Of a stretch of 64,000 nt of DNA, positions 1-64,000 are shown piece by piece (within the stretch, counting starts at the first letter, position 1; the number at the start of each line of letters is the position of its first letter). Position numbers and translations under genes: made by a program. The DNA comes from Oleisolibacter albus (GTDB taxonomy: Bacteria; Pseudomonadota; Alphaproteobacteria; Azospirillales; Azospirillaceae). The stretch is taken from NCBI RefSeq assembly GCF_003336875.1, contig NZ_QGNJ01000001.1, positions 1 through 64,000 of the forward strand, in the 5' to 3' direction. A model generated the notes under the pieces. That model had not been told where the DNA came from. It searched no databases and saw nothing but the letters and a program-made list of their open reading frames with translations.

Positions 1-127
1 CGACTACCTGAGCCCGGTGGAGTTCGAGGCACAGGACGAACCACCAGTGCCGCCCGGCCGGGCGGCACTGGTGGCGGAAACCATGCTGTAGCTTTTGCGA
101 CATGTCTCAATGATGGGGTGCAGTCCA
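1..127 (+). mobile_element. Right end of an IS3-family insertion sequence (truncated by window edge)
   Basis: The first 91 bases encode the end of a DDE transposase of IS3 type. About 24 bases after its stop codon lies GGGGTGCAGTCCA (115-127), whose complement TGGACTGCACCCC has the TG start and C-rich run expected of an IS3-family terminal inverted repeat. The left end is outside the window, so neither the other repeat nor the target duplication can be checked, and the exact outer boundary is an estimate. Whether the element is intact is unknown. Confidence 0.6.
2..91 (+). CDS. IS3-family transposase OrfB, C-terminal 29 residues (partial)
   Basis: An open frame runs in from the left edge and stops with TAG at 89-91. 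It reads DYLSPVEFEAQDEPP and then a short tail. The string YLSPVEFE is characteristic of the extreme C-terminus of IS3-family OrfB (rve integrase core) transposases, where it follows the last catalytic glutamate region. Only the tail is present here, so the catalytic DDE residues cannot be examined and activity cannot be judged. The protein would catalyse circle formation and insertion of the element that ends at about 127. Confidence 0.7.
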   Translation, partial: DYLSPVEFEAQDEPPVPPGRAALVAETML

Positions 128-134
128 CCTTAGC

Positions 135-186
135 GTCACCTTTGGGTGCGTTTGGTCGCCTTATGGTCTCCTTATGTCTCCTTGTC
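135..186 (+). repeat. Array of five 9-11-bp repeats, consensus GTCNCCTTATG
   Basis: Units start at 135, 146, 155, 166 and 176: GTCACCTTTGG, GTGCGTTTG, GTCGCCTTATG, GTCTCCTTAT and GTCTCCTTGTC. The near-helical spacing of 9 to 11 bases means the GTC half-sites lie on roughly one face of the DNA. A related five-unit array in the opposite orientation sits at 42089-42142. The array lies just outside the IS3 end and about 60 bases before the rpoZ -35 box. Function is unknown. The spacing resembles direct-repeat sites of OmpR/PhoB-type regulators, but no regulator is identified. Confidence 0.6.
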
Positions 187-248
187 CGTCCGGAGCCGGG
201 TGCGGGTCCGGGGCGCAAAAAGTCGGGGCGAAAGCGGCGTTCGGTGTC

Positions 249-277
249 TTGCAATGCACCAATCCGGCGCCTATAGA
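249..277 (+). promoter_or_regulatory. Sigma-70-type promoter for rpoZ
   Basis: TTGCAA (249-254) and TATAGA (272-277) are separated by 17 bases, a good match to housekeeping -35 and -10 hexamers. Transcription would start near 284, about 27 bases before the rpoZ ATG. A GGAG ribosome-binding site lies at 297-300. This promoter probably serves the whole rpoZ-rsh operon. Confidence 0.6.
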
Positions 278-310
278 TAAGGGCTTGACCGTAGTTGGAG
301 TCGTACCGGT

Positions 311-733
311 ATGGCCCGCGTTACCGTTGAAGATTGCGTCCTCAAGGTTCCGAACCGTTTCGAGTTGGTGATGATGGCTGCCCAGCGCGCCCGCGACATC
401 ACCGCCGGTTCGCCCCTGAGCGTGGACCGTGACAACGACAAGAACCCCGTCGTCGCCCTGCGTGAGATCGCGGACGAGACGGTGTCGCTGGATTCCCTCA
501 GCAACAGCCTGATCAAGAGCCATCAGCGCGTCCCCGAACAGGACGAGCCGGAGGAGGAGATCGTCGAACTCATGGCCGGCGAAACCGCTTGGGCCATGCA
601 GGACACCGCCCGTGGGGACGATGCCGGCGATCTTGGTGACGAAGAGGGTGAGGCCGCCGCCGAAGGTGCCGAGGGCGATTTCACCGACACTGATGTGCCG
701 ATGGCCGATCTGGCCGACGAGGACGGTATCTGA
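311..733 (+). CDS. rpoZ: DNA-directed RNA polymerase omega subunit
   Basis: This 140-residue protein begins [28 protein letters not shown]-type sequence, the classic omega core (residues 1-60) that clamps the C-terminus of beta-prime during RNA polymerase assembly. The core is followed by a long acidic tail (about residues 70-140) rich in Asp, Glu and Ala, so the protein is longer than the roughly 90 residues of E. coli omega. Extended acidic tails are common in Alphaproteobacteria. GGAG stands 10 bases before the ATG. The next gene makes (p)ppGpp, and omega forms part of one (p)ppGpp site on polymerase in Proteobacteria, so the pairing is functionally sensible. Confidence 0.96.
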
Positions 734-796
734 GCGACGGGCCTGGATCATGGAGGAAATGGGCCCGCGTGACCGCCGAGCCGCGGGTACCCGCCG

Positions 797-3004
797 ATGA
801 ACCGCCAGGCCAAGATCATCCGCCAGTATGAACTGGTTGAGCGCGTCAAATCCTACGATCCCAACGCGGACGAGGATGCGCTCAACCGGGCTTACGTCTT
901 CACCATGAAGGCGCACGGGTCGCAGACGCGCGCCAGCGGCGATCCCTATTACATGCACCCGATCTGGGTGTCCTGGCTGCTGACCAGCCTGAAGCTGGAT
1001 GCCAACAGCATCATCACCGGCCTGCTCCACGACACGGTGGAGGACACGCTGACCACGCTGGAGGAGATCCAGCGTCTGTTCGGGCCGGAGGTGGCCCGGC
1101 TGGTCGATGGCGTGACCAAGCTCAGCCGGATCGAGCTGCAGAATATCGGCGAACAGTCGGACCAGGCCAAGCAGGCGGAGAATTTCCGCAAGCTGGTGCT
1201 GGCCATGTCGGAGGATATCCGCGTCCTTCTGGTCAAGCTGGCCGACCGTCTCCACAATATGGAGACGCTGCAATATCTACGGCCCGACAAGCGCCGCCGC
1301 ATCGCGCGCGAAACCATCGAGATCTATGCGCCGCTGGCAGAGCGCATCGGTATCCAGCGCTGGAAGGACGAGCTGGAGGAGCTGTCCTTCCGTGAGCTGA
1401 ACCCCGACGCCTATGAGTCGATCCGCAAGCGCCTCGACGATCTGGAGGCACAGGGCGCCGGCCGTGTCGACCGGATCATCGACGAGTTGCGCAAGACCGT
1501 CTGCCAGAACAACGATCATCCGCTGGAGGTGGCGGAGATCTATGGGCGCCGCAAGTCGCCCTATTCGATCTGGCGCAAGATGCAGAAGAAGGATGTGGCC
1601 TTCGAGCAGCTCTCGGACGTCATGGCCTTCCGCATCGTGGTGCGGTCGGTGGCCGAATGCTACCAGGCGCTGGGCATCATCCATGCCCGCTACCCCGTGG
1701 TCCCCGGCCGGTTCAAGGATTACATCTCGACGCCGAAGCCCAACGGCTACCAGTCGATCCACACCACGGTCATCGGCCCGGAGAAGCAGCGCATCGAGGT
1801 GCAGATCCGCACCAAGGAGATGCACGAGGTGGCCGAGCTGGGCGTCGCCGCCCACTGGTCCTACAAACAGGGCCAGCCCCCGCCTGGCATCCATACCGAG
1901 GGGCGACAGTACCGCTGGCTGCGCGAGCTGCTGGACATCCTGGAACATGCCAGCCGGCCCGAGGAGTTCCTGGAGCACACCAAGCTGGAGCTGTTCCAGG
2001 ACCAGGTGTTCTGCTTCACGCCCAAGGGCGATCTCATCGCCCTGCCGCGGGCGGCGACCCCCGTCGATTTCGCCTATGCCGTCCACAGCCAGGTGGGTGA
2101 CACCTGCGTCGGCGCCAAGGTCAATGGCCGTATGGTGCCGCTGCGGGCGCAGTTGCAGAACGGCGACCAGGTGGAGGTGCTGACCTCCAAGAACTCCACC
2201 CCCTCGGTGGACTGGGAGAGCTTCGTCGTCACCGGCAAGGCCCGGGCCCGCATCCGCCGCTTCGTCCGCACCCAGCAGCGCGGGGAGCACATCAAGCTCG
2301 GCCGCGGGCTGATGGAGCGCATCTTCAAGCAGGAAGGCTACGATTATTCGGACAAGGCGCTGGACGCCGTTCTGAAGATCTTCCAGCAGCCCAGCGTCGA
2401 GGATCTTCTGGCCGCCGTGGGCAACGGGCAGGTGGGTGCCCGCGACCTGTTCAACGCCATCTTCCCCGGCCACCGCACGCCGGCGCCGCAGGTGGCCGAC
2501 GACAAGGTCATCAGCCTGGCCAAGACCAAGGCGCGCAAGGGTTCGGGCACGCCGCTGGCCATCCGTGGGCTGATCCCTGGCATGGCCGTGCATTATGCCC
2601 GCTGCTGCCATCCCATCCCCGGCGACCGCATCGTCGGCATCGTCACCACCGGCAAGGGTGTGACCATCCACACCATCGATTGCGAGACGCTGGAGAGCTT
2701 CAACGAAAGCCCCGAGCGCTGGATCGACGTGTCCTGGGACCCGGATGCCGATCTGCCGGAGGATATGGTCGGCCGCCTGTCGGTCATGGTGTCAAACGAG
2801 CCGGGTGCGCTCGGCACCATCTCCACCGTCATCGGGAAGAACGGCGGCAACATCACCAATCTCAAGATCACCAGCCGGACGCCGGACTATTTCGAGATGC
2901 TGATCGACATCGACGTCAAGGACGTCAAGCATCTCACCAACATCATGGCGGCGCTGCGGGCAACACCGGTGGTCAATTCGGTAGAGCGCGCGCGCGGCCG
3001 CTGA
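797..3004 (+). CDS. rsh: Bifunctional (p)ppGpp synthetase/hydrolase, RelA/SpoT (Rsh) family
   Basis: At 735 residues this has the full long-Rsh architecture. The N-terminal HD hydrolase domain carries HD at residues 78-79 within [10 protein letters not shown]. The synthetase domain (about 235-345) includes [16 protein letters not shown] and the [17 protein letters not shown] substrate loop. A TGS domain (about 405-465) and a C-terminal ACT domain (about 660-735) follow. Hydrolase and synthetase motifs both look intact, so this is probably the single stringent-response enzyme usual in Alphaproteobacteria, making and degrading (p)ppGpp from ATP and GTP/GDP. It lies 63 bases after rpoZ and is probably co-transcribed with it. 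Confidence 0.96.
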
Positions 3005-3024
3005 TCTGCGGACGGGAAGGGACC

Positions 3025-3606
3025 ATGTTCCAGCGACGGAACCGCTACAGCACCAGCCAGCGTGTGCGCGAAATCCTGTGGCCGCGCATGGGCTGGGGCC
3101 GTACCGGCCGCTATCTGGCCTACCGCATGGGCCGGTTGCCAGGGTCCCCCCATGCCATCGCCGCTGGCCTCGCCAGCGGTGCGGCGGCGTCGATGACCCC
3201 CTTCATCGGGCTGCATTTTCTGCTGTCCTTCGTCGTCGCCTGGCCCGTGCGCGGCAGCTACATCGCCGCCGCCATCGGCACCGTGGTCGGGAACCCCTGG
3301 ACTTTCCCGGCCATCTGGTATGCCAGCTATCTGCTGGGATGCCGTGTGCTGGGCCGTGTCCCCGGACACGGGACGCCCGAGCAGCTGACCCTGAGTTTCC
3401 TGATGGAGCATCCCTGGCAGGTCTTCGCGCCGATGATCACCGGGGGGGTGCTTCTGGGACTGGTGGTCTGGCCCCTGGTCTATGCCATTGCAAAGCCGCT
3501 GATCCGCCTCTATCAGCAGCAACGGGTCCAGCGGCGCCTGAAACGGCAGGCCGCCTCGGTCGGCGCGGCGCCGGCCGGATCGGGACCGACGGAGAAGGGA
3601 TCGTGA
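3025..3606 (+). CDS. DUF2062 domain membrane protein
   Basis: The ATG at 3025 gives 193 residues. The protein matches the DUF2062 family: a basic N-terminus, the [17 protein letters not shown] segment, then hydrophobic stretches around [13 protein letters not shown] and the conserved [16 protein letters not shown], and a basic C-terminal tail. Two to three membrane segments are likely. Biochemical function is not known. The open frame extends further upstream, but that part overlaps rsh in another frame and the family start fits 3025. It overlaps pdxJ by 4 bases, indicating translational coupling in the rpoZ-to-era operon. Confidence 0.88.
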
Positions 3607-4352
3607 CTCGTCCTCTGCGCCTCGGCGTCAACATCGACCACGTCGCCACCTTGCGCAATGCCCGCGGCGGCCCTCACCCCGATCCGGTCCGTGCGGCGCA
3701 TGCGGCCATCGCCGCCGGCGCGGACGGGATCACCGCCCATCTGCGCGAGGATCGCCGCCATATCCGCGACGCCGATATCGACCGGCTGATGGCGGAGATC
3801 GACCGCCCGCTCAATCTGGAAATGGCGGCCACCGCAGAGATGCTGGGCATCGCCCTGCGTCACCGGCCCCACGCCGTCTGCCTCGTGCCCGAGCGCCGGG
3901 AAGAGCGGACGACCGAAGGGGGGCTCGACGTGGCCGGACAGGCCGCGCATCTGGAGCCTATGGTCCGGGCCTTGTCTGCCGCCGGCATCCGCGTGTCGCT
4001 GTTCATTGCGCCGGAGCCGGACCAGCTCCGGGCGGCGCAGGCGGTCGGCGCTCCGGTCATCGAGTTGCACACCGGGGCTTATGCCGATGCCGGCACGGAT
4101 GCGGCGCGCGCGATGGAACTGCGGCGCCTCATCGATGCGGCCGCCCAGGCCGAGACCCTGGGGCTGGAGTGCCATGCCGGTCATGGATTGAGTTTCGACA
4201 ATGTCGCTCCGGTTGCCGCCATTGCGACCATCGTCGAGCTGAACATCGGCCATTTCCTGATGGGCGAGGCCCTGTTCCTGGGGCTTGAGGCGACAGTGCA
4301 GGACATGCGGCGGCGCATGGACGCCGCCCGCACCGGCGGGGCCGCCGCATGA
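3603..4352 (+). CDS. pdxJ: Pyridoxine 5'-phosphate synthase
   Basis: A GTG start at 3603, overlapping the preceding stop as GTGA, gives 249 residues starting [21 protein letters not shown]. That is the diagnostic PdxJ N-terminus with the active-site region NIDHVATLR. The TIM-barrel enzyme condenses 3-amino-2-oxopropyl phosphate with 1-deoxyxylulose 5-phosphate to form pyridoxine 5'-phosphate in the DXP-dependent vitamin B6 pathway. Other conserved pieces are [20 protein letters not shown] and the C-terminal [14 protein letters not shown]-like strand (here [14 protein letters not shown]). It is followed by acpS with an ATGA overlap. pdxJ-acpS-lepB-rnc-era is a common alphaproteobacterial order. 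Confidence 0.96.
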
Positions 4353-4759
4353 TCCTGGGGATCGGCAGCGATCTGGTGGATATCCGGCGGGTGCAGCGGT
4401 CGCTGGACCGGTTCGGCGAGCGCTTCATCACCCGTGTTTTCACGCCCGCCGAGCGGGCCAGGGCCGATGCGTTCACCCAGCCCGCCCAGCGCGCGGCCTC
4501 CTATGCCAAGCGCTATGCCGCCAAGGAAGCGGCCAGCAAGGCGCTGGGGACCGGGTATGACCATGGTGTCCATTTCAAGGATATCGGCGTGGTCAATGGC
4601 GCCAATGACCGCCCGGCCCTGGCACTGACGGGCGGTGCACTTGTCCGGTTGCAGGCCATCACGCCGCCGGGCATGGTGGCGCAGATTCACCTCTCCCTGA
4701 CGGATGAGCCGCCCCTGGCCCAGGCCTTCATCGTCATCTCAGCCGTTCCGCTTCCATGA
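4349..4759 (+). CDS. acpS: Holo-[acyl-carrier-protein] synthase
   Basis: This 136-residue protein begins [16 protein letters not shown], the metal-binding AcpS motif, and carries the second signature [18 protein letters not shown], which supplies the Glu and Lys used with Mg2+. It transfers 4'-phosphopantetheine from coenzyme A to a serine of apo-ACP, activating fatty-acid synthesis. Length and motif spacing are normal. The start codon overlaps the pdxJ stop codon (ATGA), and lepB follows after 31 bases. Confidence 0.96.
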
Positions 4760-4790
4760 TCTCCACATCGACAGCCCGTAGGCTCCGCGC

Positions 4791-5579
4791 ATGAAGACCA
4801 CCAAGACCGCCACGGACGCGGGCTGGGGCGAAACGATCAAAACGGTGGTGTATGCCATCCTGATCGCCTTCGGCATCCGCACCATCGCCTTTGAACCCTT
4901 CAACATCCCCTCGGGTTCGATGATCCCGACACTGTTGGTCGGCGACTATCTGTTCGTGTCAAAATTCAGCTACGGCTACAGCCGCTATTCGCTGCCCAGC
5001 TTCCTGGTCTGGGGCGACCAGACGCCACCCCGGGCCGAGGATTGCAAGGATGCGCCGGGCCGCCTGTTCGGGCGTCTGCCGGAGCGTGGCGACGTCGCCG
5101 TGTTCAAGCTGCCGCGCGACCCCAAGCAGGACTATATCAAGCGCATTGTCGGTTTGCCCTGCGACCGTATCCAGGTCATCGGCGGAATTCTGCACGTCAA
5201 TGGTGCCGAGGTGGCGCTGCAGCCGTCGGACGGCTATGTCATCGGCCAGGGTGTCACGGCACCGGTGACTGTTCCCCGGTATCTGGAGACGCTGCCCAAC
5301 GGCCTCACCCACTCCATCATCGAAACGCTGGGCGACAACGGTCCACTGGACAACACGCCGGTCTTCGTGGTGCCGCCGGGTTATGTCTTCGGCATGGGCG
5401 ACAATCGCGACAATTCGCTGGACAGCCGCACCACTGAGGTCGGCTTCATTCCGGTGGAGAATCTGGTCGGACCCGCCCAGGTGCTCTTCTTCTCCCTGGA
5501 TGAGGGTGTCCGCTTCTGGGAATTCTGGAAGTGGCCGCGGGCTCTGCGCCTGTCGCGCATGGGCCAGGGCATTCATTGA
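4791..5579 (+). CDS. lepB: Signal peptidase I
   Basis: This 262-residue protein has an N-terminal membrane anchor (about residues 16-34). The catalytic serine is S43 in PSGSMIPTLLVGD, and the general-base lysine is K117 in DYIKRIVGLPCD. The C-terminal signature is GMGDNRDNSLDSR. The enzyme cleaves signal peptides from secreted proteins at the periplasmic face of the inner membrane. Between the serine and lysine boxes lies an insertion containing CKDAPG and a second Cys at LPCD. It sits between acpS and rnc, the usual lepB-rnc-era arrangement. Confidence 0.96.
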   Translation: MKTTKTATDAGWGETIKTVVYAILIAFGIRTIAFEPFNIPSGSMIPTLLVGDYLFVSKFSYGYSRYSLPSFLVWGDQTPPRAEDCKDAPGRLFGRLPERGDVAVFKLPRDPKQDYIKRIVGLPCDRIQVIGGILHVNGAEVALQPSDGYVIGQGVTAPVTVPRYLETLPNGLTHSIIETLGDNGPLDNTPVFVVPPGYVFGMGDNRDNSLDSRTTEVGFIPVENLVGPAQVLFFSLDEGVRFWEFWKWPRALRLSRMGQGIH

Positions 5580-5583
5580 GGCC

Positions 5584-6309
5584 ATGAGCATGTCATCGTC
5601 GCCTCTGCCGGTTGATCCGGTTCTGCTACGTTCCTTGGAGGATCGGCTGGGGCATCGGTTTTCCGATCCCGGCCGCCTGATCCTGGCCCTGACCCACACC
5701 AGCATGGCCGGTGTGGACCGGACCATGGTCGGGCGCGGTTATGAACGGCTGGAGTTCCTGGGGGACCGGGTGCTGGGGCTGGTCATCGCGGAATGGCTGA
5801 TGGAACGCTTCCCGGCCGAGCCGGAGGGCGCCTTGGCCCGGCGCCTGACCGCACTGGTCCGGGCCGAGGCGCTGCTGGAGGTGGCGGAGGCCATCGGGCT
5901 AGGGGCCTTTATCCGGCTGGCGCCCGGCGAACATGATCCGACCGGGGCGGTGAAGCCCGCCATCATGGCCGATGCCTGCGAAGCGGTGATCGGCGCGCTG
6001 TATCTGGACGGGGGCCTGCCGGTGGCACGCGCCTTCATCCACGTCCATTGGACGCCGCGGCTTGAAGCGGCCAGCGGTCCGCCGCAGGATGTGAAGACGG
6101 CTCTACAGGAATGGGCTCTCGCCCGTGGCAGGAAACTGCCCCTCTATGAAACATTGGGCCGTACCGGCCCGGATCACGCGCCGGTCTTCGAGGTGCGGGT
6201 GACGGTGGACGGGCATGCACCGGTGACGGCGAGCGGCTCATCCAAGCGGGCGGCAGAAAAGGCGGCGGCGGCGATCCTGCTCCGCATCATCAAGACCGGG
6301 ACAGCATGA
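5584..6309 (+). CDS. rnc: Ribonuclease III
   Basis: The ATG at 5584, four bases after the lepB stop, gives 241 residues; a second ATG two codons later is an alternative. The RNase III signature YERLEFLGDRVLGLV holds catalytic and metal-binding acidic residues, and the DACEAVIGALYLDGG segment adds the second acidic pair. A double-stranded RNA-binding domain occupies about residues 165-240, ending SGSSKRAAEKAAAAILL. The enzyme processes rRNA precursors and other duplex RNAs. It overlaps era by 4 bases. Confidence 0.95.
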   Translation: MSMSSSPLPVDPVLLRSLEDRLGHRFSDPGRLILALTHTSMAGVDRTMVGRGYERLEFLGDRVLGLVIAEWLMERFPAEPEGALARRLTALVRAEALLEVAEAIGLGAFIRLAPGEHDPTGAVKPAIMADACEAVIGALYLDGGLPVARAFIHVHWTPRLEAASGPPQDVKTALQEWALARGRKLPLYETLGRTGPDHAPVFEVRVTVDGHAPVTASGSSKRAAEKAAAAILLRIIKTGTA

Positions 6310-7274
6310 ACGACGAACGCGACATCATCGGCGAGTTTCTGAACGCCCATCCGGGCGATGAGGCCGCAGCGCTGCCCGAGCACCCTCGCTGCGGTTTCGT
6401 GGCGCTGGTCGGTGCGCCCAATGCCGGAAAATCCACCTTGCTCAACGCCCTGGTCGGCTCGAAGGTCTCGATCGTCAGCCCCAAGGTGCAGACGACGCGC
6501 TCCCGGGTCCTGGGGATTGGCGTGCATGGTGATGCCCAACTCCTGTTCGTCGATACGCCTGGCATCTTCCGTCCCAAGAAGCGGTTGGAACGGGCCATGG
6601 TCGCGGCGGCATGGCAGGGAGCCACCGATGCCGATCTGGTGGCGGTCCTGTTCGATGCCTCGCAATCCCGCATCGATGACGACACCCAGGCGATCCTCGA
6701 CAATCTCAAGGACGCAGGCCGCAGCGCCATCCTGGTCCTGAACAAGATCGACCTGATCAAACGCGACAAGCTGCTGGGCTTCGCTGCCAGTTTCCAGGAG
6801 ACCGGCATCTTCACCGACGTCTTCATGGTGTCGGCCCTGACCGGCGACGGCCTGACCGATCTGCTGGACCATTTCGCCAAGGCGGTGCCCGAGGGACCCT
6901 GGCTCTATCCGCCGGACCAGCTGTCCGACATGCCCGAGCGTCTGCTGGCGGCCGAGGTCACGCGCGAGAAGCTGTTCCTGCAGCTGCACCAGGAACTCCC
7001 CTATGCCGCGACGGTCGAGACCGAGAGCTGGGAGGAGTTCGAGGATGGCAGCGTCAAGATCTCCCAGGTCATCTATGTCCAGCGCGACAGCCAGAAGGCC
7101 ATCATTCTGGGCAAGGGCGGCAGCCGGGTGAAGCAGATCAGCACCGCCGCGCGCCAGGAGCTGGCGACCATGCTGGAGCGGCGTGTCCACCTGTTCCTGT
7201 TCGTCAAGGTGCGGGAGAACTGGACCGACGACCCCGAGCGTTACGAGGCCTGGGGGCTGGATTTCAACGCCTGA
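6306..7274 (+). CDS. era: GTPase Era
   Basis: The protein has 322 residues. G1 is GAPNAGKST near residue 37, the switch threonines lie in SPKVQTTRSRVLG, G3 is DTPGIF and G4 is NKID. The C-terminal KH domain contains ILGKGGSRVKQIS. Era binds 16S rRNA near its 3' end and assists 30S subunit maturation. An N-terminal extension of about 28 residues precedes the G domain, slightly longer than in E. coli. The gene closes the rpoZ-era operon. Its 3' end overlaps the 3' end of the opposite-strand GGDEF/EAL gene by 34 bases. Confidence 0.96.
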   Translation: MNDERDIIGEFLNAHPGDEAAALPEHPRCGFVALVGAPNAGKSTLLNALVGSKVSIVSPKVQTTRSRVLGIGVHGDAQLLFVDTPGIFRPKKRLERAMVAAAWQGATDADLVAVLFDASQSRIDDDTQAILDNLKDAGRSAILVLNKIDLIKRDKLLGFAASFQETGIFTDVFMVSALTGDGLTDLLDHFAKAVPEGPWLYPPDQLSDMPERLLAAEVTREKLFLQLHQELPYAATVETESWEEFEDGSVKISQVIYVQRDSQKAIILGKGGSRVKQISTAARQELATMLERRVHLFLFVKVRENWTDDPERYEAWGLDFNA

Positions 7275-9451
7275 CCCGTCGCTGGCATGGCTTGCCGTGC
7301 CAGCATGGCCTCCGCTTCGGTGTCGGGAACGGGGGGCGAGAAGAAATAGCCCTGGCCGTACTGGCAGGTCAGGCTGCCGAGATAGTCGGCCTCGGCCTCG
7401 CTTTCGATGCCTTCGGCCACCACGTCCAGATCCATGGCCTCGGCCAGCAGGGTAATGAGGCGGGCAATGGCCGCCCGGCGGTCACCGGCACCGGTGGCCC
7501 GTACAAAACTCCGGTCGATCTTCAGCGTGGAGACGGGGTAGCGATGCAGGTAGGACAGGCTGGAGAAGCCGGTTCCGAAATCATCCAGCGATAGGGAAAC
7601 GCCGAGATCCCGGATCTGCTGCATGATGCCGGCGCAGCGGTTGGGATCGTCCATCAGCAGACTTTCCGTGATCTCCAGCCGCAGTGCCGATGGCGGAACC
7701 CCGCTGTTGAGCAGAACATCACGGACGAGACTGACAACATCGTCATCCAGCATCTGCCGGGCTGACACGTTGACGCTGACGAACAGGGTCGGGTCGAAGC
7801 TCTGTTGCCAGAGCGCCAACCGCCGTGCCGCTTCCATCATGGCCCAGCGGCCGATACCCAGGATGAGCCCGGTTTCCTCGGCCAAGGGCACGAACTCCGC
7901 CGGGCCGATCAGCCCGCGCTGGGGATGCTGCCATCGGATCAGCGCTTCAAAGCCGGCGATACGCCGGTCGGAGAAGCGGACAATGGGCTGATAGACGAGT
8001 CTCAGTTCCTGATTGTCCAGGGCCTGGCGCAGATCGGTTTCCATCCGCAGCCGGGCGATGGCCTGATCGTGCAGCGCCCGGTCGAACATTTCGATCCGAT
8101 TCCGCCCGGCGGCCTTGGCGCGGACCATGGCAAGGCTTGCATCGCGCAGCATGTCGCCGGCGTTGGTATAGCCGCTGTCGGACAGGGAAATACCGCAGGA
8201 GATCGTCAGGACAATGGTCTCGCCGCGGGACAGGGTGATGGGGGCCGCCAGGGCGGCGGCCACGCGTTGGGCCACGGCCAGGGCCGCCTTCGTGTCGGAG
8301 GCGTCACTGACCAGCACGGCGAATTCATCGCTGGCGATCCGGGCCACCGTATCGCCGGGCTGCCGGGTCTGTTGCAGGCGCTGCGCCGTTACCCGCAGCA
8401 CCTGATCCCCCGCCAGCGGGCCGAGGCTGTCATTGATCGTATTGAAATGGTCCAGGTCGAGGAGGATCAGCGCATGATGCGGATCGCCGGGGCGGAGACG
8501 CCGGTCAAGCGCCTGGCTGATGCGGTCGAGCAGCAGTGACCGGTTGGGAAGGCCGGTCAACCCGTCATGGAAGGCATCGAAAAGCAGTTGCTGTTCTGCT
8601 CGCTTGCGGGCGGTGATATCGGTCATGCTGCCGGCCATCCGCACCGCCGCGCCATTGGCCTCGCGGATGGCGACCCCCCGGATCAGAACCCAGCGTTCAG
8701 CGCCGCTGGTGTGGCGGACCCTGACCTCGCGTTCGAGATGATCGCTGCCGCCGGCCAGATGCAGGCGCACAGCGGATTCAAGGTCACTTCGGTCTTCCGG
8801 ATGGACCAGGTCGATCCAGTCTTCGATGCGGCCGGTGCGTTCTCCCCCCGGAAGCCCGAGCATCTCCATCCAGCGTGCCGAATAGAACACGTCACCTTCG
8901 GGAATGCGCCAGTCCCACAGCCCGTCATTGGCGCCGAGAGCAGCCAGGGCGTAACGCTCCTCCGACTGGCGCAGCTGTTCCTTGGCGAGCTTGTGCTCGG
9001 TGATATCGGTCTGGGCCCCGACAATCCGCACAGGCTCACCAGCCGCGTCAAGAACACTGAGGCCACGGCACAGCATCCAGTGCCAGTCCCCATTGCCGTG
9101 GCGGAAGCGGAATTCGATCTGGAACGGCTTCCCGCCGCAATTGGCCTGGGCGTCCAGTGTGGCCTGAAGCCAGATCAGATCATCCGGATGGACGCGCCGT
9201 AGCCAGCTTTCCGGCCGATCGCCCATGTCGGTCTCGGTCAGGCCGAACAGGGACAGCAGGATCGGGGAATAGTAGATTCGATCCGACCGCAGGTCCCAAT
9301 CGTAGATCCCGTCATTACCGGCTGCCGCCGCCAGGGCGTGACGCTCCCAGTCCAGCCGGATCTGAGCGGCATCACCATCAGGCCGACCCAGGCGGATGGT
9401 CGTTGCGACCGCGGCCTCACCAAAGGCGATGGGGGAGGGGGAAATGGGCAC
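7241..9451 (-). CDS. PAS-PAS-GGDEF-EAL cyclic-di-GMP signalling protein
   Basis: With the GTG start at 9451 the protein has 736 residues. There are two PAS domains (about 35-150 and 165-290, each ending in DIT-type PAC motifs), a GGDEF domain (about 300-460) and an EAL domain (about 470-725). The EAL active-site motifs look complete: GFEALIRWQHP, NVSARQM, ITESLLM, LDDFGTGFSSLSYL, KIDRSFV and VAEGIES. The GGDEF loop reads IASDEFAVLV, so the signature is ASDEF rather than GGDEF. Net activity is therefore more likely phosphodiesterase than cyclase. The frame continues open upstream, but that part is antisense to recO and lacks domain similarity. No membrane segment is evident. The ligand of the PAS domains is unknown. 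Confidence 0.85.
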   Translation of the reverse strand: MPISPSPIAFGEAAVATTIRLGRPDGDAAQIRLDWERHALAAAAGNDGIYDWDLRSDRIYYSPILLSLFGLTETDMGDRPESWLRRVHPDDLIWLQATLDAQANCGGKPFQIEFRFRHGNGDWHWMLCRGLSVLDAAGEPVRIVGAQTDITEHKLAKEQLRQSEERYALAALGANDGLWDWRIPEGDVFYSARWMEMLGLPGGERTGRIEDWIDLVHPEDRSDLESAVRLHLAGGSDHLEREVRVRHTSGAERWVLIRGVAIREANGAAVRMAGSMTDITARKRAEQQLLFDAFHDGLTGLPNRSLLLDRISQALDRRLRPGDPHHALILLDLDHFNTINDSLGPLAGDQVLRVTAQRLQQTRQPGDTVARIASDEFAVLVSDASDTKAALAVAQRVAAALAAPITLSRGETIVLTISCGISLSDSGYTNAGDMLRDASLAMVRAKAAGRNRIEMFDRALHDQAIARLRMETDLRQALDNQELRLVYQPIVRFSDRRIAGFEALIRWQHPQRGLIGPAEFVPLAEETGLILGIGRWAMMEAARRLALWQQSFDPTLFVSVNVSARQMLDDDVVSLVRDVLLNSGVPPSALRLEITESLLMDDPNRCAGIMQQIRDLGVSLSLDDFGTGFSSLSYLHRYPVSTLKIDRSFVRATGAGDRRAAIARLITLLAEAMDLDVVAEGIESEAEADYLGSLTCQYGQGYFFSPPVPDTEAEAMLARQAMPATGQALKSSPQAS

Positions 9452-9606
9452 GGACGCGATCAGACCAAATTTGTTGCTTAATGGGTTTATATACCACTTT
9501 GCCGCATTGTACACGCGGTCCCGTGCGGAAACAGCTTTCTGCACTGGTAACGGTCGCCTGCCCGTTGCAGATATCGGTTCTGCCACGATACGGGGGAGCG
9601 CCAGCC

Positions 9607-10374
9607 ATGGAATGGACAGATGACGCCATTGTGCTGTCGTCCCGTCCCTATGCCGATAGCGCCGCCCTGGCATCGCTCCTGACCCGTGAACACGGACGCC
9701 ATGCCGGCCTTGTCCATGGGGGGCGGTCCAGCCGCATTCGTCCGGTTGTCGAGCCGGGGACCGTGGTGCGCGCCACCTGGAAGGCCCGTCTGGCCGACCA
9801 ACTCGGCCATTACAGCCTCGAGCCGGTCCGATCCGGCGCTGCTCTGTTGCTGGATGATCCGCTGCGTCTGGGGGCCCTGGTCGCTGCCTGTGCCCTTGTC
9901 GATGCCGTTCTTCCCGAGCGGGAACCGCATGCCAGCCTTTATGACGGAATGGTGGCGCTGCTGGACTCGTTTGAGAGCCCGTTCTGGGCAGAGGTCTATG
10001 TGCGCTGGGAGGTGGGATTGCTGGAGGTCGGCGGTTTCGGACTGGATCTGACACGCTGCGCCGCGACCGGGCTGGAGGCACAGGGAGCACAGGGGGCCAA
10101 CGATTACCTGGCCTATGTCAGCCCCCGGACCGGGCGTGCCGTGAGCCTGACAGCCGGGGAACCGTTCCGGGACAAGCTGCTGCGTCTGCCGTCTTTCCTG
10201 CTGGGCCAATCCGCGGGCGGTCCGGAGGAGGTCCTGGCCGGCCTTACCCTGACCGGCCATTTCCTGGAGCGGCACCTGTTTGCCCAGCGTCATGCGGAGA
10301 TGCCGCCGGCGCGGACGCGATTCGTGGAACGCTATACCCGTATTCACACCAGATCTGGTACAACACCGGCATGA
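9607..10374 (+). CDS. recO: DNA repair protein RecO
   Basis: The ATG at 9607 gives 255 residues beginning [26 protein letters not shown], typical of the RecO N-terminal OB fold. [14 protein letters not shown] follows, then an alpha-helical C-terminal domain with a [14 protein letters not shown] motif. RecO loads RecA on SSB-coated single-stranded DNA in the RecFOR recombination pathway. The frame is open further upstream, but the family start fits 9607. Its stop codon overlaps the parC start (ATGA), so the two are co-translated. The 155 bases before it separate it from the divergently oriented GGDEF/EAL gene. Confidence 0.92.
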
Positions 10375-12650
10375 CTGACGCCGCTCTTGAGATCCTGGAC
10401 AAGCGGCTCGCCGAGGCCCTGGGCGAGCGCTACCTGTCCTACGCCCTGTCCACCATCGTTTCCCGTTCGCTGCCGGATGTGCGCGACGGCCTGAAGCCGG
10501 TTCACCGGCGGCTGCTGTTCGCCATGAGCCAGCTGAAGCTGGACCCCAGCACCCCGCCGAAAAAGTCTGCCCGCGTGGTCGGCGACGTGATCGGTAAGTT
10601 CCATCCCCATGGGGACCAGTCCGTTTATGACGCGCTGGTGCGTCTGGCCCAGGAATTCGCCGCCCGCTATCCGCTGGTGGAGGGTCAGGGCAATTTCGGC
10701 AACATCGATGGCGATAACGCCGCGGCCATGCGCTACACCGAAGCGCGGCTGACCGAGGTGGCCAAGGCCATGCTGGCCGGCATCGACGAGGATGCCACCG
10801 ACTTCCGCCCCACCTATGACGGGGAGGGAGAGGAACCGGCGGTGCTGCCCGCCGCTTTCCCCAACCTGCTGGCCAACGGGTCGGCGGGTATTGCCGTGGG
10901 CATGGCCACCAACATCCCGCCCCATAATGTGGGGGAGATCTGCGGTGCCCTGAACCTGATCATCGAGCGGGAACTTCTGCCGGTTCCGGAAAAGCGCCGG
11001 CCAGTGACCGTCGAGGAACTGGTCAGCTGGATGCCCGGTCCGGACTTTCCCACCGGCGGCGTGCTGGTGGAAAGCCGCGAGAACATCATCGAGGCCTACC
11101 GCACCGGCCGCGGCGCCTTCCGCACCCGCGCCCGCTGGCACAAGGAGCCGCTGGCCCAGGGAACGTGGCAGGTGGTGGTCACCGAGATCCCCTATCAGGT
11201 TCAGAAGTCGCGGCTGGTGGAGAAGATTGCCGAGCTTCTGGGCGAGCGGAAGCTGCCCCTGCTGGACGATGTCCGCGACGAGTCGGCCGAGGATATCCGG
11301 CTGGTGCTGGTACCGAAGAGCCGCAATGTGGACCCGGCCGTGATGATGGAGCAGCTGTTCCGCAACACGGACCTGGAAACCCGCTTCAGCATGAACATGA
11401 ATGTGCTGGATGCCCGCGACGGTGGGCTGGTTCCACGCGTCATGACCCTGCATGAGGTGCTGCGGGCGTTCCTGGACCACCGTCAGGACGTGCTGATCCG
11501 GCGCAGCCGTCATCGGCTGGGACAGATCGATCACCGGCTGGAAGTGTTGGGCGGCTACCTCATCGCCTATCTCAACATCGACGAGGTCATCCGCATCATC
11601 CGCGAGGAGGATGAACCGAAACAAGCGCTGATGGCGCGGTTCGGTCTGACGGATGTCCAGGCGGAAGCCATTCTCAACATGCGCCTGCGCTCCCTGCGCA
11701 AGCTCGAGGAATTCGAGATCCGCAAGGAGAACGAAGCGCTGACCAAGGAGCGGGCGGTGCTCGCCGGCCTGCTGGAGGATGGGCATAAGCGCTGGAAGGC
11801 CATCTCCAGGGAGGTGGCGGACATGGACAAGAAGTTCGGCCGCTCCACCGCGCTGGGAGAACGCCGGACCGAGGTGGGCGATGCCCCGGCGGAGATCGAG
11901 GTGCCGGTGGACGCGCTGATCGAGCGCGAGCCGATCACCGTGTTCCTGTCCGAGAAGGGCTGGATCAGGGCGGTTTCCAAGCACCTGTCGCCGGCCGAGG
12001 CCGCAGAGGCGAAATACAAGGAAGGCGACAAGGAGGCCTTCGTGCTGCGGGTGCAGACCACGGACAAGCTCCTGGTCTTCGCCAGCAACGGCAAGTTCTA
12101 TACGCTGGCGGCGGACAAGCTGCCCCGTGGTCGCGGCTTCGGTGAACCGGTCCGGCTGATGGCCGATCTGGGGGATGCCGAGATCGTCACACTGCTGCCG
12201 CATGTGCCGGGGCAGAAGCTCGTTGTGGCTGCCAGCGACGGTCGTGGCTTCCAGGTCGCGGCGGACGAGGTGGTGGCCCAGACCCGGGCCGGAAAACAGA
12301 TCCTGAATGTCGGCGATGGCAGTGTCGCCGCCTTGGCCATTCCGGTGCAGGAGGAGGCCGATACGGTGGCCGTCATCGGCAACAACCGCAAGCTCCTGGT
12401 CTTCAAACTGGAAGAGATCCCGGTGCTGGCGCGCGGCAAGGGCGTGGCCCTGCAGAAGTACAAGGATGCCAGCCTGTCCGATCTGACCGTGTTCAAGCTG
12501 GACGAGGGGCTGTCCTGGCCGATGGGCGGCACGGGGGAACGCACGCGCACAGTTGCGCCGCCCGAATTGAACGGATGGGTGGCCTATCGTGGAACCCAGG
12601 GCAAGCTGCCGCCCAATGGCTTCCCCAAGAACAACCGGTTCAGGGGATAG
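10371..12650 (+). CDS. parC: DNA topoisomerase IV subunit A
   Basis: At 759 residues this is ParC-sized rather than GyrA-sized. The active-site tyrosine is Y122 in [15 protein letters not shown]. The breakage-reunion domain starts [32 protein letters not shown]. The C-terminal beta-pinwheel is short and irregular and no GyrA box (QRRGG[KR]G) is seen, supporting ParC. The quinolone-contact loop reads [12 protein letters not shown], with glutamine (Q83) where E. coli ParC has Ser80. With ParE it decatenates daughter chromosomes. It is translationally coupled to recO. Confidence 0.93.
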
Positions 12651-12800
12651 GCCGGACACCAGCTTCTCCGGTCGGAACTGAACGCTCCTTGCCTGCAAAA
12701 ACCTGGCGAGGGGCGCTCTTCCTGCCGCAAGGGAGGTGAGCCGCGTCCAAGGACCCGGTTTACCGGGAGCGGGCGAAAGCGTAGAGCGGTCGAAACGGAA

Positions 12801-12829
12801 AGCCCCGCTGCAGACACTGCAGCGGGGCT
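12801..12829 (-). terminator. Perfect 13-bp hairpin, terminator of the coat-protein-U-like gene
   Basis: AGCCCCGCTGCAG (12801-12813), loop ACA, and CTGCAGCGGGGCT (12817-12829) form a perfect stem. On the minus strand it is followed by TTTCCGTTT, a weak U tract, 34 bases past the stop of the gene at 12863-13324. It may also stop readthrough from parC. Confidence 0.7.
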
Positions 12830-12862
12830 TGATCCGATGGATGAAGGTGTGCGAGGCGGACG

Positions 12863-13324
12863 TTACTTGGCGGCGATCTGGATCGTCACGGTGTCGGTAT
12901 AGGCGCCGGCGATGGCCTGGGCATTGGCCGGAACGGTGACCTTCAGGTCCACCCGCTTGTCGAACTGGGCATTGCCGCGGTCGACGACCATGGTGCCGCC
13001 CAGGGAGCCGCCCTGGTTCTCGTACTTCACCTGGTAATCGATGGCATTGTTGCCGCTCTTCAGACGGCCATTGTTGCTGGAGCTGAGGCTGATCCGGTAG
13101 CCCTGGGCGCCGTTGCAATTCTCGGTAACGGTGCCGACGACCTTTTCGTTCTCGCCACTCAGCAGGTTCAGGCTCTGGTTCGCATCGGCCACGGCGACCG
13201 TGCAGGTCAGAGCCACCGTGCCATTGAGCCGGATGGTGCCGGACGCGCTCTGAGCAAAGGCCGGGGTGGCCAGGGCGGCAGTGGCGATCAGAGCGGCAAG
13301 CAGGGTCTTGGTCACGGTCGGCAT
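12863..13324 (-). CDS. Secreted spore-coat-protein-U-like / fimbrial-type beta-sandwich protein
   Basis: This 153-residue protein has a clear Sec signal peptide (hydrophobic core about 8-20, cleavage expected after PAFA at residue 24). The mature part starts QSASGTIRLNGTVALTC and ends AGAYTDTVTIQIAAK, a layout like spore coat U (SCPU) domains secreted by chaperone-usher systems. It has two cysteines (TCTVAV and ENCNGAQ), which could form the conserved disulfide. SCPU genes normally sit with an usher and a periplasmic chaperone; none is nearby, so the gene is an orphan here. Family assignment is by motif memory and moderate in confidence. It could instead be a general type-1-pilin-like secreted protein. 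Confidence 0.6.
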   Translation of the reverse strand: MPTVTKTLLAALIATAALATPAFAQSASGTIRLNGTVALTCTVAVADANQSLNLLSGENEKVVGTVTENCNGAQGYRISLSSSNNGRLKSGNNAIDYQVKYENQGGSLGGTMVVDRGNAQFDKRVDLKVTVPANAQAIAGAYTDTVTIQIAAK

Positions 13325-13458
13325 CCTTCAGATCGGTGGGGCGTTCAACGCCTTCATGCCAGCAAAGGAAAGCACGAACCGTGCCAAGTATGATTTGGTG
13401 CGATCTGGCCGATCTGGCGTGCTGATTTCCCCATCATCGAAGCGGAAAGCCACTACGG

Positions 13459-13530
13459 TTTTATAAAATGCATTGAAAAATGCAAAATTCACCTCGGCCT
13501 TTTATAATATGCATTGCACAATGCAAATTG
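13459..13530. promoter_or_regulatory. Two palindromic operator-like sites, TGCATT-N4-AATGCA, 41 bp apart
   Basis: Site 1 is TGCATT GAAA AATGCA (13469-13484); site 2 is TGCATT GCAC AATGCA (13510-13525). Both arms are perfect in each, and both are preceded by TTTTATAA(A/T)A, so a block of roughly 30 bases is duplicated with a 41-base period, about four helical turns. That is the geometry expected for two dimers binding the same DNA face. TATAAA (13461-13466 region) and TATAAT (13503-13508) inside the blocks could be -10 elements. The cognate regulator is not identifiable from the sequence. It may control the coat-U-like gene, cimA, or both. Confidence 0.6.
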
Positions 13531-13605
13531 CGCGGGCGATGTTCGGGCCGGGGCATGGCGCTTCCCGTGCAACGCCGCCATCCTCCACCGCCGGGTGCGT
13601 GCGGG

Positions 13606-13635
13606 TTGATTACAGGCATGGCATGGGCCTATTCT
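13606..13635 (+). promoter_or_regulatory. Possible promoter of cimA
   Basis: TTGATT (13606-13611) and TATTCT (13630-13635) are 18 bases apart. Transcription would start near 13642, about 24 bases before the cimA ATG. The match is moderate, and no experimental or comparative support is available. Confidence 0.4.
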
Positions 13636-13665
13636 CGCAATAGGATTACGAATGACGCAGCAGAA

Positions 13666-15294
13666 ATGAACGAAATGAACCGTGTCTACCTCTATGACAC
13701 GACCCTGCGCGACGGAGCGCAGACATCCGGCGTGGATTTCACCGTGGCGGACAAGTGCGCCCTTGCCCGTGAGCTTGATGCGCTGGGTATCGACTATGTC
13801 GAGGGGGGATGGCCGGGTGCCAACCCGACAGACGACGCGTTTTTTTCGGATCTTCCCTCCTTGGCCCGGGCGAGATTCACGGCGTTCGGTATGACCCGAC
13901 GCCCGGGGCGCAGCGCCGCCAATGACCCCGGCCTCAATGCCCTGCTGGGCAGTGAGGCCCCTGCTGTCTGCATCGTCGGGAAAAGCTGGGATTTCCATGT
14001 GGACGTGGCCCTGGCCATCCCCCGCGACGAGAATCTCGCCCTCATCGCCGACAGCATCGCGGCCATCGCCGCCCGCGGGCGGGAGCCGCTGTTCGATGCG
14101 GAGCATTTTTTCGACGGCTACAAGGCCAATCCAGACTATGCCCTGGCCTGCGTCCGTTCCGCCTATGAGGCCGGGGCGCGCTGGATCGTGCTGTGCGATA
14201 CCAATGGCGGAACCCTGCCCCACGAGATCGAGCGGATCGTCACCGAGGTGGCCCGCAGCATCCCCGGTGAGCGGCTCGGCATCCATTGCCACAATGATAC
14301 GGAGAATGCCGTCGCCAACAGTCTGGCAGCAGTGCGTGCCGGAGCCCGGATGATCCAGGGCACCCTGAACGGGTTGGGGGAGCGTTGCGGCAACGCCAAT
14401 CTGGTTTCGCTATTACCCACCCTCATGCTGAAAATGGGGTTCGAGACCGGCGTCAGCCATGGGAATCTGACGCGGCTGGTCCATATCAGCCGACTGCTGG
14501 ACGAGCGCCTGAACCGCGCACCCAACCGTCACGCGCCCTATGTGGGGGAGGCGGCCTTCGCCCATAAGGGCGGCCTGCATGTTTCAGCGGTGGAGAAGGA
14601 CCCCAGCAGCTACGAACACATCGATCCGGCGCAGGTGGGAAACCGCCGGCACGTGCTGGTGTCCGATCAGGCCGGTCGTTCCAATATCCTGTCCCGCCTG
14701 CGCGAGGTGGGAATCGTGTTGTCCGGCGATGACCCGCGCATCGGCAGGCTGGTGGATCTGGTCAAGCAGCGGGAGTTCGAAGGCTTTGCCTATGATGGGG
14801 CCGAGGCCAGTTTTGAACTCCTGGCCCGGCGTGCCCTGGGCGATGTGCCGGACTATTTCAGGCTGGTCAGTTTCCGTGTGCTGGACGAACGGCGCTGGAA
14901 CCTGCGCGGCGAACTGGTGACCCTGTCGGAAGCCACCACCAAGGTCGATGTTCCCGGTGGTGCGCCCGGGCAGCCCCTGATGACCGTTGCCGAGGGGAAT
15001 GGGCCGGTCAACGCCCTGGATCAGGCCCTGCGCAAGGCCTTGATCCCGGTCTATCCCGCCTTGGAGGGGCTGCGGCTGGTGGATTACAAGGTTCGCATCC
15101 TGACGCCCCAGGACGGGACCAAGGCTGTCACCCGCGTCATGATCGAAAGCGGTGACCGTGCCGGCAATCGCTGGTCCACCGTCGGCGTGTCCGCCAACAT
15201 CATCGATGCCAGTTTCAATGCCCTGTCGGACAGCATTACCTATTGCCTCTACCGGGCGGGGGCGCGTATCGACACCGCCACGGCAGTGGCCTGA
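13666..15294 (+). CDS. cimA: (R)-citramalate synthase, CimA-type
   Basis: The ATG at 13666 gives 542 residues; a second ATG at 13675 is an alternative. The start MNRVYLYDTTLRDGAQTSGVDF carries the metal-binding DTTLRDG motif of the isopropylmalate/citramalate/homocitrate synthase family. HCHNDTENAVANSLAAVRAG supplies the HxH metal ligands. A C-terminal LeuA dimer/allosteric domain follows (about 390-535). Length and the GVDFTVADK and GGWPGANPTD segments fit CimA rather than LeuA. The enzyme condenses pyruvate and acetyl-CoA to (R)-citramalate, feeding a threonine-independent route to 2-oxobutanoate and isoleucine. trmJ follows after 39 bases. Confidence 0.85.
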   Translation: MNEMNRVYLYDTTLRDGAQTSGVDFTVADKCALARELDALGIDYVEGGWPGANPTDDAFFSDLPSLARARFTAFGMTRRPGRSAANDPGLNALLGSEAPAVCIVGKSWDFHVDVALAIPRDENLALIADSIAAIAARGREPLFDAEHFFDGYKANPDYALACVRSAYEAGARWIVLCDTNGGTLPHEIERIVTEVARSIPGERLGIHCHNDTENAVANSLAAVRAGARMIQGTLNGLGERCGNANLVSLLPTLMLKMGFETGVSHGNLTRLVHISRLLDERLNRAPNRHAPYVGEAAFAHKGGLHVSAVEKDPSSYEHIDPAQVGNRRHVLVSDQAGRSNILSRLREVGIVLSGDDPRIGRLVDLVKQREFEGFAYDGAEASFELLARRALGDVPDYFRLVSFRVLDERRWNLRGELVTLSEATTKVDVPGGAPGQPLMTVAEGNGPVNALDQALRKALIPVYPALEGLRLVDYKVRILTPQDGTKAVTRVMIESGDRAGNRWSTVGVSANIIDASFNALSDSITYCLYRAGARIDTATAVA

Positions 15295-15333
15295 CGGGCA
15301 CCGCCGGGTGATTGAGCCGTGGGCGGAGTTGAG

Positions 15334-16131
15334 ATGTCGAGCGGAACCAACCGGGTGGAACTGGCGAAGGCGGATGCGGACGGTGCCGGCCCGGCTGTCA
15401 TTCTCATCGAACCCCAGATGGGAGAGAATATCGGCACCTGCGCCAGGGCCATGCTGAATTGCGGCCTGACCGACCTGCGGCTGGTCAATCCGCGCGACGG
15501 CTGGCCCAACGAGAAGGCCGTTTCCGCCTCGGCTGGCGCCACCCAGGTCCTGGACCGCGTGCGGGTCTTCACCAGCACGGAAGAGGCCATCGCCGACCTG
15601 CAGAAGGTCTATTCCACGGCGGCGCGCGTGCGCGGCATGGTAAAACCCATCGTCACGCCGCGGGAAGCAGCTGGAGAAATGCGGGCCCATTGGCAGGCCG
15701 GCCGCCGCATCGGGGTCATCTTCGGGCCGGAGCGGACCGGCCTGACCAATGACGACATCGTCCTGTCGGACACCATGATCTCGGTCCCGCTGAACCCCGG
15801 TTTTTCTTCCCTGAACCTGGCGCAGGCCGTTCTGCTGGTTGCCTACGAATGGTGGATGGAGGGTGTGGAGGTGGAGGAGCGCTATCTCCACACCGGTCAG
15901 AGCCGCCCCTGCACCAAGGGCGAGTTGCAGAATCTGTTCGAGCATCTGGAAGGGGAATTGGACCAGACAGGCTTCTACACCCATCCCGACAAGAAGCCCT
16001 CCATGGTCCGCAATGTGCGCAATACGCTGCAGCGGGCGCACATGACCGAACAGGAGGTCCGGACCTTCCACGGCATCATCGCCGCCCTGACCGGGCGTAA
16101 GAAGCAGCGTGTGTCCAGTCAGGACGACTGA
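15334..16131 (+). CDS. trmJ: tRNA (cytidine/uridine-2'-O-)-methyltransferase TrmJ-like, SPOUT family
   Basis: The ATG at 15334, with GGAG 8-11 bases before it, gives 265 residues; a GTG at 15319 is possible. The three SpoU/SPOUT motifs are present: IEPQMGENIGTCARAM, FGPERTGLTNDD and NPGFSSLNLAQAV, which form the knotted SAM-binding site. The long C-terminal extension (about residues 170-265) ending GRKKQR is typical of TrmJ, which methylates the 2'-hydroxyl of nucleotide 32 in tRNAs. Substrate preference cannot be told from sequence alone. It is probably co-transcribed with cimA. Confidence 0.85.
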   Translation: MSSGTNRVELAKADADGAGPAVILIEPQMGENIGTCARAMLNCGLTDLRLVNPRDGWPNEKAVSASAGATQVLDRVRVFTSTEEAIADLQKVYSTAARVRGMVKPIVTPREAAGEMRAHWQAGRRIGVIFGPERTGLTNDDIVLSDTMISVPLNPGFSSLNLAQAVLLVAYEWWMEGVEVEERYLHTGQSRPCTKGELQNLFEHLEGELDQTGFYTHPDKKPSMVRNVRNTLQRAHMTEQEVRTFHGIIAALTGRKKQRVSSQDD

Positions 16132-16141
16132 GTTCGGATGC

Positions 16142-17056
16142 TTAAGCGGAACCATCCGTCTTGACAGATATCGGAGCACCGCGTCCGAGATGATCAAGGA
16201 GGCTTCGCACCCTTGGCGACACTGGACGGTCGGCGTGCATACAAATCAATAGAGTGCGAACGGCCCAAGCGTCAGAAAGCGGAATAGTGCGGACGAGTTC
16301 TTGCGGCTGTCGCGCTGCCGCCATTTCTGGAATGATGGCAATGCCTACACGATGCGACACCATGCGGCAGATGGAAGAGAAGTCACTGCCCCGGACTCGG
16401 ACCTGCAGCCGACGTCCCAGTGTGGTGGCGTGCTCATCCAGAAGCCGTTGCAGAGCACTGCCGGGCGGCAAGGCGACGAAGCGCTCGTCCAACAGATCCC
16501 GCAACGCCACTTTCTCCGTCCTCATCATCGGGTGATCAGGCGGAAACACGGCCACCAGCCGATCACGGCGGAAAGGATACAACGCCAGATCAGCCGTCGG
16601 CACATGATCTGCAATGATACCCAGATCCGCATCGCCGGCAGCGACCGCCGCAACGCTGCGCGCGCTGGGGAGGACTGACACGTCCAGATCCACAAGCGGA
16701 TTTTCCCGCAGGAATATGGCCATCGGGTCCGGAAGGAATTCACTGGCGGCAACGGTGTTCACGAACATCCGGATCTGGCACCGCAGGCCCTTGGCATGGT
16801 CAGCCAGATCGCCGCGCATGCAGTCGACCTGCCGCAAGATCATCCGTGCATGGTCCGCGACCACCCAGCCAGCTTCCGTTGGGCAGACACCGCGGCGACC
16901 ACGGTGCAGCAGCGCGGTTCCGAGAAGTTCTTCCATGCCCCGGATGCGGCCACTGGCCGAGGCGAGGGACATGTTGGCGCGTGCCGCCCCCGCGGTGATG
17001 CTTCCTGTCTCGATCACATGATGGAAAAGGGCGAGATCGACCAGATCAAAGCGCAT
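16142..17056 (-). CDS. LysR-family transcriptional regulator
   Basis: This 304-residue protein has an N-terminal winged helix-turn-helix (about 1-60: LFHHVIETGSITAGAARANMSLASASGRIRGMEELLGTALLHR) and a periplasmic-binding-protein-like co-inducer domain (about 90-290). A strong GGAGG site precedes the ATG. It is divergent from the TauE/SafE transporter gene at 17131, and a perfect dyad lies between them (17081-17097). This is the classic arrangement of a LysR regulator controlling a transporter for its inducer. The inducer is unknown. Base composition is slightly less GC-rich than in neighbours. Confidence 0.9.
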   Translation of the reverse strand: MRFDLVDLALFHHVIETGSITAGAARANMSLASASGRIRGMEELLGTALLHRGRRGVCPTEAGWVVADHARMILRQVDCMRGDLADHAKGLRCQIRMFVNTVAASEFLPDPMAIFLRENPLVDLDVSVLPSARSVAAVAAGDADLGIIADHVPTADLALYPFRRDRLVAVFPPDHPMMRTEKVALRDLLDERFVALPPGSALQRLLDEHATTLGRRLQVRVRGSDFSSICRMVSHRVGIAIIPEMAAARQPQELVRTIPLSDAWAVRTLLICMHADRPVSPRVRSLLDHLGRGAPISVKTDGSA

Positions 17057-17080
17057 CGGAGTAGATCCTCCGCGAACAGG

Positions 17081-17097
17081 CTTCGGAAATTCCGAAG
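17081..17097. promoter_or_regulatory. Operator-like dyad CTTCGGAAATTCCGAAG
   Basis: This is a perfect 8+1+8 inverted repeat in the 74-base spacer between the LysR gene and the TauE/SafE gene. Its position suits a LysR autoregulatory/activator site. A second weaker inverted repeat CGGAG-N6-CTCCG (17057-17072) overlaps the LysR ribosome-binding site. Confidence 0.6.
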
Positions 17098-17130
17098 GAT
17101 AACATCAGATCATCCGCATTGTCCGTGGTG

Positions 17131-17895
17131 ATGGTGCAAGCCAACCTTCGGTCCATGGAAAATGACCATCTTTTCATCGCAGGGGTCTTTATCCTGGCCG
17201 GCTTTGTCAAAGGTGCGGTCGGATTGGGACTTCCGACGATTGCCATGGGGTTGCTGGCGCTGGTTCTGCCACCTGCGCAGGCGGCTGCTCTGCTGGTCGT
17301 ACCGTCCCTCCTGACCAATGTTGCGCAAATGGCGGGTGGCGGTCCGCTTCTGCCGGTAACGCGCCGCCTGCGTGCCCTGCTCGCTGGAATCGTTGCCGGA
17401 ACGACGGCGGGAGTCCTGGTCCTGCCGACGGCTCTGGGACCGGGGGCGGTGATACTGCTGGGAGCAGCCCTGGTGATAGGGGCCGTTCTCAATTTGCTTC
17501 GGGTCAGACTACCGAATCCGGAGGGATGGTCGCCCTGGTCCGGTCTTGTCTGCGGAACCGCCACCGGACTTGTGACCGTTGCGACCGGCGTGTTCGTCAT
17601 TCCCGCGGTGCCCTATATCCGGGCCCTGGATCTGTCACGCGATCAGACCATTCAGGCGCTGGGGCTTTCATTCACTGTATCGAGTTTGTCCTTGGCTCTT
17701 GCTCTGCTGGCGCAAGGTGTTTTCAAACAGGATCTGGCTTGGGGATCGTTATTGGCATTGATTCCTACCCTGGTCGGCATGGGACTGGGTATCCGGTGGC
17801 GCCAGCGGCTGGCAGGTGATCGCTTCCGCATGATGTTTGATATCAGTCTGCTGCTGCTTGGACTGGCACAGATGCTGGCTGCAGTGTCGCGTTGA
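17131..17895 (+). CDS. TauE/SafE family sulfite/anion exporter-like membrane protein
   Basis: The ATG at 17131 gives 254 residues. A TTG at 17119 and an ATG at 17155 are other possible starts, and none has a convincing Shine-Dalgarno. About eight hydrophobic segments run along the protein, beginning FIAGVFILAGFVKGAVGLGLPTIAMG, which is the N-terminal TauE/SafE signature (G-hydrophobic-GxGG/GLG loop). The second half repeats the pattern, GLVCGTATGLVTVATGVFVIP. The family exports sulfite, sulfoacetate and related organosulfur anions, but substrate cannot be assigned. Control by the divergent LysR regulator is inferred from the shared spacer. Confidence 0.85.
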   Translation: MVQANLRSMENDHLFIAGVFILAGFVKGAVGLGLPTIAMGLLALVLPPAQAAALLVVPSLLTNVAQMAGGGPLLPVTRRLRALLAGIVAGTTAGVLVLPTALGPGAVILLGAALVIGAVLNLLRVRLPNPEGWSPWSGLVCGTATGLVTVATGVFVIPAVPYIRALDLSRDQTIQALGLSFTVSSLSLALALLAQGVFKQDLAWGSLLALIPTLVGMGLGIRWRQRLAGDRFRMMFDISLLLLGLAQMLAAVSR

Positions 17896-17995
17896 CGACC
17901 TCGCAAGCCACTCTCGTCGGCCATGCGCCTGCACGTTACACTGCGGTAACAACTCGCCCGTCGGCGATCCTCCACAGTGGCAGTAAACTCGCGCC

Positions 17996-18712
17996 ATGAC
18001 CGAGAACACCCATCTTCTGATCGTCGATGACGATCGTGAAATCCGCGACCTGCTGACCCGCTACCTCACGCGGCACGGTTACCGTGTGACAGCGGCCAAG
18101 GACGGGCAGGAGATGAAGCGCTATCTGGCCGACCGGAACATCGACCTGGTGGTGCTTGACCTGATGCTGCCGGGGGAAGACGGTCTCTCCCTATGCCGCA
18201 GCATCCGGGCCGAAGGCGGCCCGCCGGTGGTTATGCTCTCGGCCATGGGAGAGGATGCTGACCGTATTCTGGGGCTGGAAATCGGGGCGGATGACTATCT
18301 GCCCAAGCCCTTCAACCCGCGTGAACTGGTTGCCCGGATCAAGGCGGTCCTGCGCCGTTCCACCCCGGCGGTCCAGGGCACGGCGACCGCTGGCGGCTCC
18401 ATTTCCTTCTGCGGCTTCACCCTGGATCAGGCGCAGCGCCGCCTGACGGACCGGGCCGGGCAGGACGTGTCGCTGACGGCCGGCGAATATGAGCTGCTGG
18501 TTGCGCTCGCCACCCGCCCGCGGCGGGTGCTTTCCCGTGACGATCTGCTGGAGATCACGCGCGGGCGCTCCGCCGGTCCGTTCGACCGCTCCATCGACGT
18601 CCAGATCAGCCGGCTGCGGCGCAAGATCGAACCCGATCCAGCCGACCCCAGCATCATCAAGACCGTCCGCTCCGGCGGCTATATCTTCTCACCCGAGGCC
18701 CAGCCGGCATGA
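17996..18712 (+). CDS. OmpR-family two-component response regulator
   Basis: This 238-residue protein has an N-terminal receiver domain (about 1-120) with the acidic pocket DDD near residue 11, the phospho-acceptor Asp in LVVLDLMLPGEDG and the conserved Lys in DDYLPKPFNPREL. The C-terminal OmpR/PhoB winged helix (about 138-235) includes LTAGEYELLVALATRP, LSRDDLLEI and VQISRLRRKIEPDP. It would bind tandem direct repeats once phosphorylated by the overlapping kinase gene. ATGA overlap with the kinase indicates one transcript. Confidence 0.94.
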   Translation: MTENTHLLIVDDDREIRDLLTRYLTRHGYRVTAAKDGQEMKRYLADRNIDLVVLDLMLPGEDGLSLCRSIRAEGGPPVVMLSAMGEDADRILGLEIGADDYLPKPFNPRELVARIKAVLRRSTPAVQGTATAGGSISFCGFTLDQAQRRLTDRAGQDVSLTAGEYELLVALATRPRRVLSRDDLLEITRGRSAGPFDRSIDVQISRLRRKIEPDPADPSIIKTVRSGGYIFSPEAQPA

Positions 18713-20025
18713 AGGCGCTCACCGACCGCATGTCCTATTCGATCTTCGCCGTACTGGTGGGAGGGATCCTGCTGTCACAGGCCATCGCCCTGGGGCTGTA
18801 CCGGACCGACCGGGCGGAAGCGGTGGCCGATGCCGAAGGGGGCCAACTGGCGACCTGCCTGGATACCTTCGCCCAGGCGATCGAAGGACAGCCTCCCGAT
18901 GTGCGCTATGGGTTGCTGCGCAGCCTGAAGGAACAGGAATTGGCGGTCATGACCCCGGCGGGCCACCGGGTCGTACTCGACGTCTACGAAAAGCAGAAGA
19001 AGCAGCCGGGTCAGCCGGAAATGAGCCCGGCCGTTTCGGTGCCGCCCTTCGGTGTGCCGATGCCGCCGCCGCCGGCACCGAATGTCATCGAGGTTTCGCG
19101 CCAACTCAAGGACGGAACCTGGATGAAATTCCATGCACCGGTCACGGCGACGGATGCTCTGCGCGAACCGGGTTTCCTGGCTTCTCTCGCCGGCAGCGCC
19201 GCCGTCGCCATCCTGTTGTCGGCCTGGGTGCTGGGCTTCACCACCCGTCCGCTGCGCCGGTTCGCAGCCGCGGCAAACCGGCTGGGCATCGACATGAATG
19301 CGCCCTCGCTGGACGAGGCAGGGCCGCGGGAGGTCCGCCTTGCGGCGGCCGCCTTCAACAAGATGCAGCGCCGCCTGCGCGCCTTTGTCGAAGACCGGAC
19401 AAGGATGTTGGCGGCCGTCAGTCACGATCTGCGCACGCCGCTGACCCGGCTGCGCTTGCGGGCCGAGTTCATCGACGATGAGGCTGTACGGGACAAGATG
19501 TTGGAGGATCTGGCGGAAATGGAAGCCATGATCGGCTCGACCCTGGCTTTTGCCCGGGATGAAGCGGGTCAGGAGCCGATCCAGCCGCTGGACATCAACG
19601 CCGCTGTCGCCAAGTTGGTGGACGATATGCGCGATTCCGGCAATTCCGTTGGATTGTCCCCCGCGTCGGCACCGTTGCAGATCATGGGACGGCGCATGGC
19701 CCTGCGGCGTGCCTTCGGCAACCTCATTGATAATGCCGTGAAATATGGAACCAGGGCAGAGGTCGGCATCACCGAGGCTGGCGATACCGTGATGGTGACC
19801 ATCGACGATCACGGGCCGGGAATTCCGGATGCGGAATTCGACAATGTCTTCCGCCCCTTTTTCCGTCTCGAGGCGTCACGGTCCCGTGACACGGGCGGCA
19901 CCGGTCTGGGCCTGTCGGTGGCCAATGACATCATCCGCGCTCATGGCGGCGAGATCCGCTTGGCCAATCGCCCGGAAGGCGGATTGCGTGTGACGGTCGT
20001 GCTGCCCCATTTCATGCAGGCATGA
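18709..20025 (+). CDS. Membrane sensor histidine kinase, EnvZ-like
   Basis: This 438-residue protein has transmembrane helix 1 at about 12-30. A periplasmic region of about 130 residues has a proline-rich part (PPFGVPMPPPPAPN). Transmembrane helix 2 (about 164-183) is followed by a HAMP domain starting TTRPLRRFAAAANRLG. The phospho-acceptor is H239 in AAVSHDLRTPLTRLRLRAEF. ATP-binding boxes are NLIDNAVKYG (N), DDHGPGIPD (G1) and GGTGLGLSV (G2). All catalytic motifs are present. With the upstream regulator it forms an EnvZ/OmpR-like pair. The signal is unknown; the neighbouring outer-membrane MipA/OmpV gene is a reasonable target to test. Confidence 0.93.
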   Translation: MKALTDRMSYSIFAVLVGGILLSQAIALGLYRTDRAEAVADAEGGQLATCLDTFAQAIEGQPPDVRYGLLRSLKEQELAVMTPAGHRVVLDVYEKQKKQPGQPEMSPAVSVPPFGVPMPPPPAPNVIEVSRQLKDGTWMKFHAPVTATDALREPGFLASLAGSAAVAILLSAWVLGFTTRPLRRFAAAANRLGIDMNAPSLDEAGPREVRLAAAAFNKMQRRLRAFVEDRTRMLAAVSHDLRTPLTRLRLRAEFIDDEAVRDKMLEDLAEMEAMIGSTLAFARDEAGQEPIQPLDINAAVAKLVDDMRDSGNSVGLSPASAPLQIMGRRMALRRAFGNLIDNAVKYGTRAEVGITEAGDTVMVTIDDHGPGIPDAEFDNVFRPFFRLEASRSRDTGGTGLGLSVANDIIRAHGGEIRLANRPEGGLRVTVVLPHFMQA

Positions 20026-20026
20026 G

Positions 20027-20064
20027 TGCAGGAGGTGTGGGCGCGTCGCCGCTCACCTCCTGCA
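20027..20064. terminator. 11-bp hairpin between convergent genes
   Basis: TGCAGGAGGTG (20027-20037) and CACCTCCTGCA (20054-20064) form a perfect stem with a 16-base loop between the kinase stop and the opposite-strand MipA/OmpV stop. No clear T tract follows on either strand, so it is a likely but unproven bidirectional terminator. Confidence 0.5.
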
Positions 20065-20102
20065 TGCCACTCGACCGCACAGGCCACCCATGCGGTGGAC
20101 CG

Positions 20103-20900
20103 TTAGAATCGATAGCTGAGGCCCAGTGCGCCGTAGATCTGGTCGGCGGTACCGTCCTGGTCCACCAGCGGGCTGTCCGCGGCATCGCCCAGCAGACGTT
20201 TGTAGCCGAGCATGCACGTCAGTCCCCAATGGCCGGTGATCTGGTACAGGCCGATCAGCGAGACCCCGACATCCTTCACTCCGGCATCGGCCTTGTACAC
20301 GGGCCGGCCGGAGCGGGTGGACTGCTTGGCATCGATACCGAAATAGGATTGCATGTAGTTGTCGCTGGCCCAGGTCATGGAGGGGCCGGCGATCAGCATC
20401 ATGTCCTTGGCGGGCGAAAAACGGTATTGGGCGGACAGGCTGGCCGTCACACCGTCATAGCCCTCGCCCAGAAGATCGCCCTGGATGTCGGCGGAAAGCG
20501 TCACCGCGCCGATCTGGTAGGCCGTGAAGATGGTGCCGACCGCGGTTGGATCGATATCCCCCAGCCCGCGGAGCGCGCGGTTGTCGTCCTGGTCGCGGCC
20601 ACCATGATAATTGACAGCGACACCGGCGGTCAGCGGTCCCTCGGTCAGCAGATTGGCGCCGAGTCCGCGGTAGTTGAAGAACAGATATTTGCCATAGGTG
20701 ATGTCGACATAGGGACGCGGTTTGATGTCGTGATGGTCGGACCCCTCATAATCCGGCGCTACCATGCCCATGATCCCGATCTGTCCCGCCAGCCCATCCG
20801 GCGGGACGGGGCGGCTTTGCGCCAGCGCGGGAAGGGGGAGGCTGAGAAGCAGAAGTCCAACGGCGGCACTGCCAACAGACTGTGGATAATCAATCCTCAT
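20103..20900 (-). CDS. MipA/OmpV family outer-membrane protein
   Basis: The ATG at 20900 gives 265 residues starting MRIDYPQSVG with a signal peptide (hydrophobic core about 9-22, cleavage after ALAQ or ALA). The mature protein begins near GQIGIMGMVAPDYEGSDHHDIKPRPYVDITYGKYLFFN. This is the MipA/OmpV signature region, with the PxYEGS and xRPYV motifs. It ends with the outer-membrane terminus ALGLSYRF (final Phe). It is likely a beta-barrel scaffold or porin-like protein of the MltA-interacting type. It is convergent with the two-component system, which may control it. Confidence 0.85.
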   Translation of the reverse strand: MRIDYPQSVGSAAVGLLLLSLPLPALAQSRPVPPDGLAGQIGIMGMVAPDYEGSDHHDIKPRPYVDITYGKYLFFNYRGLGANLLTEGPLTAGVAVNYHGGRDQDDNRALRGLGDIDPTAVGTIFTAYQIGAVTLSADIQGDLLGEGYDGVTASLSAQYRFSPAKDMMLIAGPSMTWASDNYMQSYFGIDAKQSTRSGRPVYKADAGVKDVGVSLIGLYQITGHWGLTCMLGYKRLLGDAADSPLVDQDGTADQIYGALGLSYRF

Positions 20901-21151
20901 CGCTACCCCACTCCTCGCAATTCCAGGATATGCTCCGCGGCCGAGGGCAACCACCGTGGCAATGCCGGAATACCCGGGCGCGTTCTATTCGGTGCAATTG
21001 ATCTAAGATCTATCTCTTGTGGTGGCTGTGCGCTCGATCACAGCGATAAATGGATCAGAGGTCGCGGCATAGCCGATAGTCCATGGCAACATCCTCTGTT
21101 AGGCTGTTGATCCCGCAGGGTTGGAGAAGCGGGACTGTGGAGCGGAGAGAC

Positions 21152-22333
21152 ATGCCGATCGTCAACCGGATCGCTGAGTTCCATGCCGACATGACCGCAT
21201 GGCGCCAGCAGATCCATCAGAATCCGGAACTCGGGTTCGAGGAGAGCGAAACGTCCGATCTCGTCGCCGGCAAACTGGCGGCATGGGGGATCGAGGTTCA
21301 CCGCGGCTTGGCGGGAACGGGTGTCGTCGGTGTTCTTCATGGAGGAAACGGGCAAGGCAGCCGTTCCATCGGCTTGCGGGCCGATATGGATGCGCTTCCC
21401 ATGCAGGAGGCCAACGACTTCGCCCATGCTTCCCGAAGTGCCGGAAAGATGCATGCCTGTGGCCATGATGGTCACACCACCATGTTGCTGGGGGCTGCCC
21501 GCTATCTGGCGGAGACCCGCAACTTCTCCGGCACGGTCCATTTCATTTTCCAGCCGGCGGAAGAGGGAAAGGGCGGTGGTCGGCGCATGGTCGAAGAAGG
21601 GCTGTTCCAGCGCTTTCCCTGCGACATGGTCTTCGGTCTGCATAACTGGCCCGATCTGCCGCAGGGTGAGATGGCGGTGGTTGCTGGCCCCGTGATGGCC
21701 GGTGCCGACCAGTTCGACATCCAGGTCCATGGGCGCGGGGGCCATGCGGCACTGCCACATCATACGGTCGATCCCATCGTCGTGGCGGCACAGATCATCC
21801 TTGCCGTCCAGACGCTGGTCAGCCGCAGCATCAGCCCCGTTGAGGGCGGCGTGGTCAGCATCACCCAGGTCAATGCCGGCAGCGCCTATAACATCATCCC
21901 CGACCAGGTGAAGCTCAGTGGAACCGTCCGTGCTCTGACGGAGGGGGTCCGTGATCAGTTGGAAGCCGGATTGCGGCGCCTTGTCGAAACAATCCCATCG
22001 GCATTCGGGGCTGCCGCCACATTGACCTATCGCCGGGGCTATCCGCCGACGGTCAACCACCACGGGGAGCCGACCGACCTGGCCGCGGCGGTGGCAGAGC
22101 GCCTGGTCGGGGCCGACCGGGTTCATACCGCCCTTCCTCCAAGTATGGGTGCCGAAGATTTCGCCTTCATGCTGCGGGAACGGCCAGGCTGTTATGCCTG
22201 GATCGGGCAGGGAGGCAGCGAGCGTGGCTGCCTGCTGCATAATCCACGGTATGATTTCAACGACGCGATCCTGACCACGGGCGCCAGCTACTGGGCGACG
22301 CTGGTGGAAACGGTACTTGCGCGGGGGAATTGA
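21152..22333 (+). CDS. M20 family amidohydrolase (hippurate hydrolase/N-acyl-amino-acid amidohydrolase type)
   Basis: The ATG at 21152, with GGAG upstream, gives 393 residues. WRQQIHQNPELGFEE is the M20D N-terminus and GLRADMDALPMQE supplies a metal-site Asp. MHACGHDGHTTMLLG carries the cysteine and histidines of the metal site, PAEEGKGGGRRMVEEG has the catalytic Glu pair, and GAEDFAFML has the C-terminal His/Glu region. The family hydrolyses N-acyl amino acids or hippurate. Substrate cannot be resolved by eye. It is followed after a single base by a lipoprotein gene. Confidence 0.9.
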   Translation: MPIVNRIAEFHADMTAWRQQIHQNPELGFEESETSDLVAGKLAAWGIEVHRGLAGTGVVGVLHGGNGQGSRSIGLRADMDALPMQEANDFAHASRSAGKMHACGHDGHTTMLLGAARYLAETRNFSGTVHFIFQPAEEGKGGGRRMVEEGLFQRFPCDMVFGLHNWPDLPQGEMAVVAGPVMAGADQFDIQVHGRGGHAALPHHTVDPIVVAAQIILAVQTLVSRSISPVEGGVVSITQVNAGSAYNIIPDQVKLSGTVRALTEGVRDQLEAGLRRLVETIPSAFGAAATLTYRRGYPPTVNHHGEPTDLAAAVAERLVGADRVHTALPPSMGAEDFAFMLRERPGCYAWIGQGGSERGCLLHNPRYDFNDAILTTGASYWATLVETVLARGN

Positions 22334-22334
22334 T

Positions 22335-22880
22335 ATGCGGGCCGTGTCGCGCGGCCTTTTGGCCGTTTGTCTGCTTCCGGCTCTGGTCGGCTGCACGGGG
22401 GCAACCCACTGGCTGGCCGGCGAACCCGCCCCCGGATCGAGTGATCTGCCGCAATCGGACCATTTCAGCCTGGTCGGCCGTGCCAGTTGGCGGGGGGAGA
22501 TCAGTCGTGTCCAGAGCGCGACCTATCTCGTCGCCAGGACGACGGAGGAATGGGAGGCGATGTGGGCCCGGGTCGGGCGTGAACCCCCGGGCATTCTGCC
22601 GGACCGGCTGATGGCGGTTGGTGTTTTCATCGGGACCCGGACGCGCACCGGCTATCAGGTGGATATCGTCAGGATACGGCCGGAACATCGGGAGGGGCAG
22701 CGCGACCGGCTGGTTATCGAATACCGGGAGACGGAACCGGCCGATACCATGATCACCGGACAGATGCTGACGTCGCCTTACGCCATCGTTCTCATCGACA
22801 AGACTGATGCTCCGATCACCTACACCCATCTACCGGCCGAGCTGCTGGGGCCGGATGCGCGTGTCAAGGACCACCGCTGA
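22335..22880 (+). CDS. Lipoprotein with PrcB C-terminal-like domain
   Basis: The ATG at 22335 gives 181 residues. The N-terminus is a lipoprotein signal peptide with lipobox LVGC (Cys about residue 19). The C-terminal half (TGYQVDIVRIRPEHREGQ, then LVIEYRETEPADTM, then TSPYAIVLIDK) matches the PrcB_C fold described for the dentilisin-complex subunit PrcB and many free-standing bacterial lipoproteins. It probably faces the periplasm on a membrane. Biochemical role is unknown. It starts one base after the amidohydrolase stop, so the two are probably co-transcribed. Confidence 0.75.
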   Translation: MRAVSRGLLAVCLLPALVGCTGATHWLAGEPAPGSSDLPQSDHFSLVGRASWRGEISRVQSATYLVARTTEEWEAMWARVGREPPGILPDRLMAVGVFIGTRTRTGYQVDIVRIRPEHREGQRDRLVIEYRETEPADTMITGQMLTSPYAIVLIDKTDAPITYTHLPAELLGPDARVKDHR

Positions 22881-22910
22881 CGACGGGCGTGGCTGGTCGC
22901 CGCGAGCGGG

Positions 22911-23039
22911 TTAGAACAGGCCCAGCGCGTAGGCGAGAAGTGCGGCAATTGCCACAAAGACCGCGCCACGAAGGGTGCGGTAGACACGGACATGCGCCGG
23001 CAGGGGATTGTCGTTGGCCGCAACGGGTCGGCGCCACAA
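22911..23039 (-). CDS. Possible 42-residue single-pass membrane protein
   Basis: An open frame beyond the gltA terminator ends at 22911. With the TTG at 23039 it encodes a basic N-terminus with the string RRPVAANDNPLPAHVRVYRT, followed by one hydrophobic helix (AVFVAIAALLAYALGLF). Short basic proteins with an 'AANDNP' stretch and one helix occur in Alphaproteobacteria, which makes it plausible. There is no strong Shine-Dalgarno. The frame could be extended upstream to a GTG at 23135, but that would run through the terminator hairpin. Function is unknown. Confidence 0.35.
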   Translation of the reverse strand: MWRRPVAANDNPLPAHVRVYRTLRGAVFVAIAALLAYALGLF

Positions 23040-23077
23040 TCCGGCAGGAATCCGGTTCAGGCCAGGCGAAAAGGACG

Positions 23078-23100
23078 GGACGGCCCCGGAGGGGCCGTCC
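23078..23100 (-). terminator. Intrinsic terminator of gltA
   Basis: GGACGGCCCC, loop GGA, GGGGCCGTCC is a perfect 10-bp stem, 28 bases past the gltA stop. On the minus strand it is followed by CGTCCTTTTC. Confidence 0.8.
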
Positions 23101-23127
23101 ACGCCTTGACGGTTCTGGAAATGACGC

Positions 23128-24453
<1,326 letters not shown>

Positions 24454-24562
24454 CTCTGCACGTCCCTCAGGTTTTTCCGGGGCTTGGCCCCAGGTGTCTT
24501 TGCAATCGCAGCGGAGTTTAGTGCTCCGCAGCATAGAAGGCAACGCAGGGGACCCTCAGGGG

Positions 24563-25969
24563 TCAGTTCGCGCTGCCGACATCTCCTATCCGTGCCAGGG
24601 TCTCGGACTTCCCAAGAATTTCCGCCACCTCGAAGATGGGGGGCGAAACGGTCGATCCGGTCAGGGCGGCACGCAAGGGCTGGGCGACCTTGCCCAGCTT
24701 CAACCCGGCCTGTTCGGCGTAATCACGGACCACCCCTTCAAGAGCGGCGGCCGTCCATTCGGACAGCGCACCGAAACGGGCGGCCAGGACCGTCAACTGG
24801 GCGCGGGCTTCCGGTGTCAATTGCCCGGCGGCCTTGTCATCCAGGGTCAACGGGCGCTTGGCAAAGAGGAACATAGCACCGTCGGCCAGTTCGACCAGGG
24901 TCTTTACGCGCGGTTTGAACCCGGGAATGGCGCGGTGCAGCAAGTCGCGCTCGCCGCCGTCCAGCGCACGGCCGAGCTTCTTCTCGATGAACGGCAGAAC
25001 CAGGGTTGTCAGCCGAGTGTCCTCACACTCGCGGATGTAATGGGCGTTGAGGTTTTCCATCTTGGGGAAGTCCAGCCGCGAGGGCGAACGACCGATGGCA
25101 TCCAGGCTGAACCAGGCGATGGCCTGCTCGGTGGAGATGATCTCCGCGTCGCCATGACCCCAACCCAGGCGCAGCAGATAGTTGCGCATGGTCTCGGGCA
25201 GGAAGCCCATGTCGCGGTAGGCGTCGATGCCAAGGGCGCCGTGGCGCTTGGACAGTTTGGCCCCGTCGGGACCGTGGATCAGCGGCACATGGGCGTATTC
25301 GGGCGGGGTCCAGCCCATGGCGTGATAGATCTGCAGCTGGCGGAAGGTGTTGGTCAGGTGGTCGTCGCCCCGGACCACATGGGTGACGCCCATGTCGTAG
25401 TCATCCACCACCACGGCCAGCAGATAGGTCGGCGTGCCGTCGGAACGCAGCAGGATCATGTCGTCCAGCTCGGCGTTCTGCACCCGGACCTCGCCCTGCA
25501 CATGGTCCCGGATCACCGTTTCGCCGGTCTGCGGGGCCTTCAGGCGGATGACGGGATTGACGCCGGCCGGTGCTTCGGACGGATCACGGTCGCGCCAGCG
25601 CCCGTCATAGCGCAGGGGCAGCTTCTTCGCCTTCTGCTCCTCGCGCATGGCCTCCAGCTCCTCCGGCGTGGCGTAGCAGCGGTAGGCCTGCCCCCGTTCC
25701 AGCATCTGCCGCACCACCTCGGCGTGCCGGTCCTTGCGGGCGAACTGGCTGACCGCTTCGCCGTCCCATTCGAGTTCCAGCCATTTCAGTCCGTCGAGAA
25801 TGGCGTCGACGGCAGCCTGGGTGGAGCGGGCCCGATCCGTGTCTTCGATCCGCAGCAGGAACTTACCGCCGTGGTGTTTTGCAAACAACCAGTTGAAAAG
25901 GGCGGTTCGTCCACCACCAATATGGAGGAATCCGGTGGGAGACGGGGCGAAGCGGGTGACGACGGTCAT
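24563..25969 (-). CDS. gltX: Glutamyl-tRNA synthetase
   Basis: The ATG at 25969 gives 468 residues starting [27 protein letters not shown], containing the class I HIGH motif as HIGG. The second signature is KLSKRHGA (KMSKS equivalent). [10 protein letters not shown] and the [18 protein letters not shown] segment are further GluRS landmarks. The enzyme charges tRNA-Glu, and possibly tRNA-Gln if the organism uses the transamidation route. The open frame extends upstream across the comEC start region, but the conserved N-terminus fixes the start at 25969. gltX-gltA adjacency to lexA/comEC is typical of related Alphaproteobacteria. Confidence 0.96.
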
Positions 25970-26029
25970 GGGACGGACGATCTTTTCTCGGTGGTTCTTG
26001 TGGGTTGAGCGGTGGTTTAGCACAGGCTC

Positions 26030-28198
26030 ATGGGGGATGCACCCCACCGGGGCCGGGCCGTGAGGCCGGTCACCCCCATGCATCGTCACGCACACAACTC
26101 TCGCCGACAACCATCCTGGACTGTGCCCATCCGCGGCATTGCCCAGTTGGCAACCCAGATGTTCGCAGGACTGGCGGCTGAACGGGGCCGCTGGCCGCTT
26201 TGGCTGCCGGTCGGCTTCGCCGCGGGCATCTGTCTCTACTTCATGCTGCCCGAGGAGCCGCCATTCTGGTCGGGGGCAATGGCGGTTCTGGCGCTTCTGC
26301 TGGCTACAGTTGTGTGCGGGGCGGAATTCCGGGTTCTGCCGGTGGCCTGTCTGTCCCTGGCGATTGGCTTTCTGGCGGCACAGGCCAGAACGGCAATGGT
26401 GGCGACACCGGTTCTGCAGGCCGACCTCGACCGGGTTCATGTGACCGGCACCGTCACGTCGGTGGAGCAGTTGGATGGAGGGATGCGTGTCATCCTGTCC
26501 GCGACCATGGTCAGTGGACTCGAGACCGAGGGGACGCCGGCGCGGATCAGGCTGCGGTTCCGCAGTCTGGACCGTATTCCACAGCCGGGTATGCGCATCC
26601 GGGTCCTGGCCTCGCTACAGGCTCCGTCGGGGCCAGTGGAGCCCGGCGCCTTCGATTTCCGCCGGCATGCCTTCTTCCAGTCCATCGGTGCGGTCGGCTT
26701 TGCCTATCGCCGCTGGGAGTTGATGCCGGCGCTCACCCCGAACCTCTGGGAGCGTGTCAACACGGGGTTCGAGGGGGCTCGGCAGTTCATCGCCGACCGG
26801 GTGCAACTCAGGCTGGACGGCGCGTCGGCGGGCGTGGCGACGGCCCTGCTGACGGGGGAGGTGACGGCCATCCCGGAAGCGGATCTGGAGGCCATGCGCC
26901 TGTCCGGCCTTCAGCATCTTCTCTCCATCTCCGGCCTGCATGTGGGGCTGGTCGCGGGGCTTGTCTTCTTCACGCTGCGGGCACTGCTGGCCCTGGTCCC
27001 GCCCATCGCCCTGCATTTCCCCATCAAGAAATGGGCAGCCCTTGCCGCGATGGCGGCCATTCTCTCCTACATGGCCCTTGTCGGTGCGCCGGTGCCGACG
27101 CAGCGTTCGGTTATCATGACCGGGCTGATGCTCACGGCCATTCTGGTTGACCGCAGCCCGTTCTCCTTGCGCATCATCATGCTGGCGGCGGCCGTGGTGT
27201 TGCTGCTTCAGCCGGAGGCCCTGCTCGGCCCCAGCTTCCAGATGTCCTTTGGCGCCGTCACCGCCCTGATCGGCACCTATGATGCGCTGGCACCCCGCCT
27301 GTCCGCCTGGAAGGCGGAGGCCGGTCCGGTCCGGCGTGGTACCCTTTATGTGCTCGGGCTGGTGCTGACGTCCCTGGTGGCGGGAACGGCGACCATGCCG
27401 TTCGCACTCTATCATTTCCAGCAGGTGGCCAATTACGGCGTGCTGGCCAATCTCGTCGCCGTTCCGGTGACGTCATTCTGGATCATGCCCTGGGGGCTTC
27501 TGGTCTATGGGCTGATGCCGTTCGGACTGGAGGGCTGGGCCGTGTCCGCCATGGGCATGGGGGCGGATGTCATTCTGACCACCGCCAGGTTCGTTGCCGG
27601 TCTGGCAGGGGCGTCGCTCCAGGTGCCGGCGGCACCGGCGTGGACCCTGGCGGCCGTCAGTCTCGGTGGACTCTGGCTGCTGCTGTGGTCGGGGCCGATC
27701 CGCTGGCTGGGTCTATCGGGTGTCATCCTCTTCACCGGGGCCTTGTTCTGGCCGGACCTGCCCCATATCCGGGTGGATGCCGAGGGGCGTGTCATCGCCG
27801 TCCGCGCCGCGGATGGGCGTTTGCTGGTCTCGACGCGGCGGGCCGGTCGTTTCGACAGCGATGAATGGCAGCAACGGGACGGGCTGGCCGGAAAGCCGCT
27901 GGTCTGGTCCAAGACGGGGTCCCGGGATGGTGTTGTCCGATGCGGTGAGGGGGCATGCCTGTATCGGCCGCCGGACACCCCTTTGACAGTGCTTCTTCAG
28001 TCGAAGCCGGGCCGTCCGGAACGCTGTCCCGCTGTCGATCTGGTCATCGCTCTGCGTGGGGCCATGCCGTGTCCGGCCAGCACCGTGATAACAGCGGACG
28101 ACCTCGCCGCGCGCGGCGCGCATTCGCTGTTCCTGCGCGGACAGGATCTGGTCGTGAAAACGACACGGCCGCACCCGGGGGCACGGCCGTGGAGCTAG
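26030..28198 (+). CDS. comEC: ComEC/Rec2 family competence membrane protein
   Basis: With the ATG at 26030 the protein has 722 residues; ATGs at 26078 and 26159 would shorten the N-terminus. N-terminal membrane helices are followed by an OB-type DUF4131 region (about 125-225: [19 protein letters not shown] and later [12 protein letters not shown]). The competence domain (about 265-560) has the signature [19 protein letters not shown]. The C-terminal part is short and lacks the metallo-beta-lactamase domain found in longer ComEC proteins. The family forms the inner-membrane channel for incoming single-stranded DNA. Whether this organism is competent is unknown. Its 3' end carries the lexA terminator on the opposite strand. 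Confidence 0.88.
28164..28191 (-). terminator. Terminator of the lexA operon, embedded in the 3' end of comEC
   Basis: CACGGCCG (28164-28171) pairs with CGGCCGTG (28184-28191) across a 12-base loop. On the minus strand the stem is followed by TCGTTTTC. It lies 39 bases beyond the lexA stop and within comEC codons, so it is selected in two reading contexts at once. Confidence 0.65.
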
Positions 28199-28229
28199 TC
28201 AGGACAGTTTACGGGGCAGCAGCCCGGAC

Positions 28230-28943
28230 TCAGTGGTAGCGCCGCATCAGCCCGACCAGTTTGCCCTGGACCTTGACCCGGTCGGACCCGAACACCCGTG
28301 TCTCATAGCTGGCGTTGGCGGGCTCCAGGGCGATGGAATTGCCCTTACGGCGCAGCCGCTTCAGGGTCACTTCCCCCTCATCGACCAGGGCGACGACGAT
28401 GGTGCCGCTTTCCGCTGTCTCGCACCGCTGGATGATGACCGTGTCTCCATCCAGGATGCCGGCCTCCACCATGCTGTCGCCGGCCACTTCCAGGGCGTAA
28501 TGCTCGCCATTCCCAAGCATGGTTGCCGGAATATCGATGGTGGTGGACTGGTCCCGCATGGCTTCGATCGGCAGGCCCGCGGCAATCCGGCCGTACAGGG
28601 GCAGGGCGACCGACTCCGCCTCGGGCTTGGCTTCCCGTCCGGCCAGCGATGCGCGGAAATCACCCCGGATGACATTGGGGCGGAACTTTGCGGGGCTGGT
28701 ATCCCCGGCCTTGGGGACGGGCGTCGTCTGTTCCGGCAGACGGGTGACCTCAAGGGCGCGGGCGCGGTGGGGTAGGCGGCGGATGAACCCCCGCTCCTCC
28801 AACCCCGTGATCAGCCGGTGGATGCCGGACTTCGACTTCAGGCCCAGCGCATCCTTCATCTCGTCGAACGACGGCGACACCCCCCCTTCCTTCAGGCGGC
28901 GGTCGATGAACAGCAGCAGTTCCTGTTGTTTGCGAGTCAGCAT
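28230..28943 (-). CDS. lexA: SOS repressor LexA
   Basis: This 237-residue protein starts [21 protein letters not shown]. The N-terminal winged helix (about 1-70) contains [31 protein letters not shown]. The autocleavage site is A122-G123 in [10 protein letters not shown]. The catalytic dyad is S157 in [10 protein letters not shown] and K195 in [10 protein letters not shown]. It represses DNA-damage genes until RecA filaments trigger self-cleavage. It is on the same strand as moeA and ends the trpG-to-lexA cluster, but has its own SOS-controlled promoter at 28983-29031. Confidence 0.97.
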
Positions 28944-28982
28944 GATGCCCCCGGATATCGCGCCCTGACTGTTCCAGACCGC

Positions 28983-29031
28983 AAGATATGGAACAATACC
29001 GGAACGTCAAGCTCATGTTCTAGTTTGGTTC
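28983..29031 (-). promoter_or_regulatory. lexA promoter with two SOS boxes (GTTC-N7-GTTC type)
   Basis: On the minus strand, TTGACG (29010-29005) and TATCTT (28988-28983) are 16 bases apart. An SOS box lies between and over them: plus-strand GAAC (28991-28994), 7 bases, GAAC (29002-29005). A second box with the same spacing lies just upstream: GTTC (29017-29020), 7 bases, GTTC (29028-29031). The GTTC-N7-GTTC spacing is the known alphaproteobacterial LexA site, so LexA autoregulation is strongly supported. Confidence 0.85.
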
Positions 29032-29091
29032 ATGAAACGTGTCAATGCCGCCTTTCAGCCGCAGCATCAACGATCAGGCGGTGTGGATCTG

Positions 29092-30291
29092 TCAGATCCC
29101 GTCCAGCGGCATCACGTCCACCGGCCCGCCGGCCGGCAGTGCAGGAGCCAGCGGCGGGCGGATGATCAGCCCGTCCGCCCGGACCAGACCGGTCAGCATG
29201 CCGCTGTCCTGCCGCGCAATGGGGCGGGCCTGCAAATGCCCGTCGGCGCCGGGGGCCAGGGTGGCGCGCAGATAATCCTCGCGCGCGTCGTTGGCGGGCA
29301 GATCCACGGCGGCGGCGGCGGCGATCCGTCTGTCCGTCACGGGCAGGCCGAGCAGGGTCTGGATCAACGGACGCAGGAACAGCAGCGCGCAGACCAGGGA
29401 TGAGACGGGATTGCCGGGGAGGCCGAGCACGGGCATGTCGCCCAGATGCCCGAACATCAAGGGCTTTCCCGGCCGCATGGCGATCTTCCAGAAGGCGAGG
29501 TGCAGCCCGCGCGCCTGCAGCGCGGTGCGGACCAGATCATGGTCGCCGACGGAGGCGCCGCCGCTGGTCACCAGCAGGTCACAGCCACGGGCCGCGTCAA
29601 GGTGGGTGGCCAGCGCCGCCGCATCGTCCGGAGCGATACCCAGATCGACCGGTTCTCCACCAAGGCGGTGGATCAGCGCCGCCAGGGCCAGACTGTTGGA
29701 ACTGATGATCTGGCCGGGGGCCGGCGCCGTGCCCGGCATGACGAGTTCGTCACCGGTCGCCAGGACGGCGATGCGCGGGCGCCGGCGGACCATCAGCCAC
29801 GGCACATTCATGGCTGCGGCCAGGGCGATGTCGCGGACGCCGATCCGGGTTCCGGCAGTCAGTCCCACATGGCCGGCCGTGAAATCCTGCCCGGCAGGCC
29901 GCACCCAGCGTCCCGGTCCGCTTCCCTCCCGGACGAGAACGCGATCCCCCTGATCGGTGCAGTTCTCCTGGATCACGACGGTATCGGCGCCGGCCGGGAG
30001 CGCGGCGCCGGTGAAGATGCGCACGGCCTCGCCGGGGCCGACCGTGCCGGCAAAGGGATGCCCGGCAGGCGCTGTGCCGACGCGCCGCAACGTTGCCGGC
30101 AGCACCGTCAGATCCGCCGTGCGCACGGCCCAGCCGTCCATGGCCGAAACGGCCATCGGCGGGTGGGTCAGGCGGGCAAGCACGTCTTCCGCCAGAATGC
30201 GGTCAAGAGCAGCCGGCAGCGCCACCTGCTCGGCGGTCACCGGCTGGACGCCGGCAAGGATGCGGGCGCGGGCCTCAGCGACTGGCAGCAT
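29092..30291 (-). CDS. moeA: Molybdopterin molybdenumtransferase MoeA
   Basis: From the ATG at 30291 the protein has 399 residues; an ATG at 30309 would add six. The MoeA landmarks are [14 protein letters not shown] at the N-terminal domain, [23 protein letters not shown], and the molybdopterin-binding core ending in GASVGDHD ([11 protein letters not shown]). [18 protein letters not shown] follows. It inserts molybdate into adenylated molybdopterin to make the Mo cofactor. It overlaps the 3' end of moaC and is transcribed with it, so two cofactor genes sit between trpC and lexA. Confidence 0.94.
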
Positions 30292-30787
30292 CGGCGTCCG
30301 GCGCCTCATAGGTGCCGCTCTTGCCGCCAGCCTTGTAGGCCAGATGGATGCCGCCGATGCCCATCCCCTTATCCACGGCCTTGCACATGTCGTAGATGGT
30401 GAGCGCGGCTACGCTGACCGCAGTCAGCGCCTCCATCTCCACGCCGGTACGCCCCTTCAGCTTGACCGTGGCTTCGATATCCACGGCATTGGCCTCGGGC
30501 ACCAGGGTGAAGTCCACGGCGACCTTGGACAGCAGCAGGGGATGGCAGAGCGGGATGAGGTCCCAGGTCTTCTTGGCCGCCATGATGCCGGCCAACCGGG
30601 CCACGGACAGGACATCGCCCTTGGCCATGCGGCCGTCGCGGATCAGGGCCAGGGTGTCCGGCTGCATGGTCACGCGGCCGCGCGCGGTTGCCACCCGTTC
30701 CGTCTCCGCCTTCGGGGAGACATCGACCATGGTGGCGTTGCCCTGGGCATCGAAATGGGTGAGGGGGCCAGTCTCGGTATCGGTCAT
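30275..30787 (-). CDS. moaC: Cyclic pyranopterin monophosphate synthase MoaC
   Basis: This 170-residue protein has the MoaC core: [18 protein letters not shown], the [13 protein letters not shown] active-site strand, [29 protein letters not shown] and a glycine-rich end, [10 protein letters not shown]. It converts the MoaA product into cyclic pyranopterin monophosphate, the second stage of molybdenum cofactor synthesis. It starts three bases after the trpC stop and overlaps moeA. A trpC-moaC-moeA junction is a conserved alphaproteobacterial arrangement. Confidence 0.96.
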
Positions 30788-30790
30788 GGA

Positions 30791-31600
30791 TCAGGCCGCG
30801 GCGTTGGACGGAGTCGACAGCAGGCTGCGGGTGGCAGCGGTGACATCCGGCTTCGCCATCAGCGATTCCCCGATCAGGAACCGGCGGGCGCCGGCTGCGG
30901 CCAACCGGGCGAGATCGGCGGGCGTATGGATGCCGCTCTCGGCCACCAGCACCCGGTCCGGCGGCACCATGGCCGCCAGCTGTTCCGTGGTGGCCAGATC
31001 GATGGACAGGGTCTTGAGATTGCGGTTGTTCACCCCCAGCAGGCCGCCCGGCAGCCTCAGGGCACGCTCCATCTCCGCCGCATCATGGACCTCGACCAGA
31101 ACGTCCATGCCCAGGCCGGTGGCGGTGTCGTAGAGCTCCCGCGCCTGTCCGTCCTCCAGACAGGCCATGATCAGCAGGATGCAGTCGGCGCCGAGCGCGC
31201 GGCTTTCGACGATCTGATAGGGATCGAGCATGAAATCCTTGCGCAGGGCCGGCAGATCCACCGCCCCGCGGGCCGCCTGCAGGAAGGCATCATCACCCTG
31301 GAAATAGGGGATGTCGGTCAGGACCGACAGGCAGCTGGCCCCACCGGCCCGATAGGCACGGGCCAGGGCCGGCGGATCGAAATCCGCCCGGATCAGGCCC
31401 TTGGACGGGCTGGCCTTCTTGATCTCGGCGATCAGGCCCCATCGTCCGGCCGACACTGCCCGGTCCAGGGCGGCGGCGAAGCCCCGCGGCGGTTCCGCCG
31501 CCTTCGCCGCCTGATCCAGCGCAGCCAGGGGGTGGATCGTCTTGCGTCGCGCCACATGCTCCCGCTTGTCGGCGCAGATGCGGGCCAGGACGTCGGTCAT
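30791..31600 (-). CDS. trpC: Indole-3-glycerol-phosphate synthase
   Basis: The 269-residue TIM barrel is a stand-alone IGPS. It includes [15 protein letters not shown] with the catalytic lysine, [31 protein letters not shown] with the second catalytic lysine, the GVNNRNLKT motif and VAESGI near the phosphate site. It closes the indole ring in tryptophan synthesis. Its start overlaps the trpD stop (ATGA). Confidence 0.96.
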
Positions 31601-32640
31601 GCTGCTTCCGTGGCAGAGGTGAGCTGGACCAGACGGTCCAGGGCGCGGGCGGCCGCGCCTTGATCAATGGACAGGGCGGCGCGGGCCAGCCCGGCCGGAA
31701 GATCGTCCACAGCGCCGGCAACGACCAGCGCCGCCGCGGCGTTGAGCAGGACGATATCGCGGTAGGGGCCGCGGGCCCCGCCCAGGACGGCACGCAAAGC
31801 CTCGGCATTGGCCTGGGGATCGCCACCGCGCAGATCATCCAGCCCGACCCGCGTCAACCCCACGGCCTCGGGGGTGATCTCGAAATCGCGGACCGCACCG
31901 TCGCGCAGTTCGGAGACGAAGGTCGGCCCGGTCGTGGTGATCTCATCCAGCCCGTCGGATCCATGGACGACCCAGGCGCGTTCCGACCCCAGACGGCCGA
32001 GCACCTGGGCGATCGGCCCGGTCCACCGGCGGTCGAACACCCCCATCAGTTGCCGCTTGGCCCCGGCCGGATTGAGCAGTGGCCCCATCAGGTTGAAGAT
32101 GGTGCGCGTTCCCAGTTCCACCCGCGTCGGCCCCACATTGCGCATGGCCATGTGATGGCGTGGCGCCATCAGGAAGGCGATGTTGGCCTCCCGCAGCGCC
32201 TGTTCGATCCGGGGAAAGTCCGCATCCAGGTTCAGACCCAGCGCACCCAGCACGTCGGCGGCGCCGGACTTGGAGCTGACGGCCCGGTTGCCATGCTTGG
32301 CCACCGGCACGCCGCAACCGGCGACGACGAAGGCGACGGCGGTCGAGATGTTGTAGGTGCCGGCGGAATCACCGCCGGTGCCGCAGGTGTCGATGGTGCC
32401 CGCCGGCGCCTGGATGCGGATGGCCTTGGCCCGCATGGTGCGGGCGGCCCCGGTGATTTCGTCCACCGTCTCTCCGCGCACCCGCAGCGCCATCAGGAAG
32501 CCGCCCATCTGCGCCGGGGTGGCGTTGCCGGACATGATGATGTCGAAGGCCGTCCGCGCCTCGTCCTCGCTGAGGCTGGCACCGCCGGCCACCTTGGACA
32601 GCAGGCCCTTGAAGGTCCCCATATCTGCCGTGCTGGACAT
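31597..32640 (-). CDS. trpD: Anthranilate phosphoribosyltransferase
   Basis: The ATG at 32640 gives 347 residues; the ATG at 32622 would remove six. TrpD motifs seen are [18 protein letters not shown] (PRPP/phosphate loop), [23 protein letters not shown] and MGPLLNPAG. It transfers phosphoribosyl from PRPP to anthranilate. It lies between trpG and trpC, all on the minus strand with very short spacers, consistent with a trpGDC transcript. Confidence 0.96.
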
Positions 32641-32650
32641 GGAGGTGCCT

Positions 32651-33247
32651 TCAGGCGGCGGCCGCGGGTGCGCCGCGGCCGAGCGAACCCAGGAAATTGC
32701 CGAGGATGGTGTGGCCATGCTCGGAGGCGATGCTCTCGGGATGGAACTGCACGCCATGGATCGGCAGATCGCGATGGGACAGGGCCATGATCATGCCGTC
32801 CTCCAGCGCAGCCGTCACCTCCAGGCAGGCGGGCAGGCTTTCCCGCTCCACGATCAGGCTGTGATACCGCGTGGCGCGGAAGGGGCTGGGCAGGCCGCGC
32901 ATCAGCCCCTTGCCCTGGTGGATGACAGGGCTGACCTTGCCATGCATGGGTTCCGGCGCCCGGACGACCTTGCCGCCGAAAGCCTGACCGATGGCCTGAT
33001 GGCCCAGGCAGACGCCCAGCAGCGGAATGCGCTCCCGCGCCGCCGCCTCGATGGTGGACAGACAGATGCCGGCCTTGTCCGGATCGCAGGGGCCGGGGGA
33101 GAGCACGATGCCTTCCGGCTTCAGGGCCAGGGCCTCGTCAACCGTCAGCGCATCGTTGCGGCGGACCTCGACCTTCGCCCCCAGTTCGCCCAGGTAATGC
33201 ACCAGGTTCCAGGTGAAACTATCGTAATTGTCGATCAGCAGCAGCAT
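32651..33247 (-). CDS. trpG: Anthranilate synthase glutamine amidotransferase component
   Basis: The ATG at 33247 gives 198 residues starting [23 protein letters not shown]. The nucleophile is C80 in [17 protein letters not shown], and the triad His/Glu are in GVQFHPESI. It supplies ammonia to TrpE, and in some bacteria also to PabB. No trpE is visible next to it; the upstream neighbour is the divergent cueR. trpE is therefore elsewhere or upstream DNA has been rearranged. Confidence 0.95.
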
Positions 33248-33407
33248 GGGACATGATCCGGAATCAGCGAGCGGGTACCGTACAGGCAGGTGGTGGCGAA
33301 TTCCAGCCTGTCCAGGGATGGGCCGCGGGCGACTGGGGTGACGCGGATATGGCCGATCCGCCGGTGCCATTGGGCGATGCGGCCAAAGAACGGGAACGGC
33401 GAGCACC

Positions 33408-33812
33408 ATGAAGATCGGCGAGGCGGCGAAGCGGTCCGGCGTGCCGGCCAAGACCATCCGCTATTACGAGGATATCGGCCTGCTGCCGGCGGCGGACCGG
33501 CGGGGCAACGGTTACCGCGACTACGGCCCGCGGGAGGTCGAGACGCTCCGCTTCATCAGCCGGGCCCGTGGTCTCGGCTTCTCCGTCAAGGAAGTGGCGG
33601 ATCTCATCGCCCTGTGGCATGACCGCGACCGGGCCGCAGCCGATGTGCGTGCCCTGGCCCAGCGGCATCTGGTGGAGATCGACCAGCGTCTGGCGGAGTT
33701 GCAGCAGTTGCGTTCCACACTGACCCGCTTGATCGACCAGTGTCACGGCGGCGCCCATCCGGATTGTCCTATTCTCGATACCCTGTCCGCGCCACATCCC
33801 TGCAACCATTGA
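33408..33812 (+). CDS. cueR: CueR-type MerR-family copper(I)-responsive regulator
   Basis: This 134-residue MerR protein has an N-terminal HTH ([26 protein letters not shown]). The dimerisation helix is followed by the metal loop CHGGAHPDC (C112 and C120). The C-X7-C spacing is characteristic of sensors for monovalent Cu, Ag or Au. The position of E. coli CueR Ser77 reads Ala here (AAADV). The regulator would activate copper export genes by untwisting a promoter with a long spacer. A copper chaperone gene lies 1.3 kb downstream, but no CopA ATPase is in the window. Confidence 0.85.
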
Positions 33813-33819
33813 GCACGTC

Positions 33820-35019
33820 ATGGCTGAACGTTCCGCCCCTGGCCGATCGAAACGGCGCGCGCCTGCCCGCGCCGCAAAAACGCGTCAGCGGGCGCGGGCC
33901 CCGGGACGCTCTCTGCTGCCCGTTCTTGGCCTTCTGGCCTTCGTCGTTGTGGCCGGTCTGGCGGCAATGTTCGCCAACGGGGATGATGACGGGCCGGCCT
34001 CCTACACGGCGGTCGAGGCTGCAGACGATTCGGCGCCGGATGAGATGACCGCCGATGAGGCGGCAACGGCGGCGGATGACGGCTCGGGGACCGACCTGCC
34101 GGAAGAGGATGCGGCCGGATTGGCACCGCCACCCGCCCGCCCATCGTTGCCTTCGGGTGCCGAGCCGGTGCGGCGGCCGGACGGTACGGAAGCCGCCGCC
34201 CCGCCCGCACCGGGGGCGCGGGCAACCCAGTCGGCCTTGCTGCCGCCCCCGCCACTGCACCCGCCACTGCCGCCATCGCCGCCCGCTCCTTCCGGCATGG
34301 CGGCGTGGCGGCGGAATGCTGTCCCCGCACCGGCGGCCGACGGCCGGCCGCGCATCGTCATCGTCATCGACGATATGGGGGTGGACCGGAAGCGCAGCGA
34401 CCGTGCCGTGGCCCTGACCGGACCGCTGACCCTTTCCTGGTTGCCCTATGCCCACGATCTGAAGGCCCAGGCCACCGCTGCACGGCAGCGCGGACATGAG
34501 TTGATCGTCCATGTTCCGATGGAGCCCGCCGGCAAAGCCGACCCTGGCCCCGATGCGATGCTGACGCGTCTGCCCGCGGAGGCTCTGCGGGCACGGCTGG
34601 CGAAGAATCTCTCCGCCTTCGACGGCTTCGTCGGCATCAACAACCATATGGGCAGCCGTTTCACGGCCGACCGGGCCGGCATGGCCATCGTGTTGTCGGA
34701 ACTGGCGGGACGGGGACTGCTCTTCCTCGACAGCCGGACGACGGCGGACACCCGGGGGCCGGAACTGGCGGCCCATTACAGGGTGCCGCTGGCCCAGCGC
34801 GATGTGTTCCTCGATCACGACATGTCGCCGGCGGCCGTGCAGGCCGCTCTGGCCAAGGTCGAATCCATTGCCCGGCACAAGGGGCTGGCCATCGCCATCG
34901 GCCATCCCCATGATGCGACGCTGGCGGCCCTGTCCGCGTGGCTGCCGGAGCTGGCGGCCAAGGGGTTCCAACTGGTGCCGCTCAGCGCCGTGGTTCAGTC
35001 CCACGGCCCGGCATCGTGA
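33820..35019 (+). CDS. Divergent polysaccharide deacetylase family protein (YibQ/DUF610 type)
   Basis: At 399 residues, it has a basic cytoplasmic start, one membrane helix (about 31-51: LLPVLGLLAFVVVAGLAAMFA), and an acidic then proline/alanine-rich linker (about 52-165). The C-terminal divergent polysaccharide deacetylase domain (about 170-395) begins RPRIVIVIDDMGVDRKRS, with conserved NNHMGSRFT and IGHPHDATL. Members are envelope proteins near EnvC/CtpA loci in other Proteobacteria; the enzymatic activity is not established. It lies 7 bases after cueR, which is more likely chance proximity or read-through than copper biology. Confidence 0.85.
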   Translation: MAERSAPGRSKRRAPARAAKTRQRARAPGRSLLPVLGLLAFVVVAGLAAMFANGDDDGPASYTAVEAADDSAPDEMTADEAATAADDGSGTDLPEEDAAGLAPPPARPSLPSGAEPVRRPDGTEAAAPPAPGARATQSALLPPPPLHPPLPPSPPAPSGMAAWRRNAVPAPAADGRPRIVIVIDDMGVDRKRSDRAVALTGPLTLSWLPYAHDLKAQATAARQRGHELIVHVPMEPAGKADPGPDAMLTRLPAEALRARLAKNLSAFDGFVGINNHMGSRFTADRAGMAIVLSELAGRGLLFLDSRTTADTRGPELAAHYRVPLAQRDVFLDHDMSPAAVQAALAKVESIARHKGLAIAIGHPHDATLAALSAWLPELAAKGFQLVPLSAVVQSHGPAS

Positions 35020-35125
35020 GGCCGGCGTCCTGATACCGGATGCCGCACGATCAGCCCCGGGCGGGCACCATCGCGCCAGCCGCGTGGTAGGCTGGCCTGA
35101 CCGAGATAGAGCGGAGTTTGTTCCA

Positions 35126-35329
35126 ATGACTGTGACCTACCGTGTGGACGGCATGAGCTGCCAGGGGTGTGCCAACGCCGTATCCCGCGCCATCGAGACC
35201 CGTTTCCCCGGGGTCCGGGCCCTGGTCGATCTCGCTGCCGGCACCGTGTCCGTGCAGGGGCAGGCCGGCAGCGAGGATATCCGCACCGCGGTGGAAGAGG
35301 CGGGCTACGATTTCAGGGGCGTGGCCTGA
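35126..35329 (+). CDS. copZ: Copper chaperone CopZ-like heavy-metal-associated protein
   Basis: This single 67-residue HMA domain carries DGMSCQGCANAVSRAIE, the metal site GMxCxxC (C12 and C15), and ends AVEEAGYDFRG, the standard ferredoxin-like beta-alpha-beta fold. It would carry Cu(I) in the cytoplasm. A weak GGAG lies upstream (35112-35115). With cueR nearby it suggests a dispersed copper-handling set. The next gene on the opposite strand ends three bases beyond it. Confidence 0.85.
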   Translation: MTVTYRVDGMSCQGCANAVSRAIETRFPGVRALVDLAAGTVSVQGQAGSEDIRTAVEEAGYDFRGVA

Positions 35330-35332
35330 CCG

Positions 35333-36307
35333 TCACTTCAGCTCCACGGCATAGCGGTCCAGGGTCAGCACGGACTTGATCAGGCCGTGCTGCTTCAGGA
35401 AGGCGGCGAAGCGGTCATAGCGCCGGCTATCGAGTGCCGCCGGGGCGTGGGCGAAGCGCGGCAGCGTATCATACCAGGCCGCCTTGTTCAGGGGCGTATC
35501 CAGGTCTTTGCGTCCCTTGATGAACAGTTGCCATGCCTCGTCCGGGTGGTTCACCAGATAGAGTGTGCCGCGCTCGACCGCATCCAGGAAACGGCCCAGC
35601 TTCGGATCGCCGAGACGATCCCTGCTGGCGACGAAGATCAGCTCGTCATAGGGCGGAACCCCTTCCTCCTCGGGGAAGAAGGCGCGGCCGGGGCGTTTTT
35701 CCTGCGCCATCTGGTTCATCTCGAAATTGCGGTAGCCGCCGATGGTGGCGTCCACCTGGCCGGACAGCAGGGCCGGCGACAGCGAGAAATTGACGTTGAC
35801 CAGTTCGACATCGGTCAGCTTCAGCCCGTGCCGGCTCAGCATGGTGCCGAGGATGACATCCTCGAAGCCACCGACGGAGAAGCCGACCTTCTTGCCTTTC
35901 AGATCGGCGATGCTCTTGACCGGGCTGTCGGCGGCGACGATCAGGCTGGTCAGCGGCGTGTCGATCAGGGTGCCGAAGCGCACCAGCGGCAGGCCTGCCT
36001 CCACCTGCAGCGGTAGCTGCGGCTGGTAGCTGACGGCGATGTCACCCTTGCCGGCCGCCACCAGCCGCGGGGGATCGTTGGGATCGGCCGGGGCGATCAA
36101 CTCCACCTCAAGCCCGGCCTCGCGGAAAAAGCCCTTCTCCAGCGCCACATAGAGCGGACCGTGGTCTGGATTGACGAACCAGTCCAGCAGCACGGTCAGC
36201 TTGTCCTGGGCTGCCGCCGGCAGGGCGGTCAGCATCAGCGCCGCGGCCACGGTTGCGCCGCGCAGCAATCGGGTCAGCGGGTGTTTCGGTGTCATCTGGG
36301 GCGTCAT
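35333..36307 (-). CDS. thiY: Thiamine-pyrimidine-precursor ABC transporter substrate-binding protein (ThiY/NMT1 type)
   Basis: The ATG at 36307, overlapping the permease stop, gives 324 residues. A signal peptide (about 15-35, cleavage at AAAQ) precedes an NMT1/THI5-like fold: KLTVLLDWFVNPDHGPLYVALEKGFFREAGLEVELI. The WFxNxxHxP(L/I)Y pattern is typical of ThiY-like proteins that bind formylaminopyrimidine or HMP. The operon lies under a TPP riboswitch, which supports import of a thiamine pyrimidine precursor. The exact ligand (HMP versus N-formyl-aminopyrimidine) is not resolved. Confidence 0.88.
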   Translation of the reverse strand: MTPQMTPKHPLTRLLRGATVAAALMLTALPAAAQDKLTVLLDWFVNPDHGPLYVALEKGFFREAGLEVELIAPADPNDPPRLVAAGKGDIAVSYQPQLPLQVEAGLPLVRFGTLIDTPLTSLIVAADSPVKSIADLKGKKVGFSVGGFEDVILGTMLSRHGLKLTDVELVNVNFSLSPALLSGQVDATIGGYRNFEMNQMAQEKRPGRAFFPEEEGVPPYDELIFVASRDRLGDPKLGRFLDAVERGTLYLVNHPDEAWQLFIKGRKDLDTPLNKAAWYDTLPRFAHAPAALDSRRYDRFAAFLKQHGLIKSVLTLDRYAVELK

Positions 36308-37071
36308 CGGTGGCGTCTCTCTCCGGCGGAAAGGCTGTCGGGCTGCCAGGGAAGGGCGTGGCGCAGGATCTGGTCGACCAGGGTCCACAGCCCCATGGCC
36401 ATCAGGGCCAGCACGGCCAGGGCGGCGAAGGTCAGATCGGTCTGCATGCGGGCGTTGGCGTGCAGCATCAGATAGCCGAGGCCGGCGGAGGCGCCCACCC
36501 ATTCGCCGATCACGGCGCCGATGGGAGCGACGGCGGCGGCCACGCGGACGCCCGAGGCGAAGGCGGGCAGGGCGGCGGGCAGACGGATCCGCAGCAACAG
36601 CCGCAGCGGGCTGGCGCCCATGGTGCGGGCAAGATCGAGCCAGCCGGGTTCGGTGCGCCGCAGCCCGTCATAGAAGGCGGCTGTGACCGGGAAGAAGATC
36701 ACCAGGGTCGACATGGCGATCTTCGATGCCAGCCCGTAGCCCAGCCACAGCACCAGGATCGGGGCGATGGCGAAAACGGGGATGGCCTGGCTCACCACCA
36801 GCAGCGGCAGCAGCCAGCGCCGGGCCAGGGCCGAGGCCGCCAGCACCAGGGCGGCCAGGCTGCCCATCAGCGTGCCCAGCACCAGCCCCAGCAGGATTTC
36901 CAGCAACGTCCAGCGCCCATGCTCCCACAGCAGCGGCGCATCGGACCACAGCCGCAGCGCCACCCGCTCCGGCGGTGGCAACAGGAAGGGCGGCAGCCCG
37001 GTCAGCCAGACCAGCCCCTGCCAGACCAGGACCAGCCCTGCCAGGGTGATCAGGGCGCGCAGGGCCGTCAT
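36304..37071 (-). CDS. thiX: Thiamine-precursor ABC transporter permease
   Basis: This 255-residue protein has about six membrane helices and the binding-protein-dependent permease loop LDLARTMGASPLRLLLRIRLPAALPAF (the EAA motif). It belongs to the SsuC/TauC/ThiX group, which fits the ThiY/NMT1-type binding protein next to it. It overlaps both neighbours by 4 bases, so all three transporter genes are translationally coupled under the TPP riboswitch. Confidence 0.88.
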   Translation of the reverse strand: MTALRALITLAGLVLVWQGLVWLTGLPPFLLPPPERVALRLWSDAPLLWEHGRWTLLEILLGLVLGTLMGSLAALVLAASALARRWLLPLLVVSQAIPVFAIAPILVLWLGYGLASKIAMSTLVIFFPVTAAFYDGLRRTEPGWLDLARTMGASPLRLLLRIRLPAALPAFASGVRVAAAVAPIGAVIGEWVGASAGLGYLMLHANARMQTDLTFAALAVLALMAMGLWTLVDQILRHALPWQPDSLSAGERRHR

Positions 37072-37826
37072 GATCCCACCTCCGCTGCCGCCAGCCGGGC
37101 CAGCAATTGCCCCTGCAGGGCCAGCAGCCCGGGATCGTCCACGGCCCGCGGTGCCGGGCCGGGCGGCAGCAACGGCGGGGACAGCCGCACCGGCCGCCCC
37201 GACAGCACCAGCACCCGGTCGCTGAGACGCAGCGCCTCCAGCGGGTCGTGCGTCACCAGCAGCACGGTCCGTCCGGCCAGCAGTTCGGCCGCCAGATCCT
37301 GCAGACGCAGCCGGGTGATGGCATCCACGGCGGAGAAGGGTTCATCCATCAGCACCAGCGGCCGGTCCTCGTACAGGGTCCGGGCCAGGGCGACCCGCTG
37401 GCGCATCCCGCCCGACAGGGCGGCAGGGCGGGCCGTCGCCTCATCGGCCAGGCCGACGCGCTGCAACAGCCGGCTGGCCCGTGCCATGCCGGCGGCGTCG
37501 GTGCGTGTGCCCCGCAACCTGTCGCCCAGGGTGACGTTGTCGCGCACGCTGAGCCAGGGCAGCAGCAGGTCCTGCTGCCCCATCCAGGCGATGCGGCCGG
37601 CCAGGGGTGTGCTGTCGCCGGCCGCCATGGTCGTCGGCGGTTCCGGTTGGACAAGCCCGGCCACCATCCGCAGCACGGTGGTCTTGCCGACGCCGCTGGG
37701 GCCGAGCAGGGAGATCCATTGTCCTGAGGGCAGATCGAGATCCAGCCCGTCGAACAGCCGCACGCCGCCATAGGTCAGCCGGGCGGAACGCAGATGGACG
37801 GAGGGTGGGGCGGTCCCCTGAGACAT
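37068..37826 (-). CDS. thiZ: Thiamine-precursor ABC transporter ATPase
   Basis: This 252-residue ABC ATPase has Walker A GPSGVGKTT, Q-loop WMGQQDLLLPW, signature LSGGMRQRVALA, Walker B PLVLMDEPFSAVDA and the H-loop LLVTHDPLEAL. It is of the SsuB/TauB/ThiZ type. It is the first gene after the riboswitch; the ribosome-binding sequence AGGGA lies inside the riboswitch 3' consensus, 9 bases before the ATG. It energises uptake by the ThiXY partners. Confidence 0.9.
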   Translation of the reverse strand: MSQGTAPPSVHLRSARLTYGGVRLFDGLDLDLPSGQWISLLGPSGVGKTTVLRMVAGLVQPEPPTTMAAGDSTPLAGRIAWMGQQDLLLPWLSVRDNVTLGDRLRGTRTDAAGMARASRLLQRVGLADEATARPAALSGGMRQRVALARTLYEDRPLVLMDEPFSAVDAITRLRLQDLAAELLAGRTVLLVTHDPLEALRLSDRVLVLSGRPVRLSPPLLPPGPAPRAVDDPGLLALQGQLLARLAAAEVGS

Positions 37827-37829
37827 GGA

Positions 37830-37919
37830 TCACTGTCCCTACGCCGGTATCAACCGGATCAGGTTCCAGGGGTCGTCCCGCACGGGACCTCTCAGCCGAC
37901 CATCGGCTCCCCCCAGTGA
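37830..37919 (-). ncRNA. TPP (thiamine pyrophosphate) riboswitch
   Basis: Reading the minus strand, TCACT (37919-37915) opens P1 and pairs with AGTGA (37834-37830). Between them lie the diagnostic THI-element parts: GGGGGGAGCC, GGCTGAGAGG (the CTGAGA core), and the 3' half CCTGGAACCTGATCCGGTT followed by ATACCGGCGTAGGGA. P1 ends 3 bases before the thiZ ATG, and the conserved GTAGGGA doubles as the ribosome-binding site. Ligand binding would therefore hide the site and stop translation of the transporter. This is translation-type control, since no separate terminator stem fits in the space. Confidence 0.93.
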
Positions 37920-38032
37920 GAAGGTCGCGTTATCGCAAAGGCTTGGGGCCGGCGCAAGCCGGCACGGATGCGGGACGCCCTTCGGCTTCTGGGACATTGA
38001 CCGCCGTTTCCGGTCGGGATTACCAGTGGGTT

Positions 38033-39211
38033 ATGAAACCCAGCGACGCCATCCTCGCCCCGTCCCCGGCGGTGCCGCGTTCCGCGGCGGCGGCTGTGCC
38101 GTGCTCCACGGCGGCGCGGGCGCCCCTGTTCCTGGGCGGCGAGATCTACCGGCATTCCAGCTATGGGCGCAAACACCCGCTGTCGATCCCGCGGGTCAGC
38201 GCCGCCACCGATCTGGCCCGTGCCATGGGGTGGCTGACTGATGCCGCGTATCGCGACAGCCCCCTGGCCACGGTGGAACAGCTGGCCCGGTTCCACGATC
38301 CTGATTATATCGCGGCGGTTGCCGGGGCCGAGGCGGCGCAGCGGGTCGATCCGGAAACCGTGCTGCGCTTCAACATCGGCAAGCTGGAAAATCCGGTCTT
38401 CCCGGAAATGTACCGGCGGCCGGCGACGGCGGCCGGGGCCGCAGTTCTGGCGGCCGATCTGGTCCGCGATGGCGGGATCGTCTACAGCCCGGCCAGCGGC
38501 ACCCATCATGCCCGGCCCGGTCGGGCCAGCGGCTTCTGCTTCTTCAATGCGCCGGTGCTGGGCATCCTGGCCCTGCTGGATCAGGGGCTGGAGCGCATCC
38601 TCTATGTCGATCTCGACGCCCATCACGGCGACGGGGTGCAGGATGCCTTCCAGCATGACGCGCGGGTGCTGACCATCTCCATCCATGAGGCCGGGCGCTG
38701 GCCCTTCACCGGGCGGGTCGAGGACCGCGCCGGTGGCATGGCCCGCAACCTGCCGGTGCCGGCGGGATTCAACGACAGTGAGCTGGCCTTCCTGCTGGAG
38801 ACGGTGGTGCTGCCGCTGGCGGACGGATTCCGGCCGCAGGCGGTGATGGTCCAGAGCGGGGCCGATGCCCTGGCCGATGATCCGTTGAGCCGTCTCAGCC
38901 TCTCCAACCGCGCCCTGTGGCATGCGGTCGGGGTGCTGGCCGGGCTGGCCCCGCGCACCCTGATCGTGGGCGGGGGCGGCTACAATCCCTGGTCGGTGGC
39001 CCGCTGCTGGGCCGGGATCTGGGCCGTGCTGACCGGGCGGGACCCCGCCGTGGCGCCGACCGGTGCGGCGGAGTCGGTGCTGCGGGCCTTGCGCTGGGAC
39101 CACCGCGAGGGCCGCAATCCCCCCGAACACTGGTTCACCACCCTGGCCGACGCGCCCAATACCGGGCCTGTGCGGGACGAGGTGCGCCGGCTGGCCGCCC
39201 TGGCCCGGTGA
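38033..39211 (+). CDS. Histone deacetylase superfamily protein (AcuC/HdaH-like)
   Basis: The ATG at 38033 gives 392 residues. Class I HDAC features are present: YGRKHPLSIPR near the start, GTHHARPGRASGFCFFN (the catalytic histidines), DLDAHHGDGVQD (zinc Asp and His), SGADALADDPLSRL (the second zinc Asp) and GGGGYNPWSVARCW (the catalytic Tyr loop). Bacterial relatives deacetylate acetyl-CoA synthetase (AcuC) or small acetylated amines; the substrate here is unknown. The frame is open upstream, but that part is antisense to thiZ. It diverges from the thiamine transporter. Confidence 0.88.
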   Translation: MKPSDAILAPSPAVPRSAAAAVPCSTAARAPLFLGGEIYRHSSYGRKHPLSIPRVSAATDLARAMGWLTDAAYRDSPLATVEQLARFHDPDYIAAVAGAEAAQRVDPETVLRFNIGKLENPVFPEMYRRPATAAGAAVLAADLVRDGGIVYSPASGTHHARPGRASGFCFFNAPVLGILALLDQGLERILYVDLDAHHGDGVQDAFQHDARVLTISIHEAGRWPFTGRVEDRAGGMARNLPVPAGFNDSELAFLLETVVLPLADGFRPQAVMVQSGADALADDPLSRLSLSNRALWHAVGVLAGLAPRTLIVGGGGYNPWSVARCWAGIWAVLTGRDPAVAPTGAAESVLRALRWDHREGRNPPEHWFTTLADAPNTGPVRDEVRRLAALAR

Positions 39212-39252
39212 GGCCGTTTACTCCCCCTGCCATTTGGGCTACCGCTATTCCC

Positions 39253-39732
39253 ATGCGCACGCTGCACCGGCTGATCGCCCCCGTCTTCGCCCTGTTCTGC
39301 CTGCTGCTGGCCGCCGGTCCGGTGACCGCCGCCGGGCTGCAGACGGACACCCTGACCGTGGAAACCGCCAGCGGGGCCAAGCACCGCTTCACCGTCGAGC
39401 TGGCCCTGACGCTGGACCAGCAGGCGCGCGGCCTGATGTTCCGGGAAAAGCTGGAGGACGACCGCGGCATGCTGTTCCTCTACGATGTGCCGCAGCCGCT
39501 CAGCTTCTGGATGAAGAACACCCTGATTCCGCTGGACATCATCTATATCGCTGGCGACGGGCATATCCTCAACATCCGGCACGGCAAGCCCCACGACCTG
39601 ACCCAGCTCACCTCCGAGGGGGACGCCCTGGCCGTGCTCGAACTCAATGGCGGTCTGGCCGCCCGGTTGGGCATCCGCCCGGGGGATGTGGTCCGTCATC
39701 CGGCCTTCGGGCTGAAACGCGACAAGCCGTGA
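39253..39732 (+). CDS. DUF192 family secreted protein
   Basis: The ATG at 39253 gives 159 residues with a signal peptide (hydrophobic core about 9-24, cleavage near VTAA). The DUF192 core follows: FTVELALTLDQQARGLMFREKL, GMLFLYDVPQPLSFWMKNTLIPLDIIYI and LELNGGLAARLGIRPGDVV. The protein is probably periplasmic. The family's function is not established. It lies 41 bases after the deacetylase gene on the same strand. Confidence 0.9.
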   Translation: MRTLHRLIAPVFALFCLLLAAGPVTAAGLQTDTLTVETASGAKHRFTVELALTLDQQARGLMFREKLEDDRGMLFLYDVPQPLSFWMKNTLIPLDIIYIAGDGHILNIRHGKPHDLTQLTSEGDALAVLELNGGLAARLGIRPGDVVRHPAFGLKRDKP

Positions 39733-39803
39733 GGGCGTGGCCGCGGCGCTGCATCTGAGCGCGCGCCGGGACAGAAAGGCCGCGTCCTGCTAGACTGGGC
39801 AGC

Positions 39804-40316
39804 ATGGTTCTGCCCACCGCGCCTCTGCCGCCGCGTCCGGCGCCCGTCTCCCCACCGGCGAACCGGCCGACCGTGGCCGGGGTGAAGCCGGTCGGCGACC
39901 GCCAGCCGGACGATCCGGGCCGCCGGCGCCCGCTGCGCCGTCGTCTGCTCGATCTGTTGATGGACGAGGTCGGGACCCTGTCGGAACTGCCGCTGGAGAG
40001 CCGCGACCGCATCCGCCGCAATCTCGAGGCATTCGCCCGCCAGCATCCCGGGCCGGGTGACGATGCGCGGGACGGGATACAGGACGGGACGCAGGACGGG
40101 ACGGGTGCCGCCGTCCCCATCAGCGACCCCGTGGCCGTGGCCGCGCCGGAGCATCCGGCCCTGAGCGACGAAGAACGGGCGCAGAACCGGCTGCTGGCGG
40201 CCGATCTGCGGCGGGTGCTGGCCCTGCACACGCTGACGGCCCAGAAGATCGCCAGCTATATCCACATGCTCCAGGCCACGCATCCCGACACGCACGCGCT
40301 GGAGATCGAGGTCTGA
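39804..40316 (+). CDS. Unrecognised 170-residue protein
   Basis: I do not recognise this protein. The N-terminal 45 residues are proline- and arginine-rich and probably disordered. A helix follows around RRRLLDLLMDEVGTLSELPLESRDRIRRNLEAF. An acidic linker contains the short repeat DGIQDGTQDGT, encoded by a 12-bp tandem duplication near 40076-40105. A C-terminal helical region, SDEERAQNRLLAADLRRVLALHTLTAQKI, ends the protein. No signal peptide or membrane helix is seen, so it is probably cytoplasmic. Codon use is like that of the neighbours (GC-rich third positions), which supports a real gene. Confidence 0.65.
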   Translation: MVLPTAPLPPRPAPVSPPANRPTVAGVKPVGDRQPDDPGRRRPLRRRLLDLLMDEVGTLSELPLESRDRIRRNLEAFARQHPGPGDDARDGIQDGTQDGTGAAVPISDPVAVAAPEHPALSDEERAQNRLLAADLRRVLALHTLTAQKIASYIHMLQATHPDTHALEIEV

Positions 40317-40462
40317 AGCCGGGCCGCTGCCAGGGCATGGGGCCGGTCATTGCGGATCATAATGTCACCGGCACAACAAACGCATTCCGCCGGACGCGAG
40401 CGGGCCTGTACCGTCCGGCTCCGCCGGTGCCCGCCACCGATCCCGTTGCCGGACCCCCGTCC

Positions 40463-41371
40463 ATGTCGACAAACCTGCTTCTCTATGCCGCCGCCGTCCT
40501 GATCTGGGGTTCCACCTGGTTCGCCATCACCTTCCAGCTGGGGGTGGTCGATCCGGCGGTGTCGATCGCCTATCGCTTCGCCCTGGCCGGCGGGCTGCTG
40601 ATGGGGTGGCTGGCGCTGCGGCGGGAAAGGCTGCTGCCGCCGCGCCACGCCTGGCCGATGATCGCCGTCACCGGCCTGTTCACCTTCTGTCTGAACTATC
40701 TGCTGGTCTACAAGGCCACGGGCCTGCTGCCCTCCGGCCTGGTCGCCGTGGCCGGGTCGGTGCTGAGCCTGATGAATGTGCTGAATGCCCGGCTGTTCCT
40801 GGGCCAGCCGATCCGGCCGGCGGTGCTGATCGGCGGCTGCATCGGCGTGCTGGGGGTGCTGCTGCTGTTCAGCCCGGAGATCGACGCCCATGGCATCGGC
40901 GGCGGCGCCCTGCTGGGGTTCGGGCTGATGATGCTGGGAAACTATGCCTCGTCCCTGGGCAACATGGCCGTGGCCCGCGCCCGCAAGGCCGAGGTGCCGC
41001 TGTTCGTGGCCACGGCCTGGGGCATGCTGGGCGGTGCCGCCCTGACCGCGCTGATCGCCGCGGTCCGTGGCGCCAGTTTCGGCTTCGAGCCGACGGCCGG
41101 CTATCTGCTGTCGCTGCTCTATCTGGCCCTGTTCGGGTCCGTGGCCGCCTTCCTCAGCTATTTCACCCTGCTGGGCCGCATCGGTGCCGACCGGGCCGGC
41201 TATGTGGCGGTCATGACGCCCATCGTGGCCCTGATCATCTCCACCCTGTTCGAGGGCTATGTCTGGACGCTCGTCTCCGCCCTGGGGCTGCTGCTGGCCG
41301 TGGGCGGCAATCTGCTGATCATGGCGCCGCCGCGCTGGTTTGGCCGCCAGGCCCCGGCCGGACAAGGGTAA
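40463..41371 (+). CDS. EamA/DMT family exporter
   Basis: The ATG at 40463 gives 302 residues with ten predicted membrane helices in two EamA repeats. The first repeat begins LLYAAAVLIWGSTWFAITFQLG. The second contains the GGALLGFGLMMLGNYASSLGNMAVAR segment. The last repeat ends with the usual P-hydrophobic region VMTPIVALIISTLFEGY. The family moves amino acids, nucleosides or other metabolites out of the cell; the substrate is unknown. An upstream extension of the frame is unlikely to be translated. Confidence 0.88.
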   Translation: MSTNLLLYAAAVLIWGSTWFAITFQLGVVDPAVSIAYRFALAGGLLMGWLALRRERLLPPRHAWPMIAVTGLFTFCLNYLLVYKATGLLPSGLVAVAGSVLSLMNVLNARLFLGQPIRPAVLIGGCIGVLGVLLLFSPEIDAHGIGGGALLGFGLMMLGNYASSLGNMAVARARKAEVPLFVATAWGMLGGAALTALIAAVRGASFGFEPTAGYLLSLLYLALFGSVAAFLSYFTLLGRIGADRAGYVAVMTPIVALIISTLFEGYVWTLVSALGLLLAVGGNLLIMAPPRWFGRQAPAGQG

Positions 41372-41430
41372 ATCCGGTTTTTACCGGGATGGACGCATAG
41401 TTTTCCCAGCCGCAGGGGAGACACGGAACA

Positions 41431-42069
41431 ATGCGCATCGATCCGGCGACGGTCCTGGCCGCAGCCACGGGCCTGACAGCGGGCAATGCCGACACGCCGA
41501 TGCCGGCGCGGGAGCAGGCGACCGCGTCCGACGCGGCCTTCACCGCCGACAGGCCGGTGGATATGGACACGGCGACCGCCAATCTGGTGCTGGAGCGGTT
41601 GCGCCAGGCCGCGGACAAGGCGCGCACCAGCCACCGCGATATCCTGGCGGCCGAGCTGCGCCGGACCCTGGACACGGTCCAGGCCCTGCAACTGGCTGGC
41701 CCGCCACTTCAGATGGCCAGGACCGCCGCCCGCTACGCCAAGGACATCGCCGATCTGTCCTGGCATCTGGGGATTGCCGCCACCGCCCCCGGCGGGCGCG
41801 GTGCGGCCGACGCGGCCATCATCGCCGCCACGGCGGAGGATGCCGTGCAGGGCAAGACACTGAAGGGCCTGCTGCGCGGGGCCCTGGGGCAGATCCGCGG
41901 TCTGCAGCAGGCGGTGGATGCCGCCGAACGACGCGATCACGCCCTGGCCGACCCCGTGGGGGCGGAGCTTCCGCAACTGGCCCTGGTGGTGCGCCAGCAC
42001 GCCGCCCGCGCCGCCAAAGCCCTGGACCATGTCGGCATCCGTCTGCCCGACCGCGATATCGTCCTTTGA
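41431..42069 (+). CDS. Unrecognised 212-residue alpha-helical protein
   Basis: I do not recognise this protein. It is alanine-rich and almost entirely predicted helical (for example TATANLVLERLRQAADKARTSHRD, then RRTLDTVQALQLAG, then GKTLKGLLRGALGQIRGLQQAVDAAERRD). There is no signal peptide or membrane helix. A GGGGAGA-type site lies before the ATG. Composition resembles the neighbours. It ends 12 bases before the 11-bp repeat array, so its transcript would run directly into that structured region. Confidence 0.65.
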   Translation: MRIDPATVLAAATGLTAGNADTPMPAREQATASDAAFTADRPVDMDTATANLVLERLRQAADKARTSHRDILAAELRRTLDTVQALQLAGPPLQMARTAARYAKDIADLSWHLGIAATAPGGRGAADAAIIAATAEDAVQGKTLKGLLRGALGQIRGLQQAVDAAERRDHALADPVGAELPQLALVVRQHAARAAKALDHVGIRLPDRDIVL

Positions 42070-42081
42070 GAGGCGACGACC

Positions 42082-42142
42082 GTCACCTTAAGGCGACGCC
42101 AAGGTGACATCAGGTGACACCAACGCGACGTTAAGGTGACAA
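42082..42142 (-). repeat. Array of five 10-11-bp repeats (minus-strand GTCRCCTTANN), with one inverted copy
   Basis: Plus-strand units are TAAGGCGACGC (42089-42099), CAAGGTGACAT (42100-42110), CAGGTGACAC (42111-42120), CAACGCGACGT (42121-42131) and TAAGGTGACAA (42132-42142). An inverted GTCACCTTA (42082-42090) abuts the first, giving the near-palindrome GTCACCTTAAGGCGAC. Read on the minus strand, the order of unit variants matches the array at 135-186, including a degenerate GCGTT-type second unit. More loosely spaced relatives follow at 42155-42162, 42229-42254 and 42265-42275. Confidence 0.65.
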
Positions 42143-42561
42143 AGACGCGGCCGATGTCGCCTGTCAGAGGCTTGAATTTAAAGGAATAAAAACCTTAAAG
42201 TGACAAACGCAACCGGTTTTCGATGCATGTCGCCTTTGTCGCTTTAGTCTCTGATCTGCTTGATGTTCACCTGTCAAAGATCCGGCGCGTCCGCCAGGAA
42301 CGCCGGGGTCAGTGAAGCATGAACTAGGTATTTCGTCCACGAAAACGGTGCGGGCGGGGCGGCCAACGGCTCCCGTGCCGACGCACCCAGTCACCAGAGC
42401 GGGGGCGTCGCGCGGAGCGGCCCCTGTCGCGCATCGCCGGATGCCGCGGACTGACGGGCGGGCGGCAAGGGGGGGCGCCAGCTTTCAAAGGGGTGGCGCG
42501 CGTTTGGGCGCACCCGCGTAAATCAGCGCGGATATACTCTGCATTTGAGGAAAATAATAAA

Positions 42562-42577
42562 ATATACCTAAGTATAT
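42562..42577. promoter_or_regulatory. AT-rich dyad ATATAC-CTAA-GTATAT
   Basis: This is a perfect 6+4+6 inverted repeat within an AT-rich block (42538-42582) in otherwise GC-rich DNA, about 310 bases before the chemoreceptor start. It could be an operator or part of a promoter; no regulator is identified. Confidence 0.4.
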
Positions 42578-42885
42578 AGTGGCGCTATGGCCTGACTGAT
42601 ACTCTTCGCCGCATACATACGCGTAGCATTGACCTTCGTGCCCGCTCTCACGGAGGTTAAATCCGGTCGTCTGTTGAGAACGCAACTTTCTCTGCTGTGG
42701 GCGGAGATGGTGCCATCAGCGGAAACGCGACCGAATAGGGGAATGACCTGCGTATGACGCCTCCCGAGACAGGGCATGGTGGCGGTGGAGACGGCGTGCC
42801 CGTTGGGGGATGTGTGCCGCTGTCGATGAGCGTACATGCCGATCTTGGCTCATGCGGACGCACACGAGAGAATTGAGAAAATTCC

Positions 42886-44565
42886 ATGATCGCAAATCTG
42901 AGGATCGTCGTCCGGATCTACATCCTGATCGCAATCGCGGCGCTCGGCATTGGCAGTGTGGCACTGATCTGTTCAAGCCAGATTAAAGAATCCCTGCTGA
43001 ACGAGCGGGAAGAACAGACGCGGCGTCTGGTCGAGACGGCGCATTCCGTGATCGCCAGCTATGAGCAGAAGGCCAATACGGGGCAGATGTCGGTCGAGGA
43101 GGCGCAGAAGATGGCCCTCCAGACCATCACGGCCCTGCGGTATGACAAGGTGCAGTATTTCTGGGTCAATGATTGGGACGGAAAAATGCTGGCCCACGGG
43201 GCCAAGCAGGATCTGGTCGGGAAAACCCTGATCAACGAAACCGACGCCAAGGGCGTCAAGATTTATGTCGATTTCATCGATATAGCCAAGAACACGAACG
43301 GCAAGATCTATCAGTATTATTGGCCGAATGCCCAAGGCGAGGTCCTAGCCAAGATGTCCTATATCAAGGGCATCTCGTCCTGGCACTGGCTGGTGGGCAG
43401 CGGCGTGTTCCTCGACGATGTCAATGCCATGATCGCCAGCGTTGAGCGTACCATCGCCATCGCTTCCATACTGCTGCTGATCGCCGCCGCGGCCATCGCC
43501 ACCTTCATCGGCCGCAGCATCTCCAAGCCGGTCCAGATCATCGACAGCGGCATGCGGGAGCTGGCCGCCGGCAACCTGTCGGCCACCCTTGGCCTGGGCA
43601 CCCGCAAGGATGAGATCGGCAGCATGGCCCGCGCCTTTGACGATCTGCGGGAAGGGCTGAAGCGGGCGCGTGCCCTGGAGGCCGAACAACGGTCGGAGGC
43701 CGAGACACGGGCCGCGCGCGGCGAAAAGGTGGCGGGTCTGGTCCGCGACTTCGAGGGCGTGATCAAGACGGTTGTCGGCGGGCTGTCGTCGGCGGCCGCG
43801 AACCTGCAGACCAACGCGGCATCGATGTCGGCCTCGTCGCAGCAGACGCGCCAGCAGAGCACCGTTGTCGCCTCGGCGGCCGAGGAGGCGACGTCGAATG
43901 TGGAGGCCGTTGCCGGCGCCACGGAGGAGATGTCGGTCTCCAGCTCCGAGATCGGCGAGCAGGTCAACAAGGTCTCGTCCATGGCCGCCGCCGCCGTGGA
44001 GGAGGCCAACCGGACCGGCACGGCCGTTGACGGGCTGGCCCAGGCGGCACAGCGCATCGGCGATGTGGTGGCCCTGATCCAGCAGATCGCCAGCCAGACC
44101 AACCTGCTGGCGCTGAACGCGACCATCGAGGCGGCCCGCGCCGGCGAGGCCGGCAAGGGCTTCGCCGTCGTCGCCTCGGAGGTGAAGTCCCTGGCCAATC
44201 AGACGGCCAAGGCCACCGAGGAGATCTCGGGCCAGATTGCGGGCATCCAGTCGGCCACCGGATCGACGGTGACGGCCATCCGCGCCATCGGCACCTCGAT
44301 CGATGACATCAGCTCGGTCGCGACCATGGTTGCCGCCGCCGTGCAGCAGCAGATCGCCGCCACCCACGAGATCTCCAACAATGTCCAGCAGGCGGCGCAG
44401 CGGACACAGGATATCTCCCGCAACATCGCCGGGGTGGCGCAGGCCGCCGACCAGACCGGCACTGCGGCCGGAGTGGTGCTGGATGCCTCGAACATCCTGG
44501 CCGACGAAGCCGGAAAGCTGCGGCACGAGGTCGACAGTTTCCTGGGGCAGCTGAACCGGGCCTGA
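42886..44565 (+). CDS. Methyl-accepting chemotaxis protein with single Cache domain
   Basis: At 559 residues, transmembrane helix 1 is at about 8-30. The periplasmic domain (about 31-185) is sCache_2-like, with [19 protein letters not shown] and [16 protein letters not shown]. Transmembrane helix 2 (about 190-208) and HAMP (about 210-265, [15 protein letters not shown]) follow. The cytoplasmic signalling hairpin has the highly conserved tip [21 protein letters not shown]. Such receptors sense small carboxylates or similar ligands and signal to CheA. No C-terminal CheR/CheB pentapeptide is present. No che genes are nearby. Confidence 0.93.
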
Positions 44566-44572
44566 TCGCGCC

Positions 44573-44600
44573 GGCCGTTGACCCCGACCGGTCAACGGCC
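44573..44600 (+). terminator. 11-bp hairpin after the chemoreceptor gene
   Basis: GGCCGTTGACC (44573-44583) and GGTCAACGGCC (44590-44600) form a perfect stem with loop CCGACC, 8 bases past the stop. No T tract follows, so termination strength is uncertain. Confidence 0.5.
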
Positions 44601-44648
44601 ATCCCCGGGCACGGCCGCCGGCTGCCCCGGGCCGGTGCCGCGCGCGGT

Positions 44649-44677
44649 TTGACATCGCGGCGGTGATCCAGTATATC
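44649..44677 (+). promoter_or_regulatory. Strong sigma-70-type promoter for rpsD
   Basis: TTGACA (44649-44654), 17 bases, TATATC (44672-44677) is a near-consensus housekeeping promoter. The start would be near 44684, giving a leader of about 150 bases before rpsD. That is long enough for the S4-type autoregulatory structure known in other bacteria, though none is evident by eye. Confidence 0.7.
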
Positions 44678-44837
44678 CCCCGCACTCCTGGGAAGGCGGG
44701 TGGCGGATGGTCCGGCGCCCCGTCCCCGGCTTTTGCCGTTTTCTGGCCGGTTTCCGGCCGGTCAGGCGGCGGAAGTGCCGCGGGAACTACCGGGACAACA
44801 ACAGCCGCGCCATCGGGCGCGGTCCAGTGGAGCTGTT

Positions 44838-45452
44838 ATGAGCAAGCGTCAGGAAGCCAAGTACAAAATTGACCGCCGTCTCGGCGTGAACCTGTGGGGC
44901 CGTGCCAAGTCCCCGGTCAACAAGCGCGAGTACGGCCCCGGCCAGCACGGCCAGCGCCGCAAGAAGCCGTCCGACTACGGCCTGCAGCTGATGGCCAAGC
45001 AGAAGCTGAAGGGCTACTACGGCAATATCGGCGAGAAGCAGTTCCGCAAGCTGTACCAGGAGGCCGTGCGCCGCAAGGGCGACTCCGGCGAGAACCTGAT
45101 CCAGCTGCTGGAGCGCCGCCTGGACGCCGTGGTCTACCGCATGAAGTTCGCGCCGACCCCGTTCTCCGCGCGTCAGATCATCAATCACGGCCACATCCTG
45201 GTCAACGGCAAGCGCCTCAACGTCGCGTCCTATCAGGTGAAGGACAATGACGTGATCGAGGTCCGCTCCAAGGCCAAGAACTTCGCCCTCATCATGGAGT
45301 CCATCGTCTCCGGTGAGCGCGACGTGCCGGACTACCTGACCGTCGACACCGGCGCCTTCAAGGGCACGTTCCTGCGCACCCCGGCTCTGGCCGACGTGCC
45401 GTATCCGACCCAGATGGAACCGAACCTGGTCGTCGAGTTCTACTCGCGCTGA
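44838..45452 (+). CDS. rpsD: 30S ribosomal protein S4
   Basis: This 204-residue S4 protein starts [39 protein letters not shown] and carries the S4 RNA-binding domain (about 95-160, [39 protein letters not shown]). It nucleates 16S rRNA folding in the small subunit. It is a single-gene transcript here, with its own promoter and terminator, as in many Alphaproteobacteria where rpsD lies outside the alpha operon. Confidence 0.98.
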
Positions 45453-45510
45453 GGCACGGTCCTCCGTCGCTGCGGGCATCGGCCCGCGCGGTGGCAGGGA
45501 CGACAAATCA

Positions 45511-45538
45511 GGGCCGCCCTTCGGGGCGGCCCTTTTTT
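45511..45538 (+). terminator. Intrinsic terminator of rpsD
   Basis: GGGCCGCCC (45511-45519), tetraloop TTCG, GGGCGGCCC (45524-45532), then TTTTTT. This is a textbook strong terminator 58 bases past the rpsD stop. Confidence 0.93.
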
Positions 45539-45662
45539 GTCTATGCGGACGAGGAGGTGCGCGGTTGTGATCCGGCCCATGCGCCAGCCCCTCGACCTCC
45601 GCCCTTGACCTCATGGCCTTCGGCATGGAACCTGAATATTAATTCAAGTTCCGGGAGGGACC

Positions 45663-46550
45663 ATGCTGCCGCGTTTTCTGCCCCGCCTGATGGCGGTCCT
45701 GCTGTCGCTTGTGTTCGGCGGGCCGGCCGCAGCGGCGTTCGAAAGTGACCGGATCAGTGTCGCCGTGCGCGGCACCGGGCCGGATGTGGTGCTGATCCCC
45801 GGCACCGCCTCCTCGCCGGAGGTGTGGGAGAGTACGGTGGCAGCCCTGCCGAGCTATCGCTATCACCTGGTGCATGTGGCCGGCTTCGCCGGCAAGCCGG
45901 CCGGGGCCAACAGCGCCAGCGGCCCCCTGCTGCAGCCGGTGGCGGACGAAATTGCACGCTATATCGGGGACGCCGGTCTGAAGCAGCCGGCCCTGGTGGG
46001 GCATTCCCTGGGCGGGACCCTGGCGCTGCTGGTGGCCAGCCGCCATCCAGAGGCCGCCGGCAAGGTGATGGTCGTGGACATGCTGCCGTTCCTGGGGCAG
46101 ATGTTCGGCCCGCCCGGCACTACGGCCGAGAGCGTGGAGCCTGTGGCGGCCCAGCTGCGGGCCAGGACCGCCGCCAGCAGCGGCGAGGCGCGGCGCCAGA
46201 TCGTGGAGGCCACCATGGCCACCATGGTGACCGCGCCGGAACAGCGTGCCGCACCCATCGCCCACACCCTGGCCACCGACCCGGCCCTGTCGGGACAGGC
46301 CCTGTACGAGCTGATCACCACCGACCTGCGACCGGCCCTGAAGAAAATGACGGTGCCGCTGACCGTGCTCTGGGTCCGGCCGCCGACCGTGCCACTGACA
46401 CAGGAACAACTGGCGCTGATCTATGCCCAGGCCTATGCCGGCGCCCCCCAGGCCCGCATCAGGCACATCCCGAACAGCCTGCACTTCATCATGTTCGATG
46501 CACCGGATGCCTTCCGGTCTGAACTGAAGAGCTTTCTGGCCGGCGAATGA
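45663..46550 (+). CDS. Secreted alpha/beta hydrolase
   Basis: At 295 residues, it has a signal peptide (hydrophobic core about 10-24, cleavage near AAAA-FES). The alpha/beta-hydrolase fold shows the oxyanion-region LIPGTASSPEVWE, nucleophile elbow GHSLGG, and a catalytic His in IPNSLHFIMFDAP near the C-terminus. The catalytic acid is not obvious. It is periplasmic or exported. Substrate is unknown; esterases and lactonases of this shape are common. Confidence 0.85.
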   Translation: MLPRFLPRLMAVLLSLVFGGPAAAAFESDRISVAVRGTGPDVVLIPGTASSPEVWESTVAALPSYRYHLVHVAGFAGKPAGANSASGPLLQPVADEIARYIGDAGLKQPALVGHSLGGTLALLVASRHPEAAGKVMVVDMLPFLGQMFGPPGTTAESVEPVAAQLRARTAASSGEARRQIVEATMATMVTAPEQRAAPIAHTLATDPALSGQALYELITTDLRPALKKMTVPLTVLWVRPPTVPLTQEQLALIYAQAYAGAPQARIRHIPNSLHFIMFDAPDAFRSELKSFLAGE

Positions 46551-46720
46551 AGCAAGGGGATGTCCCGTTCGGCAGGCTGCTGATTGTTCTGATTTATGCA
46601 ACAGGTATTGGTATTTTGTGGTGATTGTGCCGATTTATGGGTGGCCCTAGATTTGTCCCACGAGACAGGGCGACCGCAGATGCGCGGCGCCGCTCCCGGA
46701 CCCCGAAAGGACCCTCTGCC

Positions 46721-47161
46721 ATGAACAGCCTGATTGCCGCCAACGCCAAATACCTGCCCTTTGCCGGCCGCGTGCTGCTAGCCGCCATCTTTCTTTCTTC
46801 CGGCCTGTCGAAGCTGACGGGCTGGGACGGCAGCCTGGCCTATGTCGCCGCGGCCGGCCTGCCGCTGCCGCCGGCGCTGCTGCTGGCCGCTGCTATCGTG
46901 ACCGAACTGGGGGGCGGTCTGGCCCTGGTGGCCGGCTTCCAGACACGGGCCGCGGCCCTGGTCCTGGCCGGCTTCTCCGTCGTGACCGCCGTGCTGTTCC
47001 ACAATTACTGGGCCGTTGCCGACGCGCAGATGGCCACGGTGCAGTCCATCATGTTCTGGAAGAACCTGGCCATGGCCGGTGGCTTCCTGCAGGTGGCGGC
47101 CTTCGGTCCCGGCGCTGTGGCCCTGGACACGCTGAAGCGGCAGCGGCCGGCCCTGGCCTGA
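46721..47161 (+). CDS. DoxX family membrane protein
   Basis: The ATG at 46721, with GAAAGG upstream, gives 146 residues. Four membrane helices carry the DoxX pattern: AGRVLLAAIFLSSGLSKLTGWDG, LLAAAIVTELGGGLALVAG and later HNYWAVADAQMATVQSIMFWKNLAMAGGFL. The family includes subunits or relatives of quinone-linked oxidoreductases and is often linked to oxidative stress. Function here is unknown. A transcript may reach the hairpin at 47207. Confidence 0.88.
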   Translation: MNSLIAANAKYLPFAGRVLLAAIFLSSGLSKLTGWDGSLAYVAAAGLPLPPALLLAAAIVTELGGGLALVAGFQTRAAALVLAGFSVVTAVLFHNYWAVADAQMATVQSIMFWKNLAMAGGFLQVAAFGPGAVALDTLKRQRPALA

Positions 47162-47206
47162 GCCCGGCCTCGCCGGACATGACTGGTCGACCAGGCCCAA
47201 ACGCAA

Positions 47207-47233
47207 CAGGCCGCGCCTCTTCGGCGCGGCCTG
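47207..47233. terminator. Bidirectional 11-bp hairpin between DoxX gene and grxD
   Basis: CAGGCCGCGCC (47207-47217), loop TCTTC, GGCGCGGCCTG (47223-47233). The plus side continues CTGTTT and the minus side TTGCGTTTG. The converging genes end at 47161 (plus) and 47300 (minus). Confidence 0.75.
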
Positions 47234-47299
47234 CTGTTTCAAGCGGGAGTGCGTCCCGGTCTCCGCCCCGTGGGGCATGGGGAAGGTACGGAGAGGGGG

Positions 47300-47638
47300 T
47301 TACGCAGCCTCGTTGAAGGCGATGCCCTTGTCCTTCAGCAGCGACTGCAGTTCGCCGGACTCGTACATGTCGCGCACGATGTCGCAACCACCGACGAACT
47401 CGCCCTTGACATAGAGCTGCGGAATGGTGGGCCAGTTGGCGAATTCCTTGATGCCCTGGCGCAGGGCCGGATCGACCAGGATGTCGATCCCCTTGAACTT
47501 GACGCCCATGTGGCTCAGGACCTGAACCACGGCGGCGGAGAAGCCGCACTGCGGGAACACCGGCGTGCCCTTCATGTACAGCACGACGTCATTGTCGCCG
47601 ATGTCCTGCTGGATGCGATCGAAAACCGGATTGCTCAT
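47300..47638 (-). CDS. grxD: Monothiol glutaredoxin Grx4/GrxD
   Basis: This 112-residue protein has the monothiol active site CGFS ([20 protein letters not shown]) and [20 protein letters not shown], the conserved WPT and GGCD glutathione-binding parts. Such proteins bridge a [2Fe-2S] cluster with glutathione and BolA partners and help traffic Fe-S clusters. bolA is the next gene upstream in the same direction, the usual bolA-grxD pairing, which suggests a Grx-BolA complex. Confidence 0.95.
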
Positions 47639-47828
47639 CTCATCTACCCTCTGGGCCCGGTCTTGGGACCGGCTGCCGGTTCATGTCTGAAGGTTAGGCG
47701 CAGCGGCCGGATGTGGCGATTGCCGCCTCGGCATGGCCGCTGCGCGGCGGCTCCGTGCAACAGATGGTGCGCCGACCGGGCCGGGAAAAGGAGGCGAACC
47801 ACCTGCCCGGGCCGCGGCGGCGGCGCCC

Positions 47829-48065
47829 TCAGTCCTTCGGGGCCGCCGTGGTCAGGGCCAGGGCGTGCAGCTCGTTGCCCATGCGGCCCTTGAGGGCGGC
47901 ATAGACCATCTGATGCTGCGCCACCCGGGTCTTGCCCTTGAAGGAGGGCGATTCCACGTAAGCCGCGTAATGATCGCCGTCGCCGCGCAGATCGTCGATG
48001 CGCACGATGGCATCGGGAATGCCATCCCGGATCAGCCGTTCGATCTCACCCGCATCCATGGCCAT
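47829..48065 (-). CDS. bolA: BolA family protein
   Basis: The ATG at 48065, preceded by GGAG at 48070-48074, gives 78 residues; ATGs at 48059 and 48077 are alternatives. The BolA core is MDAGEIERLIRDGIPDAIV, then GDGDHYAAYVESPSFKGKTRVAQHQMVYAAL. The conserved GDxxHY and the late His (QHQMVY) could ligate the shared [2Fe-2S] cluster with GrxD. It sits between purL and grxD, a conserved alphaproteobacterial order. Confidence 0.92.
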   Translation of the reverse strand: MAMDAGEIERLIRDGIPDAIVRIDDLRGDGDHYAAYVESPSFKGKTRVAQHQMVYAALKGRMGNELHALALTTAAPKD

Positions 48066-48135
48066 GGTCGTCTCCATTATCCCTTTATGGCTGCGCGTCC
48101 CGGTCGGCAGTGCCTCCCGGCTGGCATGGCGTACC

Positions 48136-50351
<2,216 letters not shown>

Positions 50352-50355
<4 letters not shown>

Positions 50356-51041
50356 GACAGGGTCTCCAGCAGGCTATCGAAGAAGGCGCGGCCATCGGTG
50401 TTGCCGTGCAGCGGGTCGAAGGCGCGTTCCGGGTGGGGCATCATGCCCAGCACGGTGCGGGTCTCGTTGAAGATGCCGGCGATGTTGCGGCTGGCCCCGT
50501 TGGGGTTGCCCTCGGCATCGACGGCGCCAGCGGCGGTGACATAGCGGAAGGCCACGCGGCCCTCGCCCTCCAGCCGGTCCAGCGTGGCGGCATCGGCAAC
50601 GAAGTTGCCCTCGCCATGGCCGACGGGGATGCGGATGATCTGGCCCGCCCCATACTTGCCGGTGAAGGCGCTGTTGGTCGATTCCACCCGCAGATCAACG
50701 GTCTTGCAGATGTATTTCAGGGTCTTGTTGCGGATCAGCGCGCCCGGCAGCAGGCCCGCCTCCGTCAGGATCTGGAAGCCGTTGCAGATACCCATGACCC
50801 GGACACCCCGGGCCGCACGCTCTTTCACCACCCGCATGATCGGGCTGTGGGCGGCCATGGCGCCGCAGCGCAGATAGTCGCCATAGGAGAAGCCGCCGGG
50901 GACGGCGATGACGTCCACCTCCGGCAGGTCCGTATCCTTGTGGAAGGCCATGTGGGGCTTCTTGCCCGACACGCGCTCCAGCGCCACCGCCATGTCGCGG
51001 TCGCAGTTGGAGCCGGGAAAGACGATGACGGCGGACTTCAT
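50352..51041 (-). CDS. purQ: Phosphoribosylformylglycinamidine synthase glutaminase subunit PurQ
   Basis: This 229-residue class I amidotransferase starts [21 protein letters not shown]. The nucleophile Cys is in [19 protein letters not shown], and the triad His/Glu are in [12 protein letters not shown]. It feeds ammonia to PurL. In related genomes purS (and often purC) directly precedes purQ; here the 170 bases upstream are non-coding and lead to exoD, so purS must be elsewhere. Confidence 0.96.
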
Positions 51042-51211
51042 CCCGCGGACCCGTTCGCAAAGGGGGGCGGGGCGCCGCCACCGGGACAGCGCCCCCGATG
51101 GGCCGGCAAGCTAATGCCCGGACACGCGGATTGCAAGGCAAGGGCGGCGGCAGGGACGGGATGGCTGCCCCGCAGCGCCCGGACCGCGCCGGAACCGTCC
51201 CGGAACCTGCG

Positions 51212-51829
51212 TCAAAGGCCGAACAGACGCTGGATCAGGTGCAGCGTGAACTCCACCATCACCGCGATGACGGCGAAGGCGACGGCAGAGGACGCGACGG
51301 CGGCGACATAGCCGACCAGGAGGGCGATCCCGTCCTGTTCCATCAGCGCCACCGAGATGATGGCGATGGCAATGGCCGGGAACAGATTTCCCAGCGGCAC
51401 CGGCAGCACCAGGATGATCGACAGCAACAGCACCACCAGCCCCGCCAGCCGCTCCGGTGTGCCGGTGACCAGACTGGCCAGGCGGGGGCGCGACAGCCGC
51501 TCCAGCTTGCGGATATAGGGTTCGGCCTTGCGCACGATGGACAGCAGGTCGGCCCGCGGCACCGAGCGGTCGCGCAGGAAATTCGGCAACCAGGGCCGGT
51601 CGCTGCCGAACAGCAGCTGGGCCGAGAAGACGACGATGGGCAGGCCGGTGATGGTGGAGGTGCCCGGCGGCGCCGGCACACAGTTGGGCAGGGCGCAGAG
51701 CAGCATCAGAATGCCGAAGGCCCGCTCGCCCAGACCGTCGATCAGGGCGCCGATGCTGAGACGCGGCTCGTCGCTCTTCTCAAGGGTCGCAATCAGGATA
51801 TCGCAGGTGCGCGGCTGGTCGGACATCAT
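51212..51829 (-). CDS. exoD: ExoD-type exopolysaccharide synthesis membrane protein
   Basis: The ATG at 51829 (MMSDQ) gives 205 residues; the next ATG is one codon later. ExoD features are RLSIGALIDGLGERAFGILMLLCALPNCVPAPPG, TGLPIVVFSAQLLFG, WLPNFLRDRSV and a C-terminal hydrophobic half with several helices. Rhizobial exoD mutants are affected in exopolysaccharide and alkaline tolerance, but the biochemical role is unknown. No polysaccharide genes are adjacent. Confidence 0.85.
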   Translation of the reverse strand: MMSDQPRTCDILIATLEKSDEPRLSIGALIDGLGERAFGILMLLCALPNCVPAPPGTSTITGLPIVVFSAQLLFGSDRPWLPNFLRDRSVPRADLLSIVRKAEPYIRKLERLSRPRLASLVTGTPERLAGLVVLLLSIILVLPVPLGNLFPAIAIAIISVALMEQDGIALLVGYVAAVASSAVAFAVIAVMVEFTLHLIQRLFGL

Positions 51830-51986
51830 GATGGATGGGCAGGTCCCCGTTGGTCGGCGACAGAAGAGGGGGGCGGTCAAGGCAGGTCAAGATCCGCTTG
51901 GGCACGGCAACAGAATGCCACGCCTGCAGCCTGCGCGCGGAATTGCGGTGGACATCCTGCGTATGGGGGCGGCGGCCCGCCCGGCG

Positions 51987-52757
51987 TCAGCCCAGATTGG
52001 CCTGGGTGATGGCGGCGGCGATGTCGTCCTGGAAGCTCGGCCCCAGACGCACGACGGCTGTTCCCGGCGGCATTCCCTTCAGGCTGTCGGCATCCAGGCT
52101 GGTCAGCAGCGCCATCGGCACGGTTTCCGTCACCGAAATGGCGTGCAGGCCGCGGATGAGATCGACACCGCCCAGACCGTCCATGACGGCCGAGGCGATG
52201 ACCATGTCCGGCGGCATGCGCACGGCGATGCCGATAGCCTCGATCGGGTCGGACACGGTGTTGACCTTGAAGCCGCAGGCGCCCAGTTCGGTGGTCACCC
52301 GCCGGGCCACCAGCTTGTTGGGGGTGACCAGCAGCACCTCGACATCACGCACTTCCACATCGGTGATGTCGAATTCATAGCGGACGGGCAGGGCGCGGAT
52401 GATCTGGTTGGTTTCCGTCACGTCCGGCAGGGCCAGCCGCTCCGCCATCTCGGCGATGCGGTCGGCGAAGACATGGAGCTGACCGATCTGCTTGGAATCT
52501 AGGTCCTTCAGGCCTTGGACGAAGGTGTCCATGCGCTGGGCGATCAGGCTGATGATGGGATAGCCGTAGGAGGTGCCGGCACCTTTGAGGCTGTGGATCT
52601 CGCGCCGCAGGTCGCGCAGGGCGTCGGTGGCGCTGATCTGCCCCTCCGCCACCGAGCCGAGGGCCGCGTAGATGCCGCCCAGGCGGTCCTGGACGTCATC
52701 GCGGAACTCCACAATCAGCTGCTCTGCGAGATCATCCTGGTCCTGGCGCTCGGTCAT
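51987..52757 (-). CDS. Hpt-domain protein with degenerate receiver-like domain
   Basis: The ATG at 52757 gives 256 residues. The N-terminal histidine phosphotransfer domain (about 1-115) has the phospho-acceptor motif REIHSLKGAGTSYG with H55. The C-terminal part (about 138-256) folds like a receiver: VEVLLVTPNKLVARRVTTELGACGFKVNTVSDPIEAIGIA, MALLTSLDAD. The normal acidic pair is replaced and the phospho-Asp position reads Ala/Ser (MVIASAVMDGLGG), so it probably cannot be phosphorylated. The protein may relay phosphate through H55 while the pseudo-receiver binds a partner. No kinase is adjacent. Confidence 0.75.
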   Translation of the reverse strand: MTERQDQDDLAEQLIVEFRDDVQDRLGGIYAALGSVAEGQISATDALRDLRREIHSLKGAGTSYGYPIISLIAQRMDTFVQGLKDLDSKQIGQLHVFADRIAEMAERLALPDVTETNQIIRALPVRYEFDITDVEVRDVEVLLVTPNKLVARRVTTELGACGFKVNTVSDPIEAIGIAVRMPPDMVIASAVMDGLGGVDLIRGLHAISVTETVPMALLTSLDADSLKGMPPGTAVVRLGPSFQDDIAAAITQANLG

Positions 52758-52960
52758 CGGTTCCCCCGTGGGTTGCCGCCCCATTAAGGGGGCGTGCCCC
52801 TGCCGAGGCAAGTCGAATGGCGGATGTATGACCTTTCGGATGGTGGAAAGCTACGCCCCATGCGCGGGTGTGGTGGCCGGACCGGGCCGGAAACGCGACC
52901 GCCCGCCACACGGCAGAGGTGTGGCAGGCGGCCAGGCAGGACCAGAAAGAACACGGATGC

Positions 52961-54178
52961 TCAGGCGGCGCGCTTCAGTTCCAGGTTCGCCCAGACCGAC
53001 AGCAGCGCATCGACCAGATGATCCATCTTGCGATCGTCGTGATAGGGCGTCGGCGTCAGACGCAGACGCTCGGTCCCGCGCGGCACCGTCGGGTAATTGA
53101 TGGGCTGAACATAGATGTTGTGGTTGCGCAGCAGATCGTCGCTGGCCTGCTTGCACAGCACCGGGTCACCCACCAGCAGCGGCACGATATGGCTGACCGA
53201 GGGCATGACCGGCAGGCCCGCCGCGCGCAGCCTGCGCTTCAGCGTGTCGGCCCGCTCCTGGTGCTTCTCACGGATCTCGTTGTGCTGCTTCAGGAAGCTG
53301 ACGCTGGCCAGGGCACCGGCGGCCAGCACCGGGGCCAGGGAGGTGGTGAAGATGAAGCTGGGGGCGAAGCTGCGCACGCAATCCACCAGGGCGGTGGAGC
53401 CGGTGATATAGCCGCCCATGACGCCGAAGGCCTTGCCCAGCGTCCCCTCGATCACCGTCAGCCGGTGCATGACATTGTCGCGCTCGGCGACGCCGGCCCC
53501 GCGGATGCCATACATGCCGACGGCATGGACCTCGTCCAGATAGGTCATGGCGCCATGCTTCTCCGCCACATCGCAGATCTCGGCGATGGGCGAGATGTCG
53601 CCATCCATGCTGTAGACGCTTTCGAAGGCCACCAGCTTGGGTTGGCTCTTCGGATAACGGCTGAGCAGCTGGTCCAGATGCTCGACATCGTTATGGCGGA
53701 AAATGTGCTTGGGCGCGCCGGAATGGCGGATGCCCTCGATCATGGAATTGTGGTTCAGCGCGTCGGAGAAGACCACGCAGTCCGGCAGCAGACGCGGCAG
53801 GGTGCTCAGCGTCGCCTCATTGGAGATATAGCCGGAGGTGAAGAGCAGGGCGTCTTCCTTGCCGTGCAGGTCGGCCAGCTCCTTCTCCAGCAGCACATGA
53901 TAGTGGTTGGTGCCGGAGATGTTGCGGGTGCCGCCGGCGCCCGCACCGCACTTGTGCAGGGACTCGACCATGGAGCCGATGACGACGGGATGTTGACCCA
54001 TGCCCAGATAATCGTTGGAGCACCAAACGGTGACATCCTTCGGCGGCTGGGCCGGGTCCGGGTAGTAGGCAGCTACCGGGAACTCCCCGACCCGGCGTTC
54101 CAGGTCGGCGAACACTCGGTAGCGGCCTTCACGCTTCAGGCCGGCAATCTGGGTCTTGAAAAAATCTTCGTAATCCAT
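52961..54178 (-). CDS. hemA: 5-aminolevulinate synthase
   Basis: The ATG at 54178 gives 405 residues starting [21 protein letters not shown], the alphaproteobacterial ALAS type. Landmarks are [65 protein letters not shown] and the PLP lysine in [15 protein letters not shown]. It condenses glycine and succinyl-CoA (C4/Shemin pathway) to 5-aminolevulinate, the first tetrapyrrole precursor. Presence of ALAS supports an alphaproteobacterial source. It is probably monocistronic. Confidence 0.97.
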
Positions 54179-54457
54179 GGGCCGTACGTCCCGTCCTAGG
54201 CCGAGCAAGTGTCACTCTGGCCGAGTCGAATGTCCACCTCAATCTAGCCCTTGGTAGAGCCGATCCGAAGCCCGGCGCGTCTTCTTGTCGCGTCGTACCC
54301 CCGAGGATGGGGGCCATGCAAACCCGAACAAGGGGGAGGTGGCATTGATTTCGCTCAATTCACCGTTCACTTGCCGCCCGGTTGCCCGGCGGCGAGCGGT
54401 TCCGCCGGGCTGTCCATTCGCCGACTCACGCAATCCGCGGGCGCCGGGACGGCAGGA

Positions 54458-55846
54458 TCAGGCCAGCCGGTGCCCCTCGCGCACCAGCCAGTCGGCGGTG
54501 TCGTCCAGGGCCTTGCCGAAGCGGTGCAGCAACTCCTCCAGTTCCGCCTCCCGGATGACCAGGGGCGGGCTGACACCGATGGTGTCCCCGATGGGCCGCA
54601 GGATGGCGCCATGCTGGTGCGCGAAGGCCGACAGTCTGGCGGCCACGCCCAGCTTGGGGTCGAAGGGGGTGCGGCTGGCCTTGTCGGCCACCAGCTCCAC
54701 GCCGCCGATCAGCCCGACGCCGCGGACCTCGCCCACCAGCGGGTGGTCGGCGAAGCGGCGCAGGCCGCCCTGCATCGCCGGCGCCAGGGCACGGACATGG
54801 CCCAGAATGTCCCGTTCCCGGTAGATGGCCAGAGTTTCCAGCGCCACGGCGCAGGAGACGGGATGGCCGCTGTAGGTGTAGCCGTGCCCGAAGACCCCGA
54901 TCTTCTCCGACTCCGTCACGCAGGCCCGGTAGATCGGTTCGCTGACCAGAACGGCCGACAGGGGCAGGTAGGCCGAGGTCAGGGCCTTGGCACTGGTCAG
55001 GATGTCGGGCTTCAGTCCGAAGGTCTGGCTGCCCCACATGTTGCCGGTGCGGCCGAAACCGCAGATGACCTCGTCGGCCACCAGCAGGACATCATACTTC
55101 CGCAGGACTGCCTGGATCTTCTCGAAATAGGTGGCGGGCGGGACGATGACGCCGCCGGCCCCCATGACCGGCTCGGCGAAGAAGGCGGCCACGGTGTCCG
55201 GCCCTTCGCGCAGGATCAGGGCTTCCAGGCTGTCGGCCAGCCGGGTGGCGAAGGCATCCTCGCTCTCGCCCGGCTCGGCATAGCGGTACCAGTGCGGGCA
55301 GTCCGTGTGCAGGATGCCGGCGATGGGCAGGTCGAAATCGCGGTGGCAGTTGGGCAGGCCGGTCAGGCTGGCGGCGGCCACGGTGACGCCGTGATAGGCC
55401 TTCTGCCGGGCGATGATCTTCTTCTTGGCCGGGCGTCCCAGGGCGTTGTTGTAGTACCAGACCAGCTTGATGGCGGTGTCGTTGGCCTCCGACCCGGAGC
55501 AGGCGAAGAAGGCCTTGCTCATCGGCACCGGGGCCAGCTGCACCAGCTGTTCGGCCAGATCGATGGCCGGGGTGTGCGCCTTGTGGGCGAAGGCATGGTA
55601 GAAGGGCAGCGCCTGCATCTGCCGCGTCGCCGCCTCCACCAGACGGGGTTCGTCGAAGCCCAGCGACGTACACCAGAGACCGGCCACCCCCTCGATATAG
55701 GTCTTGCCCGTCTCGTCGGTGACGGTGACGCCGCGCCCGCCGGTGATGACCAGCGGCCCGACGCTCTCATGCGTCTTGAGGTTGGTATAGGGGTGCAGCT
55801 GATAGGCGATGTCCCGGCTGGCCGCCGAGTTGCCGCGGTGATCCAT
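54458..55846 (-). CDS. Class III PLP-dependent aminotransferase (omega-transaminase type)
   Basis: At 462 residues, class III features are visible: FFACSGSEANDTAIKLVWYYNN (PLP phosphate cup), RQKAYHGVTVAAASLTG, FFAEPVMGAGGVIVPP, VLLVADEVICGFGRTGNMWG (the PLP Asp) and the Schiff-base lysine in TSAKALTSAYLPLSAVLV. It resembles putrescine/beta-alanine:pyruvate transaminases. The amino donor is not resolved. It lies downstream of a MocR-type regulator in the same direction, which suggests control by that protein. Confidence 0.9.
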   Translation of the reverse strand: MDHRGNSAASRDIAYQLHPYTNLKTHESVGPLVITGGRGVTVTDETGKTYIEGVAGLWCTSLGFDEPRLVEAATRQMQALPFYHAFAHKAHTPAIDLAEQLVQLAPVPMSKAFFACSGSEANDTAIKLVWYYNNALGRPAKKKIIARQKAYHGVTVAAASLTGLPNCHRDFDLPIAGILHTDCPHWYRYAEPGESEDAFATRLADSLEALILREGPDTVAAFFAEPVMGAGGVIVPPATYFEKIQAVLRKYDVLLVADEVICGFGRTGNMWGSQTFGLKPDILTSAKALTSAYLPLSAVLVSEPIYRACVTESEKIGVFGHGYTYSGHPVSCAVALETLAIYRERDILGHVRALAPAMQGGLRRFADHPLVGEVRGVGLIGGVELVADKASRTPFDPKLGVAARLSAFAHQHGAILRPIGDTIGVSPPLVIREAELEELLHRFGKALDDTADWLVREGHRLA

Positions 55847-55944
55847 GGTGTTCCGTCCCGGAGCGGTTCGTTCTTGGGCAGCGAGGATGCCCCCGCTGCC
55901 GTGGCCGGGGCAAGGGGATGCTTGCGGCCAACGGGCCGGCCGCC

Positions 55945-56000
55945 CCCCTATGCCTGCCCCCCCATGCCCGTTCCCCTACGCCCGCTCCCCTATGCCCGCC
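55945..56000. repeat. Four tandem copies of a 14-bp minisatellite
   Basis: Units are CCCCTATGCCTGCC (55945-55958), CCCCCATGCCCGTT (55959-55972), CCCCTACGCCCGCT (55973-55986) and CCCCTATGCCCGCC (55987-56000). The last unit contains the stop codon of the MocR gene (55992-55990). The tract lies between that gene and the aminotransferase, so copy number could shift the MocR C-terminus or the spacing to the aminotransferase. Confidence 0.8.
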
Positions 56001-57471
56001 GGCCGTCGCGCGGCAGGCGCCGGTGGTCCGGGCGCGCCATCCGGTCCAGAACGGTGGCCAGCCGGTCGGCGGCGCGGGCGATGCGTTCCGGCGTGAAGGC
56101 GGCATAGCCAAGGACCAGGGTGCGGCGATCGCCACCGCCATAGCCGGACAGGGCCGGCAGTTCCAGCCCCTGGGCCGCGGCGGCCTGTTCCAGTGCAGCG
56201 GCGCCGAGATCGATCTGCGGGTCGATGCGGGCCGTGACGTGCAGTCCCGCGTCCGCCGCCTGCACGCTCAGGGCGCCGGCCCAGCGCCGGGCGGCGGCGT
56301 CCAGCAGCGCCTGCTGCCGCTCGCCATAGCTGCGCCGGACCCGTCGCAGATGCGAGGCCAGATGCCCTTCCGCCAACAGATCATGCACGGCCATCTGCTC
56401 GGGCAGGGGGACCGTCAGCTCCAGCCGGCTGCGCAGCGCCCGGGCCGACGTCACCAGATCGGGCGGCAGCACCAGCCAGGACAGGCGCAGGGCCGGCAGG
56501 ATGGTGCGGTCGAGGCCGCCCAGATGCAGCACGCGGCCGGAGTCGTCGAGACCCTGCAGCGACGGCAGCGGCCGGCCGGCGTAGCGCAGGCCGCCATCGC
56601 CGTCATCCTCCACGATCCAGGCGCCGCTGCGGCGGACCCAGCCCAGCAGGGCCTGTCGGCGGCGCAACGACATGGTTCCGCCCGCGGGGAACTGCCAGCC
56701 CGGCATGACCAGGGCCAGCCGGGCATCGGGTGCCAGACGGCGCCCGGCTTCGGCATCCATCCCCTCGGCATCCACCGGCACGGGGACGCTCAACAGCCCC
56801 CGTCCGGCGGCCAGACTGCGCTGCACCGGGCAGCACGGGTCCTCCAGCCAGATCCGGTCGCCGGCCACGGCCAGCAGACCCAGGGCGAAATCGAGGGACG
56901 CGGTGCGGCCCGGCAGGACCAGGATCTGCTCGGCATCGCAGGAGAGGCCGCGGCTGGTCTGCAGATGGGACGCCAGCACCCGGCGCAGGGGCAGCCAGCC
57001 GCCGCCGGTGTCGTGCCCCAGCAGCAATCCGCCGGCATCGCGCCAGCGCTTGGCCAGCAGCCGGCGCCAGGTCTCGATCTCGAACTGGTCGTAGGCGGGG
57101 ACGGCCGGACGGAAGGGCAGCAGTTCGGCCGCCGCTGTCGGCGGCGGCAACGGGCGCGGCGAGGGGGTGGGCCTGGCCAGCCGCAGCGGCGGGGCCATGG
57201 CATCGTCGGGCAGGCTGCGGGCCACATAGGTGCCCGAGCCGATGCGCGCCTCCAGATACCCTTCCGCCGCCAGCCGGTCGGTGGCCGCCACCACCGTGTT
57301 GCGCGACACGCCCAGGTCCCGCGACAGGGTGCGGGTCGAGGGCAGCCGGTCTCCCGGCCGCAGCGCCCCGGCGACGATGGCGCCGCGCAGCCGGTCGAAC
57401 AGCTGTTGCTGCAGCGGCTGGCTGCCGTCGGCGTCGAACAGGCTGAGAAGGGGACCCTGGCTGATCTTCAT
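55990..57471 (-). CDS. MocR-family (GntR HTH plus aminotransferase-like) regulator lacking the PLP lysine
   Basis: The ATG at 57471 gives 493 residues. The GntR winged helix (about 1-80) includes PLQQQLFDRLRGAIVAGALRPGDRLPSTRTLSRDLGVSRNTVVAA. The type I aminotransferase-like domain runs from about 130 to 480. In MocR proteins the PLP lysine lies in a GTFSKxLxPALRLGY motif; here that place reads LGGLDRTILPALRLSWL, so Arg322 replaces the lysine. A Schiff base with PLP cannot form there, so the effector domain may bind a different ligand or PLP non-covalently. It precedes the class III aminotransferase in the same direction and may control it. Confidence 0.85.
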   Translation of the reverse strand: MKISQGPLLSLFDADGSQPLQQQLFDRLRGAIVAGALRPGDRLPSTRTLSRDLGVSRNTVVAATDRLAAEGYLEARIGSGTYVARSLPDDAMAPPLRLARPTPSPRPLPPPTAAAELLPFRPAVPAYDQFEIETWRRLLAKRWRDAGGLLLGHDTGGGWLPLRRVLASHLQTSRGLSCDAEQILVLPGRTASLDFALGLLAVAGDRIWLEDPCCPVQRSLAAGRGLLSVPVPVDAEGMDAEAGRRLAPDARLALVMPGWQFPAGGTMSLRRRQALLGWVRRSGAWIVEDDGDGGLRYAGRPLPSLQGLDDSGRVLHLGGLDRTILPALRLSWLVLPPDLVTSARALRSRLELTVPLPEQMAVHDLLAEGHLASHLRRVRRSYGERQQALLDAAARRWAGALSVQAADAGLHVTARIDPQIDLGAAALEQAAAAQGLELPALSGYGGGDRRTLVLGYAAFTPERIARAADRLATVLDRMARPDHRRLPRDGRRA

Positions 57472-57616
57472 GGGGCGGTGGTCCTGACGGGGCGTGCCGG
57501 ATGGGGACCCCGGCAGGCCGCCCCTGAACGGAACGGCCTGCCGGGCCGGGACGGCCGACGACCGGGAAGGCCGCCCCGGGGCCGCGGGGTGGGGTGCCCC
57601 GGCGGCCATAGGCCTG

Positions 57617-57925
57617 TCAGCCCTTGGCCTTACGGCGGACGCTGCCGTCGGCCTCGACGATGAGCGGCGTCAGCGGCATGCCTTCCATCGTCCTCACCTC
57701 GACCTGGTAGGCGTTATCCTGCTTGCGCACCTTGGTGATGCTGGCGCCGCGGATGCCTTCCTGCATCAGGAAGGTGCGCGCGGCGGCACGGGCGTCGCCC
57801 TCGGTCTTGATCGCCATTTCGGTGGCGGTCTGGCCCGCTGTCTGTCCGGCTGCCGGCTGGTCCGCGGCAAAGGCGGCGGGGACCAGCAGCGTGGCGGTGA
57901 TGGCGGCGAGGATCAGTCTGCGCAT
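57617..57925 (-). CDS. Small secreted protein, possibly PepSY-like
   Basis: The ATG at 57925 gives 102 residues with a Sec signal peptide (hydrophobic core about 4-18, cleavage at AFAA). The mature part (TEGDARAAARTFLMQEGIRGASITKVRKQDNAYQVEVRTM, then IVEADGSVRRKAKG) has the helix-plus-three-strand pattern of PepSY-type domains. It is probably periplasmic. The function is unknown. It stands alone, 145 bases from the MocR start. Confidence 0.65.
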   Translation of the reverse strand: MRRLILAAITATLLVPAAFAADQPAAGQTAGQTATEMAIKTEGDARAAARTFLMQEGIRGASITKVRKQDNAYQVEVRTMEGMPLTPLIVEADGSVRRKAKG

Positions 57926-58261
57926 GGGGGGCTCCGTCGCTGGGCGCCACCTCCGTGCCTGACGGGGCGGCTGTGACTGGAAGGGAACCACCCCGGCGTA
58001 ACCGGCCCATGTCCGCCGGGCGCCGATTGTGCAACAGTTGGTTACCGGCACCGCCGCGGAAATGGTCGTGTAACAAACCGCCCGCCCGCCCGTCCGCGGT
58101 GCCTGACCGCTGCCGTGAACCGGGGAGCGCGCCGATGCTGCGGGCCGGAGCGGGGCATCGGTGCGGCAGAACGTCCGCGACGGTCCGCGGGCTTGACGGC
58201 GCCCTTCACGCAGATGCACATTCCTGCCTGATTTTGCAGGATTGGGGTGTGGCGGGCTGTC
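57926..58261. other. 336-bp intergenic region before the DeoR-type regulator
   Basis: No gene is seen. A possible -35 TTGACG lies at 58193-58198 with only a weak -10 around 58216-58223. An inverted repeat TCCTGC-N8-GCAGGA (58222-58241) stands just before the DeoR gene start and could be its operator. The rest is GC-rich sequence without clear signals. Confidence 0.4.
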
Positions 58262-59059
58262 ATGGGAACAATCGTCGATCTGCCCTCGGTGCTGCCGCAG
58301 CAGCGGCAGCAGGCGATCCTGGACCGGTTGACCAAGGATGGCCGTGTCATTGCGGCCGAACTGGCGCAGATGTTCCAGACCTCGGAGGACACCATCCGCC
58401 GCGACCTGCGCGAGCTGGCGGCCCGCGGCCTGTGCCAGCGCGTCTATGGCGGGGCACTGCCGATCTCGCCGGCCGCCGCCACCCCGGCCGTGGTCCGGCG
58501 CGGGGCGGCGACGGGGCGCAAGCAGGCGCTGGGGGCGACGCTGGCCGGGCTGGTGCAGCCGGGCCAGTTCGTGTTCATCGACGCCGGGACGACCAATCTG
58601 GCCGCCGCCCGTCGACTGCCCGACGGGGTGACCGTCGCCACCCATGACCCGCTGATCGCGGCGGAACTGGTGGGGCGCACCGGCATCGATCTGATTCTGC
58701 TGGGCGGCCGTGTCGATCCACAGTCCGGTGCCGCGTTGGGCCTGACGGCACTGCGGGCTGCGCTGGAGATGCGGCCCGACCTGCTGCTGCTGGGGGCCTG
58801 TGCCCTCGATGCCGCCAACGGGCTGGGCACCTTCGGCCTGGACGATGCCGAGATGAAGCGTCAGCTCATCAACGGGGCCGGCGCGGTCATCGCCGCCGTG
58901 ACCACCGACAAGCTGGGCACCGGCGCCCCCTATATCGTCGGGCCGACCGATATCCTGTCCGATCTGGTGGTCGAGGCCGATGCGCCGGACCATGCCCTGC
59001 AGGGGCTGGCGGCCATCGGCGTGCGCATCCATCGCGCCGAGCGGGCGGAAGCGGACTGA
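58262..59059 (+). CDS. DeoR/GlpR-family transcriptional regulator
   Basis: The ATG at 58262 gives 265 residues; a GTG at 58247 would add five. The DeoR helix-turn-helix (about 15-60) reads RQQAILDRLTKDGRVIAAELAQMFQTSEDTIRRDLRELAARGLCQRVYGGAL, including the family signature TSEDTIRRDL. The sugar-phosphate sensor domain (about 75-250) has DAGTTNLAAARRL, LGGRVDPQSGAALG and TDKLG. Members usually repress sugar-use operons; the target is not obvious here because the next gene is a VOC protein. Confidence 0.92.
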   Translation: MGTIVDLPSVLPQQRQQAILDRLTKDGRVIAAELAQMFQTSEDTIRRDLRELAARGLCQRVYGGALPISPAAATPAVVRRGAATGRKQALGATLAGLVQPGQFVFIDAGTTNLAAARRLPDGVTVATHDPLIAAELVGRTGIDLILLGGRVDPQSGAALGLTALRAALEMRPDLLLLGACALDAANGLGTFGLDDAEMKRQLINGAGAVIAAVTTDKLGTGAPYIVGPTDILSDLVVEADAPDHALQGLAAIGVRIHRAERAEAD

Positions 59060-59116
59060 GCCGCCGGACCGGTCTGGCGGACTGGCTCGGCGGATGCAAT
59101 GGAAAGCGGATCGAGC

Positions 59117-59506
59117 ATGTTCATCGCCCATGTGGCCCTGTGGACCCCGGATCTGGACCGGGCCGTCGCCTTCTGGACCCGGCATTTCGGGGCCGAGGCC
59201 GGCCCGCCCTACCGCAGCACCCGCCGGGTCGGGTTCTGCTCGCGCTTCCTCACCCTGGGTGACGGCGCCCGGCTGGAGCTGATGACCGGCCCCTGGATCG
59301 CTCCCGGCGATGACGGCCCGGGGGCGGACCGGACGGGGTGGGCGCATATCGCCGTGTCGCTGGGGTCGGAGGCGGCGGTGCGGACGCTGGCGGACCGGCT
59401 GGCGGCCGAGGGGCTGCTGGTGTCGCCGCCGCGCCGGACCGGTGACGGCTATTATGAGGCCGTCGTGCGCGACCCCGACGGGACACTGGTGGAAATCACG
59501 GTCTGA
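59117..59506 (+). CDS. VOC/glyoxalase superfamily protein
   Basis: The ATG at 59117 gives 129 residues; an ATG at 59099 would add six. The glyoxalase fold is seen in FIAHVALWTPDLDRAVAFWTRHFGAEAG at the start and GDGYYEAVVRDPDGTLVEITV at the end, containing the metal-ligand His (HVAL), a Glu in RLELM, a His in AHIAVSL and the C-terminal Glu. All four expected metal ligands look present. It is likely a small metalloenzyme or resistance-type VOC protein. Substrate unknown. Confidence 0.85.
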   Translation: MFIAHVALWTPDLDRAVAFWTRHFGAEAGPPYRSTRRVGFCSRFLTLGDGARLELMTGPWIAPGDDGPGADRTGWAHIAVSLGSEAAVRTLADRLAAEGLLVSPPRRTGDGYYEAVVRDPDGTLVEITV

Positions 59507-59595
59507 CCGCACAGCGCCGCCGGCGGCGCTGGCGGTTCGCAGACGGAACAGCCTCCCTTGCCCAGGGCGGGCGGGTGGTGTATCTCCACCGGCGG

Positions 59596-59672
59596 CGGAG
59601 CGTAGCGCAGCCTGGTAGCGCGGCTGGTTTGGGTCCAGCAGGCCGGAGGTTCGAATCCTCTCGCTCCGACCA
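59596..59672 (+). tRNA. tRNA-Pro (anticodon UGG), CCA encoded
   Basis: This is a 77-base cloverleaf. The acceptor stem CGGAGCG/CGCTCCG is perfect, the D arm reads GCGC-AGCCTGGTA-GCGC, and the anticodon stem GCTGG/CCAGC has loop TTTGGGT, giving UGG. The T arm is GGAGG-TTCGAAT-CCTCT region. Discriminator A is followed by encoded CCA (59670-59672). Confidence 0.96.
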
Positions 59673-59738
59673 TTTTCCGCGGGTTCCGGTTCTTCGGGTT
59701 CCGGCCTGTTCCCTGGGTTTCAGCAGACGGACGTCGCC

Positions 59739-60044
59739 ATGAAGGTGCGTATCTTCCAGCCGAGCAAGACCACGATGCAGTCCGGACGGGCCAACACCGG
59801 CGGTTGGGTGCTGGAATATGAGATCGCCACCCCGCGCCGGGCGGAGCCGCTGATGGGGTGGATCGCCTCGGGCGACACGCTGAACCAGGTCAAGCTGCGT
59901 TTCGACAGCAAGGACGAGGCCCTGGCCTTCGCCGAGAAGAAGGGCTGGCAGGCCGACGTGATCGAGCCGCATGTGCGCCGGGTCGTGCCGAAGAACTACG
60001 CCGACAATTTCCGCACCGACCGCCCGCGCGTCGGTCGCTTCTGA
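59739..60044 (+). CDS. NDUFS4-like NADH dehydrogenase (complex I) accessory subunit
   Basis: This 101-residue protein starts MKVRIFQPSKTTMQSGRANTGGWVLEYE and continues EPLMGWIASGDTLNQVKLRFDSKDEALAFAEKKGW, then KNYADNFRTDRPRVGRF. This matches the ETC_C1_NDUFA4 family, the alphaproteobacterial counterpart of mitochondrial complex I subunit NDUFS4 (AQDQ/18 kDa). It is found only in Alphaproteobacteria and mitochondria, so it marks the lineage. It sits between two tRNA genes, away from the nuo operon. Confidence 0.92.
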   Translation: MKVRIFQPSKTTMQSGRANTGGWVLEYEIATPRRAEPLMGWIASGDTLNQVKLRFDSKDEALAFAEKKGWQADVIEPHVRRVVPKNYADNFRTDRPRVGRF

Positions 60045-60084
60045 TCCGGCCGGAGCCCGCATTGCGGGCTTTCCGGCCGCGGCC

Positions 60085-60161
60085 GGCCCCTTAGCTCAGC
60101 TGGATAGAGCACTCGCCTTCTAAGCGAGCGGTCGCAGGTTCAAATCCTGCAGGGGTCGCCA
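60085..60161 (+). tRNA. tRNA-Arg (anticodon UCU), CCA encoded
   Basis: This is a 77-base cloverleaf. The acceptor stem is GGCCCCT/AGGGGTC with one G-T pair, the D arm GCTC...GAGC, and the anticodon stem CTCGC/GCGAG has loop CTTCTAA, giving UCU. The T arm is GCAGG-TTCAAAT-CCTGC. Discriminator G is followed by encoded CCA (60159-60161). Confidence 0.96.
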
Positions 60162-60182
60162 ACGACTTCCGGCCGCGGTCCG

Positions 60183-61109
60183 TCAGGACCGTCCGGGACA
60201 ATCCCCGTAAAAGGTCATGCGTCCGGCGCGGTAGTCGAACAGCACCGTGAGATGCAGGGCCTCCAGGAGCGTGTTGCCGACATTGGCCACGCGCGTGTCG
60301 GCTGACCCTTCCATCTTGTGCAGCATCACCGCCTGTCCGGCGGGCAGGGTGAAGGGGCCGAACCCCACCGGCGCGGCCAGCGCATAGGTCTTGGCCTTGG
60401 CCGCACCCCGTGCCCCGGCATGGGTGACGCTGCCCTGTTCGGACAGGGCGGATTGCAGCCCCGGCAGGGCCAGCGCGCTCCGGAACAGGGCGATGCCGCC
60501 ATTGGACCCGGTGTCGAGGCTGACGGGGGCGGTGGCATCACCGAAGCGGAAATCGGGGATGACGGGAAAGCTGTCCACCAGGGTCAGCGGCGTGCTCCAG
60601 CGGGTGCGGCAGCCGCTGGTCAAGGGCGCGGCCTCCGCCCCATCGTCGAGGAAGGCCAGCAGGCGCCGGGGATAGTCGACCAGCACCGTCTTGTCCGACA
60701 GGAAGCTGTAGCCCAGGATCGCATCCAGCCGCCGGCCATAACCGGCGGAGATGCCGGTCATGTCGGTGGCCAGCGCCTCCACCGGCGCGAAGTCCCGCCC
60801 GGCGATGCGCAGCCGGTCGATGTGGCTGGGGAAGATGGCGGCGCCCCGGCCGTCGCCGAATCCGGTGGCCTCTCCGCCATCGCCGCGGTCCACGCTGATC
60901 CCCAGGGCATCGGCCTGCCGTAGATCGATCACCGACGGATTGACCCCGGTATCGAGCAGGACATGCAGGGGCGTTCCCCGCACCGTCACCGACAGGGCCA
61001 GGGCCGAGCGGGAGAAATCGAACGGCAGCACCAACGGTGCCGCCGCCGCTGCCGCGGACACGGCGGTCAGGGCCAGCACGGGAAGGATAAGGCGGAGGAG
61101 AGAGTGCAC
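60183..61109 (-). CDS. Secreted two-domain retropepsin-like aspartic protease-family protein
   Basis: A GTG start at 61109 gives 308 residues with a signal peptide (core about 5-22). Two aspartic-protease motifs are present in one chain: LLDTGVNPSV (D53) and SLDTGSNGG (D199), each in an LxDTGxxxS/G loop, with ILGYSFLS in between. Retropepsin-like bacterial proteins usually have one motif and dimerise; two motifs suggest an internally duplicated, pepsin-like bilobed layout. It is exported, probably to the periplasm. Substrate unknown. It lies between tRNA-Arg and tRNA-Thr. Confidence 0.75.
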   Translation of the reverse strand: MHSLLRLILPVLALTAVSAAAAAAPLVLPFDFSRSALALSVTVRGTPLHVLLDTGVNPSVIDLRQADALGISVDRGDGGEATGFGDGRGAAIFPSHIDRLRIAGRDFAPVEALATDMTGISAGYGRRLDAILGYSFLSDKTVLVDYPRRLLAFLDDGAEAAPLTSGCRTRWSTPLTLVDSFPVIPDFRFGDATAPVSLDTGSNGGIALFRSALALPGLQSALSEQGSVTHAGARGAAKAKTYALAAPVGFGPFTLPAGQAVMLHKMEGSADTRVANVGNTLLEALHLTVLFDYRAGRMTFYGDCPGRS

Positions 61110-61289
61110 CGGTCGTCCCCTGGATATGAATGTATGCTCCAGACGCTAACCGTTCTTCCGCAAAACCACAATCTGGGGCGGTGACAAGGCCTATACCTCG
61201 ACGCAGTTACGGGCAGACGGGCGGCGGACCGCTCTGCCTGAAGGCATCCCGGGCTGGGGCCAAGCGTGAATTTGGGGGATGGGGGGAAA

Positions 61290-61365
<76 letters not shown>

Positions 61366-61545
61366 ACCGGTCGACGACGAACGTCGAAGCGGGCGGGTAT
61401 GTGCCACAGGCGGCGGCCGACTGCAAGCCAATCTGATGAAAATCTTTACGCCGGGGAAAGGCGCGGGGGACAGGCGGGAACCGGGTGTGGCCGGTGGCGT
61501 TGCCCGGCAGCGTCCGGCCGGGACGCAGGCAGGAAGGGGCGGGAT

Positions 61546-61827
61546 GTGCGCGACGGGGTGCAGGTGATCGTCCGGGTTCTGGCCGCCTCGCTGCTGGTGG
61601 GGCTGGTGCTGGCCTGGCTGGACATCGATCCGACCGATCTGCTGCGCGGGGCCTGGGACGCCGTTCTCGCGGCACCACGGGCGTTGGGGGATGCGGTGGG
61701 CTGGGCCGTGCCCTATGTCCTGAAGGGGGCCGTGGTGGTGGTGCCGCTGGTGGCGTTGGGTGCCGTTCTGCGCTTGCTGCAGCGCCGCCGCCGACCGCCG
61801 CCGGGCAGGGAGCCGCCGCAGGGCTGA
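61546..61827 (+). CDS. Small membrane protein, probable DUF6460 family
   Basis: A GTG start at 61546, preceded by a good AGGAAGGGG ribosome-binding site (61531-61539), gives 93 residues. Two membrane helices are visible: VIVRVLAASLLVGLVLAWLDI and WAVPYVLKGAVVVVPLVALGAVLRLL. The LAxLDIxPxDLLRG stretch after the first helix is what I recall for DUF6460. The C-terminus is basic (RRRRPPPGR). Function is unknown. The frame extends back over the opposite-strand tRNA-Thr, which is not coding. Confidence 0.7.
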   Translation: MRDGVQVIVRVLAASLLVGLVLAWLDIDPTDLLRGAWDAVLAAPRALGDAVGWAVPYVLKGAVVVVPLVALGAVLRLLQRRRRPPPGREPPQG

Positions 61828-61979
61828 AGCCTTTCCGGCAGTGGGTGGCAGGATCACTGCCAGTCCGCGGCATGGCAAGCAAAGTCCGGTTCAAGGCGAA
61901 TACACAGATATGGAAATGAAATCTGCGGGGCGCGTCCTGCGGATCCGCCGAAAGGACGGAATGATATTCAGCGCCCAAG

Positions 61980-62009
61980 AAAAAACCGGGGACCATTGCT
62001 GGACCCCGG
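61980..62009 (-). terminator. Intrinsic terminator of the metC-hisI operon
   Basis: On the minus strand CCGGGGTCCA (62009-62000) and TGGTCCCCGG (61995-61986) form a 10-bp stem with one mismatch, loop GCAA, followed by TTTTTTCTT. It is a strong terminator about 90 bases beyond the hisI stop. Confidence 0.85.
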
Positions 62010-62070
62010 CGAAGTGGATAGGGAGGGTATAGAGACAAGCGGAACGTATCCGCGCCGCCGCTGCCCGACC

Positions 62071-62084
62071 TTGATTTGGATCAA
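62071..62084. promoter_or_regulatory. FNR/FixK-type box TTGAT-TTGG-ATCAA
   Basis: This is a perfect match to the FNR-family consensus TTGAT-N4-ATCAA. It lies 15 bases beyond the hisI stop in the spacer between convergent hisI (minus) and the DUF6460-like gene (plus), so it has no obvious target. It is palindromic, so direction is not defined. See findings. Confidence 0.5.
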
Positions 62085-62099
62085 GTCTTGGGCAGGTGG

Positions 62100-62519
62100 T
62101 CAGAATGACGCGCCATAAAGGCTTTCCGGCGGGATGACGACATCGGCGATGGTCTGCAACGACCCGTCGCGGACGGCGCGGTAGAAACAGCTGCGCCGGC
62201 CGGTGTGGCAGGCAACCCCCTGCTGGTCCACCAGCAGCAGCAGCGTGTCGCCGTCGCAATCCACCCGCAGCTCCTTCAGCATCTGGATCTGGCCGGAGCT
62301 GTCGCCCTTGCGCCAGAGCGAGCGGCGCGAGCGCGACCAGTAGCAGACGCGGCGGGTGGTCAGGGTCTCCCGCAGGGAGTCGGCATTCATCCAGGCCATC
62401 ATCAGCACCTCGCCGGTGTCGTGCTGCTGGGCGATGGCGGGAACCAGCCCGTCCGCGTCGAAGCGGACGGCGGACAGCAGGGCTTCCAGGCCGGCGGGAA
62501 CGGTCGGGTTTTCAGGCAT
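62100..62519 (-). CDS. hisI: Phosphoribosyl-AMP cyclohydrolase
   Basis: The ATG at 62519 gives 139 residues. HisI motifs are VLMMAWMNADSLRETLTTRRVCYWSRSRRSLWRKGDSSG and the zinc/magnesium site LRVDCDGDTLLLLVDQQGVACHTGRRSCF, with Cys, Asp and His ligands. It opens the ring of phosphoribosyl-AMP in histidine synthesis. It stands apart from other his genes, 15 bases after metC. No HisE domain is fused. Confidence 0.96.
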   Translation of the reverse strand: MPENPTVPAGLEALLSAVRFDADGLVPAIAQQHDTGEVLMMAWMNADSLRETLTTRRVCYWSRSRRSLWRKGDSSGQIQMLKELRVDCDGDTLLLLVDQQGVACHTGRRSCFYRAVRDGSLQTIADVVIPPESLYGASF

Positions 62520-62534
62520 GATCGGAACCAAGGC

Positions 62535-63722
62535 TCACAAGGTCCTGCGCAGGCGGTCGAAACCGCCGGACAGGTCGTGGATGAGATCATCCGGACTTTC
62601 CAGCCCGGCATGGAGGCGGAGAAGCGTGCCGCCCTGCCAGGGCACGGCGCTGCGGCTGCGCCGCGGATCACAGGGCAGGGCCAGACTCTCATAGCCGCCC
62701 CAGCTGTAGCCCAGGCCGAACAGCGACAGATGGTCCAGCAGCGCCGACAGGGCCGGCGTCGGCAGGGTCTGGTGGAACTGCACCGCGAACAGGCCGCAGG
62801 CGCCGGTGAAGTCCCGCCGCCAGAGCGCATGGCCGGGACAGTCCGGCCGGCCGGGGTGCAGCACCCGCGCGATCTCCGGCTGTGCCGCCAGCCAGTCGGC
62901 CAGGGCCAAGCCGGTGTCCTGATGCCGGGCCAGACGCAGGGGCAGGGTGCGCAGGCCGCGCAGACCCAGGAACAGATCGTCGGCCGCGGCGGTGGCGCCC
63001 ACCTCCACCGCCGTCAGCTTCACGGCCATGGCCGTGGCCGCGGTGCAGACGGCAACACCGAGATTGGCGTCGGCATGGCCGGCCACATATTTGGTGCAGG
63101 CCTGGATCGAGATGTCGACGCCATGGGCCAAAGGCCGGAACCAGACACCGGCGGCCCAGGTGTTGTCGATCATGACCGTGCAGCCGCGGGCCTTGGCAAT
63201 GGCGGCGATGGCGGGGACGTCCTGCACCTCGAAGGTCTGGGACCCCGGCGATTCCAGGAAGACGACACGGGTCTGCGGCCGGATCAGATCGGCGATCCCG
63301 GCCCCGATCAGGGGATCGTAGAAGGTCGTTTCGATACCGAGCCGGCCCAGGCGCCGACAGAAGGCGCGGGTGGGGCCATAGCAGGTGTCGACCATCAGCA
63401 GATGGTCGCCGGCCTTCAGGAAGGCCAGCAGGCAGGTGGTGATGGCCTGCAGGCCGGACCCGAAGGAGATGGCGCGGTCCCCGCCCTCCAGCGCCGCCAT
63501 GGCCTCCTCGAAGGCATGGCTGCTGGGGGTGCCGGTGCGGCCGTAGCGCACGCTGCGGAACTCGGGATCAGCCGAGTCCAGTGCCTCGACACTGGGGAAC
63601 AGGATGGTCGAGGCCCGGTAGGGCGGCACATTGACGGCGCCGGCATGGCCGGCGGGGTCGCGCCCGTCATGGATCAGCCGGGTATCCAGGCGCCCGTCGC
63701 CCGGGCGATCGCCAGCACCCAT
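62535..63722 (-). CDS. metC: Cystathionine beta-lyase
   Basis: This 395-residue protein is of the Cys/Met metabolism PLP family. Landmarks are VRYGRTGTPSSHAFEEAMAALEGG, ISFGSGLQAITTCLLAFLKAGDH, FLESPGSQTFEVQDVPAIA, VMIDNTWAAGVWFRPLAHGVDI and the PLP lysine in IQACTKYVAGHADANLG. The SPGSxTFEVQD and TWAAGVWFRPL stretches fit MetC of the alphaproteobacterial type. It cleaves cystathionine to homocysteine, pyruvate and ammonia. It follows the GNAT gene by 3 bases. Confidence 0.9.
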   Translation of the reverse strand: MGAGDRPGDGRLDTRLIHDGRDPAGHAGAVNVPPYRASTILFPSVEALDSADPEFRSVRYGRTGTPSSHAFEEAMAALEGGDRAISFGSGLQAITTCLLAFLKAGDHLLMVDTCYGPTRAFCRRLGRLGIETTFYDPLIGAGIADLIRPQTRVVFLESPGSQTFEVQDVPAIAAIAKARGCTVMIDNTWAAGVWFRPLAHGVDISIQACTKYVAGHADANLGVAVCTAATAMAVKLTAVEVGATAAADDLFLGLRGLRTLPLRLARHQDTGLALADWLAAQPEIARVLHPGRPDCPGHALWRRDFTGACGLFAVQFHQTLPTPALSALLDHLSLFGLGYSWGGYESLALPCDPRRSRSAVPWQGGTLLRLHAGLESPDDLIHDLSGGFDRLRRTL

Positions 63723-63725
63723 GGA

Positions 63726-64000
63726 TCAGCCCTCCACCAGCGGCACATGCGGTGCTGCGTGGCGCGGCAGCAGGCCGGTCAGGCGGGGATCGGGCTCCTC
63801 CTTCTCCACCTGCCGCACCGGCAGGAAGCCGGCCCGCTGGTACAGCATCAGCGCCTTGGGATGGTCGAGGGTGCAGGTGTTGACCGTCATCCGTGTGGTG
63901 CCGGCTCCCTTCCAGCCCGCTTCCACCGCCCAGCCCAGCAGCCAGGGTCCCAGGCGGCGGCCGATGAAGTCGGGCATCAGGCCGAAATAGGCGATCTCGC
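63726..64000 (-). CDS. GNAT family N-acetyltransferase (5' part cut by window edge)
   Basis: Frame continues off the right edge; 90 residues and a stop at 63726 are inside. The visible part reads EIAYFGLMPDFIGRRLGPWLLGWAVEAGW, the GNAT acetyl-CoA loop region, then TTRMTVNTCTLDHPKALMLYQRAGF and VRQVEKEEPDPRL. Substrate unknown. A start at the internal ATG 63977 is unlikely because the conserved EIAYFGL strand lies before it. It is the first visible gene of the GNAT-metC-hisI unit. Confidence 0.85.
   Translation of the reverse strand, partial: EIAYFGLMPDFIGRRLGPWLLGWAVEAGWKGAGTTRMTVNTCTLDHPKALMLYQRAGFLPVRQVEKEEPDPRLTGLLPRHAAPHVPLVEG

Follow-up and report, generated by a model that had tools for sequence, protein, structure and literature searches.

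A short repeat array of Oleisolibacter albus is one module of a larger dispersed element with a promoter-like core, a hairpin and a boxA leader

Introduction

Several described systems share single traits with the repeat arrays reported here. boxA sequences occur in the leaders of CRISPR arrays, and the pneumococcal BOX elements and MITEs are modular, intergenic and carry one of their modules in variable number. At eukaryotic rRNA genes, the Sal-box and Reb1 terminators are repeated short protein sites that end a transcription unit. Antitermination of the rRNA type is documented outside rRNA for few genes. In Escherichia coli, boxA is described as recruiting NusB/E and opposing Rho-dependent termination (PMC4807359), and a survey of boxA sites states that non-coding RNAs were not considered (PMC5725501). 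REPs are dispersed repeats that are targeted by insertion sequences (PMC1525189).

The locus analysed here lies in a 64,000-nucleotide stretch of DNA (hereafter the window), in which an initial annotation made from the sequence had noted two related arrays of short units about 42 kb apart. The window belongs to a genome of 4,687,533 bases in 44 contigs (G000), which was compared with other genomes of its family and class. In the open-licence papers searched we found no description of the element presented below.

Results

Two arrays in the window

When one mismatch is permitted, GTCNCCTT units form two same-strand clusters of at least three in the window, with four and six units, at the places where the initial annotation had put its arrays; 100 first-order Markov simulations of the window yielded six clusters of three in total and none of four or more. 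The units of copy 1 start at 135, 146 (a degenerate unit, GTGCGTTT), 155, 166 and 176 on the plus strand, and those of copy 2 at 42070, 42090, 42101, 42111, 42122 and 42133 on the minus strand. The genome-wide comparison with a control that the annotation had proposed was carried out and favours the arrays: the pair pattern GTCNCCTT-N(1-4)-GTCNCCTT has 36 matches in the whole of G000 (16 on the plus and 20 on the minus strand) against 0 for the reversed pair pattern used as control. Its guess of a dispersed short-repeat family holds, given these counts and the genome-wide matches of the array profile R1 described below, and the kinship that it had proposed for the two arrays is supported, since this single profile detects both. 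The agreement in the order of unit variants, to which it had also pointed, is weak evidence; an insertion sequence (IS) has removed the start of copy 1, so that the register of this copy is lost, and a second unit with CG replacing CC is common in the family (by eye, it occurs in 9 of the 19 aligned copies of A1). The further units reported at 42229-42254 are present, but they belong to module B of copy 2, as its inverted left arm, and form no separate array.

The array turns out to be a module within a larger element, which also has a promoter-like core, a hairpin and a boxA leader (Table 1). Copy 1 of the window is a fragment, the 5' side of which was cut away by the IS right end, and copy 2 is a complete element, whose module B contains an inverted repeat (42196-42213 and 42229-42246) with 83% complementarity. 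A simple sigma-70 consensus scan of window positions 41900-42900 returned no promoter and no terminator, and the core of copy 2 was not listed by it.

Table 1. Positions of the two element copies and of the adjoining insertion sequence end in the window
Feature	Position	Strand	Evidence
IS right end (IS3-type as labelled in the initial annotation)	87..127	+	Exact 40-base end at 7 genome places; flank comparison
Copy 1, remnant array (module C)	128..190	+	R1 match 126-184, E 1.3e-4
Copy 2, module C, GTCNCCTT-type units in direct repetition	42070..42141	-	R1 match 42086-42242, E 3.5e-28
Copy 2, module B, inverted unit pair around a short loop	42193..42246	-	Inverted repeat and alignment A1
Copy 2, boxA, TCTTTGACAGGTGAAC	42265..42280	-	R2 match 42269-42340, E 4.7e-10
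Copy 2, boxB-type hairpin, ending 1 nt ahead of boxA	42281..42310	-	Fold z -2.41
Copy 2, promoter-like core: TGGACG, 17 bases including ACCTA, TTCACT	42311..42339	-	Alignment A2

Anatomy, copy number and distribution

The element is about 250-320 bases long and is present in about 26 copies in G000. A full copy proceeds from a promoter-like TCCTA core through a hairpin, boxA and a variable spacer to module B and finally module C, and this order and orientation are common to the copies. The promoter-like core and the leader constitute module A; the spacer between A and B differs from copy to copy and is unalignable; module B is an inverted unit pair with the block TGTCACCTTAAGG, and module C is the direct array. 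The core sequence is similar among the copies of one species. A conserved RNA fold of modules B and C was considered and dropped, because RNAalifold gave just eight weak pairs there, at -0.2 kcal/mol.

R1, a profile of modules B and C built from the 19 copies of alignment A1, matches G000 at 25 places with E ≤ 2.3e-12; window copy 1 is a further match, at E 1.3e-4, and among the weaker matches several are second halves of copies split by insertions. At E ≤ 1e-4, R1 matches three of the 82 genomes of the family, namely G000 (26 matches), Aerophototrophica crusticola MIMtkB3 (G004; 35 matches) and the metagenome-assembled genome Rhodospirillaceae bacterium bin98 (G019; nine matches). If strong matches of the leader model R2 (see below) are counted as well, elements are present in four of the 82. 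Isolated unit pairs lacking a match to the array profile occur in 11 of 40 relatives, one or two in each, versus two of 40 for the control. Over the GTDB contigs, a triple-unit pattern picked out at least 119 stretches; among the 80 listed, matches on several contigs of one genome belong to A. crusticola and bin98, and the scattered single matches in unrelated phyla are provisionally taken as chance or coding. A blastn search with the element against plasmids and phages, from which records very near G000 were possibly excluded, gave no match.

Two variations within A. crusticola may be recorded here. Loci L147 and L150 have the variant units GTAAAGTT and GTCAAGTT, and both arms of the inverted pair seem to be altered together; at L105 and L108, other short repeats of the CATCCGTGTCC type are found within the spacer between the leader and module B.

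The leader

In an alignment of 52 leader copies from three genomes (A2), the core reads TGGACA (TTGACA in some copies) and TCCTA, with each base invariant or conserved in at least 90%. After TCCTA come a conserved G of an extended -10, the last T of the -10, the hairpin and then boxA, GGGTCTTGGACATGGTGAA; the -10 position is poorly conserved in G000. For folding, 61 loci were supplied, which included five of the nine loci of G019 and left out L011, L023, L033, L117 and L120 of the G000 loci; six loci gave no leader at first, of which two were recovered by hand, and three wrong assignments were corrected. A boxA-bearing leader was obtained at 57 of the 61 (L006, L139, L142 and L091 are without boxA), of which 56 were folded, L137 being too short. 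The stem ends 0-1 nt ahead of boxA in 51 of the 56 folded copies, and the folds have a mean z of -2.03 relative to dinucleotide shuffles, with 42 of 56 below -1; these counts, like those of the phasing below, are not independent, because the copies share descent. The stem sequence varies from copy to copy. Consensus folding of A2 with RNAalifold gave zero base pairs, and the hairpin is drawn from single-copy folds.

R2, the leader model, was trained exclusively on elements and has 24 matches in G000, one per array except at two, the IS-cut copy 1 of the window and the array that follows the HTH gene on contig C2 (see below); the leader of the array on C11 lies on a different contig, behind an IS. 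R2 falls below 1e-7 in four genomes (G000, G004, G019 and G022) and gives weaker matches (to 0.01) in 17 more, and across 385 genomes drawn from the class, under strict filters, G000 is the only one with E ≤ 1e-5. At six of the eight loci viewed in G022, the leader is followed by units of another motif, GGTGCGTTAAG; two of the 11 matches of a short unit pattern in this genome lie outside leader loci, and these are arrayless, while the control pattern had four matches.

All seven rRNA leaders of G022 carry GGKTCTTGAACAAC behind a hairpin (the latter judged by eye), with one base different within GGGTCTTGRACA. The hairpin-boxA half of R2 matches G008 and G002, two genomes with no R1 match, at modest E-values of 0.0026 and 0.0033; in both genomes the match falls into the 16S-23S spacer, with tRNA-Ala on one side and 23S on the other, and the sequence there is CGGTTCTTGGACATCGTGAAA. 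A third comparable match, in G018, is at a contig end with no rRNA in view. The G000 assembly contains no 16S, and a search for 16S in eight relatives was positive in one, G022. By these comparisons it is well supported that the boxA of the element is of the rRNA type, shared with the rRNA operons of relatives, with a hairpin directly upstream.

Helical phasing of the arrays

Phasing was assessed where five or more units are chained, in 14 arrays from G000, 28 from G004 and nine from G019. The mean unit spacing in these genomes is 10.60, 10.59 and 10.89 bp, and the best periods are 10.6, 10.6 and 10.8 bp, respectively. Adjacent spacings compensate each other, as seen from lag-1 correlations of -0.42, -0.44 and -0.65, which were reached by 34, 0 and 0 of 2000 permutations, and the observed coherence was reached by 0 of 500 reassigned sets in each of the three genomes; these figures are not probabilities, because the copies share descent. 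The spacings in G019 arrays alternate between 9 and 12. An array phased to the DNA helix points to a protein located on one face of the DNA. The spacing close to one helical turn, from which the initial annotation had guessed a protein-binding array, is thus real and more regular than under permutation of the spacings; the regulator type that it named is taken up in the Discussion.

Insertions into elements

One IS interrupts the G000 assembly at 13 contig ends (seven right and six left ends), including that in the window. Paired through duplications of 3-4 bases, the 13 ends represent seven insertions, with the end at window copy 1 left partnerless, and the duplications are mostly inside array units. 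Six of the seven insertions are in elements, five of them in arrays and one in the A-B spacer, with the one at C9/C6 outside; the elements account for about 0.2% of G000 by our own estimate. The element is thereby marked as a repeat targeted by an insertion sequence. Another IS, the ends of which we take to be IS630-like, sits inside an array at C7/C23 (L123 at the C7 end and L118 at the C23 start).

Two copies are long, with inserted DNA between leader and array. The spacer on C5 (L292) holds an IS1595-type transposase and a gene with AlbA_2 and HATPase_c_4 matches, and that on C42 (L293) a 1.5-kb insert with an AbiU2-like (HEPN) gene. They were considered as candidates for an autonomous transposon and rejected, being later insertions of other elements.

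Gene context

Gene directions were read roughly from third-position G+C; one locus gave no row, and four of 56 had no readable right-hand neighbour. The right-hand neighbour faces the array at 38 of the 52 readable loci, with its stop codon within 20 bases in 18 of the 38 (hand count), and the left neighbour is directed towards the element in 34 of 56. Arrays are mostly at gene 3' ends. In window copy 2 the array begins immediately after the stop of an ORF at 41431-42069, which has no Pfam match, and a chemoreceptor gene is on the other side of this copy; copy 1 is upstream of rpoZ and a relA/spoT gene.

A helix-turn-helix protein gene linked to the arrays

The proteins encoded beside the G000 elements were compared with those at the element loci of G004 and G019. 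One common arrangement was found, that of L120 and L142, in which the encoded proteins are 51% identical over 257 aa and lie to the same side of the element; L010 and L129 match more closely (70% over 170 aa), but on opposite sides, and were not counted, and there are four further short protein matches between element loci. The only gene shared at element loci encodes a helix-turn-helix (HTH) protein of 459 aa in G000 and 395 aa in G004, and in both species modules B and C directly follow this gene, without module A. In Pfam the HTH proteins matched HTH families alone, HTH_7 and HTH_23 (partly above and partly below the cut-off), with no transposase catalytic domain at threshold and no Tyr (HUH) transposase. 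A terminase-type match, phrog_7344, was obtained for one of five HTH proteins and is weak (E 0.0019); against phage records the protein had no match.

In a search of the 82 genomes, the best non-query genome was G019, where one copy scored 80 bits and another 49, and the next genome reached 34; in G022 no HTH match was found at 1e-5, despite its leaders and its other array motif. Because the genes of G000 and G004 were the query, G019 is the one genome that bears on the co-occurrence of HTH gene and array in this search. The first HTH gene of G019 runs off the contig end. The second has the core TTGACATCATTCCTAT and ends in a second array type, GTAACACGAC-GTAACACAAC-GTATCACA, and this type, with GTAACAC units, also stands behind TTGACAATATTCCTAT cores at two more loci of G019. 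The G019 loci recorded for this array type are L309, L310 and L350.

Relatives of the HTH protein appear in plasmid records of Azospirillum (three) and Niveispirillum (one). In five of the six named plasmid HTH genes viewed (L354-L358), an array of the GTTCCAC type stands at the 3' end or close to it and comprises one inverted unit plus two direct ones with a distance of 10 bp; the sixth, L353, has no array in view. Most of the Azospirillum relatives viewed carry a different array type at the 3' end of the HTH gene. A similar array without an HTH gene lies between pheA and hisC (L359), and at a convergent junction (L360) similar arrays occur twice, with a GTTTCAC unit and again without the gene; short-query blastn found the Azospirillum arrays in few places. 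Among 11 HTH-type frames obtained from 20 loci, five have a TCCTA-type core upstream, and so do three of the six named plasmid genes (L355, L356 and L357); the core is inverted in L353 and merely degenerate at the HTH gene of G004. The linkage between HTH gene and array across these loci suggests that the gene and its array type tend to travel together.

As a separate observation, TTGACAATATTCCTATA cores were seen ahead of a gene judged by eye to be ParB-like at L287 (G058) and L290 (G079).

Discussion

Proposed mechanism and its rivals

We tentatively propose, with slightly less than even confidence, that the arrays are helix-phased rows of operators for the HTH protein, reached by antiterminated non-coding transcription. 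The operators would be bound by a protein of the HTH family present in G000 and related genomes of the family, and most arrays of G000 would end a short non-coding unit composed of promoter, boxB-type hairpin, boxA, spacer, inverted pair and array; the TCCTA core of the putative promoter resembles the cores of several HTH genes. Polymerase would start at the promoter-like core and acquire Nus factors at boxA, and owing to these factors it would resist Rho on untranslated RNA and reach the array. There the HTH protein, arranged along one face of the DNA, may decide whether transcription stops at the array or runs on towards the neighbouring gene, in which case the transcript would often be antisense to the 3' end of this gene. 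The unit of the HTH gene itself would need no boxA, because its transcript would be translated. A wider version of this proposal, which we consider doubtful, is that of protein-gated transcription fences, in which each member of the HTH family, with a phased motif of its own, would end boxA-led non-coding transcription at gene 3' ends and would control itself via the array terminating its own gene. If the proposal is true, the two dozen hairpin-boxA leaders in a single genome, all running into a helix-phased array that has a candidate cognate protein, would be a natural multi-copy test of boxA on untranslated RNA, and the elements would test whether bacteria use bound proteins as planned transcription ends.

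The main rival, possible though on the unlikely side, is a non-autonomous, MITE-like mobile element, in which modules B and C would be recombinase-binding ends, module A would serve the spread and the arrays would have no host role. Patchiness (R1 in three and strong R2 in four of the 82 family genomes), similarity of the cores among copies of one species and the differing neighbours of the elements (a single common arrangement between G000 and the G004 and G019 loci) would all suit such an element, but inspection of aligned copies by eye revealed neither terminal inverted repeats nor target duplications nor sharp ends, and the spacers between the conserved modules are unalignable. The linked protein matches HTH families only, with no transposase catalytic domain at threshold, and the two long copies trace to later insertions by other elements.

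That the HTH protein on phased arrays instead marks sites of chromosome organisation or partition, centromere- or macrodomain-like, with transcription secondary, is improbable. The helically phased direct repeats and the scattered positions of the elements agree with such sites, as does the similar promoter core before a gene that is ParB-like by eye in two genomes, but a boxB-boxA leader in fixed orientation would be left unexplained; the HTH gene is near a replication initiation gene on two Azospirillum plasmids, whereas the part of A. lipoferum p3 that was viewed shows no replication gene next to it. Slimmer still are the chances of a function at the RNA level, with the GUCACCUU units of a transcript acting as a sponge or as an anti-Shine-Dalgarno-like antisense RNA: a phasing to the DNA helix is unexpected for single-stranded RNA, and the G022 unit and the second G019 array type do not fit, although the leader would direct transcription into the array and the array unit presumably resembles the complement of a ribosome binding site. 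Rfam searches of 20 element loci at E ≤ 1 gave merely four matches, all under the gathering score and chance-like. An operator array for an OmpR/PhoB-type response regulator, the type that the initial annotation had named on account of direct repeats close to one helical turn, is very improbable and unsupported, because the protein encoded by the array-linked gene has a resolvase/homeodomain-like HTH instead, and the arrays are mostly at gene 3' ends and possess a leader of their own.

Comparison with known systems

Like the boxA of CRISPR leaders, that of the element is ahead of a long untranslated repeat array; unlike CRISPR arrays, the element has units of 9-12 bp, no spacers between them and many loci. 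With the pneumococcal BOX elements and MITEs it shares a modular, intergenic build and a variable count of one module, but it differs from them in its rRNA-type leader and in that no terminal repeats or target duplications were seen. The Sal-box and Reb1 terminators offer an analogy of working only, in that a DNA-binding protein recognises repeated short sites where a transcription unit ends, and no homology is claimed. The non-ribosomal boxA targets of the suhB type likewise place boxA outside rRNA, but those sites precede protein genes (PMC5725501). REP/BIME sequences and RAYT genes are similar in being dispersed intergenic repeats that are targeted by insertion sequences and have one gene tied to its own repeat (PMC1525189); the element, however, lacks the REP palindrome, its linked gene encodes an HTH protein rather than a Tyr transposase, and it has a promoter-like core and a boxA. 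The leader resembles the rRNA leader and the 16S-23S spacer, as its hairpin is directly followed by boxA in the same way as in the rRNA operons of relatives. In contrast to those operons, the boxA of the element does not stand before rRNA, and it is scattered over about two dozen places, at all of which it runs into an operator-like array.
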